A stretch of 64,000 bases of DNA from Pigmentiphaga sp. NML030171 (GTDB taxonomy: Bacteria; Pseudomonadota; Gammaproteobacteria; Burkholderiales; Burkholderiaceae_B), in assembly GCF_002188635.1 (NCBI RefSeq), contig NZ_NINX01000042.1:1-64000 (forward strand), read 5' to 3'. The notes beneath the pieces are model-generated. The model did no database searches. It was not told the origin of the DNA and was given only the letters and a program-made list of their open reading frames with translations. Positions 1-64,000 of this stretch are shown here, in pieces (within the stretch, counting starts at the first letter, position 1; each line of letters begins with the position of its first letter). A program made the translations under genes and the position numbers.

Positions 1-115
1 TTACTCACCCGTTCGCCACTCGCCGCCAGACCGAAGTCCGCGCTGCCGTTCGACTTGCATGTGTAAGGCATGCCGCTAGCGTTCAATCTGAGCCAGGATC
101 AAACTCTTCAGTTCA
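1..115 (-). rRNA. rrs: 16S ribosomal RNA, 5' end only
   Basis: The reverse strand reads as the conserved beginning of bacterial 16S rRNA, including AGAGTTTGATCCTGGCTCAG at about 110 to 91 and the following helix sequence. The gene runs out of the window at position 1, so only about the first 115 bases are present. The exact 5' end is set by alignment to the known start and may be off by a few bases. The variable part is of the Alcaligenaceae type by recollection. Confidence 0.97.
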
Positions 116-316
116 ATCTCTAGATTTTGTTCGTACTATGGGTCGAAACCCATGGCACGATCGCTTGCGTACTCAAAGAAATTGCAGATAAATGATTTAC
201 CTACAAACTTCTTTATATGAGCACTTGATTCATTTTGCGTCGATCGACCAGACCGGTTTTACCCGACCCAACCGTCTCGCGCCCAACCAAGTGCCCACAC
301 TTATCGGCTGTTGATT

Positions 317-328
317 TGTTAAAGAGCG
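317..328 (-). promoter_or_regulatory. boxA antitermination site of the rrn leader
   Basis: The reverse strand reads CGCTCTTTAACA, matching the rrn boxA element (consensus TGCTCTTTAACA) that loads NusB/NusE and makes rRNA transcription resistant to Rho. It sits about 200 bases upstream of the 16S 5' end, the usual position. Confidence 0.85.
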
Positions 329-661
329 GTACTGCGAAAACTGCTACCACCAACTGCTTCGCTTACCTGCCGTTCGCTGCGCTGTCTTGCCGGCGCTGCG
401 TGATCAGCAGAGAAACGAGATTATGAAGAAGTTTTTTACGTCTGTCAAATCGGCCCGGGACTGTTTACTGCGCACCCCCCGCCATTCGTCAGACCCTTGC
501 CGCGCTACCACCCTGCCGCAAGACCCTTCTTTTTTGGCCGACCCGTTCGCCGCATCCGCTTCACGCGTAACTGCCGCCGAACCTGCCTGCCTCACCCGCC
601 GCTTCCTTCCACCCCACCGCAGAATGCTCCGCTGCGTTGCGTTTGTTGCGTCGAGAAAGTG

Positions 662-691
662 ACTATAGCATGCATTGAAATCGGCACGCAA
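662..691 (-). promoter_or_regulatory. candidate rrn promoter
   Basis: On the reverse strand a -35-like TTGCGT (686-691) and a -10-like TATAGT (662-667) are separated by 18 bases, upstream of the boxA leader. It is the best sigma-70-like pair I found by eye in the spacer. rRNA operons often have several promoters, and this one is not proven. Confidence 0.4.
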
Positions 692-817
692 ATCGATCCA
701 CGCCTTCTTGTCAGTTTCGTGACCGGAAACCGGCCGTTTCGGGATCGATAAGGTGCGAAAACCGCGCCGTATCGCCATTTCGCAGCGCCAAGAATTTTTT
801 TCCCGCTGGGCCGTCCC

Positions 818-880
818 AAGGCAAAAAACGCCCCTTGGGGGGAGCGGCGGCCCGCAGGGCCTAGCCTGGGGGCATTTTTG
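818..880. repeat. GC-rich intergenic repeat with hairpins
   Basis: A dense palindromic stretch just downstream of the enoyl-CoA hydratase gene. On the reverse strand it contains CCCC-AA-GGGGCG followed by six T, so it can work as a Rho-independent terminator for that gene. A flanking CCCAAGG/CCTTGGG inverted repeat and a GGCCCTGCGGGCC palindrome complete it. The build resembles the element at 28975-29012 (C-run, G-run, GC palindrome, TAG-like spacer, G-run). From memory such elements are frequent in Bordetella and Achromobacter genomes. Confidence 0.55.
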
Positions 881-906
881 CGATGCCGCCGCAACACCAT
901 GCGCCG

Positions 907-1683
907 CTATTCGTGCCGGAAAGAAGGAGGCCGCTTGGCCACGAAAGCCTCCATGCCTTCCTTCTGGTCCTGTGTGCCGAACAGCGAATGGAACAAGCGG
1001 CGTTCGAACTGCATGCCTTCGGCCAGCGGCGTCTCGAAAGCGCGGTTGACCGCTTCCTTGGCCATCATGACCGAAGGCAGCGACATCGAGGCGATGACGG
1101 TCGCGATCTCGATCGCCTCGTCCAGCAGCTTGTCGGCGGGCACCACGCGCGCCACCAGCCCCGCGCGCTCGGCTTCGGCCGCATCCATCAGCCGTCCGGT
1201 CAGGATCAGGTCCATGGCCTTGGCCTTGCCGACGGCGCGCGGCAGGCGCTGGGTGCCGCCCGCGCCGGGAATGATGCCGAGCTTGATCTCCGGTTGGCCG
1301 AAGCGGGCGGTCTCGGCGGCTACCAGGATGTCGCACATCATGGCCAATTCGCAGCCGCCGCCCAGGGCGTAGCCGGCCACGGCCGAGACGACCGGCTTGC
1401 GGATCCGGCGCAGGGTCTCCCAGTTGCGGGTGATGAAGTCCGAGGCGTAGGCATCCATATAGGAAAGGTCCTTCATCGCGCCGATGTCGGCGCCGGCGGC
1501 AAAGGCCTTTTCGCTGCCGGTGATGACTACGGCGCCGATGTCGGGGTCGGCGTCGAAGGCCAGCAGCGCGGCGCCCAGCTCGTCCATCAAGGCATCGTTC
1601 AGCGCATTCAGCGCCTTGGGGCGATTCAGCGTCAGCAGGCCGACCCGGCCCCGACGTTCGACCAAAACCAGAGCTTCGCTCAC
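907..1683 (-). CDS. enoyl-CoA hydratase (crotonase)
   Basis: A 258-residue crotonase-fold enzyme that should hydrate trans-2-enoyl-CoA to 3-hydroxyacyl-CoA in the cytoplasm. The oxyanion-hole segment [10 protein letters not shown] lies near residue 65. Both catalytic glutamates of the short-chain enoyl-CoA hydratases are visible, in [12 protein letters not shown] and in [16 protein letters not shown], so this is a true hydratase rather than a diverged crotonase. Length is normal for the family (about 257). It starts at ATG 1683 and is monocistronic. The gene-free side at 818-880 carries a terminator-like repeat. The acyl chain preferred cannot be told from sequence. Confidence 0.9.
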
Positions 1684-1851
1684 ACCACACTCCTATATAT
1701 GCGCAGGACACCCGCCCCCGCACCGCCTGGCCGCGAAGGCTGTCCATGAACCGGCGCGCCGGCGACGCCTCAAGCATACCCCGCGCCGGCGGCTTGAGTT
1801 TCGCCCGCCCGAGGCGCACCATCGTCGGTTCCATCCTTTCAGGACACCGGC

Positions 1852-2502
1852 ATGACATCAGGAGCAGGCGGCGGTCGCAGCATCATCGGGCTGCTGCTGG
1901 CGGCGGGGCGCGGTTCGCGTTTTTCGGCGGACGGCAGCGCGAACAAACTGCTGGCCGCCATCGACGGCCGCCCGGTGTGCGCCGCCGCGGCGCAGTCCCT
2001 GCGGGGCGCGTTGTCCCGCGTGGCCGCGGCCACTTCTCCGGCCGCGCCGGCGGTGGCCGATGCCCTGCGCCATGCCGGCTGCGAGGTCATCGTCTGCGAC
2101 CGGGCCGCCCAAGGCATGGGCGGCACGCTGGCGCAGGCCGTCTCGTGGCTGTCCGCGCGCGAGCGCGCGGCGGGGAACGAGGCGCCCGCCTGGTGCGTCA
2201 TGCCCGCCGACATGCCGTGGCTGCACCCGCACACCGTGGCCGCCCTGCGCGACGCCTGGCTGGCGCTGCCGCCCGCGCGGCGCGAACGGGCCGTGCTGGC
2301 TCCGGTTCATCGCCAGATGCGGGGCCATCCCGTGCTGTTCGGGCCGGCGTGGTCGTCCGCGCTGGCGCAACTGCGGGGCGACCAAGGCGCGCGCGGCCTC
2401 ATATCGGGCCAGGTCACGCCCGTACCGGTGGACGACCCCGGCTGCGTGCGCGACGTCGACACCCCGGACGACCTGGCGGCGGGCCCCACGCTCCTGGCCT
2501 AA
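1852..2502 (+). CDS. MobA-like NTP transferase (molybdenum cofactor cytidylyltransferase type)
   Basis: A 216-residue protein of the MobA-like nucleotidyltransferase family, which includes MocA (CTP:molybdopterin cytidylyltransferase). The N-terminal nucleotide-binding loop LLLAAGRGSRFSADG with a following Lys (about residues 13-32) is present, as is the metal-binding aspartate segment MPADMPWL near 114. It may attach CMP to molybdopterin for a xanthine-oxidase-type enzyme, but no such enzyme is nearby, so the substrate is inferred. The M61 peptidase gene follows after 59 bases on the same strand. Confidence 0.75.
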   Translation: MTSGAGGGRSIIGLLLAAGRGSRFSADGSANKLLAAIDGRPVCAAAAQSLRGALSRVAAATSPAAPAVADALRHAGCEVIVCDRAAQGMGGTLAQAVSWLSARERAAGNEAPAWCVMPADMPWLHPHTVAALRDAWLALPPARRERAVLAPVHRQMRGHPVLFGPAWSSALAQLRGDQGARGLISGQVTPVPVDDPGCVRDVDTPDDLAAGPTLLA

Positions 2503-2561
2503 CATAGCAGGACATCGTTCACAGACCGCCGCGCCGGCGCGCGGCCCAACCCGTCTCATCC

Positions 2562-4346
2562 ATGACCGAAGCCATCTCGTATCGCCTGGAACTCCTCGAT
2601 CCGGCCGGGCACCGTTGCCGGGTCACGATGTCCATCCCCGACCCCGACCCCACCGGACAATGCGTCAGCCTGCCCGCCTGGATCCCCGGCAGCTACATGA
2701 TCCGGGATTTCGCGCGCCAGATCGAAAGCATCGAGGCGCGCGCCTGGGGCCGCAAGATCGAACTGACCAAGCTGGACAAGCAAAGCTGGCAGGCGGCGCC
2801 CTGCCGGGGCCCGCTGCAGATCGTCTGCGTGGTCTATGCCTGGGACCTGTCGGTGCGGGCCGCCCACCTGGACGAAAGCCACGGTTTCTTCAACGGCACC
2901 AGCGTATTCCTGCGCGCCGCCGGCCACGAGGACGCGCCCTGCCTGCTGGAGCTGGTGGCGCCGCGCGGCCTCGACTGGAAGGTCTACACCAGCCTGCCCG
3001 AGGCCGAGGGCCATCCGCAGCGCGCGCCGCGCCACGGCTTCGGCATGTACCGGGCGCCGGACTACGACGCGCTGGTCGACCATCCGATCGAAATGGGCAC
3101 GCCCGTGACCGCCGGCTTCGAGGCCTGCGGCGCCCGGCACGAACTGGTCTTCACGGGCGACGTTCCCAATCTGGATCTCGACCGCCTGGTCGCCGACATC
3201 CGCAAAATATGCGAGAAGCAGATCGTTTTCTTCGAGCCCCGCACGCGCCGCGCGCCGTTCCTGGACAGCTCGAACCGCTACGTCTTCATGACCATGGTCA
3301 CCGGCGACGGCTACGGCGGCCTGGAACACCGCGCGTCGACCGCCCTGATGACCTCGCGCTCGGACCTGCCCGTGCGCGGGCGGCCAGAACAGACCGACGG
3401 CTACCGCAATTTCCTGGGCCTGGTCAGCCACGAATATTTCCACACCTGGAACGTCAAGCGCATCAAGCCGGCGGCCTTCGCCCCCTACGACCTGGACCGC
3501 GAGAACCACACCCGGCTCCTGTGGCTGTTCGAAGGCTTCACCTCCTACTATGACGATCTGTTCGTACTGCGCGCCGGGCTGATCACGCAGCAGGACTACC
3601 TGCGCACGCTGGCCAGGACCGTTTCCTCGGTGCATGCGGCGCCGGGCCGCTTCAAGCAATCGGTGGCCGAAAGCTCGTTCGACGCCTGGACGCGCTACTA
3701 CCGGCAGGACGAGAACTCGCCCAATGCCATCGTCAGCTATTACACCAAGGGCTCGCTGGTCGCCCTGGGGCTGGACCTGCTGCTACGGCGCGAGACGGAT
3801 GGGCGGCGGAGCCTGGACGACGTGATGCGGCTGCTGTGGGCACGCTATGGCCGCGATTTCTACCGGGGCGGCGCGCGGGGGGTCGAAGAAGACGCCATGC
3901 CCGAGCTGATCCGCGAAGCCACCGGCGTGGACGCACGGGACTTCCTGCGCCGCCATGCCTATGGACGCGAGGACGTACCGCTGGCGGAACTGCTTGCGCA
4001 CCACGGCCTTGCCCTGACGTGGAAGGCGGCGTCGCCGCTGCCGTCGCTGGGAGTGAAGACGGCACGCCAGGCAGAGGACCTGCGCCTGGCGACGGTGTAC
4101 GAACGGGGGGCGGCTCACCGGGCCGGATTGTCGGCGCAGGACGTGCTGGTGGCCATGGACGGCCTACGCGTGCAGAACGGCAACCTCGACAAACTATTGG
4201 CGCGCTATCGCCCGGGCGACCTGGTGGAAATCCACGCCTTCCGCCGCGACGAACTGCGCCGCTTCAGGCTGAAGCTGGATCCGGCGCCGGCAACGGAATG
4301 CACGATCGAACCGGCCGCGAGCCCCGCCCCGGCGGGACGGAAATAG
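2562..4346 (+). CDS. M61-family metallopeptidase with C-terminal PDZ domain
   Basis: A 594-residue protein of the M61 (glycyl aminopeptidase) family. The zinc site HEYFH is at 290-294 followed by the family signature TWNVKRIKP, and the third ligand is E324 in WLFEGFTSYYDD. The N-terminal beta domain is about 1-180, the catalytic domain about 200-470, and a PDZ-like segment (AAHRAGLSAQDVLVAMDG) is near 510-560. No signal peptide is seen, so it is probably cytoplasmic. It starts at ATG 2562 and may share a transcript with the upstream nucleotidyltransferase. Substrates of bacterial members are largely unknown. Confidence 0.9.
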   Translation: MTEAISYRLELLDPAGHRCRVTMSIPDPDPTGQCVSLPAWIPGSYMIRDFARQIESIEARAWGRKIELTKLDKQSWQAAPCRGPLQIVCVVYAWDLSVRAAHLDESHGFFNGTSVFLRAAGHEDAPCLLELVAPRGLDWKVYTSLPEAEGHPQRAPRHGFGMYRAPDYDALVDHPIEMGTPVTAGFEACGARHELVFTGDVPNLDLDRLVADIRKICEKQIVFFEPRTRRAPFLDSSNRYVFMTMVTGDGYGGLEHRASTALMTSRSDLPVRGRPEQTDGYRNFLGLVSHEYFHTWNVKRIKPAAFAPYDLDRENHTRLLWLFEGFTSYYDDLFVLRAGLITQQDYLRTLARTVSSVHAAPGRFKQSVAESSFDAWTRYYRQDENSPNAIVSYYTKGSLVALGLDLLLRRETDGRRSLDDVMRLLWARYGRDFYRGGARGVEEDAMPELIREATGVDARDFLRRHAYGREDVPLAELLAHHGLALTWKAASPLPSLGVKTARQAEDLRLATVYERGAAHRAGLSAQDVLVAMDGLRVQNGNLDKLLARYRPGDLVEIHAFRRDELRRFRLKLDPAPATECTIEPAASPAPAGRK

Positions 4347-4373
4347 CGCCGAACCGAGCGCGCGAGGGCCGGC

Positions 4374-5108
4374 CTACCAGACGACGGGCTCGCGCCCCTG
4401 CTCCGCCAGCCAGCGATTGGCCTGGGCGAAATGCCCGCAGCCCAGGAACGGCACGGGCGGACGCCGGGCCGACAAGGGCGAGGGATGGTTGGCCAGCAGC
4501 ACCAGATGCCTGCCGCCGGACGGCAGCAGCGCCTGCTTGGCCTGCGCATGGGCGCCCCACAGCATGAAGACCTTGGGCGCGGGCTCGCGCGCCACCGCGG
4601 CGATGACCGCATCGGTGAACGCTTCCCAGCCCCGCTTCGCATGCGAGGCCGGGGCGCCGTCTTCCACGGTAAGCGACGTATTGAGCAGCAGCACGCCCTG
4701 CCTGGCCCATCGCTCGAGGTCGTTGCCGAAGGCGGCGGGGTCGCCGCCCACGCAGGCCGCTACCTCGTTGAAGATATTGCGCAGGCTGGGCGGCCGCCGA
4801 AAGCCGTCGGGCACGGAAAACGCCAGCCCCTGCGCCTGCCCCGGACCGTGATAGGGATCCTGGCCCAGGATCACGACCCGGGTGGAAGCCGGCGTGGCCA
4901 GGTCCAGCGCGCGAAACGGCAGGACCGGATAGACGACGGCGCCCTCTTCCCGGCGCCGGTCGACGAAGCGCAGCAGGGCCTCGAACGCGGGACTGGCCAG
5001 CGTCCCGGCCAACAGCTCGCGCCAGGCAGCCGGCAGACGATCGACGTGCGCCTGCATCGGCTCGTTCAAGCGATTGTCCGGTCCCTGGGCGAAGAGATCG
5101 GGGGTCAC
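4374..5108 (-). CDS. ung: uracil-DNA glycosylase
   Basis: A 244-residue family-1 uracil-DNA glycosylase that removes uracil from DNA for base-excision repair. The water-activating motif GQDPYHG is at 82-88 (catalytic Asp84) and the DNA-minor-groove motif HPSPLSARR lies near the C-terminus. The start is GTG at 5108, overlapping the trpC stop (GTGA), so translation is probably coupled to the end of the trp unit. Length fits the family (about 225-250). Confidence 0.95.
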
Positions 5109-5893
5109 GCGAACAATCGGGCCAGTTCGGCACCCGGATCGGGCGCCCGCATGAAGGCTTCGCCCACCAGGAAGGCATGGACCCCGTGCTCGCGCATCTG
5201 CCGGACTTCAGCCCGGCCCAGGATGCCGCTTTCCGTGACGACCCGCTTGCCGGCGGGAATCCGCGGCAGCAGATCGATGGTGTTCTGCAGGGAAACCTCG
5301 AAAGTCCGCAGGTTGCGGTTGTTGATGCCCAGCAGATTGCTGCGCAGTCGCAGGGCCGTATCCAGTTCCGCCGCATCGTGGACCTCCACCAGCACGTCCA
5401 TGCCGAGATCCATGGCCAGCGCCTCCAGGTCCTGCAATTGCGAGGACTCCAGCGCGGCCACGATCAGCAGGATGCAGTCGGCGCCCATCGCCCGCGCCTC
5501 GATCACCTGGTAGGAATCGACGATGAAGTCCTTGCGCAGCACCGGCAGCGGGCAGGCGGCACGGGCGCGCCGCAGATAATCGAGCGAACCCTGGAAGAAC
5601 TGCACGTCGGTCAGCACCGACAGGCAGGCCGCGCCATGCGAGGCGTACGACGCCGCGATCCCGTCGGGCTGGAAGTTCTCGCGCAGCAGGCCCTTCGAGG
5701 GCGAGGCCTTCTTGATCTCGGCGATGACGCCGGACTGCCCCGCCGCCACCTTGGCCTCGATCGCCTGCGCGAAGCCCCTTACATCCTGCCGCGCCTCGGC
5801 TTCGCGCCGCAGGTCGGATTCGCTGCGAAGCAGCCGCGCGGTGGCGACCTCTTCGGTCTTCGCATCCAGTATGCGTTGAAGAATGTCACTCAT
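5105..5893 (-). CDS. trpC: indole-3-glycerol phosphate synthase
   Basis: A 262-residue TIM-barrel enzyme that converts carboxyphenylaminodeoxyribulose phosphate to indole-3-glycerol phosphate in tryptophan synthesis. The signature [12 protein letters not shown] (58-69) and the catalytic-lysine segment [12 protein letters not shown] are present. It is a stand-alone TrpC without a fused TrpF. It follows trpD by 30 bases and overlaps ung by four. It belongs to the trpG-trpD-trpC unit with its own leader at 7706-7958. Confidence 0.95.
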
Positions 5894-5923
5894 GACCCAC
5901 CCATGAAGATTCGTATGCGGGGC

Positions 5924-6961
5924 CTAGCGCGCGGCCGCCCGCCTGGTGAACGATACGAATTCGTCCAGCCGCGCGCGCGCCGCGCCGCTGGCGATCAGCT
6001 CGAAAGCCTTGCGTATGCCCTCGGCGACCGAGGACACGGTATTGCCGGCGTACATCGCCAGGCCGCCATTCAAGGCGACGATGTCGCGCGCGGGGCCCGG
6101 CACGTTGGACAAGGCCTCCAGCACGAGTTCACGCGACTCATCGCGATTGGCGACCTTCAGGCTGCGATTCGACACCATCTGCAGGCCGAAGTCCTCGGGA
6201 TGAATCTCGTATTCGTGGACCTCGCCGTCGCGCAGCTCGCCCACCATCGTGGCCGCGCCCAGCGAGGCCTCGTCCATGCCGTCCTTGCCGTAGACCACCA
6301 GCACGTGCCTGGATCCCAGGCGTTGCAGCACCCGGACCTGGATGCCGACCAGGTCCGGATGGAACACGCCCATCAGCTGGTTGGCGGCGCCGGCGGGATT
6401 GGTCAGCGGCCCCAGCAGGTTGAAGATGGTGCGCACCGCGAGTTCCTTGCGGATGGGCGCGATGTTCTTCATGGCCGAATGGTGGATGGGGGCGAACATG
6501 AAACCGATGCCGGTGGCCTCTATGCACTCGGCCACGGCTTCGGACGGCAGCATGACGTTGGCGCCCAGCGCCTCCAGCACGTCGGCGCTGCCCGACGACG
6601 ACGACACGCCGCGGTTGCCGTGCTTGGCGATCCTGGCGCCGCCGGCCGCGGCCACGAACATGGCCGCCGTGGAAATATTGAAAGTGTGCGCGCCGTCGCC
6701 GCCGGTGCCGGCCAGGTCCACCAGGCTGTCGGCATCGGCCACCTTCACCCCGTCGGCGAACTCGCGCATCACCTGCGCCGCGGCGGTGATCTCGCCTATG
6801 GTCTCCTTCTTGACGCGCAGGCCCATGATCAAGGCCCCCGCGGTGACGGGCTCCATCTCGCCGCGCATCAGCATGCGCATCAGCGACAGCATCTCGTCGT
6901 GGAAGATCTCGCGGTGTTCGATGCAGCGAACCAGCGCTTCGGTAGGGGTAATGGACACCAT
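5924..6961 (-). CDS. trpD: anthranilate phosphoribosyltransferase
   Basis: A 345-residue enzyme joining anthranilate and PRPP, the second step of tryptophan synthesis. The PRPP-binding motif GTGGDG and the following NIST and KHGNR segments are intact. ATG 6961 is chosen because AAGGAG stands just before it and the length (345) fits the family. An in-frame ATG at 6994 would overlap the end of trpG and add eleven atypical residues. It lies 29 bases after trpG, so one transcript is expected. Confidence 0.95.
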
Positions 6962-6990
6962 GGACTCCTTGGGCAATCGTTGCGACCGGT

Positions 6991-7560
6991 TCATACGTTC
7001 AATTGCAGAAAATTGCGCAGCAAGGCATGGCCGTGCTCGCTCAGGACGGATTCGGGATGGAACTGCACGCCGTAGACGGGAAGGCTGCGATGGCGCACGC
7101 CCATGATTTCCCCGTCGTCGGTCTGCGCCGTCACCTTCAGGCAATCGGGCAGGCTCTCGCGTTCGATGGCGAGCGAGTGATACCGGATGACCGTGTAGGG
7201 CGACGGCAAGTCCCGGAACACGTCGCTGCCGCCATGGGCGATGGCCGACGTCTTGCCGTGCATGATCTGCCGCGCGCGGACGATTTTGCCACCAAACGCA
7301 GCGCCGATGGACTGGTGGCCCAGGCACACGCCCAGGATGGGCACCTTGCCGGCATGGGCCTGGATGAGCGGCACCGAGATGCCGGCCTCGGCCGGCGAGC
7401 ACGGCCCGGGCGAGATGCAGATGCGCTCGGGCGCCAGGGCCGCGACTTCGTCGAGCGTGATCTGGTCATTGCGGAACACCCGCACGTCGGCGCCCAGTTC
7501 GCCGAAATACTGGACCAGGTTGTAGGTGAATGAATCGTAGTTGTCGATCATCAGCAGCAT
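6991..7560 (-). CDS. trpG: anthranilate synthase component II (glutamine amidotransferase)
   Basis: A 189-residue class I glutamine amidotransferase that supplies ammonia to TrpE. The nucleophile Cys79 lies in GVCLGHQ and the His-Glu of the triad in HPESV near residue 170. The start ATG 7560 gives the usual [16 protein letters not shown]-terminus and has AAGGG about nine bases upstream. ATG 7569 (adding MTD) is possible but would sit directly on that site. Its partner trpE is about 17.6 kb away at 25152, an unusual separation. A leader-peptide region precedes this gene. Confidence 0.95.
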
Positions 7561-7705
7561 GTCGGTCATCCCTTGGAATCGAGCCGGCCATGGGCCGGGA
7601 ACACATCGGCGATCGCGCCGTCCGCGAACGGGCGCCGCCACGCGAACGACGAGCCGCGGCAGGCATGCGCGGGGGTTCGGCTAGCAAGGGGAAGTACTGC
7701 TGGAT

Positions 7706-7832
7706 GCACGGGCAATCTCCTGGATCGGGAGCCGCCGTGCCGGGGAGCTGTGTGAATTCGCGACCTGCCACCGGGTACGGCGGCAGGGTGCAGTTTCGAA
7801 CCGCAACGACGTGCCGCTTCCTAGCGGAAGCG
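7706..7832 (-). promoter_or_regulatory. hairpin series between the trpG-side leader peptide and trpG
   Basis: Three inverted repeats follow the short Trp-Trp peptide on the reverse strand. The first (7815-7832) is a CGCTTCC/GGAAGCG stem with a four-base loop, overlapping the peptide's stop codon and the codons after its two Trp codons. The second (7764-7787) is a nine-pair stem, CCTGCC..CC with GG..GGCAGG. The third (7706-7740) is a GCACGG/CCGTGC stem with an inner CTCC/GGAG. This is the kind of layout used in ribosome-mediated attenuation. No clear T-run follows any stem, so the terminator itself is unproven. Confidence 0.5.
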
Positions 7833-7871
7833 CCACCACTGAGCTGCTTGATTCGGAACGATGCGGTTCAT
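7821..7871 (-). CDS. putative trp leader peptide upstream of trpGDC
   Basis: A 16-residue reading frame, MNRIVPNQAAQWWRFR, begins at ATG 7871 with AGAAAG a few bases upstream and ends at TAG 7821. Two adjacent Trp codons (residues 12 and 13) sit just before a hairpin that covers the stop codon. It lies about 50 bases downstream of a good promoter match and 260 bases upstream of trpG. This is the expected form of a ribosome-stalling trp attenuator peptide. With only one Trp pair, chance cannot be excluded as firmly as for the leader at 26830. Confidence 0.65.
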   Translation of the reverse strand: MNRIVPNQAAQWWRFR

Positions 7872-7928
7872 GTCTTTCTGGCGCGAGTTGGGAGCCGCGG
7901 CAAGGTTGCGCGTTTCTGCTCCGGGGCG

Positions 7929-7958
7929 ATTCTATCGCGACCGCGATTCGCTTGTCGA
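7929..7958 (-). promoter_or_regulatory. candidate promoter of the trpGDC transcript
   Basis: On the reverse strand TCGACA (7953-7958) and TAGAAT (7929-7934) are spaced by 18 bases, each matching five of six consensus positions for sigma-70. Transcription would begin near 7922 and give a leader of about 50 bases before the short Trp-Trp peptide. This would free trpGDC from the trpE promoter. Confidence 0.55.
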
Positions 7959-7991
7959 ACGGAAGAAATGGGGACGGAACAATCGGCGGCC

Positions 7992-8015
7992 ACGGGCCCC
8001 GCAGGCCCGGCCCGT
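7992..8015 (-). terminator. possible hairpin terminator after the CoA-transferase gene
   Basis: An ACGGGCC/GGCCCGT stem overlaps the stop codon of the CoA-transferase gene. It could separate the catabolic transcript from the trpG leader transcript. There is no T-run after it, so it is at best a weak or Rho-assisted terminator. Confidence 0.3.
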
Positions 8016-9262
8016 CAAATGCCCGCTGCCCGGGCCAGGGCCTCGCGATGCTCGGGCGCCGCGATCGCCAGCATGCGCTGCGCCCGCTGGCGCAGCGTCA
8101 ATCCGCGCAGGTCGGCCGCGCCGTGCTCGGTCACGACGATGCCGGCGTCGCTTCTGGGCAGGGTGACGGGGCCGGACAAGCTCGCGACGATACGACTGGC
8201 CCCGCCCGCCGTCGCGGGCAGCGCAATGACGGGGACCCCGTCCCGGCTCCTGCCGGCGGCCCGCATGAAGTCGGCTATCCCCCCCACCGCGCCGACATAG
8301 CGGCCGCCGGCCACCTCGGAATTGACCTGGCCGGTCAGATCCACCTCGACCGCGGAGTTGATGGCGACGAACCGGCCCAGGCGGTCCAGGACCGGGCCCG
8401 CATGGGTGTAGCCTGTCTCGCGCAACCGCACCGCCGGGTTCTTGTGCACGAAGCGCCGCACCCGCTCTCCGCCGAACAACAGGCCGCCCACAGTCACGCC
8501 GGTGTCGATCGGCTTGCGCCGGTTGGTGATCACGCCAGCCTCGGTCAGCCACACCATGCGCTCGCTCAGGCTGCCCGAGTGGACGCCCAGGTCCCGGTGA
8601 TCCCCGAGCGCGGCCAGGACGGCATCGGGAATCGTGCCGATCCCGGTCTGGATCGTGGCGCCGTCCGGCACCAGGCCGGCCACGTGGCGGCCGATCCGCT
8701 GCGCCGTTGCGTCGGGTTCGGCCGGCGCTCCGGGCACCGCCGGTCCGCACGAAGCAGGCACCAGTAGGTCGACGTCGCCTTCGCGCAGATAAGGGCCGCC
8801 GAAGGTCCAGGGCACGTCCTCGTCCACTTCCGCGATCACCGTCCGGGCCGCGTCCAGCGCGGACACCAGGTAGTCGCGGGCCATCCCCAGGCTGTAGCGC
8901 CCCGCCTCGTCGGGTTTCGACAACTGCAGGAACAGCACGTCGACCTTGAGCCGCCCTGCGCGAATCATCCGGTCCATCTCGGAGTAGTGCGCCGGCAGGA
9001 TGTCCATGACGCCCGAGCGCAGCAGCGTCCGGTTGGAGCCCGCGCCGCAGTATCCGACGAAATCCATGTCGTCCGCCAGCTCGGGCGCCAGGACCGGCTC
9101 GAGGCCATGGCCGATACCCAGGAAGACGCGCACCCGCCCGACGCGGCGGCGCTGCTCCACCAGCGCGCGGATCAGCGTCAGGGGCTGCGCCTGCGCCTGC
9201 CCCCACAGCACGGTGTCCCCGGGCCGGATGTGCGGCGCGAGGTCGAACACGGCGGGCTCCAT
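8015..9262 (-). CDS. acetyl-CoA hydrolase/CoA-transferase family protein
   Basis: A 415-residue protein of the acetyl-CoA hydrolase/4-hydroxybutyrate CoA-transferase family, which moves CoA between carboxylic acids. Family features are the N-terminal GDTVLWGQAQAQP segment, an LGVHSGSLSERM segment in the middle and a C-terminal QVNSE followed by YVGAVGGIADFMRAAG. The start is ATG 9262; an in-frame GTG at 9274 is possible and neither has a clear ribosome site. It follows the acyl-CoA dehydrogenase by 35 bases, so they probably form a two-gene unit that loads CoA onto an acid substrate. Confidence 0.85.
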   Translation of the reverse strand: MEPAVFDLAPHIRPGDTVLWGQAQAQPLTLIRALVEQRRRVGRVRVFLGIGHGLEPVLAPELADDMDFVGYCGAGSNRTLLRSGVMDILPAHYSEMDRMIRAGRLKVDVLFLQLSKPDEAGRYSLGMARDYLVSALDAARTVIAEVDEDVPWTFGGPYLREGDVDLLVPASCGPAVPGAPAEPDATAQRIGRHVAGLVPDGATIQTGIGTIPDAVLAALGDHRDLGVHSGSLSERMVWLTEAGVITNRRKPIDTGVTVGGLLFGGERVRRFVHKNPAVRLRETGYTHAGPVLDRLGRFVAINSAVEVDLTGQVNSEVAGGRYVGAVGGIADFMRAAGRSRDGVPVIALPATAGGASRIVASLSGPVTLPRSDAGIVVTEHGAADLRGLTLRQRAQRMLAIAAPEHREALARAAGI

Positions 9263-9297
9263 GGCGGCGGTCACGGGATCGATCGCGCGCGGGCGCC

Positions 9298-10452
9298 TCA
9301 GCGCCCGCCCATCGCGCGGACCATGTTGCGCGCGATGACGGTCTGCTGGATCTGCGTCGTGCCTTCGTAGATGCGGAACAGCCGCACGTCGCGGTAGAAG
9401 CGTTCGATGCCGTATTCGCTCATGTAGCCGGCGCCGCCGAATATCTGCACGGCGCGGTCGGCCACGCGGCCGCACATCTCCGAGGCGAACATCTTGGCGC
9501 ACGACGCCTCGGTGCTTACCGGCAGTCCGTCGTCCCGGCGGCGGGCCGCGTCCAGCACCATGCAGCGGGCGGCATAGATCTCGGCCTTGCTGTCGGCCAG
9601 CATGGCCTGCACCAGCTGGAAACCGGCGATCGGCTGGCCGAACTGCCTGCGCTCCATGGCATAGCCGAGCGCCATGTCCAGCATGCGCTCGGCCACCCCG
9701 ACACAGACGGCGGCGATGTGGATGCGTCCCTTTTCCAGCACCTTCATGGCGGTCTTGAAGCCCTGGCCTTCCTTGCCGATCAGGTTCCCGGCAGGCACGC
9801 GCACGTTGTCGAAGATGACGTCGCAGGTGTGCGCGCCCTTCTGGCCCATTTTCCTGTCGCGCTTGCCGAAGCCGATGCCGGGCGAGTCCGCATCGACGAT
9901 GAAGGCGGACACGCCCTGCGCCCCCTTGTCGGCGGGATCGGTGCGCGCCATCAACGTGAAGATGCCGGCCTGCGGCGCGTTGGTGATGAAGCGCTTGGTG
10001 CCATTGACCACGTAATGGTCGCCCTCCCGGATGGCGGTGGTGCGCAGCGATGCCGCGTCGGAGCCGGCCTCGGGCTCGGTCAGCGCGAAAGAGGCGGCCA
10101 GCTCGCCGGTCGCCAGGCGCGGCAGGTACTTCTGCTGCTGCTCGGGCGTGCCGTCGAACAGGATGCCCTGCGAACCGATGCCCACCGTGGTGCCGATGAG
10201 CGAGCGGAACGCCGGCGAGGCGCGGCACAGCTCGAACACGACCAGCGCCTCTTCTTCCATCGTGAGTTCCAGGCCGCCGAAGCGTTCGGGAATGGTCAGC
10301 CCGAACAGGCCCATGGACTTCATGTCGGCAACGATGTCCGCGGGAATTTCATCGGTCTCGGCGACGATGTCCTCGTTGGGAATGAGGCGCTCGCGCACGA
10401 AACGGGCAATGGTGCCGAGCAGGCCGTTCAGGGTTTCTTGATCGCGGATCAT
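9298..10452 (-). CDS. acyl-CoA dehydrogenase
   Basis: A 384-residue FAD enzyme introducing a 2,3 double bond into an acyl-CoA. The FAD/substrate segment FALTEPEAGSDAASL and the C-terminal IYEGTTQIQQ with the catalytic glutamate of the medium-chain type are present. ATG 10452 gives the normal family length; an upstream TTG at 10512 would add 20 residues. It is divergent from the MaoC gene, and the 240-base gap between them carries two similar palindromes. In this block it could dehydrogenate an alicyclic acyl-CoA, by analogy with AliB, but the substrate is unknown. Confidence 0.9.
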   Translation of the reverse strand: MIRDQETLNGLLGTIARFVRERLIPNEDIVAETDEIPADIVADMKSMGLFGLTIPERFGGLELTMEEEALVVFELCRASPAFRSLIGTTVGIGSQGILFDGTPEQQQKYLPRLATGELAASFALTEPEAGSDAASLRTTAIREGDHYVVNGTKRFITNAPQAGIFTLMARTDPADKGAQGVSAFIVDADSPGIGFGKRDRKMGQKGAHTCDVIFDNVRVPAGNLIGKEGQGFKTAMKVLEKGRIHIAAVCVGVAERMLDMALGYAMERRQFGQPIAGFQLVQAMLADSKAEIYAARCMVLDAARRRDDGLPVSTEASCAKMFASEMCGRVADRAVQIFGGAGYMSEYGIERFYRDVRLFRIYEGTTQIQQTVIARNMVRAMGGR

Positions 10453-10529
10453 GGTGGCCAACGGATTCGGTGGGAACGCTGCATCCTGGGCGGGCCGGCG
10501 CGATGGCGTCAATGCTCCATCCGATCATG

Positions 10530-10544
10530 TTCCGTACATCGGTT
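10530..10544. promoter_or_regulatory. putative operator, imperfect copy (TTCCG-N5-CGGTT)
   Basis: A 15-base site of the form TTCCG-N5-CGGtt in the divergent promoter between the acyl-CoA dehydrogenase and MaoC genes, 76 bases from the perfect copy at 10606. The 5-5-5 build is like many IclR-family operators, and two IclR genes end the rightward operon. Confidence 0.4.
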
Positions 10545-10605
10545 TGCGCGGCCCGGAGCGCCCCCCGGGCCATCGATGCGCCCACGCTTCCGTCTTGCGC
10601 CGTAA

Positions 10606-10620
10606 TTCCGACGTACGGAA
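10606..10620. promoter_or_regulatory. putative operator, perfect palindrome (TTCCG-N5-CGGAA)
   Basis: A perfect 5-5-5 inverted repeat, TTCCG ACGTA CGGAA, about 75 bases before the MaoC start. With the copy at 10530 it is the best candidate for autoregulation by one of the two IclR proteins encoded at 13552-15140. Confidence 0.5.
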
Positions 10621-10693
10621 CAAAGGGAACGGCCTCATTGACGATGCCCGCGGGTCGGCCGCAAGGTGGGGGCCTGCTGCGGACACCTCGACG

Positions 10694-11575
10694 ATGCCTA
10701 CCTCGATCTCCCCCACCGCGCTTCTGTCGCGCCGGTTCGGCACGATGGAACATGCCTACACGGCCCGTGATACCCAGCTCTACGCGCTCGGCATCGGCAT
10801 GGGCTTCGACCCGCTCGATGCCGGCCAGCTGGACTACGTCTACGAGGGCGTGGACGGCCTCGCCCTGAAGGCCATGCCCACCCTGGCGAACGTGCTGGCC
10901 TATCCGGGCTTCTGGGCGCGCGAACCCGACACCGGCATCGACTGGCGCAGGGTGGTCCATGCGGAGCAGGCCATCGAGTGGCACGCTCCCCTGCCGGCGA
11001 GCGGCCGGGTGCTGGGGACCAACCAGGTCAGCGGGCTCTGGGACCGGGGCGCAGGCAAAGGCGCCTTCCTGCAACAGCGCCGCGATATCCGAGACGCGGC
11101 CAGCGGCCGGCTGCTGGCCACCGTGACCCAGCTCAGCCTGCTGCGGGGCGACGGCGGCTTCGGCCAGGGCGGCAGCGCAGGCGGACCGCCGCCGGCGCAC
11201 GCCATGCCGGATCGCCCCGCCGACGCCGTGTGCGACCTGCCCACGCTGCCGCAGGCCGCCCTCATCTACCGTTTGAGCGGCGATTCCAATCCTTTGCATG
11301 CGGCGCCCGACGCCGCGCGCGCGGCCGGCTTCGACCGGCCCATCCTGCATGGCATGGCCACCATGGGCGTTGCCGCCCACGCGGTCCTGCGCACGTGGCT
11401 GGGCTACGACGCCGGCCGGCTCACGGGAATGCGGGTGCGGTTCACGGCCCCCGCCTTTCCCGGCGACACCCTGCGTACCGAGATGTGGGCGGACGGCCGC
11501 GTCATCTCGCTGCGCACCACCGCCATCGAGCGCGGCGTCGCCGTGCTCGACAACGCCTGCGCCACCCTCGACTGA
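10694..11575 (+). CDS. MaoC-type (R)-enoyl-CoA hydratase, two-domain
   Basis: A 293-residue double hot-dog protein of the MaoC/hydratase-2 family. The C-terminal half holds the active-site loop YRLSGDSNPLHAAPDAARAAGF followed by PILHGMATMG, with Asp, Asn and His as in (R)-specific enoyl-CoA hydratases. It hydrates a 2-enoyl-CoA to the (R)-3-hydroxyacyl-CoA. It starts at ATG 10694 and is the first gene of a rightward operon (MaoC, SDR, thiolase, two IclR regulators). The SDR follows after 16 bases. Confidence 0.88.
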   Translation: MPTSISPTALLSRRFGTMEHAYTARDTQLYALGIGMGFDPLDAGQLDYVYEGVDGLALKAMPTLANVLAYPGFWAREPDTGIDWRRVVHAEQAIEWHAPLPASGRVLGTNQVSGLWDRGAGKGAFLQQRRDIRDAASGRLLATVTQLSLLRGDGGFGQGGSAGGPPPAHAMPDRPADAVCDLPTLPQAALIYRLSGDSNPLHAAPDAARAAGFDRPILHGMATMGVAAHAVLRTWLGYDAGRLTGMRVRFTAPAFPGDTLRTEMWADGRVISLRTTAIERGVAVLDNACATLD

Positions 11576-11591
11576 CGCCAAGGAAGACATC

Positions 11592-12341
11592 ATGGATCTG
11601 GGATTGAAAGACAAAGTGGCCATCGTGACCGGCTCGGCGCGCGGCCTGGGGGCGGCCGCCGCAAGGCGCCTGGCCGAGGAAGGCGCGCGGGTGGTCGTGA
11701 CCGACATCCAGGGCGAACTGGCCGAGGCGACGGCGGCATCGTTGCGCGACGCGGGGCTGGCGGCGCACTGCGTCATCGGCGACATCACCCGGCCCGGCGA
11801 CGTCCAGCGCCTGGTGGACGAAACCGTGGCCACCTTCGGCGGCGTCCACATCCTGGTCAACAATGCCGGCTTTCCGCGCGACAAGCACCTGGTCAAGATG
11901 AGCGAAGACGATTGGGACCGGGTCATGGAGGTCATGCTCAAGGGCGCGTTTCTCGCCTCGCGCGCGGTCATGCCCCACCTGATCGCGCAAGGCTGGGGGC
12001 GCGTGATCAACATCAGCTCGCGCGCCCACCTGGGCAATCCCACTCAGGCCAACTACTCCGCGGCCAAGGCCGGCCTGATCGGCATGGCCAAGGCCCTGTC
12101 CATGGAAGAGGGGCGCTACGGCATCACGGTCAACTGCGTGGCGCCCGGCTTCATGGAAACGGAGATGGTGCAGGCGCTGCCGACCTATGACATCATCAAG
12201 GAGCGGGCCGTCCAGATGCAGCCCATCAAGCGCGCCGGGCAGCCCGGCGACGTCGCCGACGCGGTGGCGTTCCTGGCCAGCGAAAGGGCCGGATTCATCA
12301 GCGGCGAGGTCCTGCACGTCACGGGCGGCCGGTTCGGCTGA
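11592..12341 (+). CDS. short-chain dehydrogenase (3-hydroxyacyl-CoA dehydrogenase candidate)
   Basis: A 249-residue classical SDR of the FabG type. The nucleotide motif TGSARGLG is at 13-20, NNAG near 90 and the catalytic Y155-x3-K159 in NYSAAKAG. Between a hydratase and a thiolase, it probably oxidises the 3-hydroxyacyl-CoA to the 3-ketoacyl-CoA. In alicyclic-acid degradation this step is done by BadH, also an SDR, but this sequence looks more like FabG than like BadH as I remember it. It starts at ATG 11592 and the thiolase begins 18 bases after its end. Confidence 0.88.
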   Translation: MDLGLKDKVAIVTGSARGLGAAAARRLAEEGARVVVTDIQGELAEATAASLRDAGLAAHCVIGDITRPGDVQRLVDETVATFGGVHILVNNAGFPRDKHLVKMSEDDWDRVMEVMLKGAFLASRAVMPHLIAQGWGRVINISSRAHLGNPTQANYSAAKAGLIGMAKALSMEEGRYGITVNCVAPGFMETEMVQALPTYDIIKERAVQMQPIKRAGQPGDVADAVAFLASERAGFISGEVLHVTGGRFG

Positions 12342-12359
12342 TCCCCAGGGAATTCGAGC

Positions 12360-13565
12360 ATGAGAAGAGCTGCCATCGTTTCCCCGCTGCGCACCCCCGT
12401 CGGTGCGTTCGGCGGCGCGTTCAGAACCGTCCCGGTCGAGGAACTGGGCGCCGTCGTCGCCCGCGCCATCGTCGAGCGCACGGGCCTGGATCCGCAACGC
12501 CTCGACGACGTGGTGTTCGCGCACAGCTACATGAGCGGCGAAACGCCTTGCACGGGCCGCTGGATCGCCCTGCAGGCGGGCCTGCCGGTCGACGTGCCCG
12601 GCATGCAGCTGGACCGGCGCTGCGGCGGCGGCCTGCAGGCCATCGCCACGGCCGCCATGATGGTGCAGACCGGCGCGGCCGACGTAGTCATGGCCGGCGG
12701 CGTGGAAAGCATGAGCAACGTGGAGTACTACACCACGCGGATGCGCTGGGGCAGCCGGGCGGGGTCCGTCCGCTTGCACGACCGGCTGGACCGCGGGCGC
12801 GAGCGCTCCCAGCCGGAACACCGCTTCGGCCGGATCAGCGGCATGATAGAAACCGCCGAGAACCTGGCGCGCGACTACGGCATCGGCCGCGAAGCGTGCG
12901 ATCGGTTCGCCGCGCGCAGCCACCGGCGGGCCGCGGCGGCCTGGGAAGCCGGCCACTTCAGGGACGAGATCGTTCCCGTGGCCGTGCCCCAGCGCAAGGG
13001 CGATCCGGTGATCGTCGAACGGGACGAAGGCGTGCGCGGCGGCACCACCGCCGAGGACCTGGCCCGGCTCAAGCCCATCTTGCGCGACGGCGTCGTCACG
13101 GCGGGCAACGCCTGCCAGCAGAACGACGCGGCCTCGGCCTGCCTGATCGTGGCCGAAGACAAGCTGCGCGAATTCGGGCTGGAACCCATGGGCTGGCTGG
13201 TCGGCTGGGCCGCCGCCGGCTGCGAACCGTCCCGCATGGGCATCGGGCCGGTGCCGGCGACCCGGAAGGTGCTGGCGCGCACTGGCCTCGGCCTGGACCA
13301 GATGGACCTGATCGAGCTGAACGAGGCATTCGCCTGCCAGGCGCTGGCCTGCGTCCAGGGCTGGGGCCGTTCGATGGACGAACTCGAAGACCGGCTCAAC
13401 GTCAACGGCTCCGGCATTTCCCTGGGGCATCCGGTCGGCGCCACGGGCGTGCGCATCATGACGACCCTGCTGCACGAACTGCGGCGCCGCAAGGGCCGGT
13501 ATGCGCTGGAAACCATGTGCATCGGCGGGGGCCAGGGCCTCGCCGCCATCGTTGAGCGCGCCTGA
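12360..13565 (+). CDS. acetyl-CoA acyltransferase (thiolase)
   Basis: A 401-residue degradative thiolase that cleaves 3-ketoacyl-CoA with CoA. The nucleophile Cys88 is in LDRRCGGGLQA, the histidine in NGSGISLGHPVGATG and the second cysteine in ETMCIGGGQG. It has the length and several motifs of the second thiolase in this block (15154-16365), with Cys at the same residue number, so the two look like paralogues. The following IclR gene may overlap its last 14 bases. Confidence 0.92.
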   Translation: MRRAAIVSPLRTPVGAFGGAFRTVPVEELGAVVARAIVERTGLDPQRLDDVVFAHSYMSGETPCTGRWIALQAGLPVDVPGMQLDRRCGGGLQAIATAAMMVQTGAADVVMAGGVESMSNVEYYTTRMRWGSRAGSVRLHDRLDRGRERSQPEHRFGRISGMIETAENLARDYGIGREACDRFAARSHRRAAAAWEAGHFRDEIVPVAVPQRKGDPVIVERDEGVRGGTTAEDLARLKPILRDGVVTAGNACQQNDAASACLIVAEDKLREFGLEPMGWLVGWAAAGCEPSRMGIGPVPATRKVLARTGLGLDQMDLIELNEAFACQALACVQGWGRSMDELEDRLNVNGSGISLGHPVGATGVRIMTTLLHELRRRKGRYALETMCIGGGQGLAAIVERA

Positions 13566-14343
13566 CATTCCGCGCTCGCGGGGCCCGCGGCCGTTCGTCG
13601 CGCCCCTGGCCCGGGCGCTGGACGTGCTGGCCGCGTTCGGCATCCGCGACCGCGCGCTCGGCAACCGGGAACTGGCCGCGCGCACCGGCCTGCCGCCCTC
13701 AACGGTAAGCCGGATCACGCGAACGCTCCTGGCCCTGGGCTACCTGCTGCACGACGGGCCGGCGCGCCGGTACCGCCTGGCGCCCGCCGTGCTGTCCCTG
13801 GGCTACGGCGCCGCCGCGGACTCGAACATCCCGCAGGCGGCGGCGCCGCGCATGCAGGCCTTCGCCGCTCGGCACGACACCCTCGTGACGCTGCACGCGC
13901 GCGATCGCCTGCAAATGGTCCTGGTCGGGCGCTTCCAGCCTGCGCCATCCTCCGCCCCGCCGCTCCTCGAGGCAGGCATGCGGGTCGGCCTCGCCTCGTT
14001 TCCGATAGGCGGCACCCTGCTCGCGGCGCTTCCCGAAACCGAGCGCTACTACTTGTTCGAAAAGATCGAGCGGCGCGCGCGGCGCGATTGGCAGACGCTC
14101 AGGCGCCTGCTGGGCGAATCCATCTCGCAAGTCCACGACAAGGGCTTCTGCGCCGGCCCGGCGCAGTGGGATCCGAACCTGGGCATCGTGTCCGCACCGC
14201 TCGCGGCGGTCGGCCAGGCGCCGCTCGTGCTGTCGTGCATCGGCCCGGCCGCCCGCCTGTCGCGCATCCGCGTGGAGCGGGAACTGGGGCCGCACCTCGC
14301 GGCCATGAGCAGAGAAATCTGCCAGTCGCTTCTGACGCCATGA
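13552..14343 (+). CDS. IclR-family transcriptional regulator
   Basis: A 263-residue regulator with an N-terminal winged helix (NRELAARTGLPPSTVSRITRTLLALGYL) and a C-terminal GAF-like effector domain. The start is uncertain: TTG 13552 gives the usual IclR length and overlaps the thiolase by 14 bases, while ATG 13501 would lie well inside the thiolase gene. Its stop overlaps the start of a second IclR gene (ATGA). It probably senses a CoA ester or acid of this pathway and could act at the palindromes near 10530-10620. Confidence 0.82.
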   Translation: MSAPDIPRSRGPRPFVAPLARALDVLAAFGIRDRALGNRELAARTGLPPSTVSRITRTLLALGYLLHDGPARRYRLAPAVLSLGYGAAADSNIPQAAAPRMQAFAARHDTLVTLHARDRLQMVLVGRFQPAPSSAPPLLEAGMRVGLASFPIGGTLLAALPETERYYLFEKIERRARRDWQTLRRLLGESISQVHDKGFCAGPAQWDPNLGIVSAPLAAVGQAPLVLSCIGPAARLSRIRVERELGPHLAAMSREICQSLLTP

Positions 14344-15140
14344 ACGCCCCCCACCCCGACCGGGAAACCGGCGAGCCCGCCTTGCTGACCGTCGCGCGGG
14401 GCCTGCAGGTGCTGCGCGCGTTCCGCTCGGACCGCCAGGCGCTTTCCAACGCCGAACTCGTGCGCCGCACGGGCCTGCCCAAGGCGACGGTGTCCCGGCT
14501 GACCAGCACGCTGCTGCAAACGGGATTCCTGCGGCAGTCGCCCGGCCGGCGGACGTTCGAACTGGGGCCCATGCCCCTCGGCATCGGCCACGCCTACGTC
14601 TCGTCGAGCGAACTCATCGGCCTTGCGAACCCCCTGCTCCAGGACCTTGCCGACCGGCTCGACGTGTCGGTCGCCCTGGCCGCGCGCGACCAGCTCGACA
14701 TGCTCTATCTGGGATACCGGGCCAGCCACAAGGTGGCCACGCTAAGGATGGGCCTGGGTTCGCTGCTGCCCATGGGGCGCACGGCCATCGGCCACGCCTA
14801 CCTGTGGGGCCTGCCCGCCAGGCAGCGCGCGTCGCTCGTCCGGGCATTGCAGAAACAGGCCGCCGATCCGGCCCGCCTGAAGGCGCGGATCCACGCCAGT
14901 TTCACGGAGCTCGACGCTACCGGAACCTGCGCCGTGCTGGGCGACTACCAGCGCGACGCCTACGCCGTGGCATTGCCGGTCGCCATCGGCCGCCGGCGCA
15001 TCCTCCTGGCGCTGAGCTGCGGAAAAGTGCTGTTGCGGCCCAGGGCCGCCGAAGCCGAACGCAGGCGCATCGCCCCGGCCTTGATCGAGGCGGCGGCGCG
15101 GCTGGAAAAGCTCCTGCGGGGATTCGACGGCGAACCGTGA
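14340..15140 (+). CDS. IclR-family transcriptional regulator, second in tandem
   Basis: A 266-residue IclR protein with helix-turn-helix LSNAELVRRTGLPKATVSRLTSTLL near residue 35-60 and a GAF-like effector domain after it. Its ATG overlaps the stop of the preceding IclR gene, so the two are translationally coupled. The two proteins share fold and layout but differ widely in sequence, so this is not a recent duplication. The gene is convergent with the thiolase ending at 15154, only 13 bases away. Confidence 0.88.
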   Translation: MNAPHPDRETGEPALLTVARGLQVLRAFRSDRQALSNAELVRRTGLPKATVSRLTSTLLQTGFLRQSPGRRTFELGPMPLGIGHAYVSSSELIGLANPLLQDLADRLDVSVALAARDQLDMLYLGYRASHKVATLRMGLGSLLPMGRTAIGHAYLWGLPARQRASLVRALQKQAADPARLKARIHASFTELDATGTCAVLGDYQRDAYAVALPVAIGRRRILLALSCGKVLLRPRAAEAERRRIAPALIEAAARLEKLLRGFDGEP

Positions 15141-15153
15141 TCCCGGCAGGCGT

Positions 15154-16365
15154 TCAGGCCAATCGTTCGAATATCGCCGCGAGCCCCTGGCCGCCGCCGA
15201 TGCACATGGTTTCCAGCGCGTAGCGCCCTGCCCGGCGATCCAGCTCGCGCAGCATCGTCGCCAGGATGCGCACGCCCGTGGCGCCGACCGGGTGCCCCAG
15301 GGATATGCCGGAACCATTGACGTTCAAGCGATCGAAATCGCCCGGCTGGAACGACAGCGCGGCCGTGCACGCCAGCACCTGGGCCGCGAAGGCCTCGTTC
15401 AGCTCGATCAGGTCCATGTCTTTCAGGGACAAGCGCGCGCGCCGCAGCGCCCGCTCCGTCGCGGGAACCGGCCCGATGCCCATGCGCTCGGGCTCGACGC
15501 CCGCGGCCGCCCAGGCGACCAGCCGCGCAAGCGGACGGATCCCCAGGCTTTCGGCCTTCTCGCGCGTGGTGACGATGCACGCGGCGGCGCCGTCGTTCTG
15601 TCCGCTGGCATTGCCTGCGGTCACCGTGGCCTGCGCATCCACGGCAAGCCGGACAGGCTTCAGGGCCGCCATGTCCTCCAGCGAGGCATCCGCGCGGGGA
15701 TGCTCGTCGATCGCCACCACGTGCGACCCGCGCCTGCCCTCGACCGTCACCGGCACGATCTCGGCGTCGAAGCGGCCGCTGTCGCGGGCCTGGACGGCAT
15801 GCACATGCGAGCGCAGCGCCAACCGATCCTGGTCTGCCCGGGAGATGCCGAATTCCCGCCGCAGATTCTCGGCCGTCTCCAGCATGCCGCCCGGGACCGG
15901 GTGATACTTGCCGCCGGAGGTGATCCGCCCGCGCGCGATCCGATCCCAGAACGGCGTCGAATCGCCCCGCACCCCCCAGCGGGCGCCGAGCGAATAGTGC
16001 TCAGCCTGGCTCATGCTTTCGGCGCCGCCGGCGACCACGAAGTCCGCCACACCGGTCTGTACCCGCATGGCGGCATCCAGCACCGCCTGCAGGCCCGAGC
16101 CGCAGCGCCGGTCCAGCTGCAGGCCGGGCGTCTGCGCGCCGAAACCGGCGTTCAGGGCGACGATGCGTCCGATGGCCGGCGCCTCGCCGTTCGGATAGCA
16201 CTGGCCGAAGATGACCTCGTCCACCGCGGCGGGGTCGAATCCGGCGCGGTCCCGCAGCGCCCGGAGCACGGCCTCGCCCAGATCGGCCGCCGGCACATCG
16301 CGGAACACACCGCCATATCGTCCGACCGGTGTGCGGATCGGCTCGCATATCACTGCTTCTCTCAT
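15154..16365 (-). CDS. acetyl-CoA acyltransferase (thiolase), second copy
   Basis: A 403-residue thiolase with the nucleophile Cys88 in LDRRCGSGLQAV, NGSGISLGHPVGATG and ETMCIGGGQG near the end. It ends a long leftward operon that starts with the Bug receptor at 24363. Following a BadI-like hydrolase, it may release acetyl-CoA from the ring-opened, chain-shortened dicarboxylyl-CoA. It begins 33 bases after the BadI-like gene ends. The block therefore has one thiolase per operon. Confidence 0.92.
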   Translation of the reverse strand: MREAVICEPIRTPVGRYGGVFRDVPAADLGEAVLRALRDRAGFDPAAVDEVIFGQCYPNGEAPAIGRIVALNAGFGAQTPGLQLDRRCGSGLQAVLDAAMRVQTGVADFVVAGGAESMSQAEHYSLGARWGVRGDSTPFWDRIARGRITSGGKYHPVPGGMLETAENLRREFGISRADQDRLALRSHVHAVQARDSGRFDAEIVPVTVEGRRGSHVVAIDEHPRADASLEDMAALKPVRLAVDAQATVTAGNASGQNDGAAACIVTTREKAESLGIRPLARLVAWAAAGVEPERMGIGPVPATERALRRARLSLKDMDLIELNEAFAAQVLACTAALSFQPGDFDRLNVNGSGISLGHPVGATGVRILATMLRELDRRAGRYALETMCIGGGQGLAAIFERLA

Positions 16366-16398
16366 GGCATGACACTCGCCGTAGATCCGCGGATCCCG

Positions 16399-17187
16399 CT
16401 ATGTCCGGCCGCGCGCGGCCCGGAAGTCGGGCTTGCGCTTCTCGCGAAAGGCCCTGGCGCCTTCCTTCGATTCCTCGGTCTGGTAGAAAAGCGCGAGCGC
16501 TTCCAGGCCCGTATTGCTGATGCCGCGGATATTGTCGCTGTCGGCATTGAACGAACGCTTGGCGATGGCCAGGGCGGTGGGACTGCGCTCGAGCAGCTCC
16601 GCGCACCAGGCATCCACGGTGGCATCCAGTTGGTCGTGCGGCACGACCACGTTCACGAGCCCCATCGCTTCAGCCTGGACCGCGGTATAGCGGCGACAGA
16701 AGTACCAAATCTCGCGCGCCTTCTTTTCGCCGACCAGCCGCGCCAGATAGGCGGTTCCCCACCCCGGGTCCACCGATCCGACCTTGGGCCCCACCTGGCC
16801 GAACACCGCCTTCTCGGAAGCGATGGTGATGTCGCTCAGCGTGGCGAGCACGTTGCCTCCGCCGATGGCATAGCCCTGCACGCGCGCGATGACCGGCACG
16901 CGGCAGTCGCGCATCGCCGAATGCAGCTCCTCCACGGGCAGGCCGACCACGCCCCGCCCGCCATAGCTGCCTTCGTGCGAACTCTGGTCGCCGCCGGTGC
17001 AGAATGCCCGTTCGCCTGCGCCGGCCAGCACCACCACGCCTATCTGCGGGTCGTGGTCGGCATCGCGGAAGGCGTCGATCATCTCCTCCACGGTCTCGGC
17101 GCGGAATGCATTCATCACCTTTTCCCGATTGATGGTGATGCGCGCGACCCCCTGGCGCTTGTCGTAGACGATGTCCTGGAACGTCAT
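16399..17187 (-). CDS. badI: BadI-like 2-ketocyclohexanecarboxyl-CoA hydrolase (crotonase fold)
   Basis: A 262-residue MenB/BadI-type crotonase. Segments closely match what I remember of Rhodopseudomonas BadI: INREKVMNAFR, FCTGGDQSSHEG, GRGVVGLPVEELHSAMRD, ARVQGYAIGGGNVLAT, FGQVGPKVGSVDPGWGTAY and KKAREIWYFCRRY. BadI hydrolyses the ring of 2-ketocyclohexane-1-carboxyl-CoA to pimelyl-CoA. MenB, the nearest relative, closes a naphthoate ring, but no other menaquinone genes are here and the GLPVEELH segment favours BadI. The gene sits between a quinone oxidoreductase and a thiolase. The exact ring substrate is not known. Confidence 0.8.
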   Translation of the reverse strand: MTFQDIVYDKRQGVARITINREKVMNAFRAETVEEMIDAFRDADHDPQIGVVVLAGAGERAFCTGGDQSSHEGSYGGRGVVGLPVEELHSAMRDCRVPVIARVQGYAIGGGNVLATLSDITIASEKAVFGQVGPKVGSVDPGWGTAYLARLVGEKKAREIWYFCRRYTAVQAEAMGLVNVVVPHDQLDATVDAWCAELLERSPTALAIAKRSFNADSDNIRGISNTGLEALALFYQTEESKEGARAFREKRKPDFRAARGRT

Positions 17188-17223
17188 GTTCTTTCCCTTT
17201 TCGTAGGCCGATGAGCGGCCGCT

Positions 17224-18378
17224 TCAGAATTCCCACGGGCGCACGGCGCAGCCCCCCGCGATGCCGCCGTCCCAGCGCGCGCGCAAGGCGTCCGTGGCCT
17301 TGCTGATCGGGAAGACGCGCGAGACATGCGGCGCGATCTTGCCCTGCGCGGCCCATTCGAGGATATGGGACTTGCGGGGCTCGCGCTTTCGCGGGTCGCG
17401 CTCGACCGTGATGACGGCCGGGCAGCCCAGCACATCCAGGCCCTTCATCTGGATGAGATTGGTCGGAAGCTGATTGGCGCGCGGCGACCCGCGGCGACCC
17501 TTGCCGTCGGCCACGTCGGGGGTCGACGTCCAGCCGACGATCAGGAAACGCGCGCCGAAGGCCACGCAGCGCAGGCTTTCGAGCGACACCTCGCCGCCGA
17601 CCGCGTCGTAGACCGCGTCGACGCCACGGCCGCCGGTCAGATCCTTCACCTCGTCGCGAAACGGGCGCAGGCCCGAAGACGGATCGCCGCCGCGCAGGTT
17701 GATCACCGCATCCGCGCCCTGGGACCGGACCAGCGCCAGCTTTTCATCCGAGCGGCCGGTGGCGATGACGCGAACGCCCAGCATCCGGCAGATCTGCACC
17801 GCGGCCAGGCCCGAGGCGCCGGACGCCCCGTGTATCAGGACCGTCTCGCCCGCCTGCACGCGGCCGCGCGTGATCAGGCAATGGTAGGCGGTCTCGTAGC
17901 TCGCGAGCAGGTTGGCGGCCTGGTCGAAATTCAGCCTTTCCGGGATCCGCGCCAGCGCCGAGGCGGGCACCACGGCGTAGCCGGCAAAGCCGCCCGCGCT
18001 CTGGTAATCAGTCTTGGAACGCGGGCCGGCGGCGATGAAATCGCTCAGGACACGGTCGCCGACGGCGATTTGCTCCGGATCGACTTCGTCTCCCGTCCAC
18101 TCGACCACGCCGCTGTATTCCACGCCCGGAATGTAGGGCGGATGGCAGCGGTGCTGATACTGGCCGCTGGCCATGACCAGATCGATCCAAGACACGGCGG
18201 AGCTCTCGATGCGGACGATGACTTCATGCGGCTTGCAGCCACGGGGATCCGGCGGCGGCTGTTCCTCGACCCGCAAGAAGTTCTGCAGCGCGTCCATGGG
18301 ATCTTCGCCCAGTTCGGTGAAGACCGCCCGCCGCCCGGCCTTCCACGCAGATGCCCCGGTATCGCTTGCCCTGTTCAT
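17224..18378 (-). CDS. zinc-independent alcohol dehydrogenase/quinone oxidoreductase
   Basis: A 384-residue medium-chain dehydrogenase/reductase of the NADPH:quinone oxidoreductase type. The N-terminal GroES-like domain has PYIPGVEYSGVVEWTGDEV, and the Rossmann segment VLIHGASGASGLAAVQI is near residue 185. The structural zinc cysteines are lacking. It may reduce or oxidise an enoyl- or keto-acyl-CoA in the pathway. It starts at ATG 18378, overlapping the stop of the acyl-CoA synthetase (ATGA), so the two are coupled. Confidence 0.85.
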   Translation of the reverse strand: MNRASDTGASAWKAGRRAVFTELGEDPMDALQNFLRVEEQPPPDPRGCKPHEVIVRIESSAVSWIDLVMASGQYQHRCHPPYIPGVEYSGVVEWTGDEVDPEQIAVGDRVLSDFIAAGPRSKTDYQSAGGFAGYAVVPASALARIPERLNFDQAANLLASYETAYHCLITRGRVQAGETVLIHGASGASGLAAVQICRMLGVRVIATGRSDEKLALVRSQGADAVINLRGGDPSSGLRPFRDEVKDLTGGRGVDAVYDAVGGEVSLESLRCVAFGARFLIVGWTSTPDVADGKGRRGSPRANQLPTNLIQMKGLDVLGCPAVITVERDPRKREPRKSHILEWAAQGKIAPHVSRVFPISKATDALRARWDGGIAGGCAVRPWEF

Positions 18379-20375
18379 TGCTCTTCTCCTTTTTGCGCTT
18401 GCGCCGCCGTGCCGAAGTACCGGCCGAGCGCGGCGACACTTTCCGGATTCACGCAGGACGACAGGTCGCCGACGGGCAGGCTCAGGTAGGCCGCCCTGAC
18501 CACGCGGCGCATGATCTTCATGTTTCTCGTCCTGGGAAGATCGTCCACGATGTACACGTGCTTGGGCCGATATGCCGCGCCCATGCGGGCGCGCAGCGCA
18601 TCCGACAGCCTGGCGCCCAGGGCCTCGTCGCCCGCCGCCCCCTTCATCGGCACGCAGACGCAGACGATGGCCGAGCCGCTCTTGTCGTCCGGGACGCCGA
18701 TCACCGCGGCCTCGATCACCTCGCCGGTGTTGGTCAGGACCGATTCGAGCTCGGCCGGGCCGGTGCGCTTGCCGGATACCTTGATCGTGTCGTCGCTGCG
18801 GCCGAGTACGTAATAAAGGCCGTGGCGATCGCGCACCGCCAGGTCCCCGTGCACCCACACGCCCGGCAAGGTCCGCCAATAGGTATCCAGATAGCGCTCG
18901 TCGTCGCCCCAGATGCTCTTGGTCATGCCGATGCCGGGGTTGCGCAGCACCAGTTCGCCCACGACGCCATCCGCCACGGGGCTCCCCTGTTCATCGACGA
19001 TATCCACCCCGCACCCCAGCCCGCGCGCCGAGAACGAGCCCGGCTGCATGGGATGGCACACGGTGCCGACGAAGTTGCAGCCGCACACTTCGGTACCGCC
19101 CACCAGATTGACGATGGGGATCCGGCGCCGGCAGACGTGCTCGAAGAACCAGAGCCAGGCGGCATCGTTCCACGGTTCGCCGCCCGAGCAGGTGATGCGC
19201 AGACGGCTCAGCGCAAGCCGGTCCACGCTTTCCGGGCCGTACCGCATGAGGCCGCGCACGATGGTGGGCGAGACGCCGAGATAACTGACCGCATGGCCGT
19301 CGGCCAGGTTCCAGAATCGATCGGGCCGGGGATAGTCCGGCACGCCTTCGGCGAGCAGGACGCTGGCGCCGAAATAGGACGGCAGCAGCGCGCTCATCGG
19401 CCCCACCATCCACCCCATGTCGCTCATGAAGAAAAGCCGGTCGTCCTGGCGAAAGTCGCCGCAGATGTGCACGTCGCGCAGCGCCATCGACGCAAGAAAG
19501 CTGACCTGCGTCCAGACGCATCCCTTGGGCTTGCCGGTCGTTCCGGAGGTATACAGCAGGATCGCGGGCGCCTCCGCGGGCAGCTCGGCGGTGTCCGGAA
19601 TGGCCTGCTGGGCGGCGAGCAGCGTGTCCCAATCGCGGTCCCTGCCCGGTGTCATCGGAGCTTGCGGGCTGTTCTGCCGGCCGACCACGACCACGCTCGA
19701 CACGCCGGGAACCTCCTCCAGGGCCGCGTCGAGCACCGCTTTCATCGGCACGAAAGATCCCCGGCGCCACGTGCCGCCGGCGGTGATGACCGCCTGCGCG
19801 CCGGCGTCCCGCAGGCGCGAAACCAGCGGCTCGACGCCGAAGCCGGAGAACAGGGGTACCGCGATCGCGCCGATCTTGATGACCGCGAACAGCGCGACGA
19901 AGGCTTCCGGGATGTTGGGCAGATAGAGGGCGACACGATCGGCCTGCCGTATGCCCAGCGCGAGCAGCGCCGCCGCAAGCCGGCCTACCTGCCGGTCGAA
20001 CTCGCCGTAGGTGAAGCGGCGGACCTGCCCGTCCTCGCCTTCCCAGACGAGGAATTCCTTGTCCCATATGGCCGTCCCGCGGTGGCGGTCCAGGCAGTTC
20101 AGCACGATATTCGTCGTGCCGCCCACGCACCAGTCGGCGCGCTCGATGCCGCGGCTCGTATCCAGAATCCGCGCATAGGGCCGATAGAAGCGAAAGTCGC
20201 AGAACCGCAGGACCTGCTCGGTCAGCCATCCCGGGTCCGCGTCCGCGCGCCGTTCGAGCTCGGCGAAATCGGCCATCCCGGTGTGCCCCAGGAAGCGGGC
20301 AAGAACGGACCGCGCCATCTGTTCCGCGCTGGGCACCCAGGCGAAAGAGGCCGCATCATGGCTGGGAATCCGCAT
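18375..20375 (-). CDS. AMP-forming acyl-CoA synthetase (acetyl-CoA synthetase-like)
   Basis: A 666-residue adenylate-forming enzyme. It has the N-terminal ACAS cap (RFYRPYARILDTSRGIERADW), the P-loop-like ILLYTSGTTGKPKGCVW, the YWRTLPGVWVHGDLAVRD motif and a C-terminal GRSDDTIKVSGKRTGPAELE hinge with K near the end of the lid. It should activate a carboxylic acid to its CoA ester with ATP. In this operon it is the likely entry enzyme, doing the job of AliA in alicyclic-acid degraders, although it is built like acetyl-CoA synthetase. The crotonase gene ends nine bases upstream. Confidence 0.9.
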   Translation of the reverse strand: MRIPSHDAASFAWVPSAEQMARSVLARFLGHTGMADFAELERRADADPGWLTEQVLRFCDFRFYRPYARILDTSRGIERADWCVGGTTNIVLNCLDRHRGTAIWDKEFLVWEGEDGQVRRFTYGEFDRQVGRLAAALLALGIRQADRVALYLPNIPEAFVALFAVIKIGAIAVPLFSGFGVEPLVSRLRDAGAQAVITAGGTWRRGSFVPMKAVLDAALEEVPGVSSVVVVGRQNSPQAPMTPGRDRDWDTLLAAQQAIPDTAELPAEAPAILLYTSGTTGKPKGCVWTQVSFLASMALRDVHICGDFRQDDRLFFMSDMGWMVGPMSALLPSYFGASVLLAEGVPDYPRPDRFWNLADGHAVSYLGVSPTIVRGLMRYGPESVDRLALSRLRITCSGGEPWNDAAWLWFFEHVCRRRIPIVNLVGGTEVCGCNFVGTVCHPMQPGSFSARGLGCGVDIVDEQGSPVADGVVGELVLRNPGIGMTKSIWGDDERYLDTYWRTLPGVWVHGDLAVRDRHGLYYVLGRSDDTIKVSGKRTGPAELESVLTNTGEVIEAAVIGVPDDKSGSAIVCVCVPMKGAAGDEALGARLSDALRARMGAAYRPKHVYIVDDLPRTRNMKIMRRVVRAAYLSLPVGDLSSCVNPESVAALGRYFGTAAQAQKGEEQ

Positions 20376-20384
20376 GGTGCTGGC

Positions 20385-21170
20385 TCAGTTGCCCGCCCAC
20401 ACGGGAGCACGCCCTTCGGCAAACGCGCGCGGCCCTTCCTGCGCATCGTTGCTCGCGTACACGTTGCGATAAATGTGGAAGGCCGCTTCGGCGGCGTTGT
20501 CGCAGCCGACGCTCATCGCGGTCAGGATCGCGCGCTTGCCCGCGGCCACCGAAAGCGGCGCATTGTCGCGGATGCGCTCCGCCAGCTGCCGGGCCCGCGC
20601 GTGGACACTGGCGGCATCGGGTTCGAGATAGTTGACGAAGCCCAGCTTTTCCAGCTTCTCGATCGGATACATGTCGCCGGTCATCGTCATTTCCATGAGT
20701 ATGGGCTCGGGCAGCATCCAGACCAGCGGCATGCCCCACGGCGATCCGCGTCCGATCTTCGTTTCGGTGATGCCGATCCGCGCGCCCGCCAGCCCCACGC
20801 GAATGTCGGCGTTCAGGCTCAACAGCATGCCGCCCGCCGCCACGTGCCCCGTCATCGCCGCGATGATGGGCACCCTGACCCGGCGCATGCGGGTCTGGAA
20901 CGGGTCCCGATGAAACGTCAATATGTCCTCCCCCGTTTCCGCCTTCATGCGTGCGGCTTCCTTCAGGTCCAGGCCGGCGCAGAAGGTTCCGCACTCCGCC
21001 GACGTCAGGATGACCACGCGGATGGACGGGGTCTCGTCGATCTTCTGCCACAGCTTCGCCAGGCCGTTCGAGACCGAGATCGACAGCGCGTTGCGCTGCT
21101 TCGGCCTGTTGATCGTCACCGTGGCGATGCCTTCGTCGACAGTGAAGAGGAGATCGTCTTGCTGTTCCAT
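20385..21170 (-). CDS. enoyl-CoA hydratase/isomerase family protein
   Basis: A 261-residue crotonase-fold protein with CGTFCAGLDLKEAAR near 65 and HVAAGGMLLSLNADIRVG near 110. The two glutamates of true hydratases are not in the usual places: Met stands where GGGCE is expected, although E of ITETKIGRG is kept. The reaction may therefore be isomerisation or another crotonase chemistry rather than plain hydration. It lies between the HMG-CoA-lyase-like gene (16 bases) and the synthetase (9 bases) in the leftward operon. Confidence 0.85.
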   Translation of the reverse strand: MEQQDDLLFTVDEGIATVTINRPKQRNALSISVSNGLAKLWQKIDETPSIRVVILTSAECGTFCAGLDLKEAARMKAETGEDILTFHRDPFQTRMRRVRVPIIAAMTGHVAAGGMLLSLNADIRVGLAGARIGITETKIGRGSPWGMPLVWMLPEPILMEMTMTGDMYPIEKLEKLGFVNYLEPDAASVHARARQLAERIRDNAPLSVAAGKRAILTAMSVGCDNAAEAAFHIYRNVYASNDAQEGPRAFAEGRAPVWAGN

Positions 21171-21186
21171 GGAATATCTCTCCAGT

Positions 21187-22146
21187 TCAGGAAACCAGTT
21201 GCTTGCGTGCGGGCCGGCCGGCGTGCATCAGCTTGCCGGCCAGGGGACGGCCGATGATCTGCTCGGCGCAAAGCGCCGCCTCGATGAGCGCGTCGAGATC
21301 CAGGCCCGTCGCAATGCCCATCTCCTCGCACATGAAGGCCATGTCTTCCGTGCAGATGTTGCCGGCGCCCTGCGCATTGGCGTGCTTCGCGAAAGGGCAG
21401 CCGCCCAGGCCCGCGACCGAACTGTCGAACAGGTCGACCCCCATCTGCAGCGCGGCCAGGACATTGGCGGCGCCGATGCCGCGGGTGTCGTGCAGGTGCG
21501 TGCCGATGCGCGCCTCGGGCAGCAGCGTCCGCACGGCGCCGACCACCCGGCGTATGGCCTCGGGATCGGCCCAGCCCACGGTGTCGGCCAGGTAGATCGC
21601 CGGCAGCGGAACGGCCAGCTCCTTGCAAAGCCCGACCAGGAAGCGCACGTTCTCCAGCACCCGCTCCAGCGGCACCGCTCCTTCGTAGTTACATCCGAAG
21701 GAGGTGATCACATAGGCTTTTTCGAGCGGCACGCCGGCGTCCACGTACATGCGCGCCCATGCGGCCTGCCGCTCGCGCTGCTGCGCCGCCGTGCAGTTGT
21801 TGTTCATCAGGCAGAACGTATCGGTCGTATAGAAGATCAGCTTGCCGTCGAGATCGACGCCCGGCGTGGCCGAGGCCCGGCGGAATCCCGTTTCGTTCAG
21901 CCACAGCGCGGTGTACCTGACGCCGTCGCGCTTGCGGATGGCGCCGAACAATTCGGCCGTGTCCGCCATCGCGGGCACCGCCTTCGGACTCACGAACGAA
22001 CCGACCTGCACCTGTTTCAGGCCGCTAGCCGCAAGCCGCTCCACCAGCCTGGCCCGCTGTTCGAGCGGATAAATGGCGGGTTCGATCTGAAAACCCTCGC
22101 GCGGCCCTTCCTCGTGAAACTCGACCGCTCTTGGCAAATCGCTCAT
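21187..22146 (-). CDS. hydroxymethylglutaryl-CoA lyase-like protein
   Basis: A 319-residue HMGL-like TIM barrel of the DRE-TIM group. EEGPREGFQIE near residue 12 carries the Arg-Glu of the metal site, THLHDTRGIGAANV near 210 carries the HxH ligands, and FDSSVAGLGGCPFAKHANAQG near 245 holds the catalytic loop cysteine of HMG-CoA lyases. It would split a 3-hydroxy-3-methylglutaryl-CoA or a related tertiary 3-hydroxyacyl-CoA. No biotin carboxylase of the leucine or terpene route is nearby, so the substrate is open. A branched substrate for the pathway is suggested. Confidence 0.85.
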   Translation of the reverse strand: MSDLPRAVEFHEEGPREGFQIEPAIYPLEQRARLVERLAASGLKQVQVGSFVSPKAVPAMADTAELFGAIRKRDGVRYTALWLNETGFRRASATPGVDLDGKLIFYTTDTFCLMNNNCTAAQQRERQAAWARMYVDAGVPLEKAYVITSFGCNYEGAVPLERVLENVRFLVGLCKELAVPLPAIYLADTVGWADPEAIRRVVGAVRTLLPEARIGTHLHDTRGIGAANVLAALQMGVDLFDSSVAGLGGCPFAKHANAQGAGNICTEDMAFMCEEMGIATGLDLDALIEAALCAEQIIGRPLAGKLMHAGRPARKQLVS

Positions 22147-22170
22147 GGTTCCTGTCCTGATTCTCGTCGG

Positions 22171-23391
22171 TCAAAGATCGTTCCCGGCGCCCGGGGATCC
22201 CCGGTGCGCATGACTCGCCCCGCAATCGAACAGGGCCTGGATGTCATCGGGCGCATAGCCAAGCTCCTTCAGGATTTCCTCGCTGTGCTCGCCCAGGCTG
22301 GGCGCATGGCGCCGGTGCTCCGGTACGCTCCGGGACCAGTCCGTCGGCACGTTCATCGTCCGGATCAGGCCCTCGGTCGGATGCCGGGAATCGACGAAGA
22401 ATCCCTCGTCCTTCAGATGCGGGTCGTCCTGGATGGACTCCAGGGTATGGATCGGCATGGCGGCGATGTCGGCCGCCAGCAGCTTGTCGAGCCATTCGGC
22501 GGTGGAGCCCCGCGACAAGGCCTCGGCGAACGCGTCGTAGAGCTCGTCGATATGCCCGGCGATATCCAGCTGCGTGTCATAGCGGCCCGACGCCGCCATG
22601 TCCGGCCGGCCGGCAATGTCGAAGAAGCGATGCCACTGGTCGCGCGTATAGGGGCCGCCGCAAATGTGCCCGTCGCTCGTGGCGTGGACGCGGCGCTCGA
22701 ACAGCCGCTTGTAGCCGGCCGGATGCGTCGGCGGCTGCAGGGTGTGCGCGCACAGATGAGGCGTCATGACGAACTGCACCATGGACTCGAACATCGGCAC
22801 CTCGACGTGCTGGCCCAGCCCCGTCGCCTCTCTTTCCAGAAGGGCGGCCAGCACCGTGTGGACGGCGACCAGCCCGACCGTCTGGTCGGCGATCCAGGCC
22901 GGCACGAGCTGCGGCGATCCGTGGGTGCGCGCGTGCAGGCCCGCCAGTCCGGACACTCCCTGGATGATGTCGTCGAACGCCGGCCTGCCGGCATAGCGGC
23001 CCTTGCTGCCGAAGCCGACCAGGGAGCAGTACACCAGCCTGGGGTTGCAGTGCCTGACCGACTCGTAATCCACGCCCAGCTTGCTCAACGCGCCGGGGCG
23101 TATGTTGGTGATCAATGCGTCGGCATCGCGGATCAGCCGGAGCAGGACTTCGCGGCCCCGCGGGGACTTCAGATTCAGCACCAGGCTGCGCTTGTTCCGG
23201 TTCAGCGTCAGGAACAGCGGCGACATGCCTGGGTTTCTGCCTTGCGCCTGCGCGCGCATCATGTCGCCGCCGCCGGGCTCCTCGATCTTGATGATATCCG
23301 CCCCCAGGTCGCCCATGATCTGGGTGGCATAAGGCCCCATCCCTATCGTGCTGAGGTCGAGGATTCGATACTTGGACAATGGACCGGTCAT
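22171..23391 (-). CDS. CaiB/BaiF (type III) CoA-transferase
   Basis: A 406-residue family III CoA-transferase. The N-terminal YRILDLSTIGMGPYATQI and DLGADIIKIEEPGGGD are typical, the catalytic aspartate is expected in the RNKRSLVLNLKSPRGRE to NIRPGAL region, and PAFDDIIQGVSGLAGL follows. It transfers CoA between carboxylates and is an alternative to ATP-dependent activation. It begins three bases after the Bug receptor stop. The block thus has three possible activating enzymes: this one, the synthetase and the 8015 transferase. Confidence 0.9.
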   Translation of the reverse strand: MTGPLSKYRILDLSTIGMGPYATQIMGDLGADIIKIEEPGGGDMMRAQAQGRNPGMSPLFLTLNRNKRSLVLNLKSPRGREVLLRLIRDADALITNIRPGALSKLGVDYESVRHCNPRLVYCSLVGFGSKGRYAGRPAFDDIIQGVSGLAGLHARTHGSPQLVPAWIADQTVGLVAVHTVLAALLEREATGLGQHVEVPMFESMVQFVMTPHLCAHTLQPPTHPAGYKRLFERRVHATSDGHICGGPYTRDQWHRFFDIAGRPDMAASGRYDTQLDIAGHIDELYDAFAEALSRGSTAEWLDKLLAADIAAMPIHTLESIQDDPHLKDEGFFVDSRHPTEGLIRTMNVPTDWSRSVPEHRRHAPSLGEHSEEILKELGYAPDDIQALFDCGASHAHRGSPGAGNDL

Positions 23392-23394
23392 GAA

Positions 23395-24363
23395 TCACTC
23401 AGGCTTGATGCCTGCCTTCCTTGCATAGTTTCCCCACGCCTCGAGCTGGCTGGAGACGAAGGCAGTCACCGCATCCAGGCTCATGTAGTTCGGCTTCAGG
23501 CCCATGCCCAGGAAGCGCGACGAAACATTTTCCTGGTTCACGATTTCTTTCAGCGCGGCGTTCAACCGCTCGACGATCTCTACCGGCGTGCCGGCGGGCG
23601 CGGCCACGCCCACCCAGCCGGAAATGCCGAGGGGCCGATAGCCGCTCTCGGCCAGCGTGGGAACGGTCGGAACGGCGGACAGCCGGGTCGACGTGCTGAT
23701 GACGAGCGGGCGCACCTTCTTCCCTTCGACGAACGGCTGCGCGGCCGGAACATCGGCCACCGCCACGTCCAGCCGGCCGCCGACCAGATCGGTCAAGGTC
23801 TGCGGCTGGCTTTTGTAGGGAATGCCTTCGGCATGGATGCCCAGCAGATCCGCAAAGGCGGCAAACAGGACCTGCGACGTGGGACTGCCGTACCCGTAGG
23901 TAAGCCGGTCGCCCTTGCTGGCCGCATAACTCACGAATTCCGACAGCGACTTGGCGGGACTGGTCTCGCCGACCAGCAACAGGTAGTTGGCCTCGACAAG
24001 AACCGTGACATGGGAAAAATCCGCCTTGGGGTCGTAGCTGATCTTGTTGACCAGCCACGGCGCGGCCGAATGCGTCCCGCTGGAAGTGATCAGCAGCGTA
24101 TAGCCATCCGGCTTGGCGCGCGCCACCGCGCTCGAGCCGATCGCCCCGGATGCGCCCGGCTTGTTGTCGACGATGAACGAACCACCCAGTTTCTTGCCGA
24201 GTTCCTCGGCGACGATTCGGCCGATGATGTCCGTCCCGCTGCCCGCGGCGAATGGAACGATGATCGTTACCGGCCGCTGCGGATACGCCTCGGCGTAGGC
24301 ATTGCCGGCAACCAGCACGGAGGCCGAGAACAAGTGCAACAAAGGCTTGAACAGACGATTCAT
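23395..24363 (-). CDS. Bug-family tripartite tricarboxylate transporter receptor
   Basis: A 322-residue periplasmic solute receptor with an N-terminal signal peptide (hydrophobic LLHLFSASVLVAGNAYAEA). The Bug features are PVTIIVPFAAGSGTDIIGR, VDNKPGASGAIGSSAVA and YGSPTSQVLFAAFADL. It is expected to bind a carboxylate. No TctA/TctB membrane genes are near, as is common for Bordetella-type orphan receptors. ATG 24363 is used; two upstream GTG codons are in frame. It is the first gene of the leftward operon and divergent from the LuxR regulator. Confidence 0.92.
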   Translation of the reverse strand: MNRLFKPLLHLFSASVLVAGNAYAEAYPQRPVTIIVPFAAGSGTDIIGRIVAEELGKKLGGSFIVDNKPGASGAIGSSAVARAKPDGYTLLITSSGTHSAAPWLVNKISYDPKADFSHVTVLVEANYLLLVGETSPAKSLSEFVSYAASKGDRLTYGYGSPTSQVLFAAFADLLGIHAEGIPYKSQPQTLTDLVGGRLDVAVADVPAAQPFVEGKKVRPLVISTSTRLSAVPTVPTLAESGYRPLGISGWVGVAAPAGTPVEIVERLNAALKEIVNQENVSSRFLGMGLKPNYMSLDAVTAFVSSQLEAWGNYARKAGIKPE

Positions 24364-24377
24364 GAGCACCACCTATG

Positions 24378-24394
24378 GGCCTGGATGACAGGCC
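24378..24394. promoter_or_regulatory. palindrome GGCCTG-N5-CAGGCC between the Bug and LuxR genes
   Basis: A perfect six-base inverted repeat with a five-base centre lies 15 bases upstream of the Bug start codon, in the 101-base divergent promoter. It could be an operator or a 5'-end hairpin of the Bug mRNA. No second copy was noticed. Confidence 0.35.
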
Positions 24395-24464
24395 AGTTGT
24401 CTCGTTTGCGCGTATGATGTTGTGGTATCCGCGTAGTGGTGCAGTCTAGACGGAGGCTCTCCAA

Positions 24465-25046
24465 ATGGAAGGTCGTACGAATACCCAGTTCATCCCGCGC
24501 GGAGTCGCCGACATGATGAGTCTGGCTGCTCTTGCGTCCCTTTTCTCCCCGGTGCCGACCTGTCTCACCACCCGACGCAGCGTTCTGTGGTGCAACGACC
24601 GATTCGCCGAACTACTGGACTACGAGCTTCCCGAAATAAGCGGCCAGAGCCTCCGCTCGTTCTACGACAATGAATCGGAATACGACGCCCGCGGAAGGCA
24701 GGGCATCGTCGCATTTGCGGCGTCGCCGCATTGCGAAACGATCGTCCATTGGCGCACCCGCACGGGCTCGGCCCTGCTCATCAAGGCGTTCGGCCGCAGC
24801 CTGGACGCCAAGGATCCCTTTGCGAAGATGGTATGGGCGCTCTATCCGGCCCAGCAGGACACGAGCATGGGCGGCCTGCCCCGGCGGCAGAAAGAGGTCC
24901 TGGCGCTGCTGAGAAAGGGGCTGACCAGCAAGGAAATCGCCCGGACCCTGCAAATCAGTCCGCGCACCGTGGAAAAGCACCGCGCGCAGCTGCTCGAGCG
25001 AGCCGGGGTGGCCAATACTGCGGCGTTGATATCCAGGTTCGCGTAG
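24465..25046 (+). CDS. PAS-LuxR transcriptional regulator
   Basis: A 193-residue regulator with a PAS-like sensor (about 30-125, CNDRFAELLDYELPEISGQSLRSF) and a C-terminal LuxR/GerE helix-turn-helix (about 135-190, RRQKEVLALLRKGLTSKEIARTLQISPRTVEKHRAQLL). It has no receiver domain, so it probably senses a small ligand or redox state directly. Divergent from the catabolic operon at 24363, it is a likely regulator of it. A strong hairpin follows at 25106. Confidence 0.85.
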   Translation: MEGRTNTQFIPRGVADMMSLAALASLFSPVPTCLTTRRSVLWCNDRFAELLDYELPEISGQSLRSFYDNESEYDARGRQGIVAFAASPHCETIVHWRTRTGSALLIKAFGRSLDAKDPFAKMVWALYPAQQDTSMGGLPRRQKEVLALLRKGLTSKEIARTLQISPRTVEKHRAQLLERAGVANTAALISRFA

Positions 25047-25105
25047 GTAGCGGGCTCGTCGGCAGGGGATCGGCGCCATGTTCGCCGCCCTGCCGCCACG
25101 AAGAC

Positions 25106-25137
25106 AGGCCGCCCGGTTCACCAACCGGGCGGCCTTT
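25106..25137. terminator. bidirectional hairpin terminator between luxR-type gene and trpE
   Basis: A perfect 13-base-pair stem (AGGCCGCCCGGTT with its complement) closes a four-base loop. On the + strand it is followed by TTT. It lies 59 bases after the regulator stop and 14 bases after the trpE stop on the other strand. It should end both convergent transcripts and therefore stops trpE transcription from entering the catabolic block. Confidence 0.65.
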
Positions 25138-25151
25138 GCACCGGACGATCC

Positions 25152-26672
25152 TCATACCGGATCGTCCAGTCCCAGCTGCACCTGCTCGGCCGCCCGCAGC
25201 ACCGCCCGCGCCTTGGCCTCCGTCTCCAGCCATTCCTTCTCGGGTTCCGAATCCGCCACCACGCCGGCGGCCGCCTGCGCGTACAGCATGCCGTTCTTGA
25301 TCACGCCGGTGCGGATGGCGATGGCCAGGTCCATTTCGCCGCCGTAGCTCAGGTAGCCCGCCGCCCCGCCGTATACGCAGCGCCGTACGGGCTCCAGTTC
25401 GTCGATCAGTTCCAGCGCCCGCACCTTGGGGGCACCCGACAGCGTGCCGGCCGGGAAGGTCGCGCGCAGCACGTCCATGGAACTCATGTCCCGGCGCAGC
25501 AGCCCGGTGACGTTGGACACCAGGTGCATGACGTGTGAATAGCGCTCGATCGCCAACTGGTCGGTCACCTGCACCGAGCCGATTTCGGCGATGCGGCCGA
25601 CGTCGTTGCGGGCCAGGTCGATCAGCATGACATGCTCGGCGATCTCCTTGGGATCGGCGCGCAGTTCCTCGGCCAGTGCCAGATCTTCCTCGGGCGTGCC
25701 GCCACGCGGCCGGGTGCCCGCCAGCGGCCGGATGGTGACCCGGCTGCGGGTCTCGCCCTGTTCCTGCACCGCCTCCTGCCGCACCAGGATCTCGGGCGAG
25801 GAACCGACGACGTGGAAATCGCCGAAGTTCCAGAAGTACATGTACGGCGACGGATTGAGCGAGCGCAGCGCGCGGTACAGCGACAGCGGCGAATCGCGGA
25901 AGGGCTTGGCGATGACCTGGCCCACCTGGACCTGCATCAGGTCGCCGGCGGCGATGTATTCCTTGGCCTTGCGCACGGCCGCCAGATAGTCCGGCTTCTG
26001 GAAGTCGCGGCGGGTCTCGGTGACCATGCTGGCCTGGCTGTACGGGATCTCGGCCGGGCGGCGCAGCTGGGCACGCAGGTCCAGCAGGCGGGTGCGGGCG
26101 CGGGCATAGGCTTCGCGCTGGCCGGGGTCCGCGTAGACCATCAGATAAAGCCGCCCGCTCAGGTTGTCGATGATGGCCAGTTCGTCGATCAACAGCAGCA
26201 GCAGGTCGGGCACCGGATCGCCCATGCCGGCGGGGTCGGGCTTGGTGCAGGGGCCCAGCCGGGGTTCGATGTGGCGGACCATGTCATGGCCGAAGTAGCC
26301 GGCCAGGCCGCCCACGAAACGGGGCATCCCGGGACGCAGCGCCACCTTGAAGCGTTTCTGGTATTCGGCGATGAAAGCGAGCGGATCGCCCTCGTGGCGC
26401 TCGACCACCTGGTCGTCGGTCACCACCTCGACGTTGCGGCCGCGCGCCCGGATGAAGGTGCGCGCGGGCAGGCCGATGAAGGAGTAGCGCCCGAAACGCT
26501 CGCCGCCCACCACGGACTCCAGCAGGCAGCTCATGGCGCCGCGCCGGGGCCCGCTCTGGGCCAGTTTCAGATAGAGCCCGAGCGGGGTATCCAGGTCGGC
26601 ATAGGTTTCGGACACCAGCGGGATGCGGTTGTATCCCTGGGAAGCCAGGGCCTGGAATTCGACTTCGGTCAT
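25152..26672 (-). CDS. trpE: anthranilate synthase component I
   Basis: A 506-residue chorismate-using enzyme, the first committed step of tryptophan synthesis. The feedback-inhibition element LLES followed by RYSFIG is present near residue 50, so Trp inhibition is expected. The chorismate site GTLSGAPKVRALELIDELEP is in the C-terminal half. ATG 26672 has GAGG about six bases upstream and gives a normal length. A leader peptide with six Trp codons lies 157 bases upstream. Its partner trpG is not next to it but at 6991-7560, beyond the catabolic block. Confidence 0.96.
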   Translation of the reverse strand: MTEVEFQALASQGYNRIPLVSETYADLDTPLGLYLKLAQSGPRRGAMSCLLESVVGGERFGRYSFIGLPARTFIRARGRNVEVVTDDQVVERHEGDPLAFIAEYQKRFKVALRPGMPRFVGGLAGYFGHDMVRHIEPRLGPCTKPDPAGMGDPVPDLLLLLIDELAIIDNLSGRLYLMVYADPGQREAYARARTRLLDLRAQLRRPAEIPYSQASMVTETRRDFQKPDYLAAVRKAKEYIAAGDLMQVQVGQVIAKPFRDSPLSLYRALRSLNPSPYMYFWNFGDFHVVGSSPEILVRQEAVQEQGETRSRVTIRPLAGTRPRGGTPEEDLALAEELRADPKEIAEHVMLIDLARNDVGRIAEIGSVQVTDQLAIERYSHVMHLVSNVTGLLRRDMSSMDVLRATFPAGTLSGAPKVRALELIDELEPVRRCVYGGAAGYLSYGGEMDLAIAIRTGVIKNGMLYAQAAAGVVADSEPEKEWLETEAKARAVLRAAEQVQLGLDDPV

Positions 26673-26741
26673 GCTTGCCTCGTATCGCGTGGAATGTTGG
26701 AGTTCCGCCGGCCCCTGTCCGGAACGCACGAGCAGACATGC

Positions 26742-26765
26742 CCCGACGGTCCGGCAGGACTCGGG
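26742..26765 (-). promoter_or_regulatory. hairpin between trpL and trpE, candidate attenuator element
   Basis: On the reverse strand CCCGA-GTCC-TGCC-GGAC-CG-TCGGG folds into a nine-pair stem with a two-base bulge, located between the leader peptide stop and trpE. It could be the terminator or a pause/sequestering stem of the attenuator. It is not followed by a T-run, so a classical terminator is not shown. Confidence 0.45.
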
Positions 26766-26829
26766 CGGGGAGATTCGTATCGGGATTTGCTAGGGGCCGC
26801 TTAGCGCGCTGGCTTACGGCCGGAGAGAA

Positions 26830-26907
26830 TCACCACCACCCGGCAGACGAACGCCACCAGCGCCACCAGGCGCAGGTTTGAGCGGACGACCGAGTCATGG
26901 CAACCAT
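26830..26907 (-). CDS. trpL: trp operon leader peptide with three Trp-Trp pairs
   Basis: A 25-residue frame starts at ATG 26907, 27 bases after the gph stop, and ends at TGA 26830, 157 bases before trpE. It has Trp at residues 14, 15, 17, 18, 24 and 25, the last two directly before the stop. Six Trp in 25 residues directly upstream of trpE is the signature of ribosome-mediated transcription attenuation: low charged tRNA-Trp stalls the ribosome and allows trpE expression. An internal ATG at residue 4 is an alternative start. No clear Shine-Dalgarno is seen for either. Confidence 0.9.
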   Translation of the reverse strand: MVAMTRSSAQTCAWWRWWRSSAGWW

Positions 26908-26934
26908 AGTGCGGGAAAAGACCCTGGGAAGAAA

Positions 26935-27645
26935 CTAGAACGACGCCGGCGGAACCACCGTGGTGCGGGACAGGACCTGCGACTGGGAAATCCATTGTGC
27001 CGCGTCGACGAGCGTGGAAACTATACCATCGGACTCGATGGCATGCACATCCCGCCCCTCGTTGTAACCGTAGGGGACGAGCAGCACGCGGCAACCGGCC
27101 GCCTTGGCCGCCGACGCATCGTTCATGGAGTCGCCCACCACCACGGCCTCGGCCGGCGTGACGCCCAGCAATTCACACGCATGCAGCACGGGGTCGGGAT
27201 CCGGTTTCTTGCGGGCCACGCTGTCGCCGCTGACCACGGCGTCGAAATAGGCGCGCAGCCCGATCCGCTCCAGGAGCGGACCGGTGAACTCGGCCGGCTT
27301 GTTGGTCACGACCGCGATGCGCAGGCCCTGTGCCTTCATGGCCTGCAGGCCCTCGAGCACGCCGTCGAAGATGCGGGCGGTCTCGCCGTTGACCTCCTGG
27401 TAGGCATGGCGGAAGACATCCAGTGCCTCCGGAAAACGCTCCTGCCCGGCGCGGCCGTCCAGGCTGCCCGACAGCGCGCGGTGCACCAGGTTCTCCATGC
27501 CCTTGCCGACGAAGGTGGCGATCACGTCCTCGCGCAGGGGCACCAGTCCGAATTCGACCCGCATGACGTTCGCCGCGCGCGCCAGGTCTGGCACGGAATC
27601 CACCAGGGTCCCGTCGAGATCGATCAGTACGGCGCGAAAACTCAT
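26935..27645 (-). CDS. gph: phosphoglycolate phosphatase
   Basis: A 236-residue HAD-superfamily phosphatase. Motif I is IDLDGTLVDS at 8-17 (nucleophile Asp), motif II is AVVTNKPAEF and motifs III-IV are RKKPDPDP and VVVGDSMNDASAAKAAG. It removes phosphate from 2-phosphoglycolate formed by DNA repair or oxygenation. It lies between rpe and trpL-trpE on the same strand, the order rpe-gph-trpE that I recall for other Burkholderiales. It probably shares a transcript with rpe. Confidence 0.92.
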   Translation of the reverse strand: MSFRAVLIDLDGTLVDSVPDLARAANVMRVEFGLVPLREDVIATFVGKGMENLVHRALSGSLDGRAGQERFPEALDVFRHAYQEVNGETARIFDGVLEGLQAMKAQGLRIAVVTNKPAEFTGPLLERIGLRAYFDAVVSGDSVARKKPDPDPVLHACELLGVTPAEAVVVGDSMNDASAAKAAGCRVLLVPYGYNEGRDVHAIESDGIVSTLVDAAQWISQSQVLSRTTVVPPASF

Positions 27646-27672
27646 GCTGGCTCCTTGCTTGCCGGGTCCGGC

Positions 27673-28389
27673 TCAGGCGTAGGACGCATCGCCCTTGGCG
27701 ATCTGCGCACGCATTTCCTTGATGACCGCCGCGTAGTCGGGCTTGCCGAAGATGGCCGACCCGGCGACGAAGGTATCGGCGCCCGCCGCGCGGATGGCGG
27801 CGATGTTGTCGGCCTTGACCCCGCCGTCGACCTCCAGCGCGATGACGCGGCCGGTTTCCGCCTGCCAGCGATCCAGCCGCGTGCGCGCCTGGCGCAGCTT
27901 GTCCAGCGTGGAAGGCAGGAAGCTCTGGCCCCCGAAGCCGGGGTTGACCGACATCAGCAGCACGATGTCCAGCTTGTCCATCACGTAATCCATCCAGTCC
28001 AGGGGCGTGGCGGGGTTGAACACCAGCCCGGCCTGGCAGCCGTGGTCGCGGATCAGCGCCAGGGTACGGTCGACGTGGCGCGAGGCCTCGGGGTGGAAGG
28101 TGATGACGTCGGCGCCGGCCTTGGCGAACATCGGGATCAGCGCATCCACCGGCTCCACCATCAGGTGCACGTCGATGGGCACCTGCACGTGGGGGCGGAT
28201 GGCCTCACAGACCATGGGGCCGATGGTCAGGTTGGGCACGTAATGGTTGTCCATCACGTCGAAATGTATCCAATCCGCACCGGCGGCCACGACATTGCGC
28301 ACCTCTTCCCCCAAGCGGGCGAAATCGGCGGATAGAATGCTGGGGGCGATACGCGTGGAAGCGGGCCCGGAAATGGTGAAGGCTGGCAT
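27673..28389 (-). CDS. rpe: ribulose-phosphate 3-epimerase
   Basis: A 238-residue TIM-barrel epimerase of the pentose phosphate pathway interconverting ribulose 5-phosphate and xylulose 5-phosphate. [17 protein letters not shown] near 12, [12 protein letters not shown] near 43, [14 protein letters not shown] near 150 and [11 protein letters not shown] near 185 supply the metal and catalytic residues. ATG 28389 is chosen because the following MPAFTIS... leads straight into the conserved barrel; an earlier in-frame start adds non-conserved sequence. gph follows after 27 bases. Confidence 0.95.
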
Positions 28390-28509
28390 AAGATATTCCG
28401 TTTGCAGGAGCAGGCCCGCCCGGCATCCCGGCGGACGCCATGCCCGCGGATGCCGGCCCGGCCGGATGCCTCCCATTGTAGAAGCTTGTCAGACCCCTAT
28501 GGCGCACGC

Positions 28510-28884
28510 ATGAAATCTCATGAACTGACGGTTACCGTACAGCCCCGCTACCTGGCCGATCAATCCGACCCCGGCAAGCTGCAATACGTCTTTGCGTACA
28601 CCATCCGCATCACCAACACCGGATCCGAACCCGCCCAGCTGATCAGCCGCCACTGGATCATCACCGACGGCAACCAGCAGGAGCAGGAAGTCCGGGGCCT
28701 GGGGGTCGTGGGCCAGCAACCCCTGCTGCAGCCCGGCGAAAGCTTCGAATACACCAGCGGCTGCCCGCTTTCGACGCCGGTGGGCACCATGCGCGGCACC
28801 TACCACTGCGTCGGCGAGAACGGCATGCCCTTCGAGGTCGACATCCCCGAATTCGTCCTGGCCATGCCCCGGACGTTGCACTGA
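28510..28884 (+). CDS. apaG: ApaG (Co2+/Mg2+ efflux-associated protein)
   Basis: A 124-residue ApaG/fibronectin-III-like protein. The conserved FAYTIRITNTGSEPAQLISRHW, the PLLQPGESFEYTSGCPLSTPVGTM segment and a C-terminal DIPEFVLAMP are all present at family length (about 125). In enterobacteria it is linked to divalent cation efflux; its biochemical role is not settled. It is divergent from rpe with a 120-base gap. Confidence 0.95.
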   Translation: MKSHELTVTVQPRYLADQSDPGKLQYVFAYTIRITNTGSEPAQLISRHWIITDGNQQEQEVRGLGVVGQQPLLQPGESFEYTSGCPLSTPVGTMRGTYHCVGENGMPFEVDIPEFVLAMPRTLH

Positions 28885-28893
28885 TGAGCGCCC

Positions 28894-29097
28894 CTACTCC
28901 TCGCCGGCATCTGTCCCAGAACGCAACGGTGGGGACACAGGATGCGGCGGATCCGGCTTTGCCGGTCCGCTCGCATCGCCCCCTGGGGGGCGCGCGGAGC
29001 GCGTAGGGGGGGGATTGACCCTGCCTCGCATGGTCCACACCACGATGAATATGAGTATGGAAAGCGCCAGGAACGCTTCCAGCAGGAGCAACCACAT
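28894..29097 (-). CDS. small membrane protein, tail encoded by a repeat element
   Basis: A 67-residue frame whose N-terminal half is one clear membrane helix (WLLLLEAFLALSILIFIVVW, residues 2-21) followed by a basic segment. AAGGGA six bases before ATG 29097 is a good ribosome site. The Pro-rich tail from about residue 30 is encoded by a GC-rich intergenic repeat (28975-29012), so the tail may have been gained when the repeat entered. Its start lies back to back with the mltA start. I do not recognise a function, and it may be a chance frame. Confidence 0.45.
   Translation of the reverse strand: MWLLLLEAFLALSILIFIVVWTMRGRVNPPPTRSARPPGGDASGPAKPDPPHPVSPPLRSGTDAGEE
28975..29012. repeat. GC-rich intergenic repeat (second copy type)
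   Basis: CCCCCTGGGGGG, a GCGCGCGGAGCGCG palindrome, TAG and a run of eight G follow one another. The build recalls the element at 818-880. It overlaps the end of the small membrane-protein frame. From memory, near-identical elements are scattered through Bordetella and Achromobacter chromosomes. Confidence 0.5.
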
Positions 29098-29098
29098 A

Positions 29099-30487
29099 AT
29101 GTCCCTTCGCGAGTTCATTGCCAGGAACTGGCATTGCCGCCAATTTAACCGCTTCCCCCTGTCCGCGCTCGCCCTGGCCGCGGCCATGGCCGGATGCGCG
29201 CAGCCGACCGGCACGGGCCAGGCCCCGCAGGACACAGGCACGGCGCCGTCCCAGCCCGCCGTGACCGCCCCGCCGGCCACGGTAGCGCCTCCGCCGGTGC
29301 CCGACAGCGCGCGGCCGCTGCCCCCGCCCGTTCCCCGGCCGGCCAGCAAGCCCGCCCTGCAAAGCAGCAAGCACTTCGTGCGCGGGACCTGGCAGCAGTT
29401 GCCGGGCTGGCGTACCGATACGGTCGAGGCGATCTGGCGTCCGTTCCTGGCCAATTGCCGGTCCATCATCCTGCGCACGGGCCGGCCGGTCTCCAACACC
29501 GCGCCTCCCATGGCCGACCCCTATGCGTGGCAGCAGGTCTGCGCGGCCGCGCGCGAGCTGCCGGCCACGCCCTCGGCGGACCAGGTGCGTGCCTTCATGG
29601 AACAGTGGCTGCAGCCGTGGTCGGTACGCGGCCCGGGCGGCGAAGTCGCCTCCGGCCTGGCCACGAGCTACTACGAGCCGCTGGTGCATGCCTCGCGCGA
29701 ACGCGGCGGCGCCTACCAGTGGCCGCTCTACGCGGTCCCGGCCGACCTGCTGACCATAGACCTGGGCGGCCTGTACCCGGAACTCGTGGGCAAGCGCGTG
29801 CGGGGCAAGCTCGACGGCAAGCGCGTCGTTCCCTACGACACGCGCGGGGAAATCGAGCGGCCCGAGCGCCAGCCGCCGGCCATCGTCTGGGTCAACGATC
29901 CGGTCGATGCCTTCTTCCTGCAGGTGCAGGGCACTGGCCGCGCGGTGCTCGACAACGGCCCCGGCCAGGGCAGCACCATCCGCGTGGCCTATGCCGACCA
30001 CAACGGCCATCCCTACGTGTCGATCGGCAAGTGGCTGATCGACAAAGGGGAACTGACGCCGGCGCAGGCATCGATGCAGGGCATACGGGCCTGGGCCCAG
30101 CGCAATCCGGCGCGCGTCAAGGAAATGCTCAACGCCAACCCGGCCGTGGTGTTCTTCCGCGAGGAAGCCGTGGCCGACCCGTCCGAGGGACCGCGCGGCG
30201 CCATGGGGCTGCCCCTGACGCCGCATCGCTCGCTGGCCGTGGACCCGTCCATCGTGCCGCTGGGCAGCCCGGTGTTCCTGTCGACCACCCAGCCGGCCTC
30301 GCGCCAGCCCATGAACGTCGTGGCCCTGGCCCAGGACACCGGCACGGCCATCAAGGGCCCGGCCCGGGTGGACCTGTTCTGGGGGTTCGGCGACGAGGCC
30401 GGGGAAATGGCCGGCCGCATGAAGCAGCCGACCCGGTTGTGGGTGCTGTGGCCGAAGAACGAAGGGGTGCCGGCGCCGGCGCGCTAA
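29099..30487 (+). CDS. mltA: membrane-bound lytic murein transglycosylase A, lipoprotein
   Basis: A 462-residue MltA that cleaves the peptidoglycan glycan strand from the outer membrane. The N-terminus has a lipoprotein signal with lipobox AMAGC at about residue 34-38 and then a Pro/Ala-rich linker. The MltA core (YEPLVHASRERGGAYQWPLY, VNDPVDAFFLQVQGTGRAV) and the C-terminal 3D domain (LAQDTGTAIKGPARVDLFWGFG, with DTG and DLF aspartates) are intact. AGGAG lies ten bases before ATG 29099. Its stop overlaps the convergent LysR gene by four bases. Confidence 0.93.
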   Translation: MSLREFIARNWHCRQFNRFPLSALALAAAMAGCAQPTGTGQAPQDTGTAPSQPAVTAPPATVAPPPVPDSARPLPPPVPRPASKPALQSSKHFVRGTWQQLPGWRTDTVEAIWRPFLANCRSIILRTGRPVSNTAPPMADPYAWQQVCAAARELPATPSADQVRAFMEQWLQPWSVRGPGGEVASGLATSYYEPLVHASRERGGAYQWPLYAVPADLLTIDLGGLYPELVGKRVRGKLDGKRVVPYDTRGEIERPERQPPAIVWVNDPVDAFFLQVQGTGRAVLDNGPGQGSTIRVAYADHNGHPYVSIGKWLIDKGELTPAQASMQGIRAWAQRNPARVKEMLNANPAVVFFREEAVADPSEGPRGAMGLPLTPHRSLAVDPSIVPLGSPVFLSTTQPASRQPMNVVALAQDTGTAIKGPARVDLFWGFGDEAGEMAGRMKQPTRLWVLWPKNEGVPAPAR

Positions 30488-31419
30488 GCCCTGCGCCGCC
30501 GGGCGCGCGCCGGCTGCACGTCGGCGCGCAGGCCGCGCGCCTCTTGCTCGAACGCTTCGTACAGCCGCTGGGCCGGGACGGTCAGCGGCGCGTCGGCCCG
30601 TGCCACCAGGTGGATCGTGGTCGCGGGCAAGTCGTCCGCGATCGGCAGGGCCACGAGATTCATCGCCGGCCCATGCCGCTGGAAGAATCCCTCGGGCACC
30701 ACGCCCAGGATGTCCAGGTCCGGCAGAATCGCCAACAGCGTCGAGAACGACTCGCACTCCAGGCGCACGTCGGGCGCCGGCAGCCCGCGCGACTCGAAAT
30801 CCATCCGCCGGGGGTCGCCCGGCCCGCCCGCCGGTCCCGTCAGCACCCAGGCGGCCTGGGCCAGGTCGGCCAGCCGGGTACGGTCCGCCAGCGGATGCCC
30901 GCAGCGGGCGGCGATCAGGTTCCGGCTCGTGAAGATGGGCTGGATGGCCAGGTCGCGCCGTGCGCCTTCGACCGGCAGCGGCCCGATCGCCAGATCCAGT
31001 TCCCCGGCCCGCAGTTGCGCGAACATGCGCGGATACAGCGTATCGACCAGCCGTATGCGCACCTGCGGCCAGCGCGCCCGGAAGCGCGCCAGGGCGCCGG
31101 GCCCGAGCAGGATGGCGCCGCCGGGCGACAGGCCCACGGTGACGCTGGCCTGGGCATGTTCGGTGTGCCAGGCGATCTCCTCGCGCGCCCGCCCCAGTTC
31201 GCGCATCACGGTGGCCGCCCGGGCCGCCAGCATCTCGCCCGCCGGCGCCAGCCTTACCCCCTTGGCGGTGCGCAGCACCAGCGTGGTCCCGAATTCGTCT
31301 TCCAGCTGGCGCAGCGATTTGGTCAGGGCCGGCTGCGAGACGTGCAACATCTCGGCCGAGGCGCGCAGGCTGCCGGTCTGGGCCAGCACGAGCAGGAGCT
31401 GCAATTGTTGAAGGCGCAT
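30484..31419 (-). CDS. LysR-family regulator, divergent from sulfatase gene
   Basis: A 311-residue LysR regulator. The N-terminal helix-turn-helix is LRASAEMLHVSQPALTKSLRQLED (about 17-41) and a type-2 periplasmic-binding-like effector domain follows from about 90. It is divergent from the sulfatase-cupin-Bug operon with a 119-base gap. It most likely regulates that operon in response to its substrate. No T-N11-A box stood out clearly enough to list. Confidence 0.9.
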   Translation of the reverse strand: MRLQQLQLLLVLAQTGSLRASAEMLHVSQPALTKSLRQLEDEFGTTLVLRTAKGVRLAPAGEMLAARAATVMRELGRAREEIAWHTEHAQASVTVGLSPGGAILLGPGALARFRARWPQVRIRLVDTLYPRMFAQLRAGELDLAIGPLPVEGARRDLAIQPIFTSRNLIAARCGHPLADRTRLADLAQAAWVLTGPAGGPGDPRRMDFESRGLPAPDVRLECESFSTLLAILPDLDILGVVPEGFFQRHGPAMNLVALPIADDLPATTIHLVARADAPLTVPAQRLYEAFEQEARGLRADVQPARARRRRA

Positions 31420-31538
31420 CGTCCGGAGGGTGATAACCCCAAGTAATCGATATCAAAAAAAGCGAAGAGCATGTCCGCGCGGCGCGGCCTAGGATTGCCC
31501 GTAACGAGCACGGCCAAACCTTACTCCCGGAGGCGCAA

Positions 31539-33242
31539 TTGTCCAAGCGCGTGAAGAACATTCTCTTCATCATGTGCGACCAGCTCAGGGCCGACTACCT
31601 GTCGTGCTATGGGCACCCGCGCCTGATGACCCCCAACCTGGACCGCCTCGCCGCGCGCGGCGTGCTGTTCGAGCGGGCCTACGTGCAGTCGCCGGTCTGC
31701 GGCCCGTCGCGCATGAGCTACTACACCGGACGCTATGTCCAGGCCCACGGCGCCAGCTGGAACTTCGTGCCGCTCAAGGCCGGCGAGATGACCATAGGCG
31801 ATCACCTGCGGCCGCTGGGCGTGCGCTCGGTGCTGGTCGGGAAGACGCACATGCGGGCCGACCTTGCCGGCATGTCCCGCCTGGGCATAGACCCCGATTC
31901 GACGGTAGGCGTGCGGATCGGCGAATGCGGCTTCGACCCCTACGAACGCGACGACGGCATCCACCCCTACTCGGGCCACGACCCCGACCCCGCCTACAAC
32001 GACTACCTGCGGCGCAACGGCTGCGACGGCGACAACCCCTGGGAGGCCTGGGCCAACACCGGCACCGACAGCGACGGACAGGCGCGCTCGGGCTGGTTCC
32101 TGAAGTACTCGCGGCTGCCCGCGCGCGTGCCCGAGCAGCACTCCGAAACCCCCTACATGACCCGGCGGGCCATCGACTTCATGCGGGAGGCCGACGACCA
32201 GCCCTGGTGCCTGCACCTGTCGTACATCAAGCCGCACTGGCCCTACATCGTGCCCGAGCCCTACGCTTCGATGTACGGTCCGGAGGATGTGGCGCCGGTG
32301 GTGCGCAGCGAGGCCGAGCGCCAGGATCCGCATCCGGTATATGCCGCCATGATGAGGCACCGCGTGTCGCGGACCTTCTCGCAGGACGGCGTGCGCGAGG
32401 CGGTGATTCCCGCCTACATGGGATTGATCAAGCAGATCGACGACCAGATGGGGGTGCTGTTCTCGTTCATGGAAGCAGCCGGCCTGATGGATACGACCAT
32501 GATCGTGTTCACTTCCGACCACGGCGACTACCTGGGCGACCACTGGATGGGGGAAAAGGATCTCTTCCACGAGCCCGTCATCCGGGTTCCGCTCATCGTC
32601 TACGATCCCGACGAGCGCGCCGACGCCACCCGCGGCTCGCGCTGCGCCGACCTGGTCGAGGCGGTGGATATCGCGCCCACTTTCCTCGATGTCTGCGGCG
32701 GCGCGCCGGTGCCGCACGTCATGGACGGCCGCTCGCTGCGCCCGCTGCTGTTCGGCCGGCGCCCGGCCGACTGGCGGCGGGAAGTGGTGTGCGAGTACGA
32801 CTACGCATTCCAGGACGCCCGCATCGAACTGGGCACCGCTCCGCGCGACGCCTGGATGCGCATGATCTTCGACGGGCGCTGGAAATACGTGCTGTTCGAG
32901 GGCTACCGGCCCATGCTGTTCGATCTCGCGTCCGACCCCGACGAGTTCGTGGACCTGGGCGCCTCCCAGGCGCCCGAGCACGAGCAGGCGCGGCGGCGCC
33001 TGCACGAGGCCCTGTTCCGCTGGGCGCTGCGGCCCCGCCAGCGCGTGACCGTGCCGGACGCCGCGATCGAATCGGTGGAAGTCCAGCCGCGCATCTCCGA
33101 GGGCGGCATCCTGATCGGCTACTGGGACGAGGACGACCTGGCCCGCGCCCGGCAATCCTTCAAGCCCCGGTTCTCGTCCACCAACCCGCTCGTCAAATCG
33201 ACCCTCGATCGCCTGACGGGCAAGCAAGGAGTCCCGCAATGA
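31539..33242 (+). CDS. type I sulfatase/phosphonate monoester hydrolase family
   Basis: A 567-residue alkaline-phosphatase-superfamily hydrolase. The formylglycine site is C54-G-P-S-R, and the metal ligands are in MCDQLRADYLSCYG (13-14) and FTSDHGDYLGDHW (near 330). No signal peptide is present, so it should be cytoplasmic. The start is TTG 31539 behind an excellent GGAGG five bases upstream. Size and layout fit phosphonate monoester hydrolase or choline-sulfatase relatives; the ester class cannot be told. The cupin gene overlaps its stop by four bases. Confidence 0.88.
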   Translation: MSKRVKNILFIMCDQLRADYLSCYGHPRLMTPNLDRLAARGVLFERAYVQSPVCGPSRMSYYTGRYVQAHGASWNFVPLKAGEMTIGDHLRPLGVRSVLVGKTHMRADLAGMSRLGIDPDSTVGVRIGECGFDPYERDDGIHPYSGHDPDPAYNDYLRRNGCDGDNPWEAWANTGTDSDGQARSGWFLKYSRLPARVPEQHSETPYMTRRAIDFMREADDQPWCLHLSYIKPHWPYIVPEPYASMYGPEDVAPVVRSEAERQDPHPVYAAMMRHRVSRTFSQDGVREAVIPAYMGLIKQIDDQMGVLFSFMEAAGLMDTTMIVFTSDHGDYLGDHWMGEKDLFHEPVIRVPLIVYDPDERADATRGSRCADLVEAVDIAPTFLDVCGGAPVPHVMDGRSLRPLLFGRRPADWRREVVCEYDYAFQDARIELGTAPRDAWMRMIFDGRWKYVLFEGYRPMLFDLASDPDEFVDLGASQAPEHEQARRRLHEALFRWALRPRQRVTVPDAAIESVEVQPRISEGGILIGYWDEDDLARARQSFKPRFSSTNPLVKSTLDRLTGKQGVPQ

Positions 33243-33691
33243 GGAACGAAACGCCCGACATCACCCGCGCCCATACCGGCATCGACGGCGTGTCGTGGAA
33301 CATCCTTGGCCAGGTGTACGTGCCCAAGCAGATGTCCGAGGACAGCTTCTCGTGGCACGCCACCTTCCCGATCGAGACCTTCGTGCCGCCGCACGTGCAT
33401 CCCCACCAGGACGAGTACATCTTCGTGCTGTCGGGCCGCATCGATCTCATCCTGGACGGCCGGCAGCAGAGCGCCGGCGCGGGCGACCTGGTGCGCATGC
33501 CGCGCGGCATCCCGCATGCCTTCTACAACAACTCCGGCGCTCCCGCGACGGCGCTGTTCTGGGCCGCCCCGTCGGGCAGGCTGGTCGAGCTCTACCAGCG
33601 CATCCACAATATGTCGAACCCCGCCGAGGTCGTGCAGACGGCGCGCGAGTACGGCGTCGTCTTCCTGCCCCCGGTCTCGGCCGCCGCCTGA
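33239..33691 (+). CDS. cupin-domain protein
   Basis: A 150-residue single-cupin protein. The metal motif HVHPHQDEYIFVLSG (HxH-x3-4-E) is near residues 55-70 and the second motif PRGIPHAFYNN near 95-105 supplies the last histidine. Such proteins are isomerases, dioxygenases or ligand binders, and the role here is unknown. It is translationally coupled to the sulfatase (ATGA overlap), so it may process the alcohol released by that enzyme. Confidence 0.85.
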   Translation: MRNETPDITRAHTGIDGVSWNILGQVYVPKQMSEDSFSWHATFPIETFVPPHVHPHQDEYIFVLSGRIDLILDGRQQSAGAGDLVRMPRGIPHAFYNNSGAPATALFWAAPSGRLVELYQRIHNMSNPAEVVQTAREYGVVFLPPVSAAA

Positions 33692-33727
33692 GACCGCCCG
33701 GTTGCCTCTTCCACGGAGTGTCCAGCC

Positions 33728-34699
33728 ATGCCCCCGTTACGTAGCGTATTCGCGGCCCTGCTGACGACCGCCCTGGCCTCGGGCCCGGCCTGTGCCCAGG
33801 ACTACCCGTCCCGGCCGATGCGCATCATCGTCCCCCTGCCGCCGGGCAGCCCGCCCGACGTGCTGGCGCGCCTGGTGGGCGAACGCCTGCAGGCGGCCTG
33901 GCACCAGCCCGTGGTGGTCGAGAACCGGCCCGGGGCCACCGGCATGATAGGGCTGGCCGCCGTGGCGCAGGCCCAGCCCGACGGCTACACCATGGGCATG
34001 ATGTTCCTGACCCACACGGTGCTACCCGCGCTGTTCGGCAAGGTGCCCTACGACACCGCCAACGCCTTCGCGCCCATCTCCAACCTGGTCTGGATCTACA
34101 ACGTGCTGGCCGTGCCCCAGGGATCGGACATCGCCACGCTGGACCAGTTGATCGCGCGGGCCAAGGGCGCGCGGGGCGCCGTGACGTACGCATCGGGCGG
34201 CAACGGCTCCCCGGCGCACCTGATCGGCGAAGGCTTCGCGCAGTTCGTCGGTGCCGAGATGCTGCACGTGCCCTACAAGGGGCCGGCCGAAGCGGTGCAG
34301 GGCCTGCTGTCGGGCGACGTCTCGGCCATGTTCGCCACCTCGTCGGTGGCCGTGCCGCTGGTCAAGGCCGGCAAGCTGCGCGCGCTGGCGGTGACCAGCC
34401 CCACTCGCCTGGCCACGCTGCCCGATGTCCCCACGCTGGAGGAAAGCGGCGTGCGCGGATTCAGGATGAAGGAATGGGAAGGCCTGGTGGCTCCCGCCGG
34501 CACGCCGGCCGCGGTGATCGCCAAATGGCATGACGAGCTGGCCCGGATCATGGCGCAGCCCGAGGTGCTCAGGCAGGTCCGTGAACTGGGCATGACGCCC
34601 GCCGACCCTCACACCTCGGCCGAATTCGGGACGCTGATCCGGTCCGAGCTGGACACCTGGACCCGGTTCATCGCCAAGGCAGGCCTGCGGCCCAATTGA
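33728..34699 (+). CDS. Bug-family periplasmic receptor
   Basis: A 323-residue receptor with signal peptide (cleavage after about residue 23, GPACAQ-DYPSRP). RIIVPLPPGSPPDVLARLVG, ENRPGATGMIGLAAVAQAQPDGY and the C-terminal TRFIAKAGLRPN are typical of the family. It ends the sulfatase-cupin operon and presumably captures its substrate in the periplasm. No membrane permease genes are adjacent. It is convergent with dsbC, 13 bases apart. Confidence 0.92.
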   Translation: MPPLRSVFAALLTTALASGPACAQDYPSRPMRIIVPLPPGSPPDVLARLVGERLQAAWHQPVVVENRPGATGMIGLAAVAQAQPDGYTMGMMFLTHTVLPALFGKVPYDTANAFAPISNLVWIYNVLAVPQGSDIATLDQLIARAKGARGAVTYASGGNGSPAHLIGEGFAQFVGAEMLHVPYKGPAEAVQGLLSGDVSAMFATSSVAVPLVKAGKLRALAVTSPTRLATLPDVPTLEESGVRGFRMKEWEGLVAPAGTPAAVIAKWHDELARIMAQPEVLRQVRELGMTPADPHTSAEFGTLIRSELDTWTRFIAKAGLRPN

Positions 34700-34712
34700 G
34701 CACGTCCGGGCT

Positions 34713-35453
34713 TCAGCTGGGCTTGCCCAGGGAATCGAGCTTCTGGCGCAGCCGGTCGGCGGGAATCGCGCCTCCCACCCGGGTGTCGTCGCCGAAGATG
34801 ATGGTGGGGGTGCCGGTGACTTGCAGCTTCTTGCCCAGGGCCAGCAATTCCTTGAGCGGCGCGTCGCAGGTGCCGGCCTTGGGCGCCTTGCCGTTCAGCA
34901 TCCATTCGTCCCAGGCCTTGCCCTTGTCCGGCGCGCACCACACCGCCTGCGACTTGACGGTGGAGTCGGGCGACAGGATGGGATAAAGGAAGGTGTAGAT
35001 GGTGACGTTGTCGATGCCTTCCATCGAACGGCGCAGCTGCTTGCAATAGCCGCAGTTGGGGTCCTCGAACAACGCGATGCGCCGCGAGCCGTTGCCGCGC
35101 ACCTGCTTGATGGCCAGGTTCAGCGGCAGCTCGTCGAACTTCACGGCCAGCAGTTGTTCCTTGCGCTCGCGCGTCACGTTCTTGCGGGTCGAGGCGTCGA
35201 TCAGGTTGCCGTCCAGCACGAAGCTGACCTTCTCGTCGGTGTAGACCAGCTCGCCGCCGATGCGCACCTCGTACAAGCCGTAGGGGGTGCGCGACACGCC
35301 CTCGACGCCCACCTCGCCGAAACGCTGCACGAAGCGCTGCTTGACCGCCTCCTCGGTCGTGGGGGCGCCCTTGGCGCCCGCTTGCGCCCACGCCATGGAC
35401 ACGGGCGCGGCCATGGCCGCGGTCAGCAACAGGGAAGTCAGCATGCGTTTCAT
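34713..35453 (-). CDS. dsbC: thiol:disulfide interchange protein DsbC
   Basis: A 246-residue periplasmic disulfide isomerase. A signal peptide (MKRMLTSLLLTAAMAAPVSMAWA) is followed by a dimerisation domain (about 30-90) and a thioredoxin domain with C134-G-Y-C137 and the cis-Pro segment TGTPTIIFGD. It rearranges wrong disulfides and is kept reduced by DsbD. It lies 33 bases downstream of the ubiH-like gene on the same strand, so co-transcription is likely. Confidence 0.94.
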   Translation of the reverse strand: MKRMLTSLLLTAAMAAPVSMAWAQAGAKGAPTTEEAVKQRFVQRFGEVGVEGVSRTPYGLYEVRIGGELVYTDEKVSFVLDGNLIDASTRKNVTRERKEQLLAVKFDELPLNLAIKQVRGNGSRRIALFEDPNCGYCKQLRRSMEGIDNVTIYTFLYPILSPDSTVKSQAVWCAPDKGKAWDEWMLNGKAPKAGTCDAPLKELLALGKKLQVTGTPTIIFGDDTRVGGAIPADRLRQKLDSLGKPS

Positions 35454-35486
35454 CGAATCTCCTAGACAACAGTCGGACCGCGCCCG

Positions 35487-36725
35487 TCAGGCGCGAGTTC
35501 CTGTACCCGAAGCGCCATTCACCAGCATACGCTTGAGCAGGGGCATGCGGTTCACCAGATCCAGCCCGGCGTTGCGCAGCCATGCGACCGGCGCAGCCTG
35601 GGCGCCGAACAGATGGAACAGCCCGTCGGTGACGGTACGCATGGCCAGCAGCGGCTCCGCGCGCGCCCGTTCGTAGCGGCGCAGCAGGCGCGGATCGTCG
35701 ACGGCGCGGAACGGCTCGCGGCCTCCCAGCACCTGCGCCAGCGCCTTCACGTCCCCCAGTCCCAGGTTCAGCCCCTGGCCGGCCAGCGGATGCACGACAT
35801 GCGCGGCATCGCCCAGCAGGACCACGCCCCGGTGGGCGAGCTGGGGACAATGCTGCAGGACCAGCGGAAAGCCGAACAGCGGACTGCGCACGCGCAGCGC
35901 GCCCAGCCGGCCGCCGGTGGCCGCGGCCAGGCGGGCCTCCAGCGCCTGCGCGCGGTCCGGCTCGGGCATCGCCAGCAAGGCGGCGGCCTGCGCGCCCGGC
36001 ATCGACCACACCATCGAGACCTGCGGCCCATCCCGGGTATCGGGCATGGGCAGCAGGGCCAGGATGCCGTCGGGCGTGAACCATTGGCAGGCGCATTCCT
36101 GGTGGGGCAGCTCCGCGCCCAGGTGCACGACCACGCCTGTCGCCCCGTAGGCCGATCGCTGCGCGGCGAGCCCGGCGGCCTCGCGCAGCTTCGAGTCGGC
36201 GCCGTCGGCCGCCACCGCCAGCCGCGCCCGTAGCGCCTGGCCGCCGGAGGTCCGCAGCGTCACCCCTTCGCCATCGCGCCCGGCCTCGAGCCCGACGAAA
36301 TCTTCCGTGGTCCAGCGTATGCCGGACCATTGCACGGCCTGCCGCAATACCCGCTCCAGTTCGCGCGACTCGGCGATCCAGGCCAGGTGGTCGCAACCGG
36401 CCTGCCACGCCGACAGGTCCAGCCGCCCCGGTTGGTCGCCCAAGGCCGGTCGATCGCCCAGGATTTCCATGCGCCGCACGCCGGTGATGCGCTCGGCGGG
36501 CAGGGCATCCCAGATCCCGAGGTCCGCCAGCAGGTCGCGGCTGGCCGGCGACAGCGCGTAGACGCGCGGATCGAAGCGGTCCGCCTCGGGCGCCGGCAGC
36601 GGCGCGCGCGGCCCGAGCAGGCCCACGCGCAGCCCCTGGCGGGCCAGCGCGAGCGCGGCGGCCAGCCCGGCGATGCCGGTGCCGACGACGAGGATGTCCG
36701 CTTGGGAAGAATGGGCTTGGGTCAT
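35487..36725 (-). CDS. UbiH/UbiF-type FAD monooxygenase (ubiquinone synthesis)
   Basis: A 412-residue flavoprotein hydroxylase. The FAD motif ILVVGTGIAGLAAALALARQG (11-31), the DG motif AVAADGADSKLRE and the GD motif VVLLGDAAHVVHPLAGQGLNLGLGD are all in place. The GQGLN form and the length are those of the UbiH/UbiF/VisC group that hydroxylates the ubiquinone ring. Which ring position it acts on cannot be told here. It starts at ATG 36725 between an MscS channel gene and dsbC. Confidence 0.88.
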   Translation of the reverse strand: MTQAHSSQADILVVGTGIAGLAAALALARQGLRVGLLGPRAPLPAPEADRFDPRVYALSPASRDLLADLGIWDALPAERITGVRRMEILGDRPALGDQPGRLDLSAWQAGCDHLAWIAESRELERVLRQAVQWSGIRWTTEDFVGLEAGRDGEGVTLRTSGGQALRARLAVAADGADSKLREAAGLAAQRSAYGATGVVVHLGAELPHQECACQWFTPDGILALLPMPDTRDGPQVSMVWSMPGAQAAALLAMPEPDRAQALEARLAAATGGRLGALRVRSPLFGFPLVLQHCPQLAHRGVVLLGDAAHVVHPLAGQGLNLGLGDVKALAQVLGGREPFRAVDDPRLLRRYERARAEPLLAMRTVTDGLFHLFGAQAAPVAWLRNAGLDLVNRMPLLKRMLVNGASGTGTRA

Positions 36726-36766
36726 GACGGGAACGACGCTACAGGCGCCAGTGTACAGCGCCGGGC

Positions 36767-37636
36767 TCAGCCCTTCGCCGCCTGGTCCTGCAACTGCCGG
36801 TAGTAGTGGACCAGCACTTCCTGGCCCGTGCGCACGCGCCGGTTGCTGGGGCAGGGAAAACGCAGCACCACGTCCAGCCGCTTGGGGTCCACGGGCTCGA
36901 TCACGGCCAGGGGCTCGCTGGCGGGCAGCGCGATCAGGTAGGCGCCCTCGATATGGCGGAAGTGCACGTCGGCCTGTTCCAGCCAGGGTTCGCACACCTC
37001 CCTGCCCGCCCGCAGCAGCCTCTCCTGGGCCGCGGGAATATCGTCCCCCGGCTCCAGCGGCACCCGCACCGACTCCAGCACGAAGGTGCCCATGGCCGAG
37101 ATCGTGCGCACGGGGTTGAGCAGCAGCATCATGTTGGGGAAGCGGCAGACCCGGCCCGTGACCAGGCCCGACGACGTCTGCTCCAGCAGCGCGGTGGTGA
37201 ACAGATCGATGGTCAGCACCTCGCCCTTCATGCCGCTGATCTCGATCACGTCGCCCACCGAGTAGGTCCGCTGGGTCGCGCGCATCAGCGAGCCCAGGGC
37301 GCTCATCACGTATTCCTTGCTGGCGATGGCCACCGCCGCCGCCAGCGCCGCCACCGACAGCGCGAAATGGCGCAGCTGGCCGCCCCAGATGAACAGCATC
37401 AGCAGCATCGTCACGATGACGATGGAGTTGCGCACGGTCAGGTAGCTGGTGCGGCGCTCTTCGGTCGAGCCCGAGCCCTTGCCCCGGTAATAGCGCGTGG
37501 TGGCGCGCGTGGCGAACATGGCGGCAAGCAGCACCACCAGCGACACCACCAGCTGGGCGGGAGTATCGGAGGCGGTGAACCACGCCACCAGCCGGTCCCA
37601 GAGCGAAACGATGACATCCATGAAACGAAAAGGCAT
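36767..37636 (-). CDS. MscS-type mechanosensitive channel protein
   Basis: A membrane protein of about 289 residues with an N-terminal helix near 25-45, another near 70-95 and the pore-like helix LRHFALSVAALAAAVAIASKEYVMSALGSLM, followed by the MscS beta domain (YSVGDVIEISGMKGEVLTIDLFTTALLE). It should release solutes under membrane tension. ATG 37636 is used; ATG 37621 is equally open and neither has a clear ribosome site. The 294 bases upstream to the DUF481 gene hold no gene I can support. Confidence 0.88.
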   Translation of the reverse strand: MPFRFMDVIVSLWDRLVAWFTASDTPAQLVVSLVVLLAAMFATRATTRYYRGKGSGSTEERRTSYLTVRNSIVIVTMLLMLFIWGGQLRHFALSVAALAAAVAIASKEYVMSALGSLMRATQRTYSVGDVIEISGMKGEVLTIDLFTTALLEQTSSGLVTGRVCRFPNMMLLLNPVRTISAMGTFVLESVRVPLEPGDDIPAAQERLLRAGREVCEPWLEQADVHFRHIEGAYLIALPASEPLAVIEPVDPKRLDVVLRFPCPSNRRVRTGQEVLVHYYRQLQDQAAKG

Positions 37637-37930
37637 ACGCCGGAATGAGCGATCACGCCATTCTACGTTGGCACCGGCCACATGCGCGGTGTAAGGTGAT
37701 GGCTGGGCGCATCGTCGCCCAGGCGGCGCGCCCAGCTTGCGGCACGCCCCACCCGGAACGCGGCCGCGCCGCGCTTCCGTATCCGACCGCGTCTCGCGAC
37801 GCATTCCCCTCGAGCCCCCGCCGCTGCCGGCCGCGGACTCGTCCAACCCCACTCCGAATGGCAACCCGTCATTGAGGATGTCCCGCCGCATGCCCGCCAT
37901 GCGGCCAGGTGCAATAAGGAGAACGCATCG

Positions 37931-38674
37931 ATGTTCAAGACCCGACATATCGCCCCCCTCGCCCTCGCCCTCGCAGCCGCGCCAGCCTGGGCGCAGGCTC
38001 CGCTGAAGACCGACGGCAAGTGGCGCGGCTCCATCAACGCCGGCGCCAGCCTGGCTTCCGGCAACACCGACTCCACGTCGTTCAACCTGGGCGCCAACGC
38101 GGGGCGGGCCACGGACCGGGACCGCCTGAACTTCACACTGACCGCGCTCTACGGCACCAAGAAGGAAAACGGCAGCAGCAGCGAAACCGCCAACCTGCTG
38201 CGCATGGGCGGCAAGTACGACCGCGACATCACCGACCGGACCTTCGGCTTCGGCTCGCTGGACATCGAGCACGACAAGCTGCAGGAACTGGACATGCGCG
38301 GCGTGGCCGCGGCCGGTGTCGGGCGGCACATCATCAAGACCGAGAAGACCGTCTTCGACCTCTTCACGGGCCTGGCGTATAACCACGAGCGCTTCACCAC
38401 CGAAACCCGCAACTCGACCGAACTGCTGCTGGGGGAAGAATCCACCCACATGATCTCGGACACGACCTCGCTCAACCAGCGCCTGGCGCTCTACCCCAAC
38501 ATCAGCCACGGCGGCGAGTACCGCATCCAGTTCGACGCGGGCATCACCACGTCCATCACCAAGAAGATCGAGCTCAAGGTCACGCTGTCGAACCGGTACA
38601 TGAGCAATCCGCAGCCGGGGGTGAAGAAATCGGACACCCTGCTCCTGACGAATATCGGCTATCGCTTCGAATAG
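37931..38674 (+). CDS. DUF481 outer-membrane beta-barrel protein
   Basis: A 247-residue YdiY-like (DUF481) protein with a signal peptide (about residues 1-21, ending AWA-QA). The repeated amphipathic strands (WRGSINAGASLASGNTDSTSFNLG, and the terminal TLLLTNIGYRFE with C-terminal aromatic-charged ending) indicate an outer-membrane barrel. AAGGAG lies ten bases before ATG 37931. Function is unknown; enterobacterial homologues respond to acid. Confidence 0.9.
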   Translation: MFKTRHIAPLALALAAAPAWAQAPLKTDGKWRGSINAGASLASGNTDSTSFNLGANAGRATDRDRLNFTLTALYGTKKENGSSSETANLLRMGGKYDRDITDRTFGFGSLDIEHDKLQELDMRGVAAAGVGRHIIKTEKTVFDLFTGLAYNHERFTTETRNSTELLLGEESTHMISDTTSLNQRLALYPNISHGGEYRIQFDAGITTSITKKIELKVTLSNRYMSNPQPGVKKSDTLLLTNIGYRFE

Positions 38675-38685
38675 CCGCCCGGCGT

Positions 38686-38716
38686 AAAAAAGCCCGCAGG
38701 CGTATGGCCTGCGGGC
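38686..38716 (-). terminator. Rho-independent terminator after the CzcE-like gene
   Basis: On the reverse strand a perfect ten-pair stem (GCCCGCAGGC with its complement, five-base loop) is followed by six T. It lies 40 bases after the stop of the CzcE-like gene. It also stands 11 bases after the convergent DUF481 gene and may help stop that transcript. Confidence 0.9.
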
Positions 38717-38756
38717 TACGCGCCGTCCGGGTGGGATGGCGCGGTGCGGGAGGGAA

Positions 38757-39089
38757 TCAGAGGCCGCGCTCGTCCAGGGGGGATGGACTGACGTAGGCCC
38801 TGATGGTGTGGTTCAGCACGCCGGCGGGCGCCAGGTCGTTCAGGTCGAACGCGCCGCGGATGCCGTTGAACTTCACGGCGAAACTCTTGCCGTCTACGTC
38901 GAAGCGCACGGTTTCGCCGTACTGCACGTTGACGTAGCGCGTGCCGTCGTTCAACGCGATGGCGCGTTCGGCGCTTTCGACGGTGACCGGCGAACCCAGC
39001 AGGTCCGGCGGGGTGGACGCGGCGTGAGCCGAGACGCCCGCCAGGCCGATCAACGCCGCGGCGACGAAGGAAGAAACTTGGGCTTTCAT
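38757..39089 (-). CDS. CzcE-like periplasmic metal-binding protein
   Basis: A 110-residue protein with a signal peptide (1-23, ending SAHA). RYVNVQYGETVRFDVDGKSFAVKFNG and the following FDLNDLAPAGVL match what I remember of the CzcE family, a copper-binding periplasmic protein of Cupriavidus metal resistance. No metal efflux genes are adjacent. A strong terminator follows. The DUF4148 gene lies 73 bases upstream on the same strand. Confidence 0.82.
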   Translation of the reverse strand: MKAQVSSFVAAALIGLAGVSAHAASTPPDLLGSPVTVESAERAIALNDGTRYVNVQYGETVRFDVDGKSFAVKFNGIRGAFDLNDLAPAGVLNHTIRAYVSPSPLDERGL

Positions 39090-39162
39090 GACGGGAACTC
39101 CAGGATCTGGTCAGGCGCGCGGCCTGGCCGGGGATGCGGCCCCGGCCGGCACGCGGCGTGGC

Positions 39163-39483
39163 TTACAGGTTGTTGGGGTATTCGCCCGGGCCGCCCGCGC
39201 GGCGAGCCAGTTCGGCGCGCTTGAGCTCTTCGACCACCTGGGCGCGGCTGACCGGCGCGGCCTTCTGGGCCGTTTCGTAGGGGAAACCTTCCTGGCCGTA
39301 GACGATGCCGCCATGGGCCTTGGCCTCGGCCAGCTCGGCCAGCACTTGCGCGCGGGTCAGTTCATGCGTGGTCGAGATTCCGGGAGGGGGGAAATCGTTG
39401 CCGTAGTTGTTGCCCTGGTCGGCATGGGCGGCGGCACCGATAAGGGAAGCGGCAATCAGGGCGGTATATGCAAAGGTCTTCAT
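39163..39483 (-). CDS. DUF4148 small secreted protein
   Basis: A 106-residue protein with a signal peptide (MKTFAYTALIAASLIGAAAHA). It has two short repeats of the DUF4148 form: LTRAQVLAELAEAKAHGG and VSRAQVVEELKRAELARR. Such proteins are abundant in Burkholderiales and their function is unknown. ATG 39483 is used because it starts directly at the signal peptide; an upstream in-frame start adds nothing recognisable. It is divergent from the LysR gene at 39626. Confidence 0.88.
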   Translation of the reverse strand: MKTFAYTALIAASLIGAAAHADQGNNYGNDFPPPGISTTHELTRAQVLAELAEAKAHGGIVYGQEGFPYETAQKAAPVSRAQVVEELKRAELARRAGGPGEYPNNL

Positions 39484-39625
39484 GATGAACTCCGTTTTTC
39501 TCGTTGATCTTTCAGCCTGAATCAAGGGTATGTGCTAATTGCTTGATTGACCGTGTAGGAATAATGCGCCTTTTGAAGGCATAATTGAAATCAATAAGTC
39601 GAATTGTTGGCATAAGGATTGGATT

Positions 39626-40567
39626 ATGGTTGGCCGCGTGGACCTGAACCTGCTCCTGACCCTGGAGACCCTGCTCAACGAGTTGAACGTCACGAAGGCG
39701 GCGGTCAAGCTCAACAGCAGCCAGCCGGCCGTATCCGCGCAGTTGGTGCGGCTGCGGCGCATGTTCGACGATCCGCTGCTGATCCCCGGCGCCCGCGGAA
39801 TGACGCCCACGCCGCGCGCGCTGGAGCTTGCCCCCCGGCTGTCCGAACTGCTGGACGGATTCCGGGCGCTCGTCCAGCCTGACCATTTCGATCCCAGGAC
39901 CGCGCAGGGCAGCATCCTGATCGGCACCAACGATGCGACCCAGTGCCGGCTGGCCAAGTGGTTCGGCAATCTGGCCGATATGGCGCCGGGCGTGCAGATA
40001 GGCTTCGTCACCGCGAATCGCTCGACGGTGCCGGACGTCGAGCAGCACATGGCCTCGGGCCAGGTGGACCTCGTCATTTCGCGCCGTTCGGCCTTTCCCG
40101 ACCGGCTGCACGTGCGCCCGCTGCACGACGAGACCTTCGTCTGCGTCATGCGCTGGGATCACCCCTACCGGAAGAAGCAACTGACGCTCAAGGACTTCGT
40201 CGCCATGCGGCACGTCATCGTGCTGCCCCTGGGCGGGGAGTTCGACGACGTCACCGACGAGATCCTGAAGGAAATGGGACTGTCGCGGCAGACCGTCGTG
40301 TCCGTGCCGAGCTTTCTCGTGGCCGAGCGCGTGCTGCGCAACACGGACTTCGTCTCGGTATTTCCGACCTCGCTGGCGCGCGGCATGATGTCCACGCTCA
40401 AGAACTATCCGCTGCCCTATACGCTGCCCAAGTTCGAGTTCGCGATGGCCTGGCACGTCCGCACGCACCTGAGTCCGCTGCACCGCTGGGTGCGGGACCA
40501 GATCGCGGAAGAACTGATGGTGGGGCGCGAGGAAGACGGCGATCCGATGAGCCAGATCGCCTGGTAG
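39626..40567 (+). CDS. LysR-family regulator (NodD/PcpR-like)
   Basis: A 313-residue LysR protein starting VDLNLLLTLETLLNELNVTKAAVKLNSSQPAVSAQL, the N-terminal form typical of the NodD/NahR/LinR group that senses aromatic compounds. The effector domain has VFPTSLARGMM near 245. It is convergent with the MhpA-like hydroxylase (31-base gap) and could regulate the aromatic cluster to its right or a gene outside its immediate surroundings. A short ATTGA-AA-TCAAT palindrome lies about 30-45 bases upstream. Confidence 0.9.
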   Translation: MVGRVDLNLLLTLETLLNELNVTKAAVKLNSSQPAVSAQLVRLRRMFDDPLLIPGARGMTPTPRALELAPRLSELLDGFRALVQPDHFDPRTAQGSILIGTNDATQCRLAKWFGNLADMAPGVQIGFVTANRSTVPDVEQHMASGQVDLVISRRSAFPDRLHVRPLHDETFVCVMRWDHPYRKKQLTLKDFVAMRHVIVLPLGGEFDDVTDEILKEMGLSRQTVVSVPSFLVAERVLRNTDFVSVFPTSLARGMMSTLKNYPLPYTLPKFEFAMAWHVRTHLSPLHRWVRDQIAEELMVGREEDGDPMSQIAW

Positions 40568-40598
40568 GCCCCGGCTCCCCCGGGCGCGGAACCCGCCG

Positions 40599-42188
40599 CT
40601 ACGCCCGGTAGCGGGCCAGCAGCGCCCGCAGTTGCGCCGCGTCGTCCTTGCCGCCCGACAGGAAGGCAAGCACATAGCGGTCGGGCCGGACCAGCATGGC
40701 CTGCGCGCCGGCCTCGGCCATCACCCGCGCCAGGACGCCTTCGCAGTCCCGCACGACCAGGCGCTCCGGCGTCTCGGGCCAGGGGAAGTCATCCTCGGCG
40801 GGCACCAGTTCGACCCGGCGCACGCCCATCGACGCCATCCAGCTTTCGACCTCCGGATCCAGCGGCTGGCCCGCCCGGCACAGGCAGGCAAAGCCGGGGC
40901 CGAGCGCCTCGTCCAGCAGGCGCCGCCGGCCCCCGGGCCATTCCACGCGAGGCTGCGGCATCAGTTGCCCCGCCTTGATGGCCGTGTCCGGCGCCTGGCA
41001 GGGCACGAAGAAACCGTCCCCGAAACGCGGCTTGGGCTTGAACTTCAGTTGCAGGACATAGTCCCGCGCCGGCGGATACAGGCTGCACAGCTTGAGCGCC
41101 CATTGGGCGGCCATGGCTTCCAGCCGCGACTTCGGTTGCATGTAGCGGCCGATGCGTATCGCCATCTCGATCAGCGCCCAGGCGTGGGGCTTGCGTTCCT
41201 GCTCATAGGTATCGAGCAACGCCGGACCGCACAGCCCGCGCACCACGGCGTGCAGCTTCCACGCCAGGTTCGTGGCGTCGCGCACGCCGCTGTTCATGCC
41301 CTGGCCCGCGAACGGCGGCGTCAGGTGGGCGGCGTCGCCCGCCAGCAGCACCCGGCCCTCGCGCCAGCGTTCGGCCAGGCGGGCATGGAAGGTGTAGACC
41401 ACCTTGCGGGCGATGGGCAGGTCCTCGTCCAGCGGCTCGCGCTCACGGATCCAGCCGCGCAGCCGGGCTTCGTCCAGCACGTACTCGGCGGTCTCCCCCT
41501 CCTTCAGCATGAACTCGTAGCGCACCGTGCCCTGCGGGCCGGGCAGGCGTATGGCCGGCCGGACCGGATCGCAGTAGGTCCGCGTATGGCGGAAAGGCGT
41601 CTTGCGATCGAGCAGATCCACGATCAGCCACTTCTCGGCGAAGGTGTTGCCCGACAGCGGAATCCCCAGTTGTTCGCGCACGCCGCTGCGGCCGCCGTCG
41701 CACGCGACCAGCCAGTCGCAGCTCAGCGTGACCGGCGTGCCGGCGTGGTCGATCTCCAGCACCACCTTGTCGCCCATTTGCTCGAAGCGCCGCAGCTCGT
41801 GCCGGAACCTCGTCTCGACATGCGCAAACCGCCGCAGCCCGTCGCGCAACTGCGCCGCCAGCACGGCCTGCCGGAAGGCATTGCGCTTGGGATAGCCGTA
41901 TTCGGTCGATTGCGGCTCGATGCGCGCGAACTCGCGACCCGACCACGAGAAGTAATGGACTCCGTAGCCCTGGACGATGGACGGCAGGATCTCGTCGATC
42001 AGACCCGCCGCCTGGGCCGTGCGCAGGCTCTCGTCGTCGATCGACACGGCGCGGGGTTCATCCACCGTCGATGCATTGCGTTCCAGCAGCAGCGTGCGGA
42101 CGCCGTAGCCTCCGAGCAGGTTCGCGAGGGTCAAGCCGGTCGGGCCGGCACCGAGGACGATGACCGGATAATGGGAGGTTGCGTGCAT
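40599..42188 (-). CDS. FAD-dependent aromatic hydroxylase (MhpA-like)
   Basis: A 529-residue class A flavoprotein monooxygenase close to 3-(3-hydroxyphenyl)propionate hydroxylase. The FAD motif is VIVLGAGPTGLTLANLLGG (9-27), then EPRAVSIDDESLRTAQAAG, the DG motif WLVACDGGRSGVRE, and the GD motif VLLAGDAAHLTPPFAGQGMNSGVRDA. The C-terminal thioredoxin-like domain of larger hydroxylases is present (about 400-529). It would add a hydroxyl group next to a phenol to make a catechol. The IclR gene stops five bases before its start. Confidence 0.9.
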   Translation of the reverse strand: MHATSHYPVIVLGAGPTGLTLANLLGGYGVRTLLLERNASTVDEPRAVSIDDESLRTAQAAGLIDEILPSIVQGYGVHYFSWSGREFARIEPQSTEYGYPKRNAFRQAVLAAQLRDGLRRFAHVETRFRHELRRFEQMGDKVVLEIDHAGTPVTLSCDWLVACDGGRSGVREQLGIPLSGNTFAEKWLIVDLLDRKTPFRHTRTYCDPVRPAIRLPGPQGTVRYEFMLKEGETAEYVLDEARLRGWIREREPLDEDLPIARKVVYTFHARLAERWREGRVLLAGDAAHLTPPFAGQGMNSGVRDATNLAWKLHAVVRGLCGPALLDTYEQERKPHAWALIEMAIRIGRYMQPKSRLEAMAAQWALKLCSLYPPARDYVLQLKFKPKPRFGDGFFVPCQAPDTAIKAGQLMPQPRVEWPGGRRRLLDEALGPGFACLCRAGQPLDPEVESWMASMGVRRVELVPAEDDFPWPETPERLVVRDCEGVLARVMAEAGAQAMLVRPDRYVLAFLSGGKDDAAQLRALLARYRA

Positions 42189-42193
42189 GATTG

Positions 42194-42955
42194 CTATCTT
42201 TTGCTGCGAGCCCGCAGACGTTCGTTTTCGAGAGTCGATTCGATGGAGGATGCGACCGAGAAGACCTTGGACAGCACGGTCTTGCTGCGCGCGGCGGGCA
42301 GCCTGGCCAGCGGGATGACGACACTGAGGCTGCCCAGCACCCGCTGCCCGTCCAGCAGCGCCACCGCCAGGCCCGCCATGCCCGCGTCGACCTCGCTGTG
42401 CGTCACGCAGGCCTTGGCCTCGCGCAGCGGTTCGAGCTCGGCCAGGAAGCCCTGCAGGCCGGACGGAAAGCCGGCCGCGACGATGGTGGCGCGGTCCCGA
42501 TTCCACAACCGCTCCAGTTCGGCGCGGGGCAGGTGCGCCAGGATCACCTTGGAGGTCGCGCCCCGGTACAAGGGCATCGCCCGGCCGCGCTCATAGCTGA
42601 CCGGCGTGACCGGATCCGAGGGCATCTCCTGGTGGATGCACAGGACTTTGTCGCCATGCACGCGGCACAGCAGCACGGTGCCGCCCGTCTCCGCGGCCAG
42701 CTTGCGCAGCAAGGTGCCGGATGCCTGCAGCAGCGGGTCGGCCAGCCGGATCTGCCGATCCAGCTCGACGATCAGCGGTCCCAGCGCATAGCCCCGGTCG
42801 GCCACCCGTTCGAGCAGGCCGGCTTCCTCCAGCGCCTTCAGGTCCCGGTAGATGCTGGCTCGCGACACGCCCAGCTCGTCCATGAGCTGGGCCGGCTTGC
42901 GCACCGGGCGGCTGAGGTCGAAGGACTCGAGTATGCGCAGCAGGCGTTCGGACAC
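42194..42955 (-). CDS. IclR-family regulator of the hydroxylase/VOC operon
   Basis: A 253-residue IclR protein with helix-turn-helix KPAQLMDELGVSRASIYRDLKALEEAGLL (about 23-51) and a GAF-like effector domain (MPLYRGATSKVILAHLP). The start is taken as GTG 42955, eight bases after the VOC stop, because no ATG is in frame near it. It sits in the middle of the operon it probably controls: VOC dioxygenase, IclR, hydroxylase. A 5-5-5 palindrome upstream of the operon promoter is the likely site. Confidence 0.88.
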   Translation of the reverse strand: MSERLLRILESFDLSRPVRKPAQLMDELGVSRASIYRDLKALEEAGLLERVADRGYALGPLIVELDRQIRLADPLLQASGTLLRKLAAETGGTVLLCRVHGDKVLCIHQEMPSDPVTPVSYERGRAMPLYRGATSKVILAHLPRAELERLWNRDRATIVAAGFPSGLQGFLAELEPLREAKACVTHSEVDAGMAGLAVALLDGQRVLGSLSVVIPLARLPAARSKTVLSKVFSVASSIESTLENERLRARSKR

Positions 42956-42962
42956 GATGGAC

Positions 42963-43796
42963 TCAATCGCGCATGATGGCCTTGCCCCAGAGGTTGAGGG
43001 TGCGCTCTTCGTGCACCCACACCCCCGCGGGACGATCCGGCGGGCAGACCTCGATCTCGGCCGAGATCTCGGCCAGGTTGCCGTCCGGGTCGCGCACCAT
43101 GAAGAACACGTCGTTGCCCGGGCCATGGCGGCCGATGCCCCAGACGATGGTCTCGCGGATGGAGGCCATGTGGTCGCCCCAGGCCTTCATGTCGTCCCAC
43201 GACATGGTCTCGAAGGACTGGTGGTCGAAGCAGCGCACGGGGGCGCGGAACAGCGCCAGCGCGTGGTGCAGGCTTTCCGTGCGCAGGAAGCAGGCGCGCA
43301 GCACGCCCTCGTCGTCCTGGACGCGATCCGACAGCGTGAAGCCGAGCACGCCCTCATAGAAGGCCAGCATCGGCGCGGGATCCAGGGTACGCAGCGCGAA
43401 GTGCTGCAGATGAGCGCCGGGCAGCGTGTCGCGGGACGGCACGCCCGCCGGCGTGCCGGGGCGCAGCGCGAAAACGATCAGGTTGCCGTCGGGATCGCGC
43501 GCCGCCAGTGCCTCATCGCACGCCACCGGCAGCGGCGGCACCTCGATCGTCGCCCGCGCGCCCACCCGTTCCTTGAAGGCCTGCCAGCGGCCGGCATCCG
43601 CGAAACCGAACAGCGCGTGTTCCAGCCGGTTGGCCGGCCCTTCCGACAGCACGAGCGTGCGTCCCGGCGCCGCGCACACCCAGCGGCCGTCTTCGACGCG
43701 CGCGGCCAGCCCGTGCGTACGGGCATAGAAATCCGCCAGCCGCTGCGGGTCCGGCGAGGTCAAATGCAGATGATGCAGCGATGCGCCCAATTCCAT
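42963..43796 (-). CDS. VOC-family extradiol dioxygenase (BphC-like)
   Basis: A 277-residue two-module vicinal-oxygen-chelate protein. The modules start at LHHLHLTSPDPQRLADFY and LQHFALRTLDPAPMLAFY. Metal-ligand candidates are H147-type in HLQHFAL, H of WGDHMASIRETIVWGIGRHG and E of NLAEISAEIE. This is the arrangement of type I extradiol ring-cleavage enzymes. ATG 43796 has GGTGGA eight bases upstream. With the MhpA-like hydroxylase it gives hydroxylation followed by meta cleavage of a catechol. Confidence 0.85.
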   Translation of the reverse strand: MELGASLHHLHLTSPDPQRLADFYARTHGLAARVEDGRWVCAAPGRTLVLSEGPANRLEHALFGFADAGRWQAFKERVGARATIEVPPLPVACDEALAARDPDGNLIVFALRPGTPAGVPSRDTLPGAHLQHFALRTLDPAPMLAFYEGVLGFTLSDRVQDDEGVLRACFLRTESLHHALALFRAPVRCFDHQSFETMSWDDMKAWGDHMASIRETIVWGIGRHGPGNDVFFMVRDPDGNLAEISAEIEVCPPDRPAGVWVHEERTLNLWGKAIMRD

Positions 43797-43836
43797 TGTT
43801 TCGTTCCACCCATGGCGTTTCATTCCTGTTGGGCGA

Positions 43837-43865
43837 ACTATCCCGCGCCAGGTACCCGGCGTCAA
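43837..43865 (-). promoter_or_regulatory. promoter of the VOC-IclR-hydroxylase operon
   Basis: On the reverse strand TTGACG (43860-43865) and GATAGT (43837-43842) are spaced by exactly 17 bases, about 40 bases before the VOC start. An IclR-type palindrome lies seven bases upstream of the -35 box, the normal place for an IclR activator. Confidence 0.65.
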
Positions 43866-43872
43866 CGGAATT

Positions 43873-43887
43873 TCTCACATACTGAGA
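43873..43887. promoter_or_regulatory. putative IclR operator (TCTCA-N5-TGAGA)
   Basis: A perfect 5-5-5 palindrome directly upstream of the -35 box of the operon containing the IclR gene at 42194. Shape and position agree with an IclR activator or autoregulator site. Confidence 0.55.
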
Positions 43888-43909
43888 CGATAAGCGTGGA
43901 AGAAGCGCA

Positions 43910-44881
43910 TTAGTTGGCTGCGATGCCTCGAGCCTCGATCACGCGGGTCCAGCGTGCCAGGTCCATGCGCACCAGCGCGCTCAACTCCGCCGGCGTGCTG
44001 ACCGCGCTCGTCATGCCCTGGGCCTTCAGGCTCTGCTGCATGTCCGGCTCGGCCAACGCCGCTTGCATCTGGCGATGCAGCCTGTCGACAATGGCCGGGG
44101 GCGTACCCGCCGGCGCGAACAGCCCATACCAGAGATCGACGTCGAAGGGCTTGCCCACCGATTCGGCCACGGTCGCCACGTTGGGCAGGGCCGCCTGGCG
44201 CACGGGGCTGGATACCGCCAGGGCATGCATCTTGCCGGCCTCGATCTGCGTCAGCGCCGACTGGATGGGTACGAAACCCACTTCTACCTGTCCGCCGGCG
44301 ATGGCCGTCACGGCCTCGCCCGCTCCCTTGTGGGGAATGTGCACGATGTTCATGCCCGTCGCTTCCTTGAGCAGTTCCATGGCCAGGTGCTGCGGCGTGC
44401 CAACGCCGGACGACGCGTAGTTGTACTGGCCGGGCGCCTTCGCGGCGGCGGCGATGAACTCCGAGAGATTGCGCGCCGGAACCTTGCTGGATGCCACGAG
44501 CACCATCGCCCCCTTGAACAACAAGCCCACGGACGCGAAATCCTTGACGGGATCGTAGGGCAGGTTCTTGTACAGGCTGGGGTTCATGGCCAGCGTATTG
44601 GCGACCACCAGCAAGGTGTACCCGTCCGGCGCCGATCGCGCGACGAACTCGCTGCCGATATTGCCTCCCGCGCCAACCTTGTTCTGCACGATGAATGGCG
44701 CCTTCATGCCGGCGCGCAGCTTCTCGGCCAACGCCCGCGTGGCGGTATCAATGCCAGTCCCCGCGCTATAGGGCATTACCAGCGTTACCGCTCGTGCCGG
44801 ATAGTCAGGCCCCTGCGCATGCGCCGGACAGGCCATCACGGCCGCGACTCCCATTCCCAGGACTGCCACAAGCTTCTTCAT
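43910..44881 (-). CDS. Bug-family periplasmic receptor in the aromatic cluster
   Basis: A 323-residue receptor with a signal peptide (MKKLVAVLGMGVAAVMACPAHAQG). VTLVMPYSAGTGIDTATRALAE, NKVGAGGNIGSEFVAR and NYASSGVGTPQHLAMELL are family features. It lies 117 bases downstream of the Rieske oxygenase on the same strand and probably shares its transcript, so it may bind the same aromatic acid or amide. No permease genes are adjacent. Confidence 0.92.
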   Translation of the reverse strand: MKKLVAVLGMGVAAVMACPAHAQGPDYPARAVTLVMPYSAGTGIDTATRALAEKLRAGMKAPFIVQNKVGAGGNIGSEFVARSAPDGYTLLVVANTLAMNPSLYKNLPYDPVKDFASVGLLFKGAMVLVASSKVPARNLSEFIAAAAKAPGQYNYASSGVGTPQHLAMELLKEATGMNIVHIPHKGAGEAVTAIAGGQVEVGFVPIQSALTQIEAGKMHALAVSSPVRQAALPNVATVAESVGKPFDVDLWYGLFAPAGTPPAIVDRLHRQMQAALAEPDMQQSLKAQGMTSAVSTPAELSALVRMDLARWTRVIEARGIAAN

Positions 44882-44998
44882 GCTCCACCTCTGCTAGACG
44901 CCATGCGGCTCCCCTGCGGGCAGCCGGGTGCACTTCGGAAGACACGGCCGGCGGTCCACCAGAACCGCCGCCGCCAGACGGTACCGCCACTACCCTGC

Positions 44999-46174
44999 TC
45001 AGACCGGAAACACCAAAGTGGCCGGCGCGGGCGTCGGCTCGTCGGCGGGCGCGCGAAGGCCGTCAGTCTGCTGTGCCTCGAACGCCGCCGCAATACGTCG
45101 CCTGATCCGGATCATGTCTCGATCCGGGCCGAACAGGATCTCGTTCGCGCGGGACTCCACCAGATCGCCCGCCACGCGCGCCATCTCGCGGTCCTCGGCC
45201 GAGGTCTTGAGCTGCCTGGGCTTGACCACGCTTTCGAAATGCTGCGCCAGCCGCTCGCGCGCTTCCGGCGTGTCGGCACGCCACGCCGCGTAGCGGAAAA
45301 GCCGCGTGCGGTGATAGTCGATGGGCACCTGGAACAGCCGCGACACATAGGGCGCGGCGTCAGCCTTGGGCCGCAGCACGTTGGACACCAGGCCCGGCAG
45401 GTTGAAGCGCTCGCCCTGGATCTTGTCCAGGCCATGTCCGTGGTCCAGCATGTTCCCTTCCAGGTCCACGGAGATGCCGCGCAGGCCGTGGCCGTCGGTC
45501 TCGACGATCTTCACCCGTCGGTCTTCCAGCGGCGTCAGCTTCTGCGCGGCGCCCGCCTCCCCGTCGCCCAGATAGCGCGCCACGGCTTCGTGATACTGCG
45601 ACTCCATGTGCAGCGTGACGGCGTGATAGGCATCGCTGCCGTCGATCACCAACAGCCAGTTTGCGTCCCATTCCTCGGTGGGTAGCCGGAAATGCACGAA
45701 GCGGTCGGGGTGCAGGAGCTCTTCCGGCACGCATGTTTCGATGGGCGGCGCGGGGAAGCGGTCGGTGTCCCCGATATAGGCCCAGACGTAGCCGCCCAGT
45801 TCGGCACAGGGATAGGACCGGGCGCGCGCCTTCTCCAACTGACCGGCGCTGGCCTCCGTGTCCCACGGAATCAGCGTGCACGCCCCCGTGCCATCGAATC
45901 GCAGGCCGTGGTAGGCGCACTGCAGCTGCCCATCCAGCACCCGGCCGCTGGAGAGCCGCACGTACCGGTGCGGACACCGGTCGAACAACACTCCGGGCAC
46001 GCCGGCCCCGTCGCGGAACACCACCAGGTCTTCGTCCAGGCACCGCACGCCGACCGGCTTGCCGGCGGGCAGTTCCTCGCTTTGCATCACGGGATACCAG
46101 TAGTTCCTGAGTCCCCGCTCCAACCCTCGCGGCACGCCGCGGACGAGTTCGGAACCATCCTGCTTGTCGCTCAC
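44999..46174 (-). CDS. Rieske aromatic-ring oxygenase, large subunit
   Basis: A 391-residue Rieske non-haem iron oxygenase. The [2Fe-2S] ligands are C67-P-H69 and C86-AY-H89, and mononuclear iron ligands are expected in DGSDAYHAVTLH near 190. GTG 46174 is preferred over ATG 46207 because AAGGAGGGGAAG stands directly before it. With the GTG start, the palindrome at 46217 lies in the promoter rather than at the start codon. No ferredoxin or reductase gene is in the cluster, so electrons must come from elsewhere. It probably hydroxylates or demethylates an aromatic acid. Confidence 0.9.
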   Translation of the reverse strand: MSDKQDGSELVRGVPRGLERGLRNYWYPVMQSEELPAGKPVGVRCLDEDLVVFRDGAGVPGVLFDRCPHRYVRLSSGRVLDGQLQCAYHGLRFDGTGACTLIPWDTEASAGQLEKARARSYPCAELGGYVWAYIGDTDRFPAPPIETCVPEELLHPDRFVHFRLPTEEWDANWLLVIDGSDAYHAVTLHMESQYHEAVARYLGDGEAGAAQKLTPLEDRRVKIVETDGHGLRGISVDLEGNMLDHGHGLDKIQGERFNLPGLVSNVLRPKADAAPYVSRLFQVPIDYHRTRLFRYAAWRADTPEARERLAQHFESVVKPRQLKTSAEDREMARVAGDLVESRANEILFGPDRDMIRIRRRIAAAFEAQQTDGLRAPADEPTPAPATLVFPV

Positions 46175-46216
46175 CTTCCCCTCCTTGTCGGACAAGACGC
46201 TGGCCATCGCAATCGA

Positions 46217-46228
46217 TTAGATAGCTAA
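46217..46228. promoter_or_regulatory. putative operator TTAG-ATAG-CTAA before the Rieske gene
   Basis: A palindrome of TTAG/CTAA arms, containing ATTAGATAGC in common with the site at 47704 (read on the opposite strand). It lies about 45 bases upstream of the preferred Rieske start. An AT-rich stretch around it stands out from the GC-rich genes. The MarR protein at 50597 is the natural candidate. Confidence 0.5.
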
Positions 46229-46258
46229 CGTTTTATTAAGAGAAAAACCAAAACCGGT

Positions 46259-47656
46259 TCATGCCAACATCGCCTGCTCGCATTCCCACGCCCAGGCCAA
46301 CAGTTGCGCGTCATCGCCGGGCGCCCCGGTCAACTGCATGCCGATGCCGGCATGCCACGGCACAGGCACCGAGATCGACGGCGCCCCGGCCGCGTTGGCG
46401 AACGTCGCGTACAGGGCGCCGGCCCGCGGCGACGCCTCGAGGCCATCGATGGTGGCCGGATACGGCGCATCGAGCGGCCACGCCAGACAGGGAGAAGCCG
46501 GGGACAGGACCACGTCCGCCTCGGCCCAAAGCGCCCGCGTGCGCTGCCGCCAATCGAGCAGGCGCGCGATGGTGCGATACACGTCCACGGCCGACGGGCC
46601 CGACGAACGCCGCGCGAGATCCCGCAGGGCGGCCGGCAGCGCGGACTCGTCCAGGCCGAGTTCGCCGATGGCGGCGCGCACGCCATGCGGAATGAGCTCC
46701 AGCCAGAAGGCGTCGACCTGCGCGACCGAGTACGGCATCGGCTGCCAGACGACCCGATGGCCCGCGCGCGCCAGGCGCTCCACGCATTCGTTCAGCGCGG
46801 CCGTGACCACGGGCTCCTGCCCCTGGTCAGGCGGCAAGACGGCCACGATGCGCGCCCGCCGGGCCTGCGCCCGCGCGCGCAGCCAGGACTCGGGCCGGGC
46901 CGCCTGCCCGGCTCCGGAAAAACGCGACGCGTCGACGGCGATCGCCGTGGCCATCAGGGCACAGTCCTCCACCGACCGCGCCATGGGGCCGACCACCTGG
47001 AAATCCAGCGACGTGCGGGGAAAACCGGAGGACGACAGCACCACGCCGGCCGAAGGCTTGAAGCCGACGGTGCCGGTATAGGCCGCTGGCCGCCGTATCG
47101 ATCCGCCCGCGTCGGTCGCCAGCGCCAGCGCGCCCATGCCCGACGCCAGCGCGGCGCCGGCACCGCCGCTGGAGCCGCCCGGCGTCATGGCCGGGTCCAG
47201 GGGATTGCGCGTCGGGCCGTACACGCCATTGCCGGTCGTGGCCGCCAGGGCCATGGGCGGGACGTTGGTCTTGCCCAATATGATCGCGCCCGCCTCGCGC
47301 ACGCGGGCCACCACCGGTTCGTCATGATCGGGAACGAAGGCGGCCAGCGCCTCCACGCCCCATGTCGCCGGCAGCCCCCGCACCCAGAGATTGTCCTTGA
47401 CCGTCAGCGGGATGCCGTCGAGCGCGCCGCCGGGATTGCCCGCCGCGCAGCGCCGGTCGGCGGCGCGGGCCTGGGTCAGCAGGGACTCCGCATCGACCTG
47501 CGCGACGACGGCATTGAGCGCCGCATTGCCCGCCCCTATCCGCTCCAGGACGGATTCGACCAGCTTCACGCTGGTCAGCCGGCCGGCCCGCAACAAGGCG
47601 GCGCTTTCGCTGGCGCCTAGCCGCCACGGATGACCACCTGGGTGAATCGCGCTCAC
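46259..47656 (-). CDS. amidase (amidase-signature family)
   Basis: A 465-residue amidase-signature hydrolase. The Ser-cisSer-Lys triad is visible: Lys in LTVKDNLWVRG, the Gly/Ser-rich TPGGSSGGAGAALASGMG, and the nucleophilic Ser in DAGGSIRRPAAYTGTVGFKPS. It releases ammonia or an amine from an amide. GTG 47656 is chosen because GGGAGG lies five bases upstream. It is divergent from ligA and upstream of the Rieske gene. An aromatic amide as pathway substrate would be consistent with this setting. Confidence 0.88.
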   Translation of the reverse strand: MSAIHPGGHPWRLGASESAALLRAGRLTSVKLVESVLERIGAGNAALNAVVAQVDAESLLTQARAADRRCAAGNPGGALDGIPLTVKDNLWVRGLPATWGVEALAAFVPDHDEPVVARVREAGAIILGKTNVPPMALAATTGNGVYGPTRNPLDPAMTPGGSSGGAGAALASGMGALALATDAGGSIRRPAAYTGTVGFKPSAGVVLSSSGFPRTSLDFQVVGPMARSVEDCALMATAIAVDASRFSGAGQAARPESWLRARAQARRARIVAVLPPDQGQEPVVTAALNECVERLARAGHRVVWQPMPYSVAQVDAFWLELIPHGVRAAIGELGLDESALPAALRDLARRSSGPSAVDVYRTIARLLDWRQRTRALWAEADVVLSPASPCLAWPLDAPYPATIDGLEASPRAGALYATFANAAGAPSISVPVPWHAGIGMQLTGAPGDDAQLLAWAWECEQAMLA

Positions 47657-47681
47657 GGGTACCTCCCGGCTCCGATGTTGA

Positions 47682-47719
47682 TTGACACTATACACCAAAC
47701 AATTTAGATTGCTATCTAA
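47682..47719 (+). promoter_or_regulatory. ligA promoter with overlapping palindromic operator
   Basis: TTGACA (47682-47687) and TAGATT (47705-47710) are spaced by 17 bases. The palindrome TTAGAT-TGCT-ATCTAA (47704-47719) covers the -10 box, a classic repressor position. It shares its half-site with the palindrome at 46217. The divergent amidase gene begins only 26 bases from the -35 box, so one bound repressor could silence both directions. Confidence 0.65.
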
Positions 47720-47738
47720 TTAATTTCGGGATGGCGCC

Positions 47739-48044
47739 ATGAGTCTTTACGCGGTCCAGAGAGTGATCTTCGAACTCAAGCACGACAAGCCCCGCGCCGC
47801 GCTGCTGCGCACGGACCCCCACGCCGCGCTGCGGGATGCCGGCCTGACCGAGGCGGAGCGCGACGCCCTGGCCGGCGGGGATCTGGCCGGGCTCTACCTG
47901 ATGGGCGTCCACCCCCTGCTGCTCGCGCCGTACTCGCGCATGGCCGGCCTGTCCCGCACCGACTATCAACGCGCGCTGGCCCCGCTCAAGGGCGCGCGCC
48001 ATTTCTCCAGCGACTACCGGCTCGACGGCCACAGCGAGGCTTGA
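47739..48044 (+). CDS. class III extradiol dioxygenase small subunit (LigA-like)
   Basis: A 101-residue protein of the LigA superfamily, the alpha subunit of protocatechuate 4,5-dioxygenase-type enzymes. VQRVIFELKHDKPRAALLRTD, LTEAERDALAGGDLAGLYLMGVHPLLLAPYSR and the compact all-helical length are typical. It caps the active site of the LigB subunit encoded directly after it with no gap. It is the first gene behind the promoter at 47682. Confidence 0.88.
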   Translation: MSLYAVQRVIFELKHDKPRAALLRTDPHAALRDAGLTEAERDALAGGDLAGLYLMGVHPLLLAPYSRMAGLSRTDYQRALAPLKGARHFSSDYRLDGHSEA

Positions 48045-48869
48045 ATGGGATCCCTAGAATTCGCCGCGGCGATGAGCCATGCGCCCGGCATCGCCGCCTT
48101 CACTCAGGCCGCCCCCGCCGTGCAGCGGCAGGCCTTCCTCAATGCCGCGGCCGCCTTGAAGACGGCGGCCTCCGCGGCCAGGCTGGACGCGATGGTGGTG
48201 ATCGCGCCGGATCATTTCTCCAACTTCTTCATGGGCAACATGCCCGCCTGCTGCGTCTCGCTGAACGAGCGCTACAGCGGCCCGGTGGAAGACTGGCTGG
48301 GCATGCCCAGGATGGACGTTCCCGGGGCGCCGGGCCTGGCGGACCTGATCATGCGGCACGCCTATGGCCGGGGCATCGAACCCGCGGGCGCCGCGCAGAC
48401 CGAGCTGGAACACAGCGTCATCGTTCCGCTCTCGCTGGTCACGCCGGCATTCGATGTTCCCGTCGTCTGGGTCATGATGAACTGCCAGGTACCGCCGCTG
48501 ATGTCCCTGCCCCGCTGCCATGAGCTGGGCCGCGCCATCCGCGCCGCCATCGACGCCAGCGGCCTGCGCGTGGGCGTGCTGGGCTCGGGCGGGCTGTCCC
48601 ACGCGCCCGGCGCCGCCGAGGCCGATCGGCTGGACGAGGCGTTCGACCGCGAGTTTCTGTCCATGCTGGACCGGGGCGACCTGGACGCGATCCTGTCCAT
48701 TCCCCCCGCCCGGCTGGACGAGGCGGGCTTCGGCGCCTGGGAAGTGCGGCTGTGGGTGACCGCCATGGGCGCGGCCCATGACCGTCGCCCCCGTACGCTG
48801 GCCTACGAGCCGATCGAGGCCTGGGACACCGGCTGCGCGGTCGCGATCTTCGACGGAGCCGGACGATGA
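48045..48869 (+). CDS. class III extradiol dioxygenase catalytic subunit (LigB-like)
   Basis: A 274-residue LigB-type catalytic subunit. Candidate iron ligands are His12 in MSHAPG and His57 in IAPDHFSNFF, with Glu of YEPIEAWDTG near the C-terminus. Conserved HSVIVPLSLVTP and GSGGLSHAPG supply the catalytic histidine region. With LigA it opens a catechol-type ring by meta cleavage with O2. It overlaps the next gene by four bases, so the three genes are coupled. Confidence 0.9.
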   Translation: MGSLEFAAAMSHAPGIAAFTQAAPAVQRQAFLNAAAALKTAASAARLDAMVVIAPDHFSNFFMGNMPACCVSLNERYSGPVEDWLGMPRMDVPGAPGLADLIMRHAYGRGIEPAGAAQTELEHSVIVPLSLVTPAFDVPVVWVMMNCQVPPLMSLPRCHELGRAIRAAIDASGLRVGVLGSGGLSHAPGAAEADRLDEAFDREFLSMLDRGDLDAILSIPPARLDEAGFGAWEVRLWVTAMGAAHDRRPRTLAYEPIEAWDTGCAVAIFDGAGR

Positions 48870-49759
48870 CGCCGCTGCCCACCGTGCGGCTGGCGCTGGG
48901 CCTGCGCTCGACGGCGCAAAGCCTGGGCGTCATCGGCCGCGATGCCGGCGTCTTCCGCGAACAGGGACTGGAGCTGGTCATCGCGCGCGAGGAAACCGCC
49001 GGGCCCGAGGGCGTGCGCGGCCTCGTCGCCGGGGAATACGACCTGGCCGAATTCGGCGCGGTGCCGCTGGTGCAGGCCGTCTACGAAGGCCATGACCCGG
49101 TCATCCTGCTGGCGGCCGAACAGACCAACGCCATGTACCTGCTCGGCGCCGCCCGCATCGGCGGACCGCGTGAATTGGCGGGGCAGAAGATCGGCGTACT
49201 CAGCGCCGCCGGGCAGACCGGCGTCAGCGCCGCCGCCATGCTGGACAAATGGGCGTTGCCTCGCGCCGACGTGGAACTGGTGGAACTGGGTACCTATCCC
49301 GCCATCTACCGCGCCTTGCAGGATGACCGCATCGCCGCCGGTGTGCTGACCGCCGACTACGGCGTCGCCGGTTCGGTCGCCTTCGGCCTGCACCGTCTGG
49401 CCGATCTGGGCGAGGAACTGCAGTTCCAGGGTCCCATTGTCGCCACGACCCGGCGCTACGCCCGGGCGCACCCCGACCTCGTGCAGCGAGCCGTGACCGC
49501 CTACGTGCGCACCATCGAACTGTTCAACGACCAGCCGCAACGGGTCCTGGCCAGCGTGCAGCGTCACCTGGGCTTCCTGGACCACGCGCAGGCGCTGGCC
49601 GTGCACGACTTCTATTCCCGGCGCTTCCAGCGCCAACCCCATCCGTCCGCGGCCGGCGTGCAACGGGTCATCGACCTGTATGCCGACGGCTCGCGCCCGC
49701 CGCTGCGGCTGGAAGACGTCTGGGATCGCACGTTTCTGGACCGCAGCCTGTCGGCATGA
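48866..49759 (+). CDS. periplasmic-binding-protein-like protein without signal peptide
   Basis: A 297-residue protein with the NMT1/SsuA-type type-2 binding-protein fold: LALGLRSTAQSLGVIGRDAGVFREQGL at the start, EEETAGPEG-like loop, GEYDLAEFGAVPLVQAV and RELAGQKIGVLSAAG. It has no signal peptide and no ABC genes nearby, so periplasmic transport work is unlikely. To my knowledge 4,5-dihydroxyphthalate decarboxylases belong to a similar fold. Translationally coupled to LigB, it may be a cytoplasmic enzyme such as a decarboxylase of the ring-cleavage substrate. That role is inference. Confidence 0.75.
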   Translation: MTPLPTVRLALGLRSTAQSLGVIGRDAGVFREQGLELVIAREETAGPEGVRGLVAGEYDLAEFGAVPLVQAVYEGHDPVILLAAEQTNAMYLLGAARIGGPRELAGQKIGVLSAAGQTGVSAAAMLDKWALPRADVELVELGTYPAIYRALQDDRIAAGVLTADYGVAGSVAFGLHRLADLGEELQFQGPIVATTRRYARAHPDLVQRAVTAYVRTIELFNDQPQRVLASVQRHLGFLDHAQALAVHDFYSRRFQRQPHPSAAGVQRVIDLYADGSRPPLRLEDVWDRTFLDRSLSA

Positions 49760-49798
49760 CCGGCTCGCGGCCAACCACCCCATCGCAAGGATGACACC

Positions 49799-50572
49799 AT
49801 GGATCTGGGAATCGCGGGACGCACGGCATTGATCACGGCTTCGAGCAAGGGCATAGGCAAGGCCTGTGCGATGGAACTGGCCAGCCAGGGCGCGAACGTC
49901 GTCATGTGCGCGCGTGGACGCCAGCAATTGGAACTGGCCGCCGAGAAAGTCCGGGCCGCGGCGCGCGGCGAAGTCACCGCCATCCCCGCGGACCTGACCT
50001 CGGCGCGGGACATCGACGCGCTGGTCGATGCTGCCGAACGGCGGCACGGCGGCATCGACATCCTCGTCTCCATCGGCGGCTCACCCAAGCGCGGCGGCTT
50101 CGATGCCATCACCGAACAGGACCTGCGCGACGCCTTCGAAATGTCGGTCATCGCCGCCTTCAGATTGTTGACCCGCACGTTGCCTGGCATGCGGGCCCGC
50201 GGCTGGGGGCGCGTGGTCACCGTGCAGTCGCGGGCGGTGCGCGAACCGATACCCGACCTGGTGACCTCGGTGGCCACCCGGCCGGGCGTCAATGGACTGT
50301 TCAAGTACCTATCCAAGGAAGTGGCCGGCGACGGCGTGCTGCTCAACACCATCGTGCCCGGACGCATCATGACCGACCGCTTCAAGGGCGGCCAGGACCT
50401 GGCGGCGGACAGCCAGGCCTACACGGCGGGCAAGCTGGCGGGCATTCCCGTGGGCCGCTTCGGGCAGCCGGAGGACATCGCGGGAGCCGTCGCCTTTCTT
50501 TGTTCCGAACGGGCCTCGTACATCAACGGTACGGCACTGCAGGTGGACGGCGGCGTCATCAACGCCATCTGA
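49799..50572 (+). CDS. SDR-family protein lacking the YxxxK pair
   Basis: A 257-residue short-chain dehydrogenase-like protein. The nucleotide motif ITASSKGIGKACAMEL is normal. Where Y-x3-K is expected, the sequence reads SVATRPGVNGLFKYLSKE, so Tyr and Lys appear replaced by Ser and Arg. NNAG is also changed, to SIGG. It may therefore use another proton relay or have a non-redox job. It follows the binding-protein-like gene by 39 bases and ends the ligAB operon. The C-terminal INGTALQVDGG is conserved. Confidence 0.85.
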   Translation: MDLGIAGRTALITASSKGIGKACAMELASQGANVVMCARGRQQLELAAEKVRAAARGEVTAIPADLTSARDIDALVDAAERRHGGIDILVSIGGSPKRGGFDAITEQDLRDAFEMSVIAAFRLLTRTLPGMRARGWGRVVTVQSRAVREPIPDLVTSVATRPGVNGLFKYLSKEVAGDGVLLNTIVPGRIMTDRFKGGQDLAADSQAYTAGKLAGIPVGRFGQPEDIAGAVAFLCSERASYINGTALQVDGGVINAI

Positions 50573-50577
50573 CCCGC

Positions 50578-50598
50578 GAGGCCCTCGGGCCTGGCCTC
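50578..50598. terminator. possible hairpin terminator between convergent SDR and MarR genes
   Basis: GAGGCC and GGCCTC form a six-pair stem with a nine-base loop, immediately after the SDR stop and overlapping the MarR stop. No T-run follows, so the strength is doubtful. Confidence 0.35.
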
Positions 50599-51040
50599 AC
50601 TCCCCGGGTCCGATATTGGTCTCTATCCGGCCCAGCACCCGCATGAAGGTCGCGAGGTCGGTCTTGCTGATGCCCTGCAAGGCCACCTCGTTGATGTTCT
50701 CGACGCGAGGCAGCAGCACTTCCTCCAGGCTCCTGCCCTTCTCGGTCAGGTACACCAGCACCTTGCGTTTGTCCTCGGAGTCGGGCTGCAGCGTGACCAT
50801 CTTCTGCGCCTCGAGCTTGCGCAGCGCCGCCCACGCGGTGGGCTGGGTCAGCCCCACCATCTCGGCGATCTCGCGCTGGCTGACGCCGTCCTTTTCCCAC
50901 AGGGCGCGCAGAAAGAACCACATGCCATACGAGATCCCGGCGCTGTTGATCTGCTGTTCCATGATCGGGCGCAGGCGGCGGAAGGTCCTGCCGAGCAGGA
51001 AGCCTATGCTGCGATCGATGGGATAGTCTTGAGTGCGCAT
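50597..51040 (-). CDS. MarR-family regulator
   Basis: A 147-residue winged-helix regulator. The recognition helices lie in VSQREIAEMVGLTQPTAWAALRKLEAQKMV (about 60-90) and the wing has DSEDKRKVLVYLTEKG. ATG 51040 is used; in-frame starts at 51052, 51055 and 51079 are possible. It ends the aromatic cluster, convergent with the ligAB operon. It is the most likely owner of the two related palindromes at 46217 and 47704. Confidence 0.88.
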   Translation of the reverse strand: MRTQDYPIDRSIGFLLGRTFRRLRPIMEQQINSAGISYGMWFFLRALWEKDGVSQREIAEMVGLTQPTAWAALRKLEAQKMVTLQPDSEDKRKVLVYLTEKGRSLEEVLLPRVENINEVALQGISKTDLATFMRVLGRIETNIGPGE

Positions 51041-51150
51041 ATTCTTGAACATCATTGGGCCCAGGCAATGATAGCTCACCCACTTTCGTCACACAGATCG
51101 ACGCTGCGCAAAACCTCCTCTTCGCCCTCATCACCGATTTGCCATGAACG

Positions 51151-51178
51151 AAAAAAGCGCCCCATACGGGGCGCTTTT
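51151..51178 (-). terminator. Rho-independent terminator of acnB
   Basis: On the reverse strand a perfect seven-pair stem (GCGCCCC with GGGGCGC, four-base loop) is followed by six T, 49 bases after the acnB stop. On the + strand four T follow, so it may act both ways. Confidence 0.9.
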
Positions 51179-51226
51179 CAGCACTGCCGGACAGCCCGAC
51201 GGGCCGTCCATCATCACCTGTGGCGA

Positions 51227-53812
51227 TCACACACCGACCGAATCGGCCACATCCTTGAAATCAGGGATCTGGTCGAAGTTCATGTAGCGGTAGATGGTCT
51301 TCTCGTGCTCGGCCAGGACGCCGGTCTCGGCCATGTACTCTTCCTTGGTCGGGATACGGCCCAGGCGCGAGCAGATGGCGGCCAGCTCGGCGGAACCCAG
51401 GTACACGTTGGAGTTCTTGCCAAGGCGGTTCGGGAAGTTGCGGGTGCTGGTCGACATCACCGTCGCACCTTCGCGGACCTGGGCCTGGTTGCCCATGCAC
51501 AGCGAGCAGCCCGGCATTTCCATGCGGGCGCCGGCCGAACCCAGGACGCCGTAGTGGCCTTCCTCGGTCAGTTGCTGCTGGTCCATCTTGGTGGGCGGAG
51601 CGACCCACAGCTTGACCGGGATGTCGCGCTTGCCTTCGAGCAGCTTGGATGCCGCGCGGAAGTGGCCGATGTTGGTCATGCAGCTGCCGATGAACACTTC
51701 GTCGATCTTGGCGCCGGCCACGTCGGACAGGGTCTTGACGTCGTCCGGGTCGTTCGGGCACGCGACCAGGGGTTCGTGCACGTCGGCCAGGTCGATCTCG
51801 ATGACGGCGGCGTATTCGGCGTCGGCATCGGGTTCCAGCAGTTGCGGGTTGGCCAGCCAGGCTTCCATGGCCTTGATGCGGCGGCCGATCGAGCGCTCGT
51901 CTTCATAGCCGTTGGCGATCATCCACTTCAGCAGCGTGATGTTGCTGTTGATGTATTCGATGATCGGTTCCTTGTTCAGGCGCACCGTGCAGCCGGCGGC
52001 AGAACGCTCGGCCGAGGCGTCCGACAGTTCGAAGGCCTGTTCCACCTTCAGGTCGGGCAGTCCTTCGATTTCCAGGATGCGGCCCGAGAAGATGTTCTTC
52101 TTGCCCTTCTTCTCGACGGTCAGCAGGCCCTGCTGGATCGCGTAGTAGGGAATGGCGTTGACCAGGTCGCGCAGCGTGACGCCGGGCTGCAGCTTGCCCT
52201 TGAAGCGGACCAGCACGGATTCCGGCATGTCCAGCGGCATGACGCCGGTGGCGGCGGCGAAGGCAACCAGGCCCGAGCCGGCCGGGAAGCTGATGCCGAT
52301 GGGGAAGCGGGTGTGCGAGTCGCCGCCGGTACCGACGGTGTCGGGCAGCACCATGCGGTTCAGCCACGAGTGGATGACGCCGTCGCCCGGACGCAGCGAG
52401 ATGCCGCCGCGATTGCTCATGAATTCGGGCAGCGTGTGGTGCGTCTTGACGTCCACGGGCTTGGGATAGGCGGCGGTGTGGCAGAACGACTGCATCACCA
52501 GGTCGGCCGAGAAGCCCAGGCAGGCCAGGTCCTTCAGCTCGTCGCGGGTCATGGGGCCGGTGGTGTCCTGGCTGCCGACCGAGGTCATGCGCGGCTCGCA
52601 GTAGGTTCCCGGGCGGATGCCCTTGCCTTCCGGCAGGCCGCAGGCGCGGCCGACCATCTTCTGGGCCAGCGTGTAGCCCTTGCCGGTGTCGGCCGGGTTC
52701 TTGGGCAGGCGGAACAGGGTCGAGGGCGGCAGGCCCAGGGCCTCGCGCGCCTTGGCGGTCAGGCCGCGGCCGATGATCAGCGGAATGCGGCCGCCGGCGC
52801 GCACTTCGTCGAACAGCACGTCGGACTTGATCTCGAACTCGGAGACCACTTCGCCGTTCTTCAGGGCCTTGCCTTCATAGGGGCGCAGTTCGATGACGTC
52901 GCCCATCTCCATCTTGGAGACGTCCAGCTCGACCGGCAGCGCACCCGCATCTTCCATGGTGTTGTAGAAGATGGGAGCGATCTTGCCGCCCAGACAGACG
53001 CCGCCGAAGCGTTTGTTCGGCACGAAGGGGATGTCTTCGCCGGTCCACCACAGCACGGAGTTGGTGGCCGACTTGCGCGAGGAGCCGGTACCGACCACGT
53101 CGCCGACGTAGGCGACCGGGTGGCCCTTGCCCTTCAGTTCGTTGATGAGCTTGAGCGGACCGACCTTGCCCGGTTCCTGCGGCTCGATGCCAGGCCGCGG
53201 GTTCTTGAGCATGGCCAGCGCATGCAGCGGAATGTCGGGGCGGCTCCAGGCGTCGGGAGCCGGCGACAGGTCGTCGGTGTTGGTTTCGCCGGTCACCTTG
53301 AACACGGTCACCGTCAGGCTTTGCGGCACCTCGGGGCGGCTGGTGAACCACTCGGCATCGGCCCAGCTTTGCAGCACGGCCTTGGCGTTGGCATTGCCCT
53401 TGTCGGCCTTTTCCTTGACGTCGTGGAAGGCGTCGAACATCAGCAGGGTCTTCTTCAGGCCGTCAGCGGCGATGGTGCCGACCTGCGCGTCGTCCAGCAG
53501 CTCGATCAGCGCGCTGATGTTGTAGCCGCCCAGCATGGTGCCCAGCAGCTCGGTGGCCTTGGCGCGATCGATCAGCGGGCAGGCTTCCTTGCCCAGGGCG
53601 ACGGCGGCCAGGTAGGAGGCCTTGACCTTGGCGGCATCGTCCACGCCGGCGGGCACGCGGTGGGTCAGCAGATCCAGCAGCGTCTGTTCCTCGCCCTTGG
53701 GCGGGTTCTTGATCAGTTCGATCAGATCGGCGGTCTGCTGCGCGGACAGCGGCAGCGGGGGGATGCCAAGCGCGGCCCGCTCGGCAACGTGTTGACGGTA
53801 GGATTCAAGCAT
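51227..53812 (-). CDS. acnB: aconitate hydratase B
   Basis: An 861-residue AcnB converting citrate to isocitrate through cis-aconitate. The order of domains is that of AcnB: HEAT-like domain first (about 1-160), swivel domain ([18 protein letters not shown] near 245), then the 4Fe-4S domains. Cluster cysteines are in [13 protein letters not shown] (near 710) and in [12 protein letters not shown] (near 770). It is monocistronic with a strong terminator after it and a large palindrome about 73 bases before its start. Confidence 0.96.
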
Positions 53813-53884
53813 TGGAGGTGTCCCGGTATGAAGGGATTGAGGGCGATCGCCGGGATTGTAGGACTAGCGGCGGCGAGCCGCAAC

Positions 53885-53907
53885 TGTCTTATATCTTATA
53901 TAAGACA
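53885..53907. promoter_or_regulatory. 23-bp palindrome upstream of acnB
   Basis: Arms TGTCTTATAT and ATATAAGACA are perfect inverted repeats around a three-base centre. This AT-rich site lies 73-95 bases upstream of acnB and 75 bases upstream of the divergent hydrolase gene. It looks like a dimeric (GntR-type or similar) operator controlling a TCA-cycle gene. The protein that binds it is not in the window as far as I can tell. Confidence 0.65.
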
Positions 53908-53981
53908 TACACACCCCCTCCGTACGGTCGAGCCGGGATAGAATCATTTTCCCGATAGTCGGCCACCTGGGGGTAATCGAG

Positions 53982-55859
53982 ATGCATTCAAAGAAACTGA
54001 ATCTGGATTGCCCCACCGGGGCGCAACCGGCCACGGCCGCCCCCCTGCTTTCCCCCTCGCGCCGCCACTGGATACAGTTCGCCGGCGCCGGCGCCCTGCT
54101 CCATGCTCTGCCCGGCTGCGGCGGCGACGACCCCAAGCCCGACGCCGGCCGGCTGTCCGAGGCCATCCAGTGGGGGCGGGACGCCATCCGCCAGGCCGTG
54201 CAGAAGAATCAGGCCACCGCGGTCTCGGTCGCGCTGATGACCAGCGAAGGCGTGATCTGGCAGGAAGCCTTCGGCGTCGCGGATCCCCAGGGCAACGTCG
54301 CCGCCACCATCGATTCCCGCTTCAATATCGGCTCGGTCAGCAAGGTGCTGGCCGCGCTGGCCGCCATGGTGCTGTGCGACCGGGGCAAGCTGGCGCTGGA
54401 CGCGCCCATCGCCCGTTATCTGCCCGGCTTCTCGATGCTGTCCAGCGAGTACGGCCAGATCACGCTGCGCCATCTGCTCAGCCATTCGTCCGGGCTGCCC
54501 GGCACCAATTGGCGCAACATCTTCGCGTTCGAGCCCATCGCCGGCTACGCGCAAGACACCGAGGACGGCCTGGCCTACTTCCACCTGAAGCACCAGCCGG
54601 GGGAACTGGCCGTCTATTGCAACGACGGCTTCACGATGGTCGAGAACCTGGTGGCCGCGGTCACGGGCCAGCCGTACGCCGAGTTCGTCCGGCGCGAGAT
54701 CCTCGAACCCCTGGGCATGGGCCATTCCGCCTACCCGGTACAGGCCTTCCCCGAAGGCAGTTTCGTGCACCCTGTCTACGAAGGGCGGCGCATGGGGCAG
54801 GAATTCGTATCGGCCTACGCCACCGGCGGCCTGGCCTCCACGCCCGGCGACATGATGCGGCTGGCGCAGATGTTCCTGGACCTGGGCATGCACCAGGGCA
54901 GGCGCCTGGTATCGCAGGCAGCCATCCAGGAAATGGGCACCGACCAGACCACGGGCCTGCGCATCAACCCCTGTCCCGAATGGCGCTGGGGCCTGGGCTG
55001 GGACTCGGTGCGGCAGCCCGGCCTGGACAGTGTCGGCATCAAGGCCTGGCAGAAGAACGGCGGCACGAGTTTCTTCTCGACCGAGTTCTTCGTGCTGCCC
55101 GACCAGCGCATGGCCCTGCTGCTGACGGGGGCCGGCACCACCTACGGGCCGCTGCGCATCGCCGAAGGCGTGCTGCTGCGGGCCCTGGCCGCCACACGCG
55201 CGATTCCGGCCGTGCCGGCGGCGCTGGAAGGCATCCCCGCGGCGGCGTCGCCGTCCATCGATGCCGCCGGCCTGGCGGGCATCTATGCCAATTACGAAGG
55301 ACCATACAAGGTACAGGCCGCCAGTGCGGGCACGATCGACGTGCTGCACAGGAAGGCCGGCGCCTGGGACCCGATCGCCACGGGCCTGACCCTGCGCGCC
55401 GACGGCTGGTGGTGGAACGACGCGCCTTCGGGGAACAGCTACCGCTGGCTGACGCTGGACGGCAAGCACTACATGATCCAGCGCGTGCCGGCAGGCTGGG
55501 GACATTACCGGCTGACCATGTCCGTGGGCCAGCGCCTGGCGCCGCTGCCGCCGCTGTCCGCCGCCTGGCAAGCCCGCCTGGGCACGCGCTGGGAACCGAC
55601 CAACGAATCGCCCGAGTCGGTGGCGCTGGTCCTGGGCGATGGCATCGCCTCGCTGAGCGCGCTGCCCGAGTTGCCGGGATACGTGATGTGGAACGACGGC
55701 CAGCTGCTGCGCCCCGATGGCGACGACCGCGCCAGGATGACGATACAGGTGCCCGTCAATCATGGGCGCGACCTGGTCGAGCTCGAATTCTCGACGGTGG
55801 ACGGCCAGCCGCAGATGCGGTCGGGGTCATCGCTCTATCGGTTGCTGGCAGAGGACTGA
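53982..55859 (+). CDS. beta-lactamase-fold serine hydrolase, probable lipoprotein
   Basis: A 625-residue class C beta-lactamase/esterase-like protein. A late signal with twin Arg (PSRRHW, residues 26-30) and a lipobox ending at Cys46 (ALPGC) suggest export by Tat and lipidation. The active site has S118-V-S-K121 and Y212-C-N214, and a GTS-like KTG equivalent is near 360 (NGGTS). About 220 extra C-terminal residues form a lipocalin-like or unknown domain. It may be an esterase or peptidase rather than a resistance enzyme. The tcuR-like gene follows after seven bases. Confidence 0.87.
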   Translation: MHSKKLNLDCPTGAQPATAAPLLSPSRRHWIQFAGAGALLHALPGCGGDDPKPDAGRLSEAIQWGRDAIRQAVQKNQATAVSVALMTSEGVIWQEAFGVADPQGNVAATIDSRFNIGSVSKVLAALAAMVLCDRGKLALDAPIARYLPGFSMLSSEYGQITLRHLLSHSSGLPGTNWRNIFAFEPIAGYAQDTEDGLAYFHLKHQPGELAVYCNDGFTMVENLVAAVTGQPYAEFVRREILEPLGMGHSAYPVQAFPEGSFVHPVYEGRRMGQEFVSAYATGGLASTPGDMMRLAQMFLDLGMHQGRRLVSQAAIQEMGTDQTTGLRINPCPEWRWGLGWDSVRQPGLDSVGIKAWQKNGGTSFFSTEFFVLPDQRMALLLTGAGTTYGPLRIAEGVLLRALAATRAIPAVPAALEGIPAAASPSIDAAGLAGIYANYEGPYKVQAASAGTIDVLHRKAGAWDPIATGLTLRADGWWWNDAPSGNSYRWLTLDGKHYMIQRVPAGWGHYRLTMSVGQRLAPLPPLSAAWQARLGTRWEPTNESPESVALVLGDGIASLSALPELPGYVMWNDGQLLRPDGDDRARMTIQVPVNHGRDLVELEFSTVDGQPQMRSGSSLYRLLAED

Positions 55860-55866
55860 TCCGACC

Positions 55867-56796
55867 TTGGAACTGCGCCAACTCCGCTATTTCGTCCGCG
55901 TCGTCGAGCTGGGCAGCATGGGCCGCGCCGCGCGCGAACTGGGGCTGGTGCCCTCCGCCCTGAGCCAGCAGATCAGCCGCCTGGAAGGCGAGCTGGCCAC
56001 CCGGCTCCTGCAGCGCACCGCCACCGGCGTCATCCCCACCGACGCGGGGCTGGCTTTCTGGCGGCAGGCGCAGATGGCGCTGCGCCACGCCGACCAGGCC
56101 GTGGTCGCGGCGCGCGAGGCCCGGCTGTCAGGCGCGGTCAGCATAGGCTTCGCGCCGTCGACGGCATCGCTGCTGGCCCGCCCCTTCATCGCCGCCATGC
56201 AGGAACGCTATCCCGACGTGCGGCTGCATCTGGTGGAAAGCCTGTCCGGCCATCTGGCGGGCTTGCTGAACGCCCGCCTGCTGGACCTGGCCGTGCTGTT
56301 CCAGACCGACAGCGGCCGGCACTGGAGCGTCCTGCCCCTGCTGGACGAAAAGCTGTTCGTGGTGGCCCGGCCCGATCTCGTATCCGACCGCCAGCCCCGC
56401 CAGCCGATGACGGTGGCGGAAGCGGCGCGGCTGCCGCTGGCCATGCCCAGCAAGACGCACGGCCTGCGCATCCTGGTCGATGCCGCCTTCGACCGCGCGG
56501 GCGTCGAGCCGGACATCGCGCTGGAGATCGACGGCCTGACCACGCTGATGAACACCGTGATCGACGCGCCCATCGCCACCATCCAGCCCGGTGTCGCCGC
56601 CGGCGGGATGCATGAAGGGCGCCTGTGCCTGTATCCGCTGGACGACCCGTACCTGTTCCGGCGCAACGTCGTCACCAGCGTCTCGGACGACGAGTTGTCC
56701 CCCGCGGCGCTGGCCGCGCGGGTGGTGCTGGCCGACCTGATGCGCACGCTGGTGCGCGACGGCCATTGGCCGGGCGCCACCATTCACGAATCGTGA
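55867..56796 (+). CDS. LysR-family regulator, TcuR-like
   Basis: A 309-residue LysR protein starting ELRQLRYFVRVVELGSMGRAARELGLVPSALSQQISRLE with a normal effector domain (IGFAPSTASLLARPF). The start is TTG 55867, since no ATG is in frame before the helix-turn-helix. It lies 77 bases upstream of tcuA on the same strand, the position of tcuR in tricarballylate operons, so it likely responds to tricarballylate or a related acid. Confidence 0.87.
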   Translation: MELRQLRYFVRVVELGSMGRAARELGLVPSALSQQISRLEGELATRLLQRTATGVIPTDAGLAFWRQAQMALRHADQAVVAAREARLSGAVSIGFAPSTASLLARPFIAAMQERYPDVRLHLVESLSGHLAGLLNARLLDLAVLFQTDSGRHWSVLPLLDEKLFVVARPDLVSDRQPRQPMTVAEAARLPLAMPSKTHGLRILVDAAFDRAGVEPDIALEIDGLTTLMNTVIDAPIATIQPGVAAGGMHEGRLCLYPLDDPYLFRRNVVTSVSDDELSPAALAARVVLADLMRTLVRDGHWPGATIHES

Positions 56797-56873
56797 ATAC
56801 CTATTGCCCACGCGCCGTCTAGCCCGGCGCGGCCGCCCCGCCTACAGTGACTCCTCACTGATAGGAAAGCGGA

Positions 56874-58292
56874 ATGACAGATGTCCTGGTCATCGGCGGC
56901 GGCAACGCCGCCTTGTGCGCGGCCCTGATGGCCCGCGAGGCGGGCGCCAGCGTCATGCTGCTGGAAGCGGCGCCCAAGGAATGGCGCGGCGGCAATTCGC
57001 AGCACACGCGCAACCTGCGCTGCATGCACGACGGTCCGGAAGACGTGCTGGTCGACAGCTACCCGGAAGAGGAATTCTGGCAGGACCTGCTCAAGGTCAC
57101 CGGCGGCATCACCGATGAGAAGCTGGCGCGCCTGGTGATCCGGGCATCGTCCAGTTGCCGGGACTGGATGCGCAAGCATGGCGTGAACTTCCAGCCCGCG
57201 CTGTCCGGCACCTTGCACATCGCCCGCACCAACGCCTTCTTCATGGGCGGCGGCCGGGCGCTGGTCAATGCCTACTACCGCAGCGCCGAGAACCTGGGCG
57301 TGCAAATCCGCTACGGCACGCCGGTGCATGCGCTGGAACTGGACGGCGATCGCTTCGTCGCGGCGCTGGCCGGGGACGAACGCATCCCCGCGCGCGCCTG
57401 TGTCATGGCGTGCGGCGGCTTCGAGTCCAACCTGCAATGGATGCGCGAAGCCTGGGGCCAGAACGAACGGGGCGAATGGCCGGCGGACAACTTCCTGATA
57501 CGCGGCACCCGGTACAACCAGGGCGCCTTGCTGAAGTTCATGATCGACGCCGGCGCCGACATGACCGGCGACCCCACGCAATCCCATTGCGTCGCCATCG
57601 ACGCGCGCTCGCCGCTGTACGACGGCGGCATCTGCACCCGCCTGGACTGCGTGTCGCTGGGCATCGTCGTCAATCGCGACGCCCAGCGCTTCTACGACGA
57701 AGGCGAGGACTTCTGGCCCAAGCGCTATGCGATCTGGGGCCGGCTGGTCGCCTTCCAGCCAGGCCAGATCGCCTATTCCATCATCGATGCCAAGGCGGTC
57801 GGACGCTTCATGCCGCCGGTGTTCAACGGCATCCGGGCCGACAGCCTGCCCGAGCTCGCGCGGCTGACGGGGCTGGACGAAACCCGCCTGGAACAGACGG
57901 TGCGGGAATTCAACGCCGCCTGCCGGGGCGAACACTTCGACCACACCATCATGGACGACTGCCGCACGGAAGGCATCTCGCCCGTCAAGACGCACTGGGC
58001 CCGGCCGCTGGATACGCCGCCCTATTTCGCCTATCCGCTGCGCCCCGGCATCACCTTCACCTATCTCGGCACCAAGGTGGACGAGAACGCGGCCGTGCAC
58101 TTCGGCGGGCGTCCCAGCCCGAATCTGTTCTGCGCCGGCGAAATGATGTCCGGCAATGTGCTGGGCAAGGGCTATACCGCCGGCGTCGGCATGTCCATCG
58201 GCACGGCCTTCGGCCGCATCGCCGGCACCCGCGCCGCCGAGGCCGCGCGGCACCCTCGTATTCACGGAGCACCCGATCTTGAAGCAGCTTGA
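56874..58292 (+). CDS. tcuA: FAD-dependent tricarballylate dehydrogenase
   Basis: A 472-residue flavoprotein of the fumarate reductase/succinate dehydrogenase family that oxidises tricarballylate to cis-aconitate. The FAD motif [21 protein letters not shown] is at 4-24, followed by [12 protein letters not shown], and the C-terminal [30 protein letters not shown] closes the FAD site. AGGAAAG precedes ATG 56874. The product cis-aconitate feeds aconitase, encoded about 3 kb away. It is coupled to tcuB by an overlap. Confidence 0.92.
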
Positions 58293-59496
58293 GCATCTCG
58301 CGCACGACGCGCAAACCCTGGCGGCCGGCGTACAGGCCGTGCCGATCCAATGGCGGACCCAGGCCGCCGCGCAAGGCGGCGCCTGTTCGACCGCGCTGAC
58401 CGCCGACGAGAACGAAGCGGCCCGCGTCCTGCAAATATGCAATGCCTGCCGCTATTGCGAGGGATTCTGCGCGACGTTCCCGGCCATGATGCGCAGGCTG
58501 GAATTCGGCAAGGCCGACGTGCACTACCTGGCCAACCTGTGCCACAACTGCGGCGCCTGCCTGCACGCCTGCCAATACGCGCCACCGAACGAATTCGGCG
58601 TCAACGTGCCCCGCGCCATGGCCAAGGTGCGCGTGCAGACCTACGGCGACTACGCCTGGCCAGGAGTCCTGGGACGCCTGTACCGGCACAACGGCGTCAC
58701 GCTGGCCCTGGCGACGGCGTTCGCGCTGGCGCTGTTCCTGGTGCTGGCCGCCGCCATGAACGGCGGCATCCTGCACGCGCCGCTTGCCGGCGATTTCTAT
58801 GCCATCTTCCCCCACAACCTGCTGGTGGCGATGTTCGGCACGGTATTCGTGCTGGCCATCGTCGCGCTGGGAGTGGGCGTGACGCGCTTCTGGCGGAACG
58901 TCTCGCCCGGCTCGCCCACCGCGCCGGCCGTGGCCGAGGCCGCGCACGACGCGCTGCGCCTGAAGTACCTGGACGGCGGACACGGCAAGGGCTGCAATGA
59001 AACGGACGACGCGTTCACGCTGGCGCGGCGCCGCTTCCACCATTTCACCTTCTATGGCTTCATGCTGTGCTTCGCCGCCACCTGCGTGGCCACGCTCTAC
59101 CACTACGCGCTGGGGCTGCACGCGCCGTATCCGCTGACCAGCCTGCCCGTGCTGCTGGGCACCGCGGGCGGCATCGGCCTCTTGATCGGGCCGGCCGGCC
59201 TGCTGTGGCTGAACCTGCGCCGCCATCCGGCACATGGCGATCCCGACCAGCGCCCCATGGACCGCGGCTTCATCTGCCTGCTGTTCCTGACCAGCCTGAC
59301 CGGCCTCGCGCTGCTGGCCCTGCGCGACACCGGCGCCATGGGCCTGCTGCTGGCCGTGCACCTGGGCGTGGTCATGGCCTTGTTCCTGACCCTGCCCTAC
59401 GGCAAGTTCGCGCACGGCATCTATCGATGCGCTGCGCTGCTGAAGTGGAGCATCGAGCGGCGCCAGCCGAGCAACACGCGGCTGACGCCCGATTGA
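58279..59496 (+). CDS. tcuB: tricarballylate utilisation 4Fe-4S membrane protein
   Basis: A 405-residue membrane protein that re-oxidises TcuA. Two 4Fe-4S clusters are visible: [11 protein letters not shown] (near 52-62) and [13 protein letters not shown] (near 86-98). About six membrane helices follow ([39 protein letters not shown] and others), with His residues for haem. The start is TTG 58279, with GGAG nine bases upstream, overlapping tcuA by 14 bases. No tcuC transporter gene follows: the next gene is on the other strand. Confidence 0.92.
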
Positions 59497-59511
59497 GCCC
59501 ATCGCGGGGCG

Positions 59512-61170
59512 TCAGCCACGCGCCAGCGGCGGCCCCGAGAAGGGTTTGGCGAAAGGCCCGATGGCGCGCATGTCGAACTCCACCAGCACGGCCGGCGCAT
59601 CGCGGCCGGCCGCATCGCGCAGCACGCGCTCCAGGCCGTCCAGGTCGCGCACCGCGATGTAGTCCATGCCGACCGATTGCGCCAGGGCGCCCAGTTCGAA
59701 GCCGTGCAGGTCGCAGTAATAGCGGCGGCCGCCGTAGTCCGCATCCTGGAGGTTGCGCAGGATGCCGTAGCCGCCGTCATTCATCACCAGCATGACGATG
59801 CCGGTGCGCTCCTGGACCGCGGTGGCCAGTTCGCCCAGGTTCAGCATGAACCCGCCGTCGCCGGCCAGCAGCCAGGTTTTGCGGTCCGGCCGGCCCGTGG
59901 CCGCGCCGATGGCCATGGCCAGCCCCTGGCCGATTCCACCGCCCACGGCGTGGATGCCCTGCCCCGGCGCAAAGACCTGCATCAGGCGATTGCCCCAGGT
60001 GCTGTTGGAGATGGTGACGTCGCGCACCCAGCCGAAGTCACGGCCGCACACGGCTTGCAAGACGTCGGCGATGCGGTCGTAGGGCGCGATGGCGCCGCGC
60101 ATCGTGGCCTGGGCGCGCTGCCTGGCGCGCGCGGCCTCGTCCGCCAGCCCGGCATCGGCCCGCAAGCGGCCCGTCAGCCTGTCGGCCAACCGGGCCAGCG
60201 TCAGGCGCGCATCGCCCCGCACGAACAACGAGGTCGGATAGGCCCGCTGTTCGGCCAACGGATCCGCGTCGATCTGGACCAGCGTGCGCGGCAATTGCAG
60301 CGTATGGGTCAGCGTTTCCGGCACCCGCAGCCGCGAACCCACGACCAGCATCGCGTCGCAGCTCTGATAGAAAGCCTCGATGGCGGGCTGGCCGTTGAAG
60401 GCCCCCAGCGTACGCGGATCGTCCTCGGGCACCGCGCCCTTGCCCTGCAGGGTGGTCACGGCCACGAAGCCCAGGTCCAGCAGCCGGGCGATCTCGGCGC
60501 GGGCATGGCGGGCGCCGCCGCCTATCCACAGGACCGGCCGCCGGGCGTCCGCCAGCAGGTCGGCCAACCGGTCCACGGCCGCGTCGTCGGGCTCGACCGG
60601 CGCCAGGAACGGCGGCGCCGGCGGCGGCTGCACGTCGACCAGGGCACCCTGCAGGTCGATGGGAATCTCTACGCTGACCGGCCCCGTGGGCGCGGTCAGC
60701 GCCAGCCGGACCGCCTCCTGGATCGTGGCCATGGCCGTCTCGGCCGACCATACGCGCAGCGCCGCCTTGGATACCGCTTGCAGCATGCTGAGCTGATCCT
60801 TGGCCTCGTGGACATAGGAGCGGCCCCGGTCCAGATAGGGCAGCGCGACCTGACCGGTAATGTGCAGCAGCGGCGTGCCGGCGGTCCAGGCCTCGACCAG
60901 CGCGCCGGCCGCGTTGCCGGCGCCGGTGCCCGTGCTGGTGAAGGCCACACCCAACGCACCCGTGGCGCGGGCGCAAGCATCGGCCATGCCCACGGCGCCG
61001 GCTTCGCCGCGCGCGCCTATGTAGCGGATGCGCCCGTCGCGCCCCAGCGCATCGAGCAACGGCATGTTGTGGATGGACAGGACGCCATAGGCCTGCCGTA
61101 CGCCCAGTTCGTGCAGGTACTGGACCAGGGCATCGCCCACGGTGTGCTGATTGGAGATCGATGCGCTCAT
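59512..61170 (-). CDS. thiamine-diphosphate-dependent enzyme (acetolactate synthase-like)
   Basis: A 552-residue three-domain TPP enzyme. The catalytic glutamate is in RYIGARGEAGAVGMADA near 55, and the TPP/Mg motif GDGGFMLNLGELATA ... MNDGGYG lies near 430-465. It resembles acetolactate synthase and benzoylformate decarboxylase. Candidates also include sulfopyruvate or phosphonopyruvate decarboxylase-type activity, given the sulfatase next door. It overlaps the sulfatase stop (ATGA) and is convergent with tcuB, 15 bases apart. Confidence 0.87.
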   Translation of the reverse strand: MSASISNQHTVGDALVQYLHELGVRQAYGVLSIHNMPLLDALGRDGRIRYIGARGEAGAVGMADACARATGALGVAFTSTGTGAGNAAGALVEAWTAGTPLLHITGQVALPYLDRGRSYVHEAKDQLSMLQAVSKAALRVWSAETAMATIQEAVRLALTAPTGPVSVEIPIDLQGALVDVQPPPAPPFLAPVEPDDAAVDRLADLLADARRPVLWIGGGARHARAEIARLLDLGFVAVTTLQGKGAVPEDDPRTLGAFNGQPAIEAFYQSCDAMLVVGSRLRVPETLTHTLQLPRTLVQIDADPLAEQRAYPTSLFVRGDARLTLARLADRLTGRLRADAGLADEAARARQRAQATMRGAIAPYDRIADVLQAVCGRDFGWVRDVTISNSTWGNRLMQVFAPGQGIHAVGGGIGQGLAMAIGAATGRPDRKTWLLAGDGGFMLNLGELATAVQERTGIVMLVMNDGGYGILRNLQDADYGGRRYYCDLHGFELGALAQSVGMDYIAVRDLDGLERVLRDAAGRDAPAVLVEFDMRAIGPFAKPFSGPPLARG

Positions 61171-62618
61171 GAATGCAGGCCTTCGGTGACGGATTGAGGA
61201 ACAGGCGTGGCGCCGCGGTGCCCGGTGCCGAGCGCGGCTTCGCGGCCGCCGGCCTGGCGGACCAGATCGTCCTGGTCGCGCTTGGCGAGCCGGTCGATCT
61301 CTTCGGGATAGAGCCGCTCGCACAGCGCGGTGCGCATGGCATGCACGGTGGCGGCCATTTCGGGACGGGCGGCAAGATCCGTGCGTTCGTGCGGATCGGC
61401 CACGATATCGAACAGCTCGGGGCCATAGTCCACGTAGTGGTGGTACTTGTAGCGGCCGCGCACGAGGTAGTAGGCGGCGCTGGGCGATCCAACGCCGTGG
61501 TATTCGCCCAGGACGACGCGATCGGGATCGTCCGCTCCCAAGGCCAGATCCCGCAGCGAACGGCCGGGCAACGCGGCCGCGGCCGGCGGCAGGCCCATCG
61601 CCTGGAGCACGGTGGGATACACGTCCACCAGGCTGGCATCGGTGCGGCACCGGTGTCCGGCCGGCACACCAGGGCCGGCCAGCACGAGAGGAATGCCCGA
61701 AGCCTCGCGATACAAGGTGCCCTTGTTCCACAAGTCGCGGGCGCCCAGGTTGTCGCCATGGTCGGACGTATAGATCACCGTGGTCCGGGCCGACAGCCCG
61801 GTCGACTCCAGCGTGTCGAGCACCGCGCCCATCTGCTCGTCCATGAACTCGACCAGCGCGAAGTAGGCCGCCACGGCCAGCCGGACGCGCTCGGGCCCTT
61901 CCAGCGCGGCCGCGTGATCGATGTAGGCCAGCGACCTCCTGACCCACGGATGGCGCGCGACGGCCGGCTCCGGCAGGCAGTCGTCGAACAGCGGATCCTC
62001 CAGCACGCGGCGCAGGTAGCGCTCCGGCACGACCAGCGGAAAATGCGGCGCGACCATGCCCACGAACAAGGCCCACGGCGCGGGATCGGCAGCGTGCGTG
62101 CGCAGCCATTCGCAGGCCGTGGCGCCCACCGTTCGATCGTATTCGTTGTAGGTGGACTCGCCCGCGCCCAGGGACTTGAACATCCCCGAAGGCATGGGCG
62201 TATCCGGCAACGGATTGCGCACCGATCCCCAGACCTGGCCGACGCCGCCGGGGATGTGCATGGGCAGCCACTGGCGCCGGAAACCGGTGGGGTCTTCGGC
62301 GCGCCGGAAATGCAGCTTGCCGATGGACTCGGCCAGCAGGCCGGCCTCGGACACCTCCTGCATCCAGGAGCGCGCGCGGCCGTCGTAGGCGATGGCGTTG
62401 TCCCAATAGCGGTGATCGTGCACGTACCTTCCCGTCGCCAGGCTGGCTCGCGCGGGCACGCACAGCGGACTGGGCGTCCACGCGCGCTCGAACACCGTAC
62501 CCCGGCGTGCCAACCGGTCCAGGTTGGGCGTGCGCACGCAAGGATGGCCGGCGAACCCCGCTACCCAGGGGTTGTGCTCGTCGGACAGCAGCACCAGGAC
62601 ATTGGTGGGCTCGGCCAT
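61167..62618 (-). CDS. type I sulfatase family protein
   Basis: A 483-residue alkaline-phosphatase-superfamily hydrolase. The formylglycine motif is C53-V-P-A-R, metal ligands are at SDEHN (12-16) and YTSDHGDNLG (near 290). No signal peptide is seen, so it should be cytoplasmic. It is of the choline-sulfatase/arylsulfatase type, substrate unknown. The PAR in place of PSR is allowed for formylglycine formation. It begins five bases after the Bug gene and overlaps the TPP enzyme. Confidence 0.87.
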   Translation of the reverse strand: MAEPTNVLVLLSDEHNPWVAGFAGHPCVRTPNLDRLARRGTVFERAWTPSPLCVPARASLATGRYVHDHRYWDNAIAYDGRARSWMQEVSEAGLLAESIGKLHFRRAEDPTGFRRQWLPMHIPGGVGQVWGSVRNPLPDTPMPSGMFKSLGAGESTYNEYDRTVGATACEWLRTHAADPAPWALFVGMVAPHFPLVVPERYLRRVLEDPLFDDCLPEPAVARHPWVRRSLAYIDHAAALEGPERVRLAVAAYFALVEFMDEQMGAVLDTLESTGLSARTTVIYTSDHGDNLGARDLWNKGTLYREASGIPLVLAGPGVPAGHRCRTDASLVDVYPTVLQAMGLPPAAAALPGRSLRDLALGADDPDRVVLGEYHGVGSPSAAYYLVRGRYKYHHYVDYGPELFDIVADPHERTDLAARPEMAATVHAMRTALCERLYPEEIDRLAKRDQDDLVRQAGGREAALGTGHRGATPVPQSVTEGLHS

Positions 62619-62622
62619 GGCG

Positions 62623-63585
62623 TCATTTCTCCAGCGAGAAGCCGGTACGCTTGACCACCGCGGCCCACTTGGCGTCCATCGCGCGCATGGACGCATCGAG
62701 CTCCTGGCTGGACAAGGACAGCGGATCGAGCGACATGCGCTCCAGCCCTTCCCGGTAGGCCGGCGCCTGGCAAGCCTTGACGAGAGCCCGGACCAGGGCC
62801 TGCCGGACAGGGGCCGGCACCGTCGCCTGCGTGTACGCGCCGTAGAACAGATCGCTGGCAAGATCGGCAAATCCGGATTCCGCCACCGTGGGAACGTCGG
62901 GCATGAAGGGGCTGCGCCGCGTGCCGGTCATCATCAGCACCCGGACCTTGCCGGATTTGTAGGGCGTGACCAGGTTGGGCAGGGCCGAGATCACGGCCGG
63001 CAGATGGCCGCCGGAGATGTCGTTCAGCGCCTGCGCCCCGCCCCGGTAGGGCACATGGATCAGCGGCACGCCCGACAGGCGTTCGATCTCGGTGCCAATG
63101 AAATGCGGTTCGGTGCCCGCGCCCGGCGTACCGTAGGACGCCTCGCCCGGGTGAGCCTTGGCCCAGGCCAGGAAATCGGCCATGGTCCGCGCCGGCGCGG
63201 CAGCGCCGACCGCCAAGCCGAACTGGTAGCCGCACAGCGTGGTCAGGCTGGCGACGTCGCTCATCTTGTAGCCCAGGCTCGCGTTGATGCGCGGCGCGAT
63301 CGTGAACACGCCCGGCGGGGTGATCAGCACGGCGCCGCCATCGGCGGGCGAGCGCAGCAAAGCCTCGACGCCGATCTGTCCGGCGGCCCCGGCATGGTTC
63401 TCTACGATGGCCAGATAGCCGGCGCCGCGCAATTGGTCGCCGGCCATGCGCGCGGCCACGTCGACCGCGCCGCCGGCAGGTCCCGCCACCAGCAGCCGGA
63501 GCCTCGTGGCCGGTTGACTACGCGCCGCACGGCAGGTCATCATGGATGTCGCTGCAGCACTGAGGAAGTGGCGCCGGGTGAGCAT
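62623..63585 (-). CDS. Bug-family periplasmic receptor with Tat-like signal
   Basis: A 320-residue receptor with twin-arginine-like start TRRHFLSAAATSMM. VAGPAGGAVDVAARMAGDQL, ENHAGAAGQIGVEALL and YGTPGAGTEPHFIGTEI are family features, though the usual IVPFAAGG segment is changed to LLVAGPAGGA. ATG 63585 is preferred because GGAG lies six bases upstream. It heads the operon Bug-sulfatase-TPP enzyme and is divergent from the LysR gene. Confidence 0.88.
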   Translation of the reverse strand: MLTRRHFLSAAATSMMTCRAARSQPATRLRLLVAGPAGGAVDVAARMAGDQLRGAGYLAIVENHAGAAGQIGVEALLRSPADGGAVLITPPGVFTIAPRINASLGYKMSDVASLTTLCGYQFGLAVGAAAPARTMADFLAWAKAHPGEASYGTPGAGTEPHFIGTEIERLSGVPLIHVPYRGGAQALNDISGGHLPAVISALPNLVTPYKSGKVRVLMMTGTRRSPFMPDVPTVAESGFADLASDLFYGAYTQATVPAPVRQALVRALVKACQAPAYREGLERMSLDPLSLSSQELDASMRAMDAKWAAVVKRTGFSLEK

Positions 63586-63684
63586 CATCGTCTCCAAAGC
63601 AGAATGGAGCACTCATTCTAGGGAGCCGGCCGCCGCCCGGATAATGAAAAGCACAGTGCCGCCCATAACCCGCGATTTATGCCC

Positions 63685-64000
63685 ATGAGCGACCTCATTC
63701 GCCGACTCACCCTGCGTCACCTGCGCCTGCTCGTCATGCTGGGCGAACTCGGCAGCGTTACCCGCACGGCCCAGTTGCTGCACATCACCCAGCCCGCCGT
63801 CTCCAAGGCCATCCGCGACCTGCGCGACATCCTGCAGGACCCGCTGTTCGAGCCCACGCCCGACGGCCTGGCCTGGACGCCGGCCGGCAAGGCCACCCTG
63901 CAACGGGCGCGCGCGATCCTGCGCAACGTGGAAGACCTGGAACGCGATACCGCCCGGCGCGGCCGCGCCGGCGACTCGCCGCTCGGCCTGGGCCTGACGC
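63685..64000 (+). CDS. LysR-family regulator, cut by the window end
   Basis: The first 105 codons of a LysR regulator, open to the window edge. The helix-turn-helix is SVTRTAQLLHITQPAVSKAIRDLRD (about 24-48). ATG 63685 is used; ATG 63679 is also in frame. It is divergent from the Bug-sulfatase-TPP operon, with about 100 bases between, and is its probable regulator. Confidence 0.85.
   Translation, partial: MSDLIRRLTLRHLRLLVMLGELGSVTRTAQLLHITQPAVSKAIRDLRDILQDPLFEPTPDGLAWTPAGKATLQRARAILRNVEDLERDTARRGRAGDSPLGLGLT

Follow-up and report, generated by a model that had tools for sequence, protein, structure and literature searches.

A tryptophan-codon leader RNA that probably gives trpGDC its own control at translation start where trpG no longer follows trpE

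The window, i.e. the whole stretch of 64,000 nucleotides of Pigmentiphaga sp. NML030171 analysed here, comes from a genome of 5.86 Mb and carries two separate groups of tryptophan genes on its minus strand (Table 1). The 17.6-kb interval between trpE and trpG contains genes for an acyl-CoA dehydrogenase, a CoA-transferase, a TctC receptor and others. The start of a 16S rRNA gene is also seen at the edge of the window (1-114, minus strand, 84.8 bits). Both trpE and trpG are preceded by a leader ORF, and the two leader peptides differ in sequence, as the preliminary description of this DNA had stated.

Table 1. Genes and leader features in the window. Percentages of paired cells and two-sided changes refer to the alignment of 43 related elements; SD, Shine-Dalgarno.
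Feature	Position	Strand	Remarks
trpC	5105..5893	-	NF001373, 414.4 bits (cut-off 317)
trpD	5924..6961	-	TIGR01245, 394.8 bits (cut-off 199.05)
trpG	6991..7560	-	PF00117, E 1.1e-61; alternative start ATG 7569
uORF2, second small ORF, 47 codons	7566..7709	-	GTG start; TGA stop overlaps ATG 7569, just before trpG ATG 7560
Segment 4 (GGCACGGCGGCUCC) paired with SD GGAG (7720-7717) and next GUG start	7706..7740	-	SD hairpin, 95.3% of cells paired
Hairpin P3	7764..7787	-	87.0% of cells paired; two-sided changes in 4 of 7 pairs
Hairpin P2	7789..7805	-	86% of cells paired
Hairpin P1 over leader end and stop codon	7815..7832	-	99.3% of cells paired; two-sided changes in 2 of 7 pairs
Trp leader ORF MNRIVPNQAAQWWRFR, 16 residues	7821..7871	-	ATG 7871, stop 7821; Trp12-Trp13 at 7838-7833
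Promoter-like site TCGACA-18-TAGAAT	7929..7958	-	10 of 12 matches
trpE	25152..26672	-	PF00425, E 3.8e-85
trpE leader ORF MTRSSAQTCAWWRWWRSSAGWW	26830..26898	-	possible earlier start ATG 26907

The preliminary description had proposed a separate, second Trp leader before trpG, consisting of a promoter, a 16-residue peptide with Trp-Trp near its end, a stem over the stop codon and two more stems. All of these parts were located, and the leader frame runs from ATG to stop as claimed. The promoter match was found once, against 0.1 +/- 0.2 expected from 50 shuffles. The stems are also present, but the one nearest to trpG turned out to be a hairpin of the Shine-Dalgarno (SD) sequence and a start codon. 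The 5' arm and loop of P3 form segment 3, which has two alternative partners, segment 2 (after the leader stop) and segment 4. The minimum free energy of the leader region is -67.7 kcal/mol (z -2.9 versus 200 shuffles), and a covariance model of the element matches positions 7692-7838 with E 1.6e-41, the window sequence being itself a training member of that model. In Rfam 15 no family reached its gathering score, and with positions 7500-8100 alone the sole entry at E <= 1 was a Trypanosomatid snoRNA family (E 0.76), which is below its cut-off.

In E. coli, trpL combines a short ORF containing tandem Trp codons with a hairpin near the stop codon and with competing RNA segments. The element before trpG resembles such a leader in the first two respects and has complementary segments that may compete likewise, and its short tandem-Trp ORF upstream of trpG is what is expected of a ribosome-mediated trp attenuator. 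It differs from trpL in that it lacks a U-run, ends in an SD/start hairpin, contains a second small frame and has no Rfam match. If it were a classical transcription attenuator, one of its stems would act as an intrinsic terminator and stop transcription under plentiful tryptophan; segments 1:2 and 2:3 and hairpin P3 do resemble those of such an attenuator. However, the terminator scan found no T-rich terminator on the minus strand between 7560 and 8100, and by reading, no more than 2-3 T come after P3 in the aligned relatives.

Two other kinds of leaders bear on this explanation. Among the 67 genomes examined, 60 have a trpE leader with a WRWW-type motif, and in 46 of the 60 a GGG end is followed by a T run. 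Every one of the 8 from the window's genus in the set, G000 among them, belongs to the 14 trpE leaders that lack a T run; in the window the corresponding region (26720-26900) has a hairpin but no T run. Besides, seven weakly matching loci of the covariance model outside the family were read (L251-L257), and five of them precede trpS (L251-L254 and L256, identified by TIGR00233 above its cut-off; model matches with E 2e-12 to 5e-5). These trpS leaders have Trp-Trp (Lys-Trp in L252) and a P3-like hairpin, which by reading is followed by T7 in L251-L253; no Rfam match was found for L251-L254. The trpS leader is possibly a cousin of the trpG element. L255 had no family match at 1e-20, while L257 and L295-L299 were read as noise. 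In the window's own genome, no trpS leader was seen by eye in the 350 nt before the gene that we take, by its motif, to be TrpS-like. A derivation of the trpG leader from the trpE leader was rejected, as their layouts differ. Both the trpS leaders and the trpE leaders with T runs favour a terminator in the trpG leader, and we consider it unlikely given the sequence that follows P3. What stands of the attenuator that had been proposed is the Trp-codon leader; a terminator-type device is improbable by its look.

To figure out the distribution of the element, trpG and trpE were sought in 151 genomes of the family and matched in 146 and 147 of them, respectively. Genomes were called split when the two genes lay >0.7 kb apart or on different contigs, and adjacent when they lay <0.2 kb apart, by eye from tables. 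There were 53 split genomes, including 4 added species of the window's genus whose trpE is 13-28 kb away; two of the 53 (G038 and G051) were dropped because contig ends were too near trpG, which left 51 assessable ones. It turned out that 43 of the 51 carry a related element of about 150 nt before trpG, and none of the 33 adjacent genomes whose upstream DNA was read has it. The element is absent from G144, G032, G111, G147, G034, G131, G090 and G145. In G145 (L194), reading shows a decayed element, of which only the 3' half with segment 4 and the SD is left before trpG. Within the window's genus, nine species have both the split arrangement and the leader, and two genomes, G116 and G151, have adjacent genes and no leader. 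A leader frame missing from species with the same arrangement had been set beforehand as the result that would speak against the leader, and the frame is present in the large majority of them.

The covariance model gave the same picture. Searching 268 family genomes produced 52 strong matches (E < 1e-24), spread over the 43 training genomes and 8 more (51 in total), and 250 genomes of another family produced 6 strong matches, all before trpG. In 13 of these 14 genomes outside training, the element and trpE are 1.4-85 kb apart or on different contigs, the exception being G172. Among 274 genomes of the class the only strong match was the window's own, the next best having E 2.7e-5. On a TrpE tree of 75 rows, which excludes G155 (a short TrpE piece) and all genomes lacking a TrpE piece of 380 residues, the label "split with leader" needs at least 13 changes. 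Fifteen independent contrasts could be drawn on this tree, of which 11 agree with a link between leader and split, none opposes it and 4 show no difference (p 0.001). The TrpG tree also needs 13 label changes, just 2 of which are forced by its well-supported branches, so leader and trpG may or may not have spread jointly as a single transferred unit. Where trpE and trpG are apart, the cut-off trpGDC half usually has a tryptophan-type leader of its own.

All 43 related elements read WWR-x-x-stop with CGC as the Arg codon throughout; TGG TGG CG belonged to the search pattern, and only the rest is independent of it. The best promoter site contains TCGACA in 23 of the 43, and the mean best promoter score is 8.74, compared with 6.38 +/- 0.16 for shuffled letters (30 rounds). 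It is extremely improbable that a functionless Trp-Trp frame merely arose by chance among GC-rich stems. GC-rich DNA commonly has stems and long frames, which partly explains the length of the second frame, but the element is conserved in two families and tied to the split arrangement, and the comparative counts speak against chance.

Across the alignment the common architecture is P1, P2, P3 and segment 4, followed by an SD and an ATG, GTG or TTG start. Pairing was counted on the 43-sequence alignment, which was not fitted to the structure, and the pair controls leave kinship in. Segment 4 can pair either with the P3 arm and loop (the 3:4 helix, 94.6% of cells paired) or with the SD region. 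In the main structure, 9 of 24 pairs show two-sided changes (2 of 500 shuffles as high, kinship not removed), one of them in the SD hairpin, and in the alternative structure 6 of 28 do (30 of 500 shuffles as high, kinship not removed). Further pair types in the main structure did not exceed the shuffles (334 of 500 as high). The SD carries an exact GGAG in 37 of the 43, and its start region pairs better with its own partner (-13.67 kcal/mol) than with swapped ones (-13.37 +/- 0.09 kcal/mol), beating 200 of 200.

In four genomes (G006, G062, G068 and G129) the sequestered SD and start are those of trpG itself or lie in frame just ahead of it. In the other 39 the sequestered start opens a short second frame, and in 33 of these 39 the end of that frame falls between -30 and +12 nt relative to trpG (14.0 on average in shuffles, maximum 20). 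A frame that reaches as far as trpG is common by chance (shuffles: 22.9, maximum 31), and the trpG region is also reached in frame +2 in 30 of 39 and in frame +1 in 20 of 39, so with these mixed controls the position of the frame end near trpG is suggestive. As a conserved protein, uORF2 was rejected, with no codon-position bias in 12 comparisons.

The leader might also act mainly in trans as a small RNA or a peptide, and there is a precedent for it: in S. meliloti the trpL RNA begins at the leader ATG, and rnTrpL and peTrpL act in trans, as reported in PMC7298713. In 8 of the 43 relatives (G029, G052, G062, G070, G080, G088, G093 and G129) a gap of 6-8 nt separates the end of the -10 box from the leader ATG. 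Transcription may therefore start at the ATG itself in these genomes, and the leader may be translated from leaderless RNA. However, the N-terminus of the peptide is poorly conserved while the conserved RNA extends into the start codon, which indicates action in cis and makes a mainly trans-acting leader very unlikely.

Rho-dependent attenuation is another explanation, in which a C-rich stretch before trpG would recruit Rho when the second frame is left untranslated. The stretch between SD and trpG averages 39% C and 25% G, with C exceeding G in 38 of 39, and the missing U-run is in line with it. Four genomes, however, have no such stretch, and base composition alone is weak evidence, which leaves this explanation rather unlikely.

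Taken as a whole, the sequence evidence suggests that the element is probably a leader RNA with Trp codons that places trpGDC under separate tryptophan control, exerted at translation start, where trpG no longer follows trpE. In this mechanism, the RNA would start near 7922 and the 16-codon leader would be translated, the ribosome stalling at Trp12-Trp13 when charged tRNA-Trp is short. The position of the ribosome would select among the mutually exclusive helices P1, 2:3, P3 and 3:4, and segment 4, the last strand, would otherwise mask the SD and the start codon. The output would be translation start at the masked site, directly of trpG in the four genomes and elsewhere of the short second frame, which in most cases ends at or near trpG and may be coupled to it; its translation may alternatively shield the C-rich RNA from Rho.

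The complementary segments are conserved, but equilibrium folding showed no switch between the helices. The probability of a free SD was about 0.1 on average with no ribosome, with a ribosome at Trp and with a ribosome at the stop; exposure was higher with the stalled ribosome than with the one at the stop in 4 of 43 and the reverse in 2 of 43. Forcing the 2:3 helix did not free the SD (1 of 43 up, 5 of 43 down), and with the 3:4 helix forced, for which the median cost was 4.4 kcal/mol, it became freer in 17 of 43. As the SD is covered at every ribosome position tried, the switch is computationally unsupported; co-transcriptional folding, a pseudoknot or Rho coupling are possible ways to achieve it. 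We have good confidence in the identity of the element as a Trp leader of trpGDC and much less in the ribosome-stall switch itself. The element, absent from Rfam 15, appears from its anatomy to act at translation start.

What's more, three genomes (G785, G192 and G204) point to a possible origin of the leader. In each of them an ICE-type integrase lies inside the 5' end of trpG, and the opposite end of the ICE carries a promoter, a Trp leader and a complete trpG start. The ICE separates trpE from trpG in two of the three, G785 (from the other family) and G192. There, a truncated trpG start stands behind trpE, and next comes a tyrosine integrase that begins 156 nt (G785) or 205 nt (G192) past the end of the trpE match; at the far end topB, PFL_4669, STY4528, parB and parA adjoin the Trp leader, the second frame and the complete trpG start. 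Both ends lie on one contig in G785 (L323, L342), with about 84 kb between integrase and leader, and on two contigs in G192 (L324, L343). Although the two genomes belong to different families, the 1,451-base stretches around their leaders and into trpG are 93.9% identical. In G204 (L276, L277, L321, L322) the integrase end cuts trpG just after trpG's own leader, and a different leader, MNFSATSNLRWWWRFS, comes with the other end; the two ends and trpE are on separate contigs. The markers of G204 were identified by profile, with parB (TIGR03764) and PFL_4669 (TIGR03761) above their cut-offs as well as topB and a tyrosine integrase, and those of G192, G785 and G172 by similarity to them. The three elements resemble PFGI-1-type ICEs, with parB and PFL_4669 at one end and the integrase at the other, and differ from them in having the 5' end of trpG as their target and a Trp leader at one end.

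Two further genomes show other arrangements. In G172, trpE and trpG form an intact, adjacent pair; the element lies elsewhere beside ICE genes, with no integrase at E 1e-100; its Trp leader (L278, L331) is at the ICE end between two inverted copies of a transposase-like frame. In G032 (L348), a degenerate trpG start comes after trpE, and behind it lies a different integrase (47% identical); the trpG gene, about 32 kb off, has no leader, so an insertion need not bring one.

Trp leaders of this kind could have arrived with mobile elements that insert into trpG, bringing a promoter and a Trp leader that would keep the cut-off trpGDC expressed and Trp-controlled, and the resident leaders of the group, including the window's, could be remains of them. 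We put this forward tentatively, as something that falls a little short of probable. The first codon of TrpG at the aligned position is not ATG in 27 of 43 split genomes with the leader, 2 of 33 adjacent ones and 0 of 9 split ones without the element (p 2e-7 for the first two, not corrected for kinship), as expected of replaced starts. TrpG of the window's genus has ATG at this position. Against a general ICE origin, a search with the G204 markers in 46 loci and the window matched only G785, G192 and G172, and neither these markers nor kin of the integrases were found in the window or the other old-split loci scanned; at E 1e-100 the window's genome has no close integrase kin. Besides, no second copy of the trpG start (19 of 26 matches) was found in 31 trpE-trpG loci, and a search for a trpG start up to 300 nt from where trpE ends clearly exceeded shuffles in G192, G785 and G172 (its intact pair) alone. 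The alternative is that the split is ancestral and the leader was lost repeatedly on re-joining.

The preliminary description knew of no case with two such attenuators in this group, which may hold for the group, but the title of Olekhnovich & Gussin (2001, J Bacteriol 183:3256), as cited in PMC8297930, speaks of attenuation for trpE as well as trpGDC in P. putida. In the window, trpGDC stands away from trpE behind a leader of its own, which is the P. putida arrangement, where trpE and trpGDC are separate operons, each said to be attenuated; this likeness is drawn by title and not by sequence. For P. aeruginosa biofilms treated with azithromycin, a figure legend of PMC8297930 also refers to premature 3' ends and to a potential uORF upstream of trpGDC. 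In P. aeruginosa, the trpE-trpG gap is described as containing a phiCTX-like prophage (PMC5467263) or an R-pyocin cluster (PMC7344871), so a phage-derived insert sits between trpE and trpG there too. According to PMC7298713, only trpE(G) among the three trp operons of S. meliloti is attenuated; the likeness is a Trp leader before part of a split pathway, whereas here leaders stand on both halves. B. subtilis TrpG is reported to be controlled by TRAP at the ribosome-binding site (Du et al. 1997), which is likewise a separate control of TrpG at translation start, mediated there by a protein and here, by anatomy, by codons. PMC4686621, in the part seen, names trpG only beside a hrp cluster. A literature search that covered few subscription journals returned no report of a trpG leader in Burkholderiales or of an ICE in trpG.

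In conclusion, the idea of a dual leader has a precedent in P. putida, and what is new is an ICE inserted in trpG whose end bears both a Trp leader and a complete trpG start. It is plausible that the two leaders keep TrpE and TrpG in balance, as the preliminary description had supposed. The split loci form a repeated natural experiment, in which an operon is cut between two subunits of one enzyme and an amino-acid-type leader stands before the severed half. Judging by the ICE cases, a mobile element may be able to limit the damage that it does on insertion, as it supplies the interrupted pathway with a regulator, and the old question of how operons split yet stay coordinated becomes directly testable.
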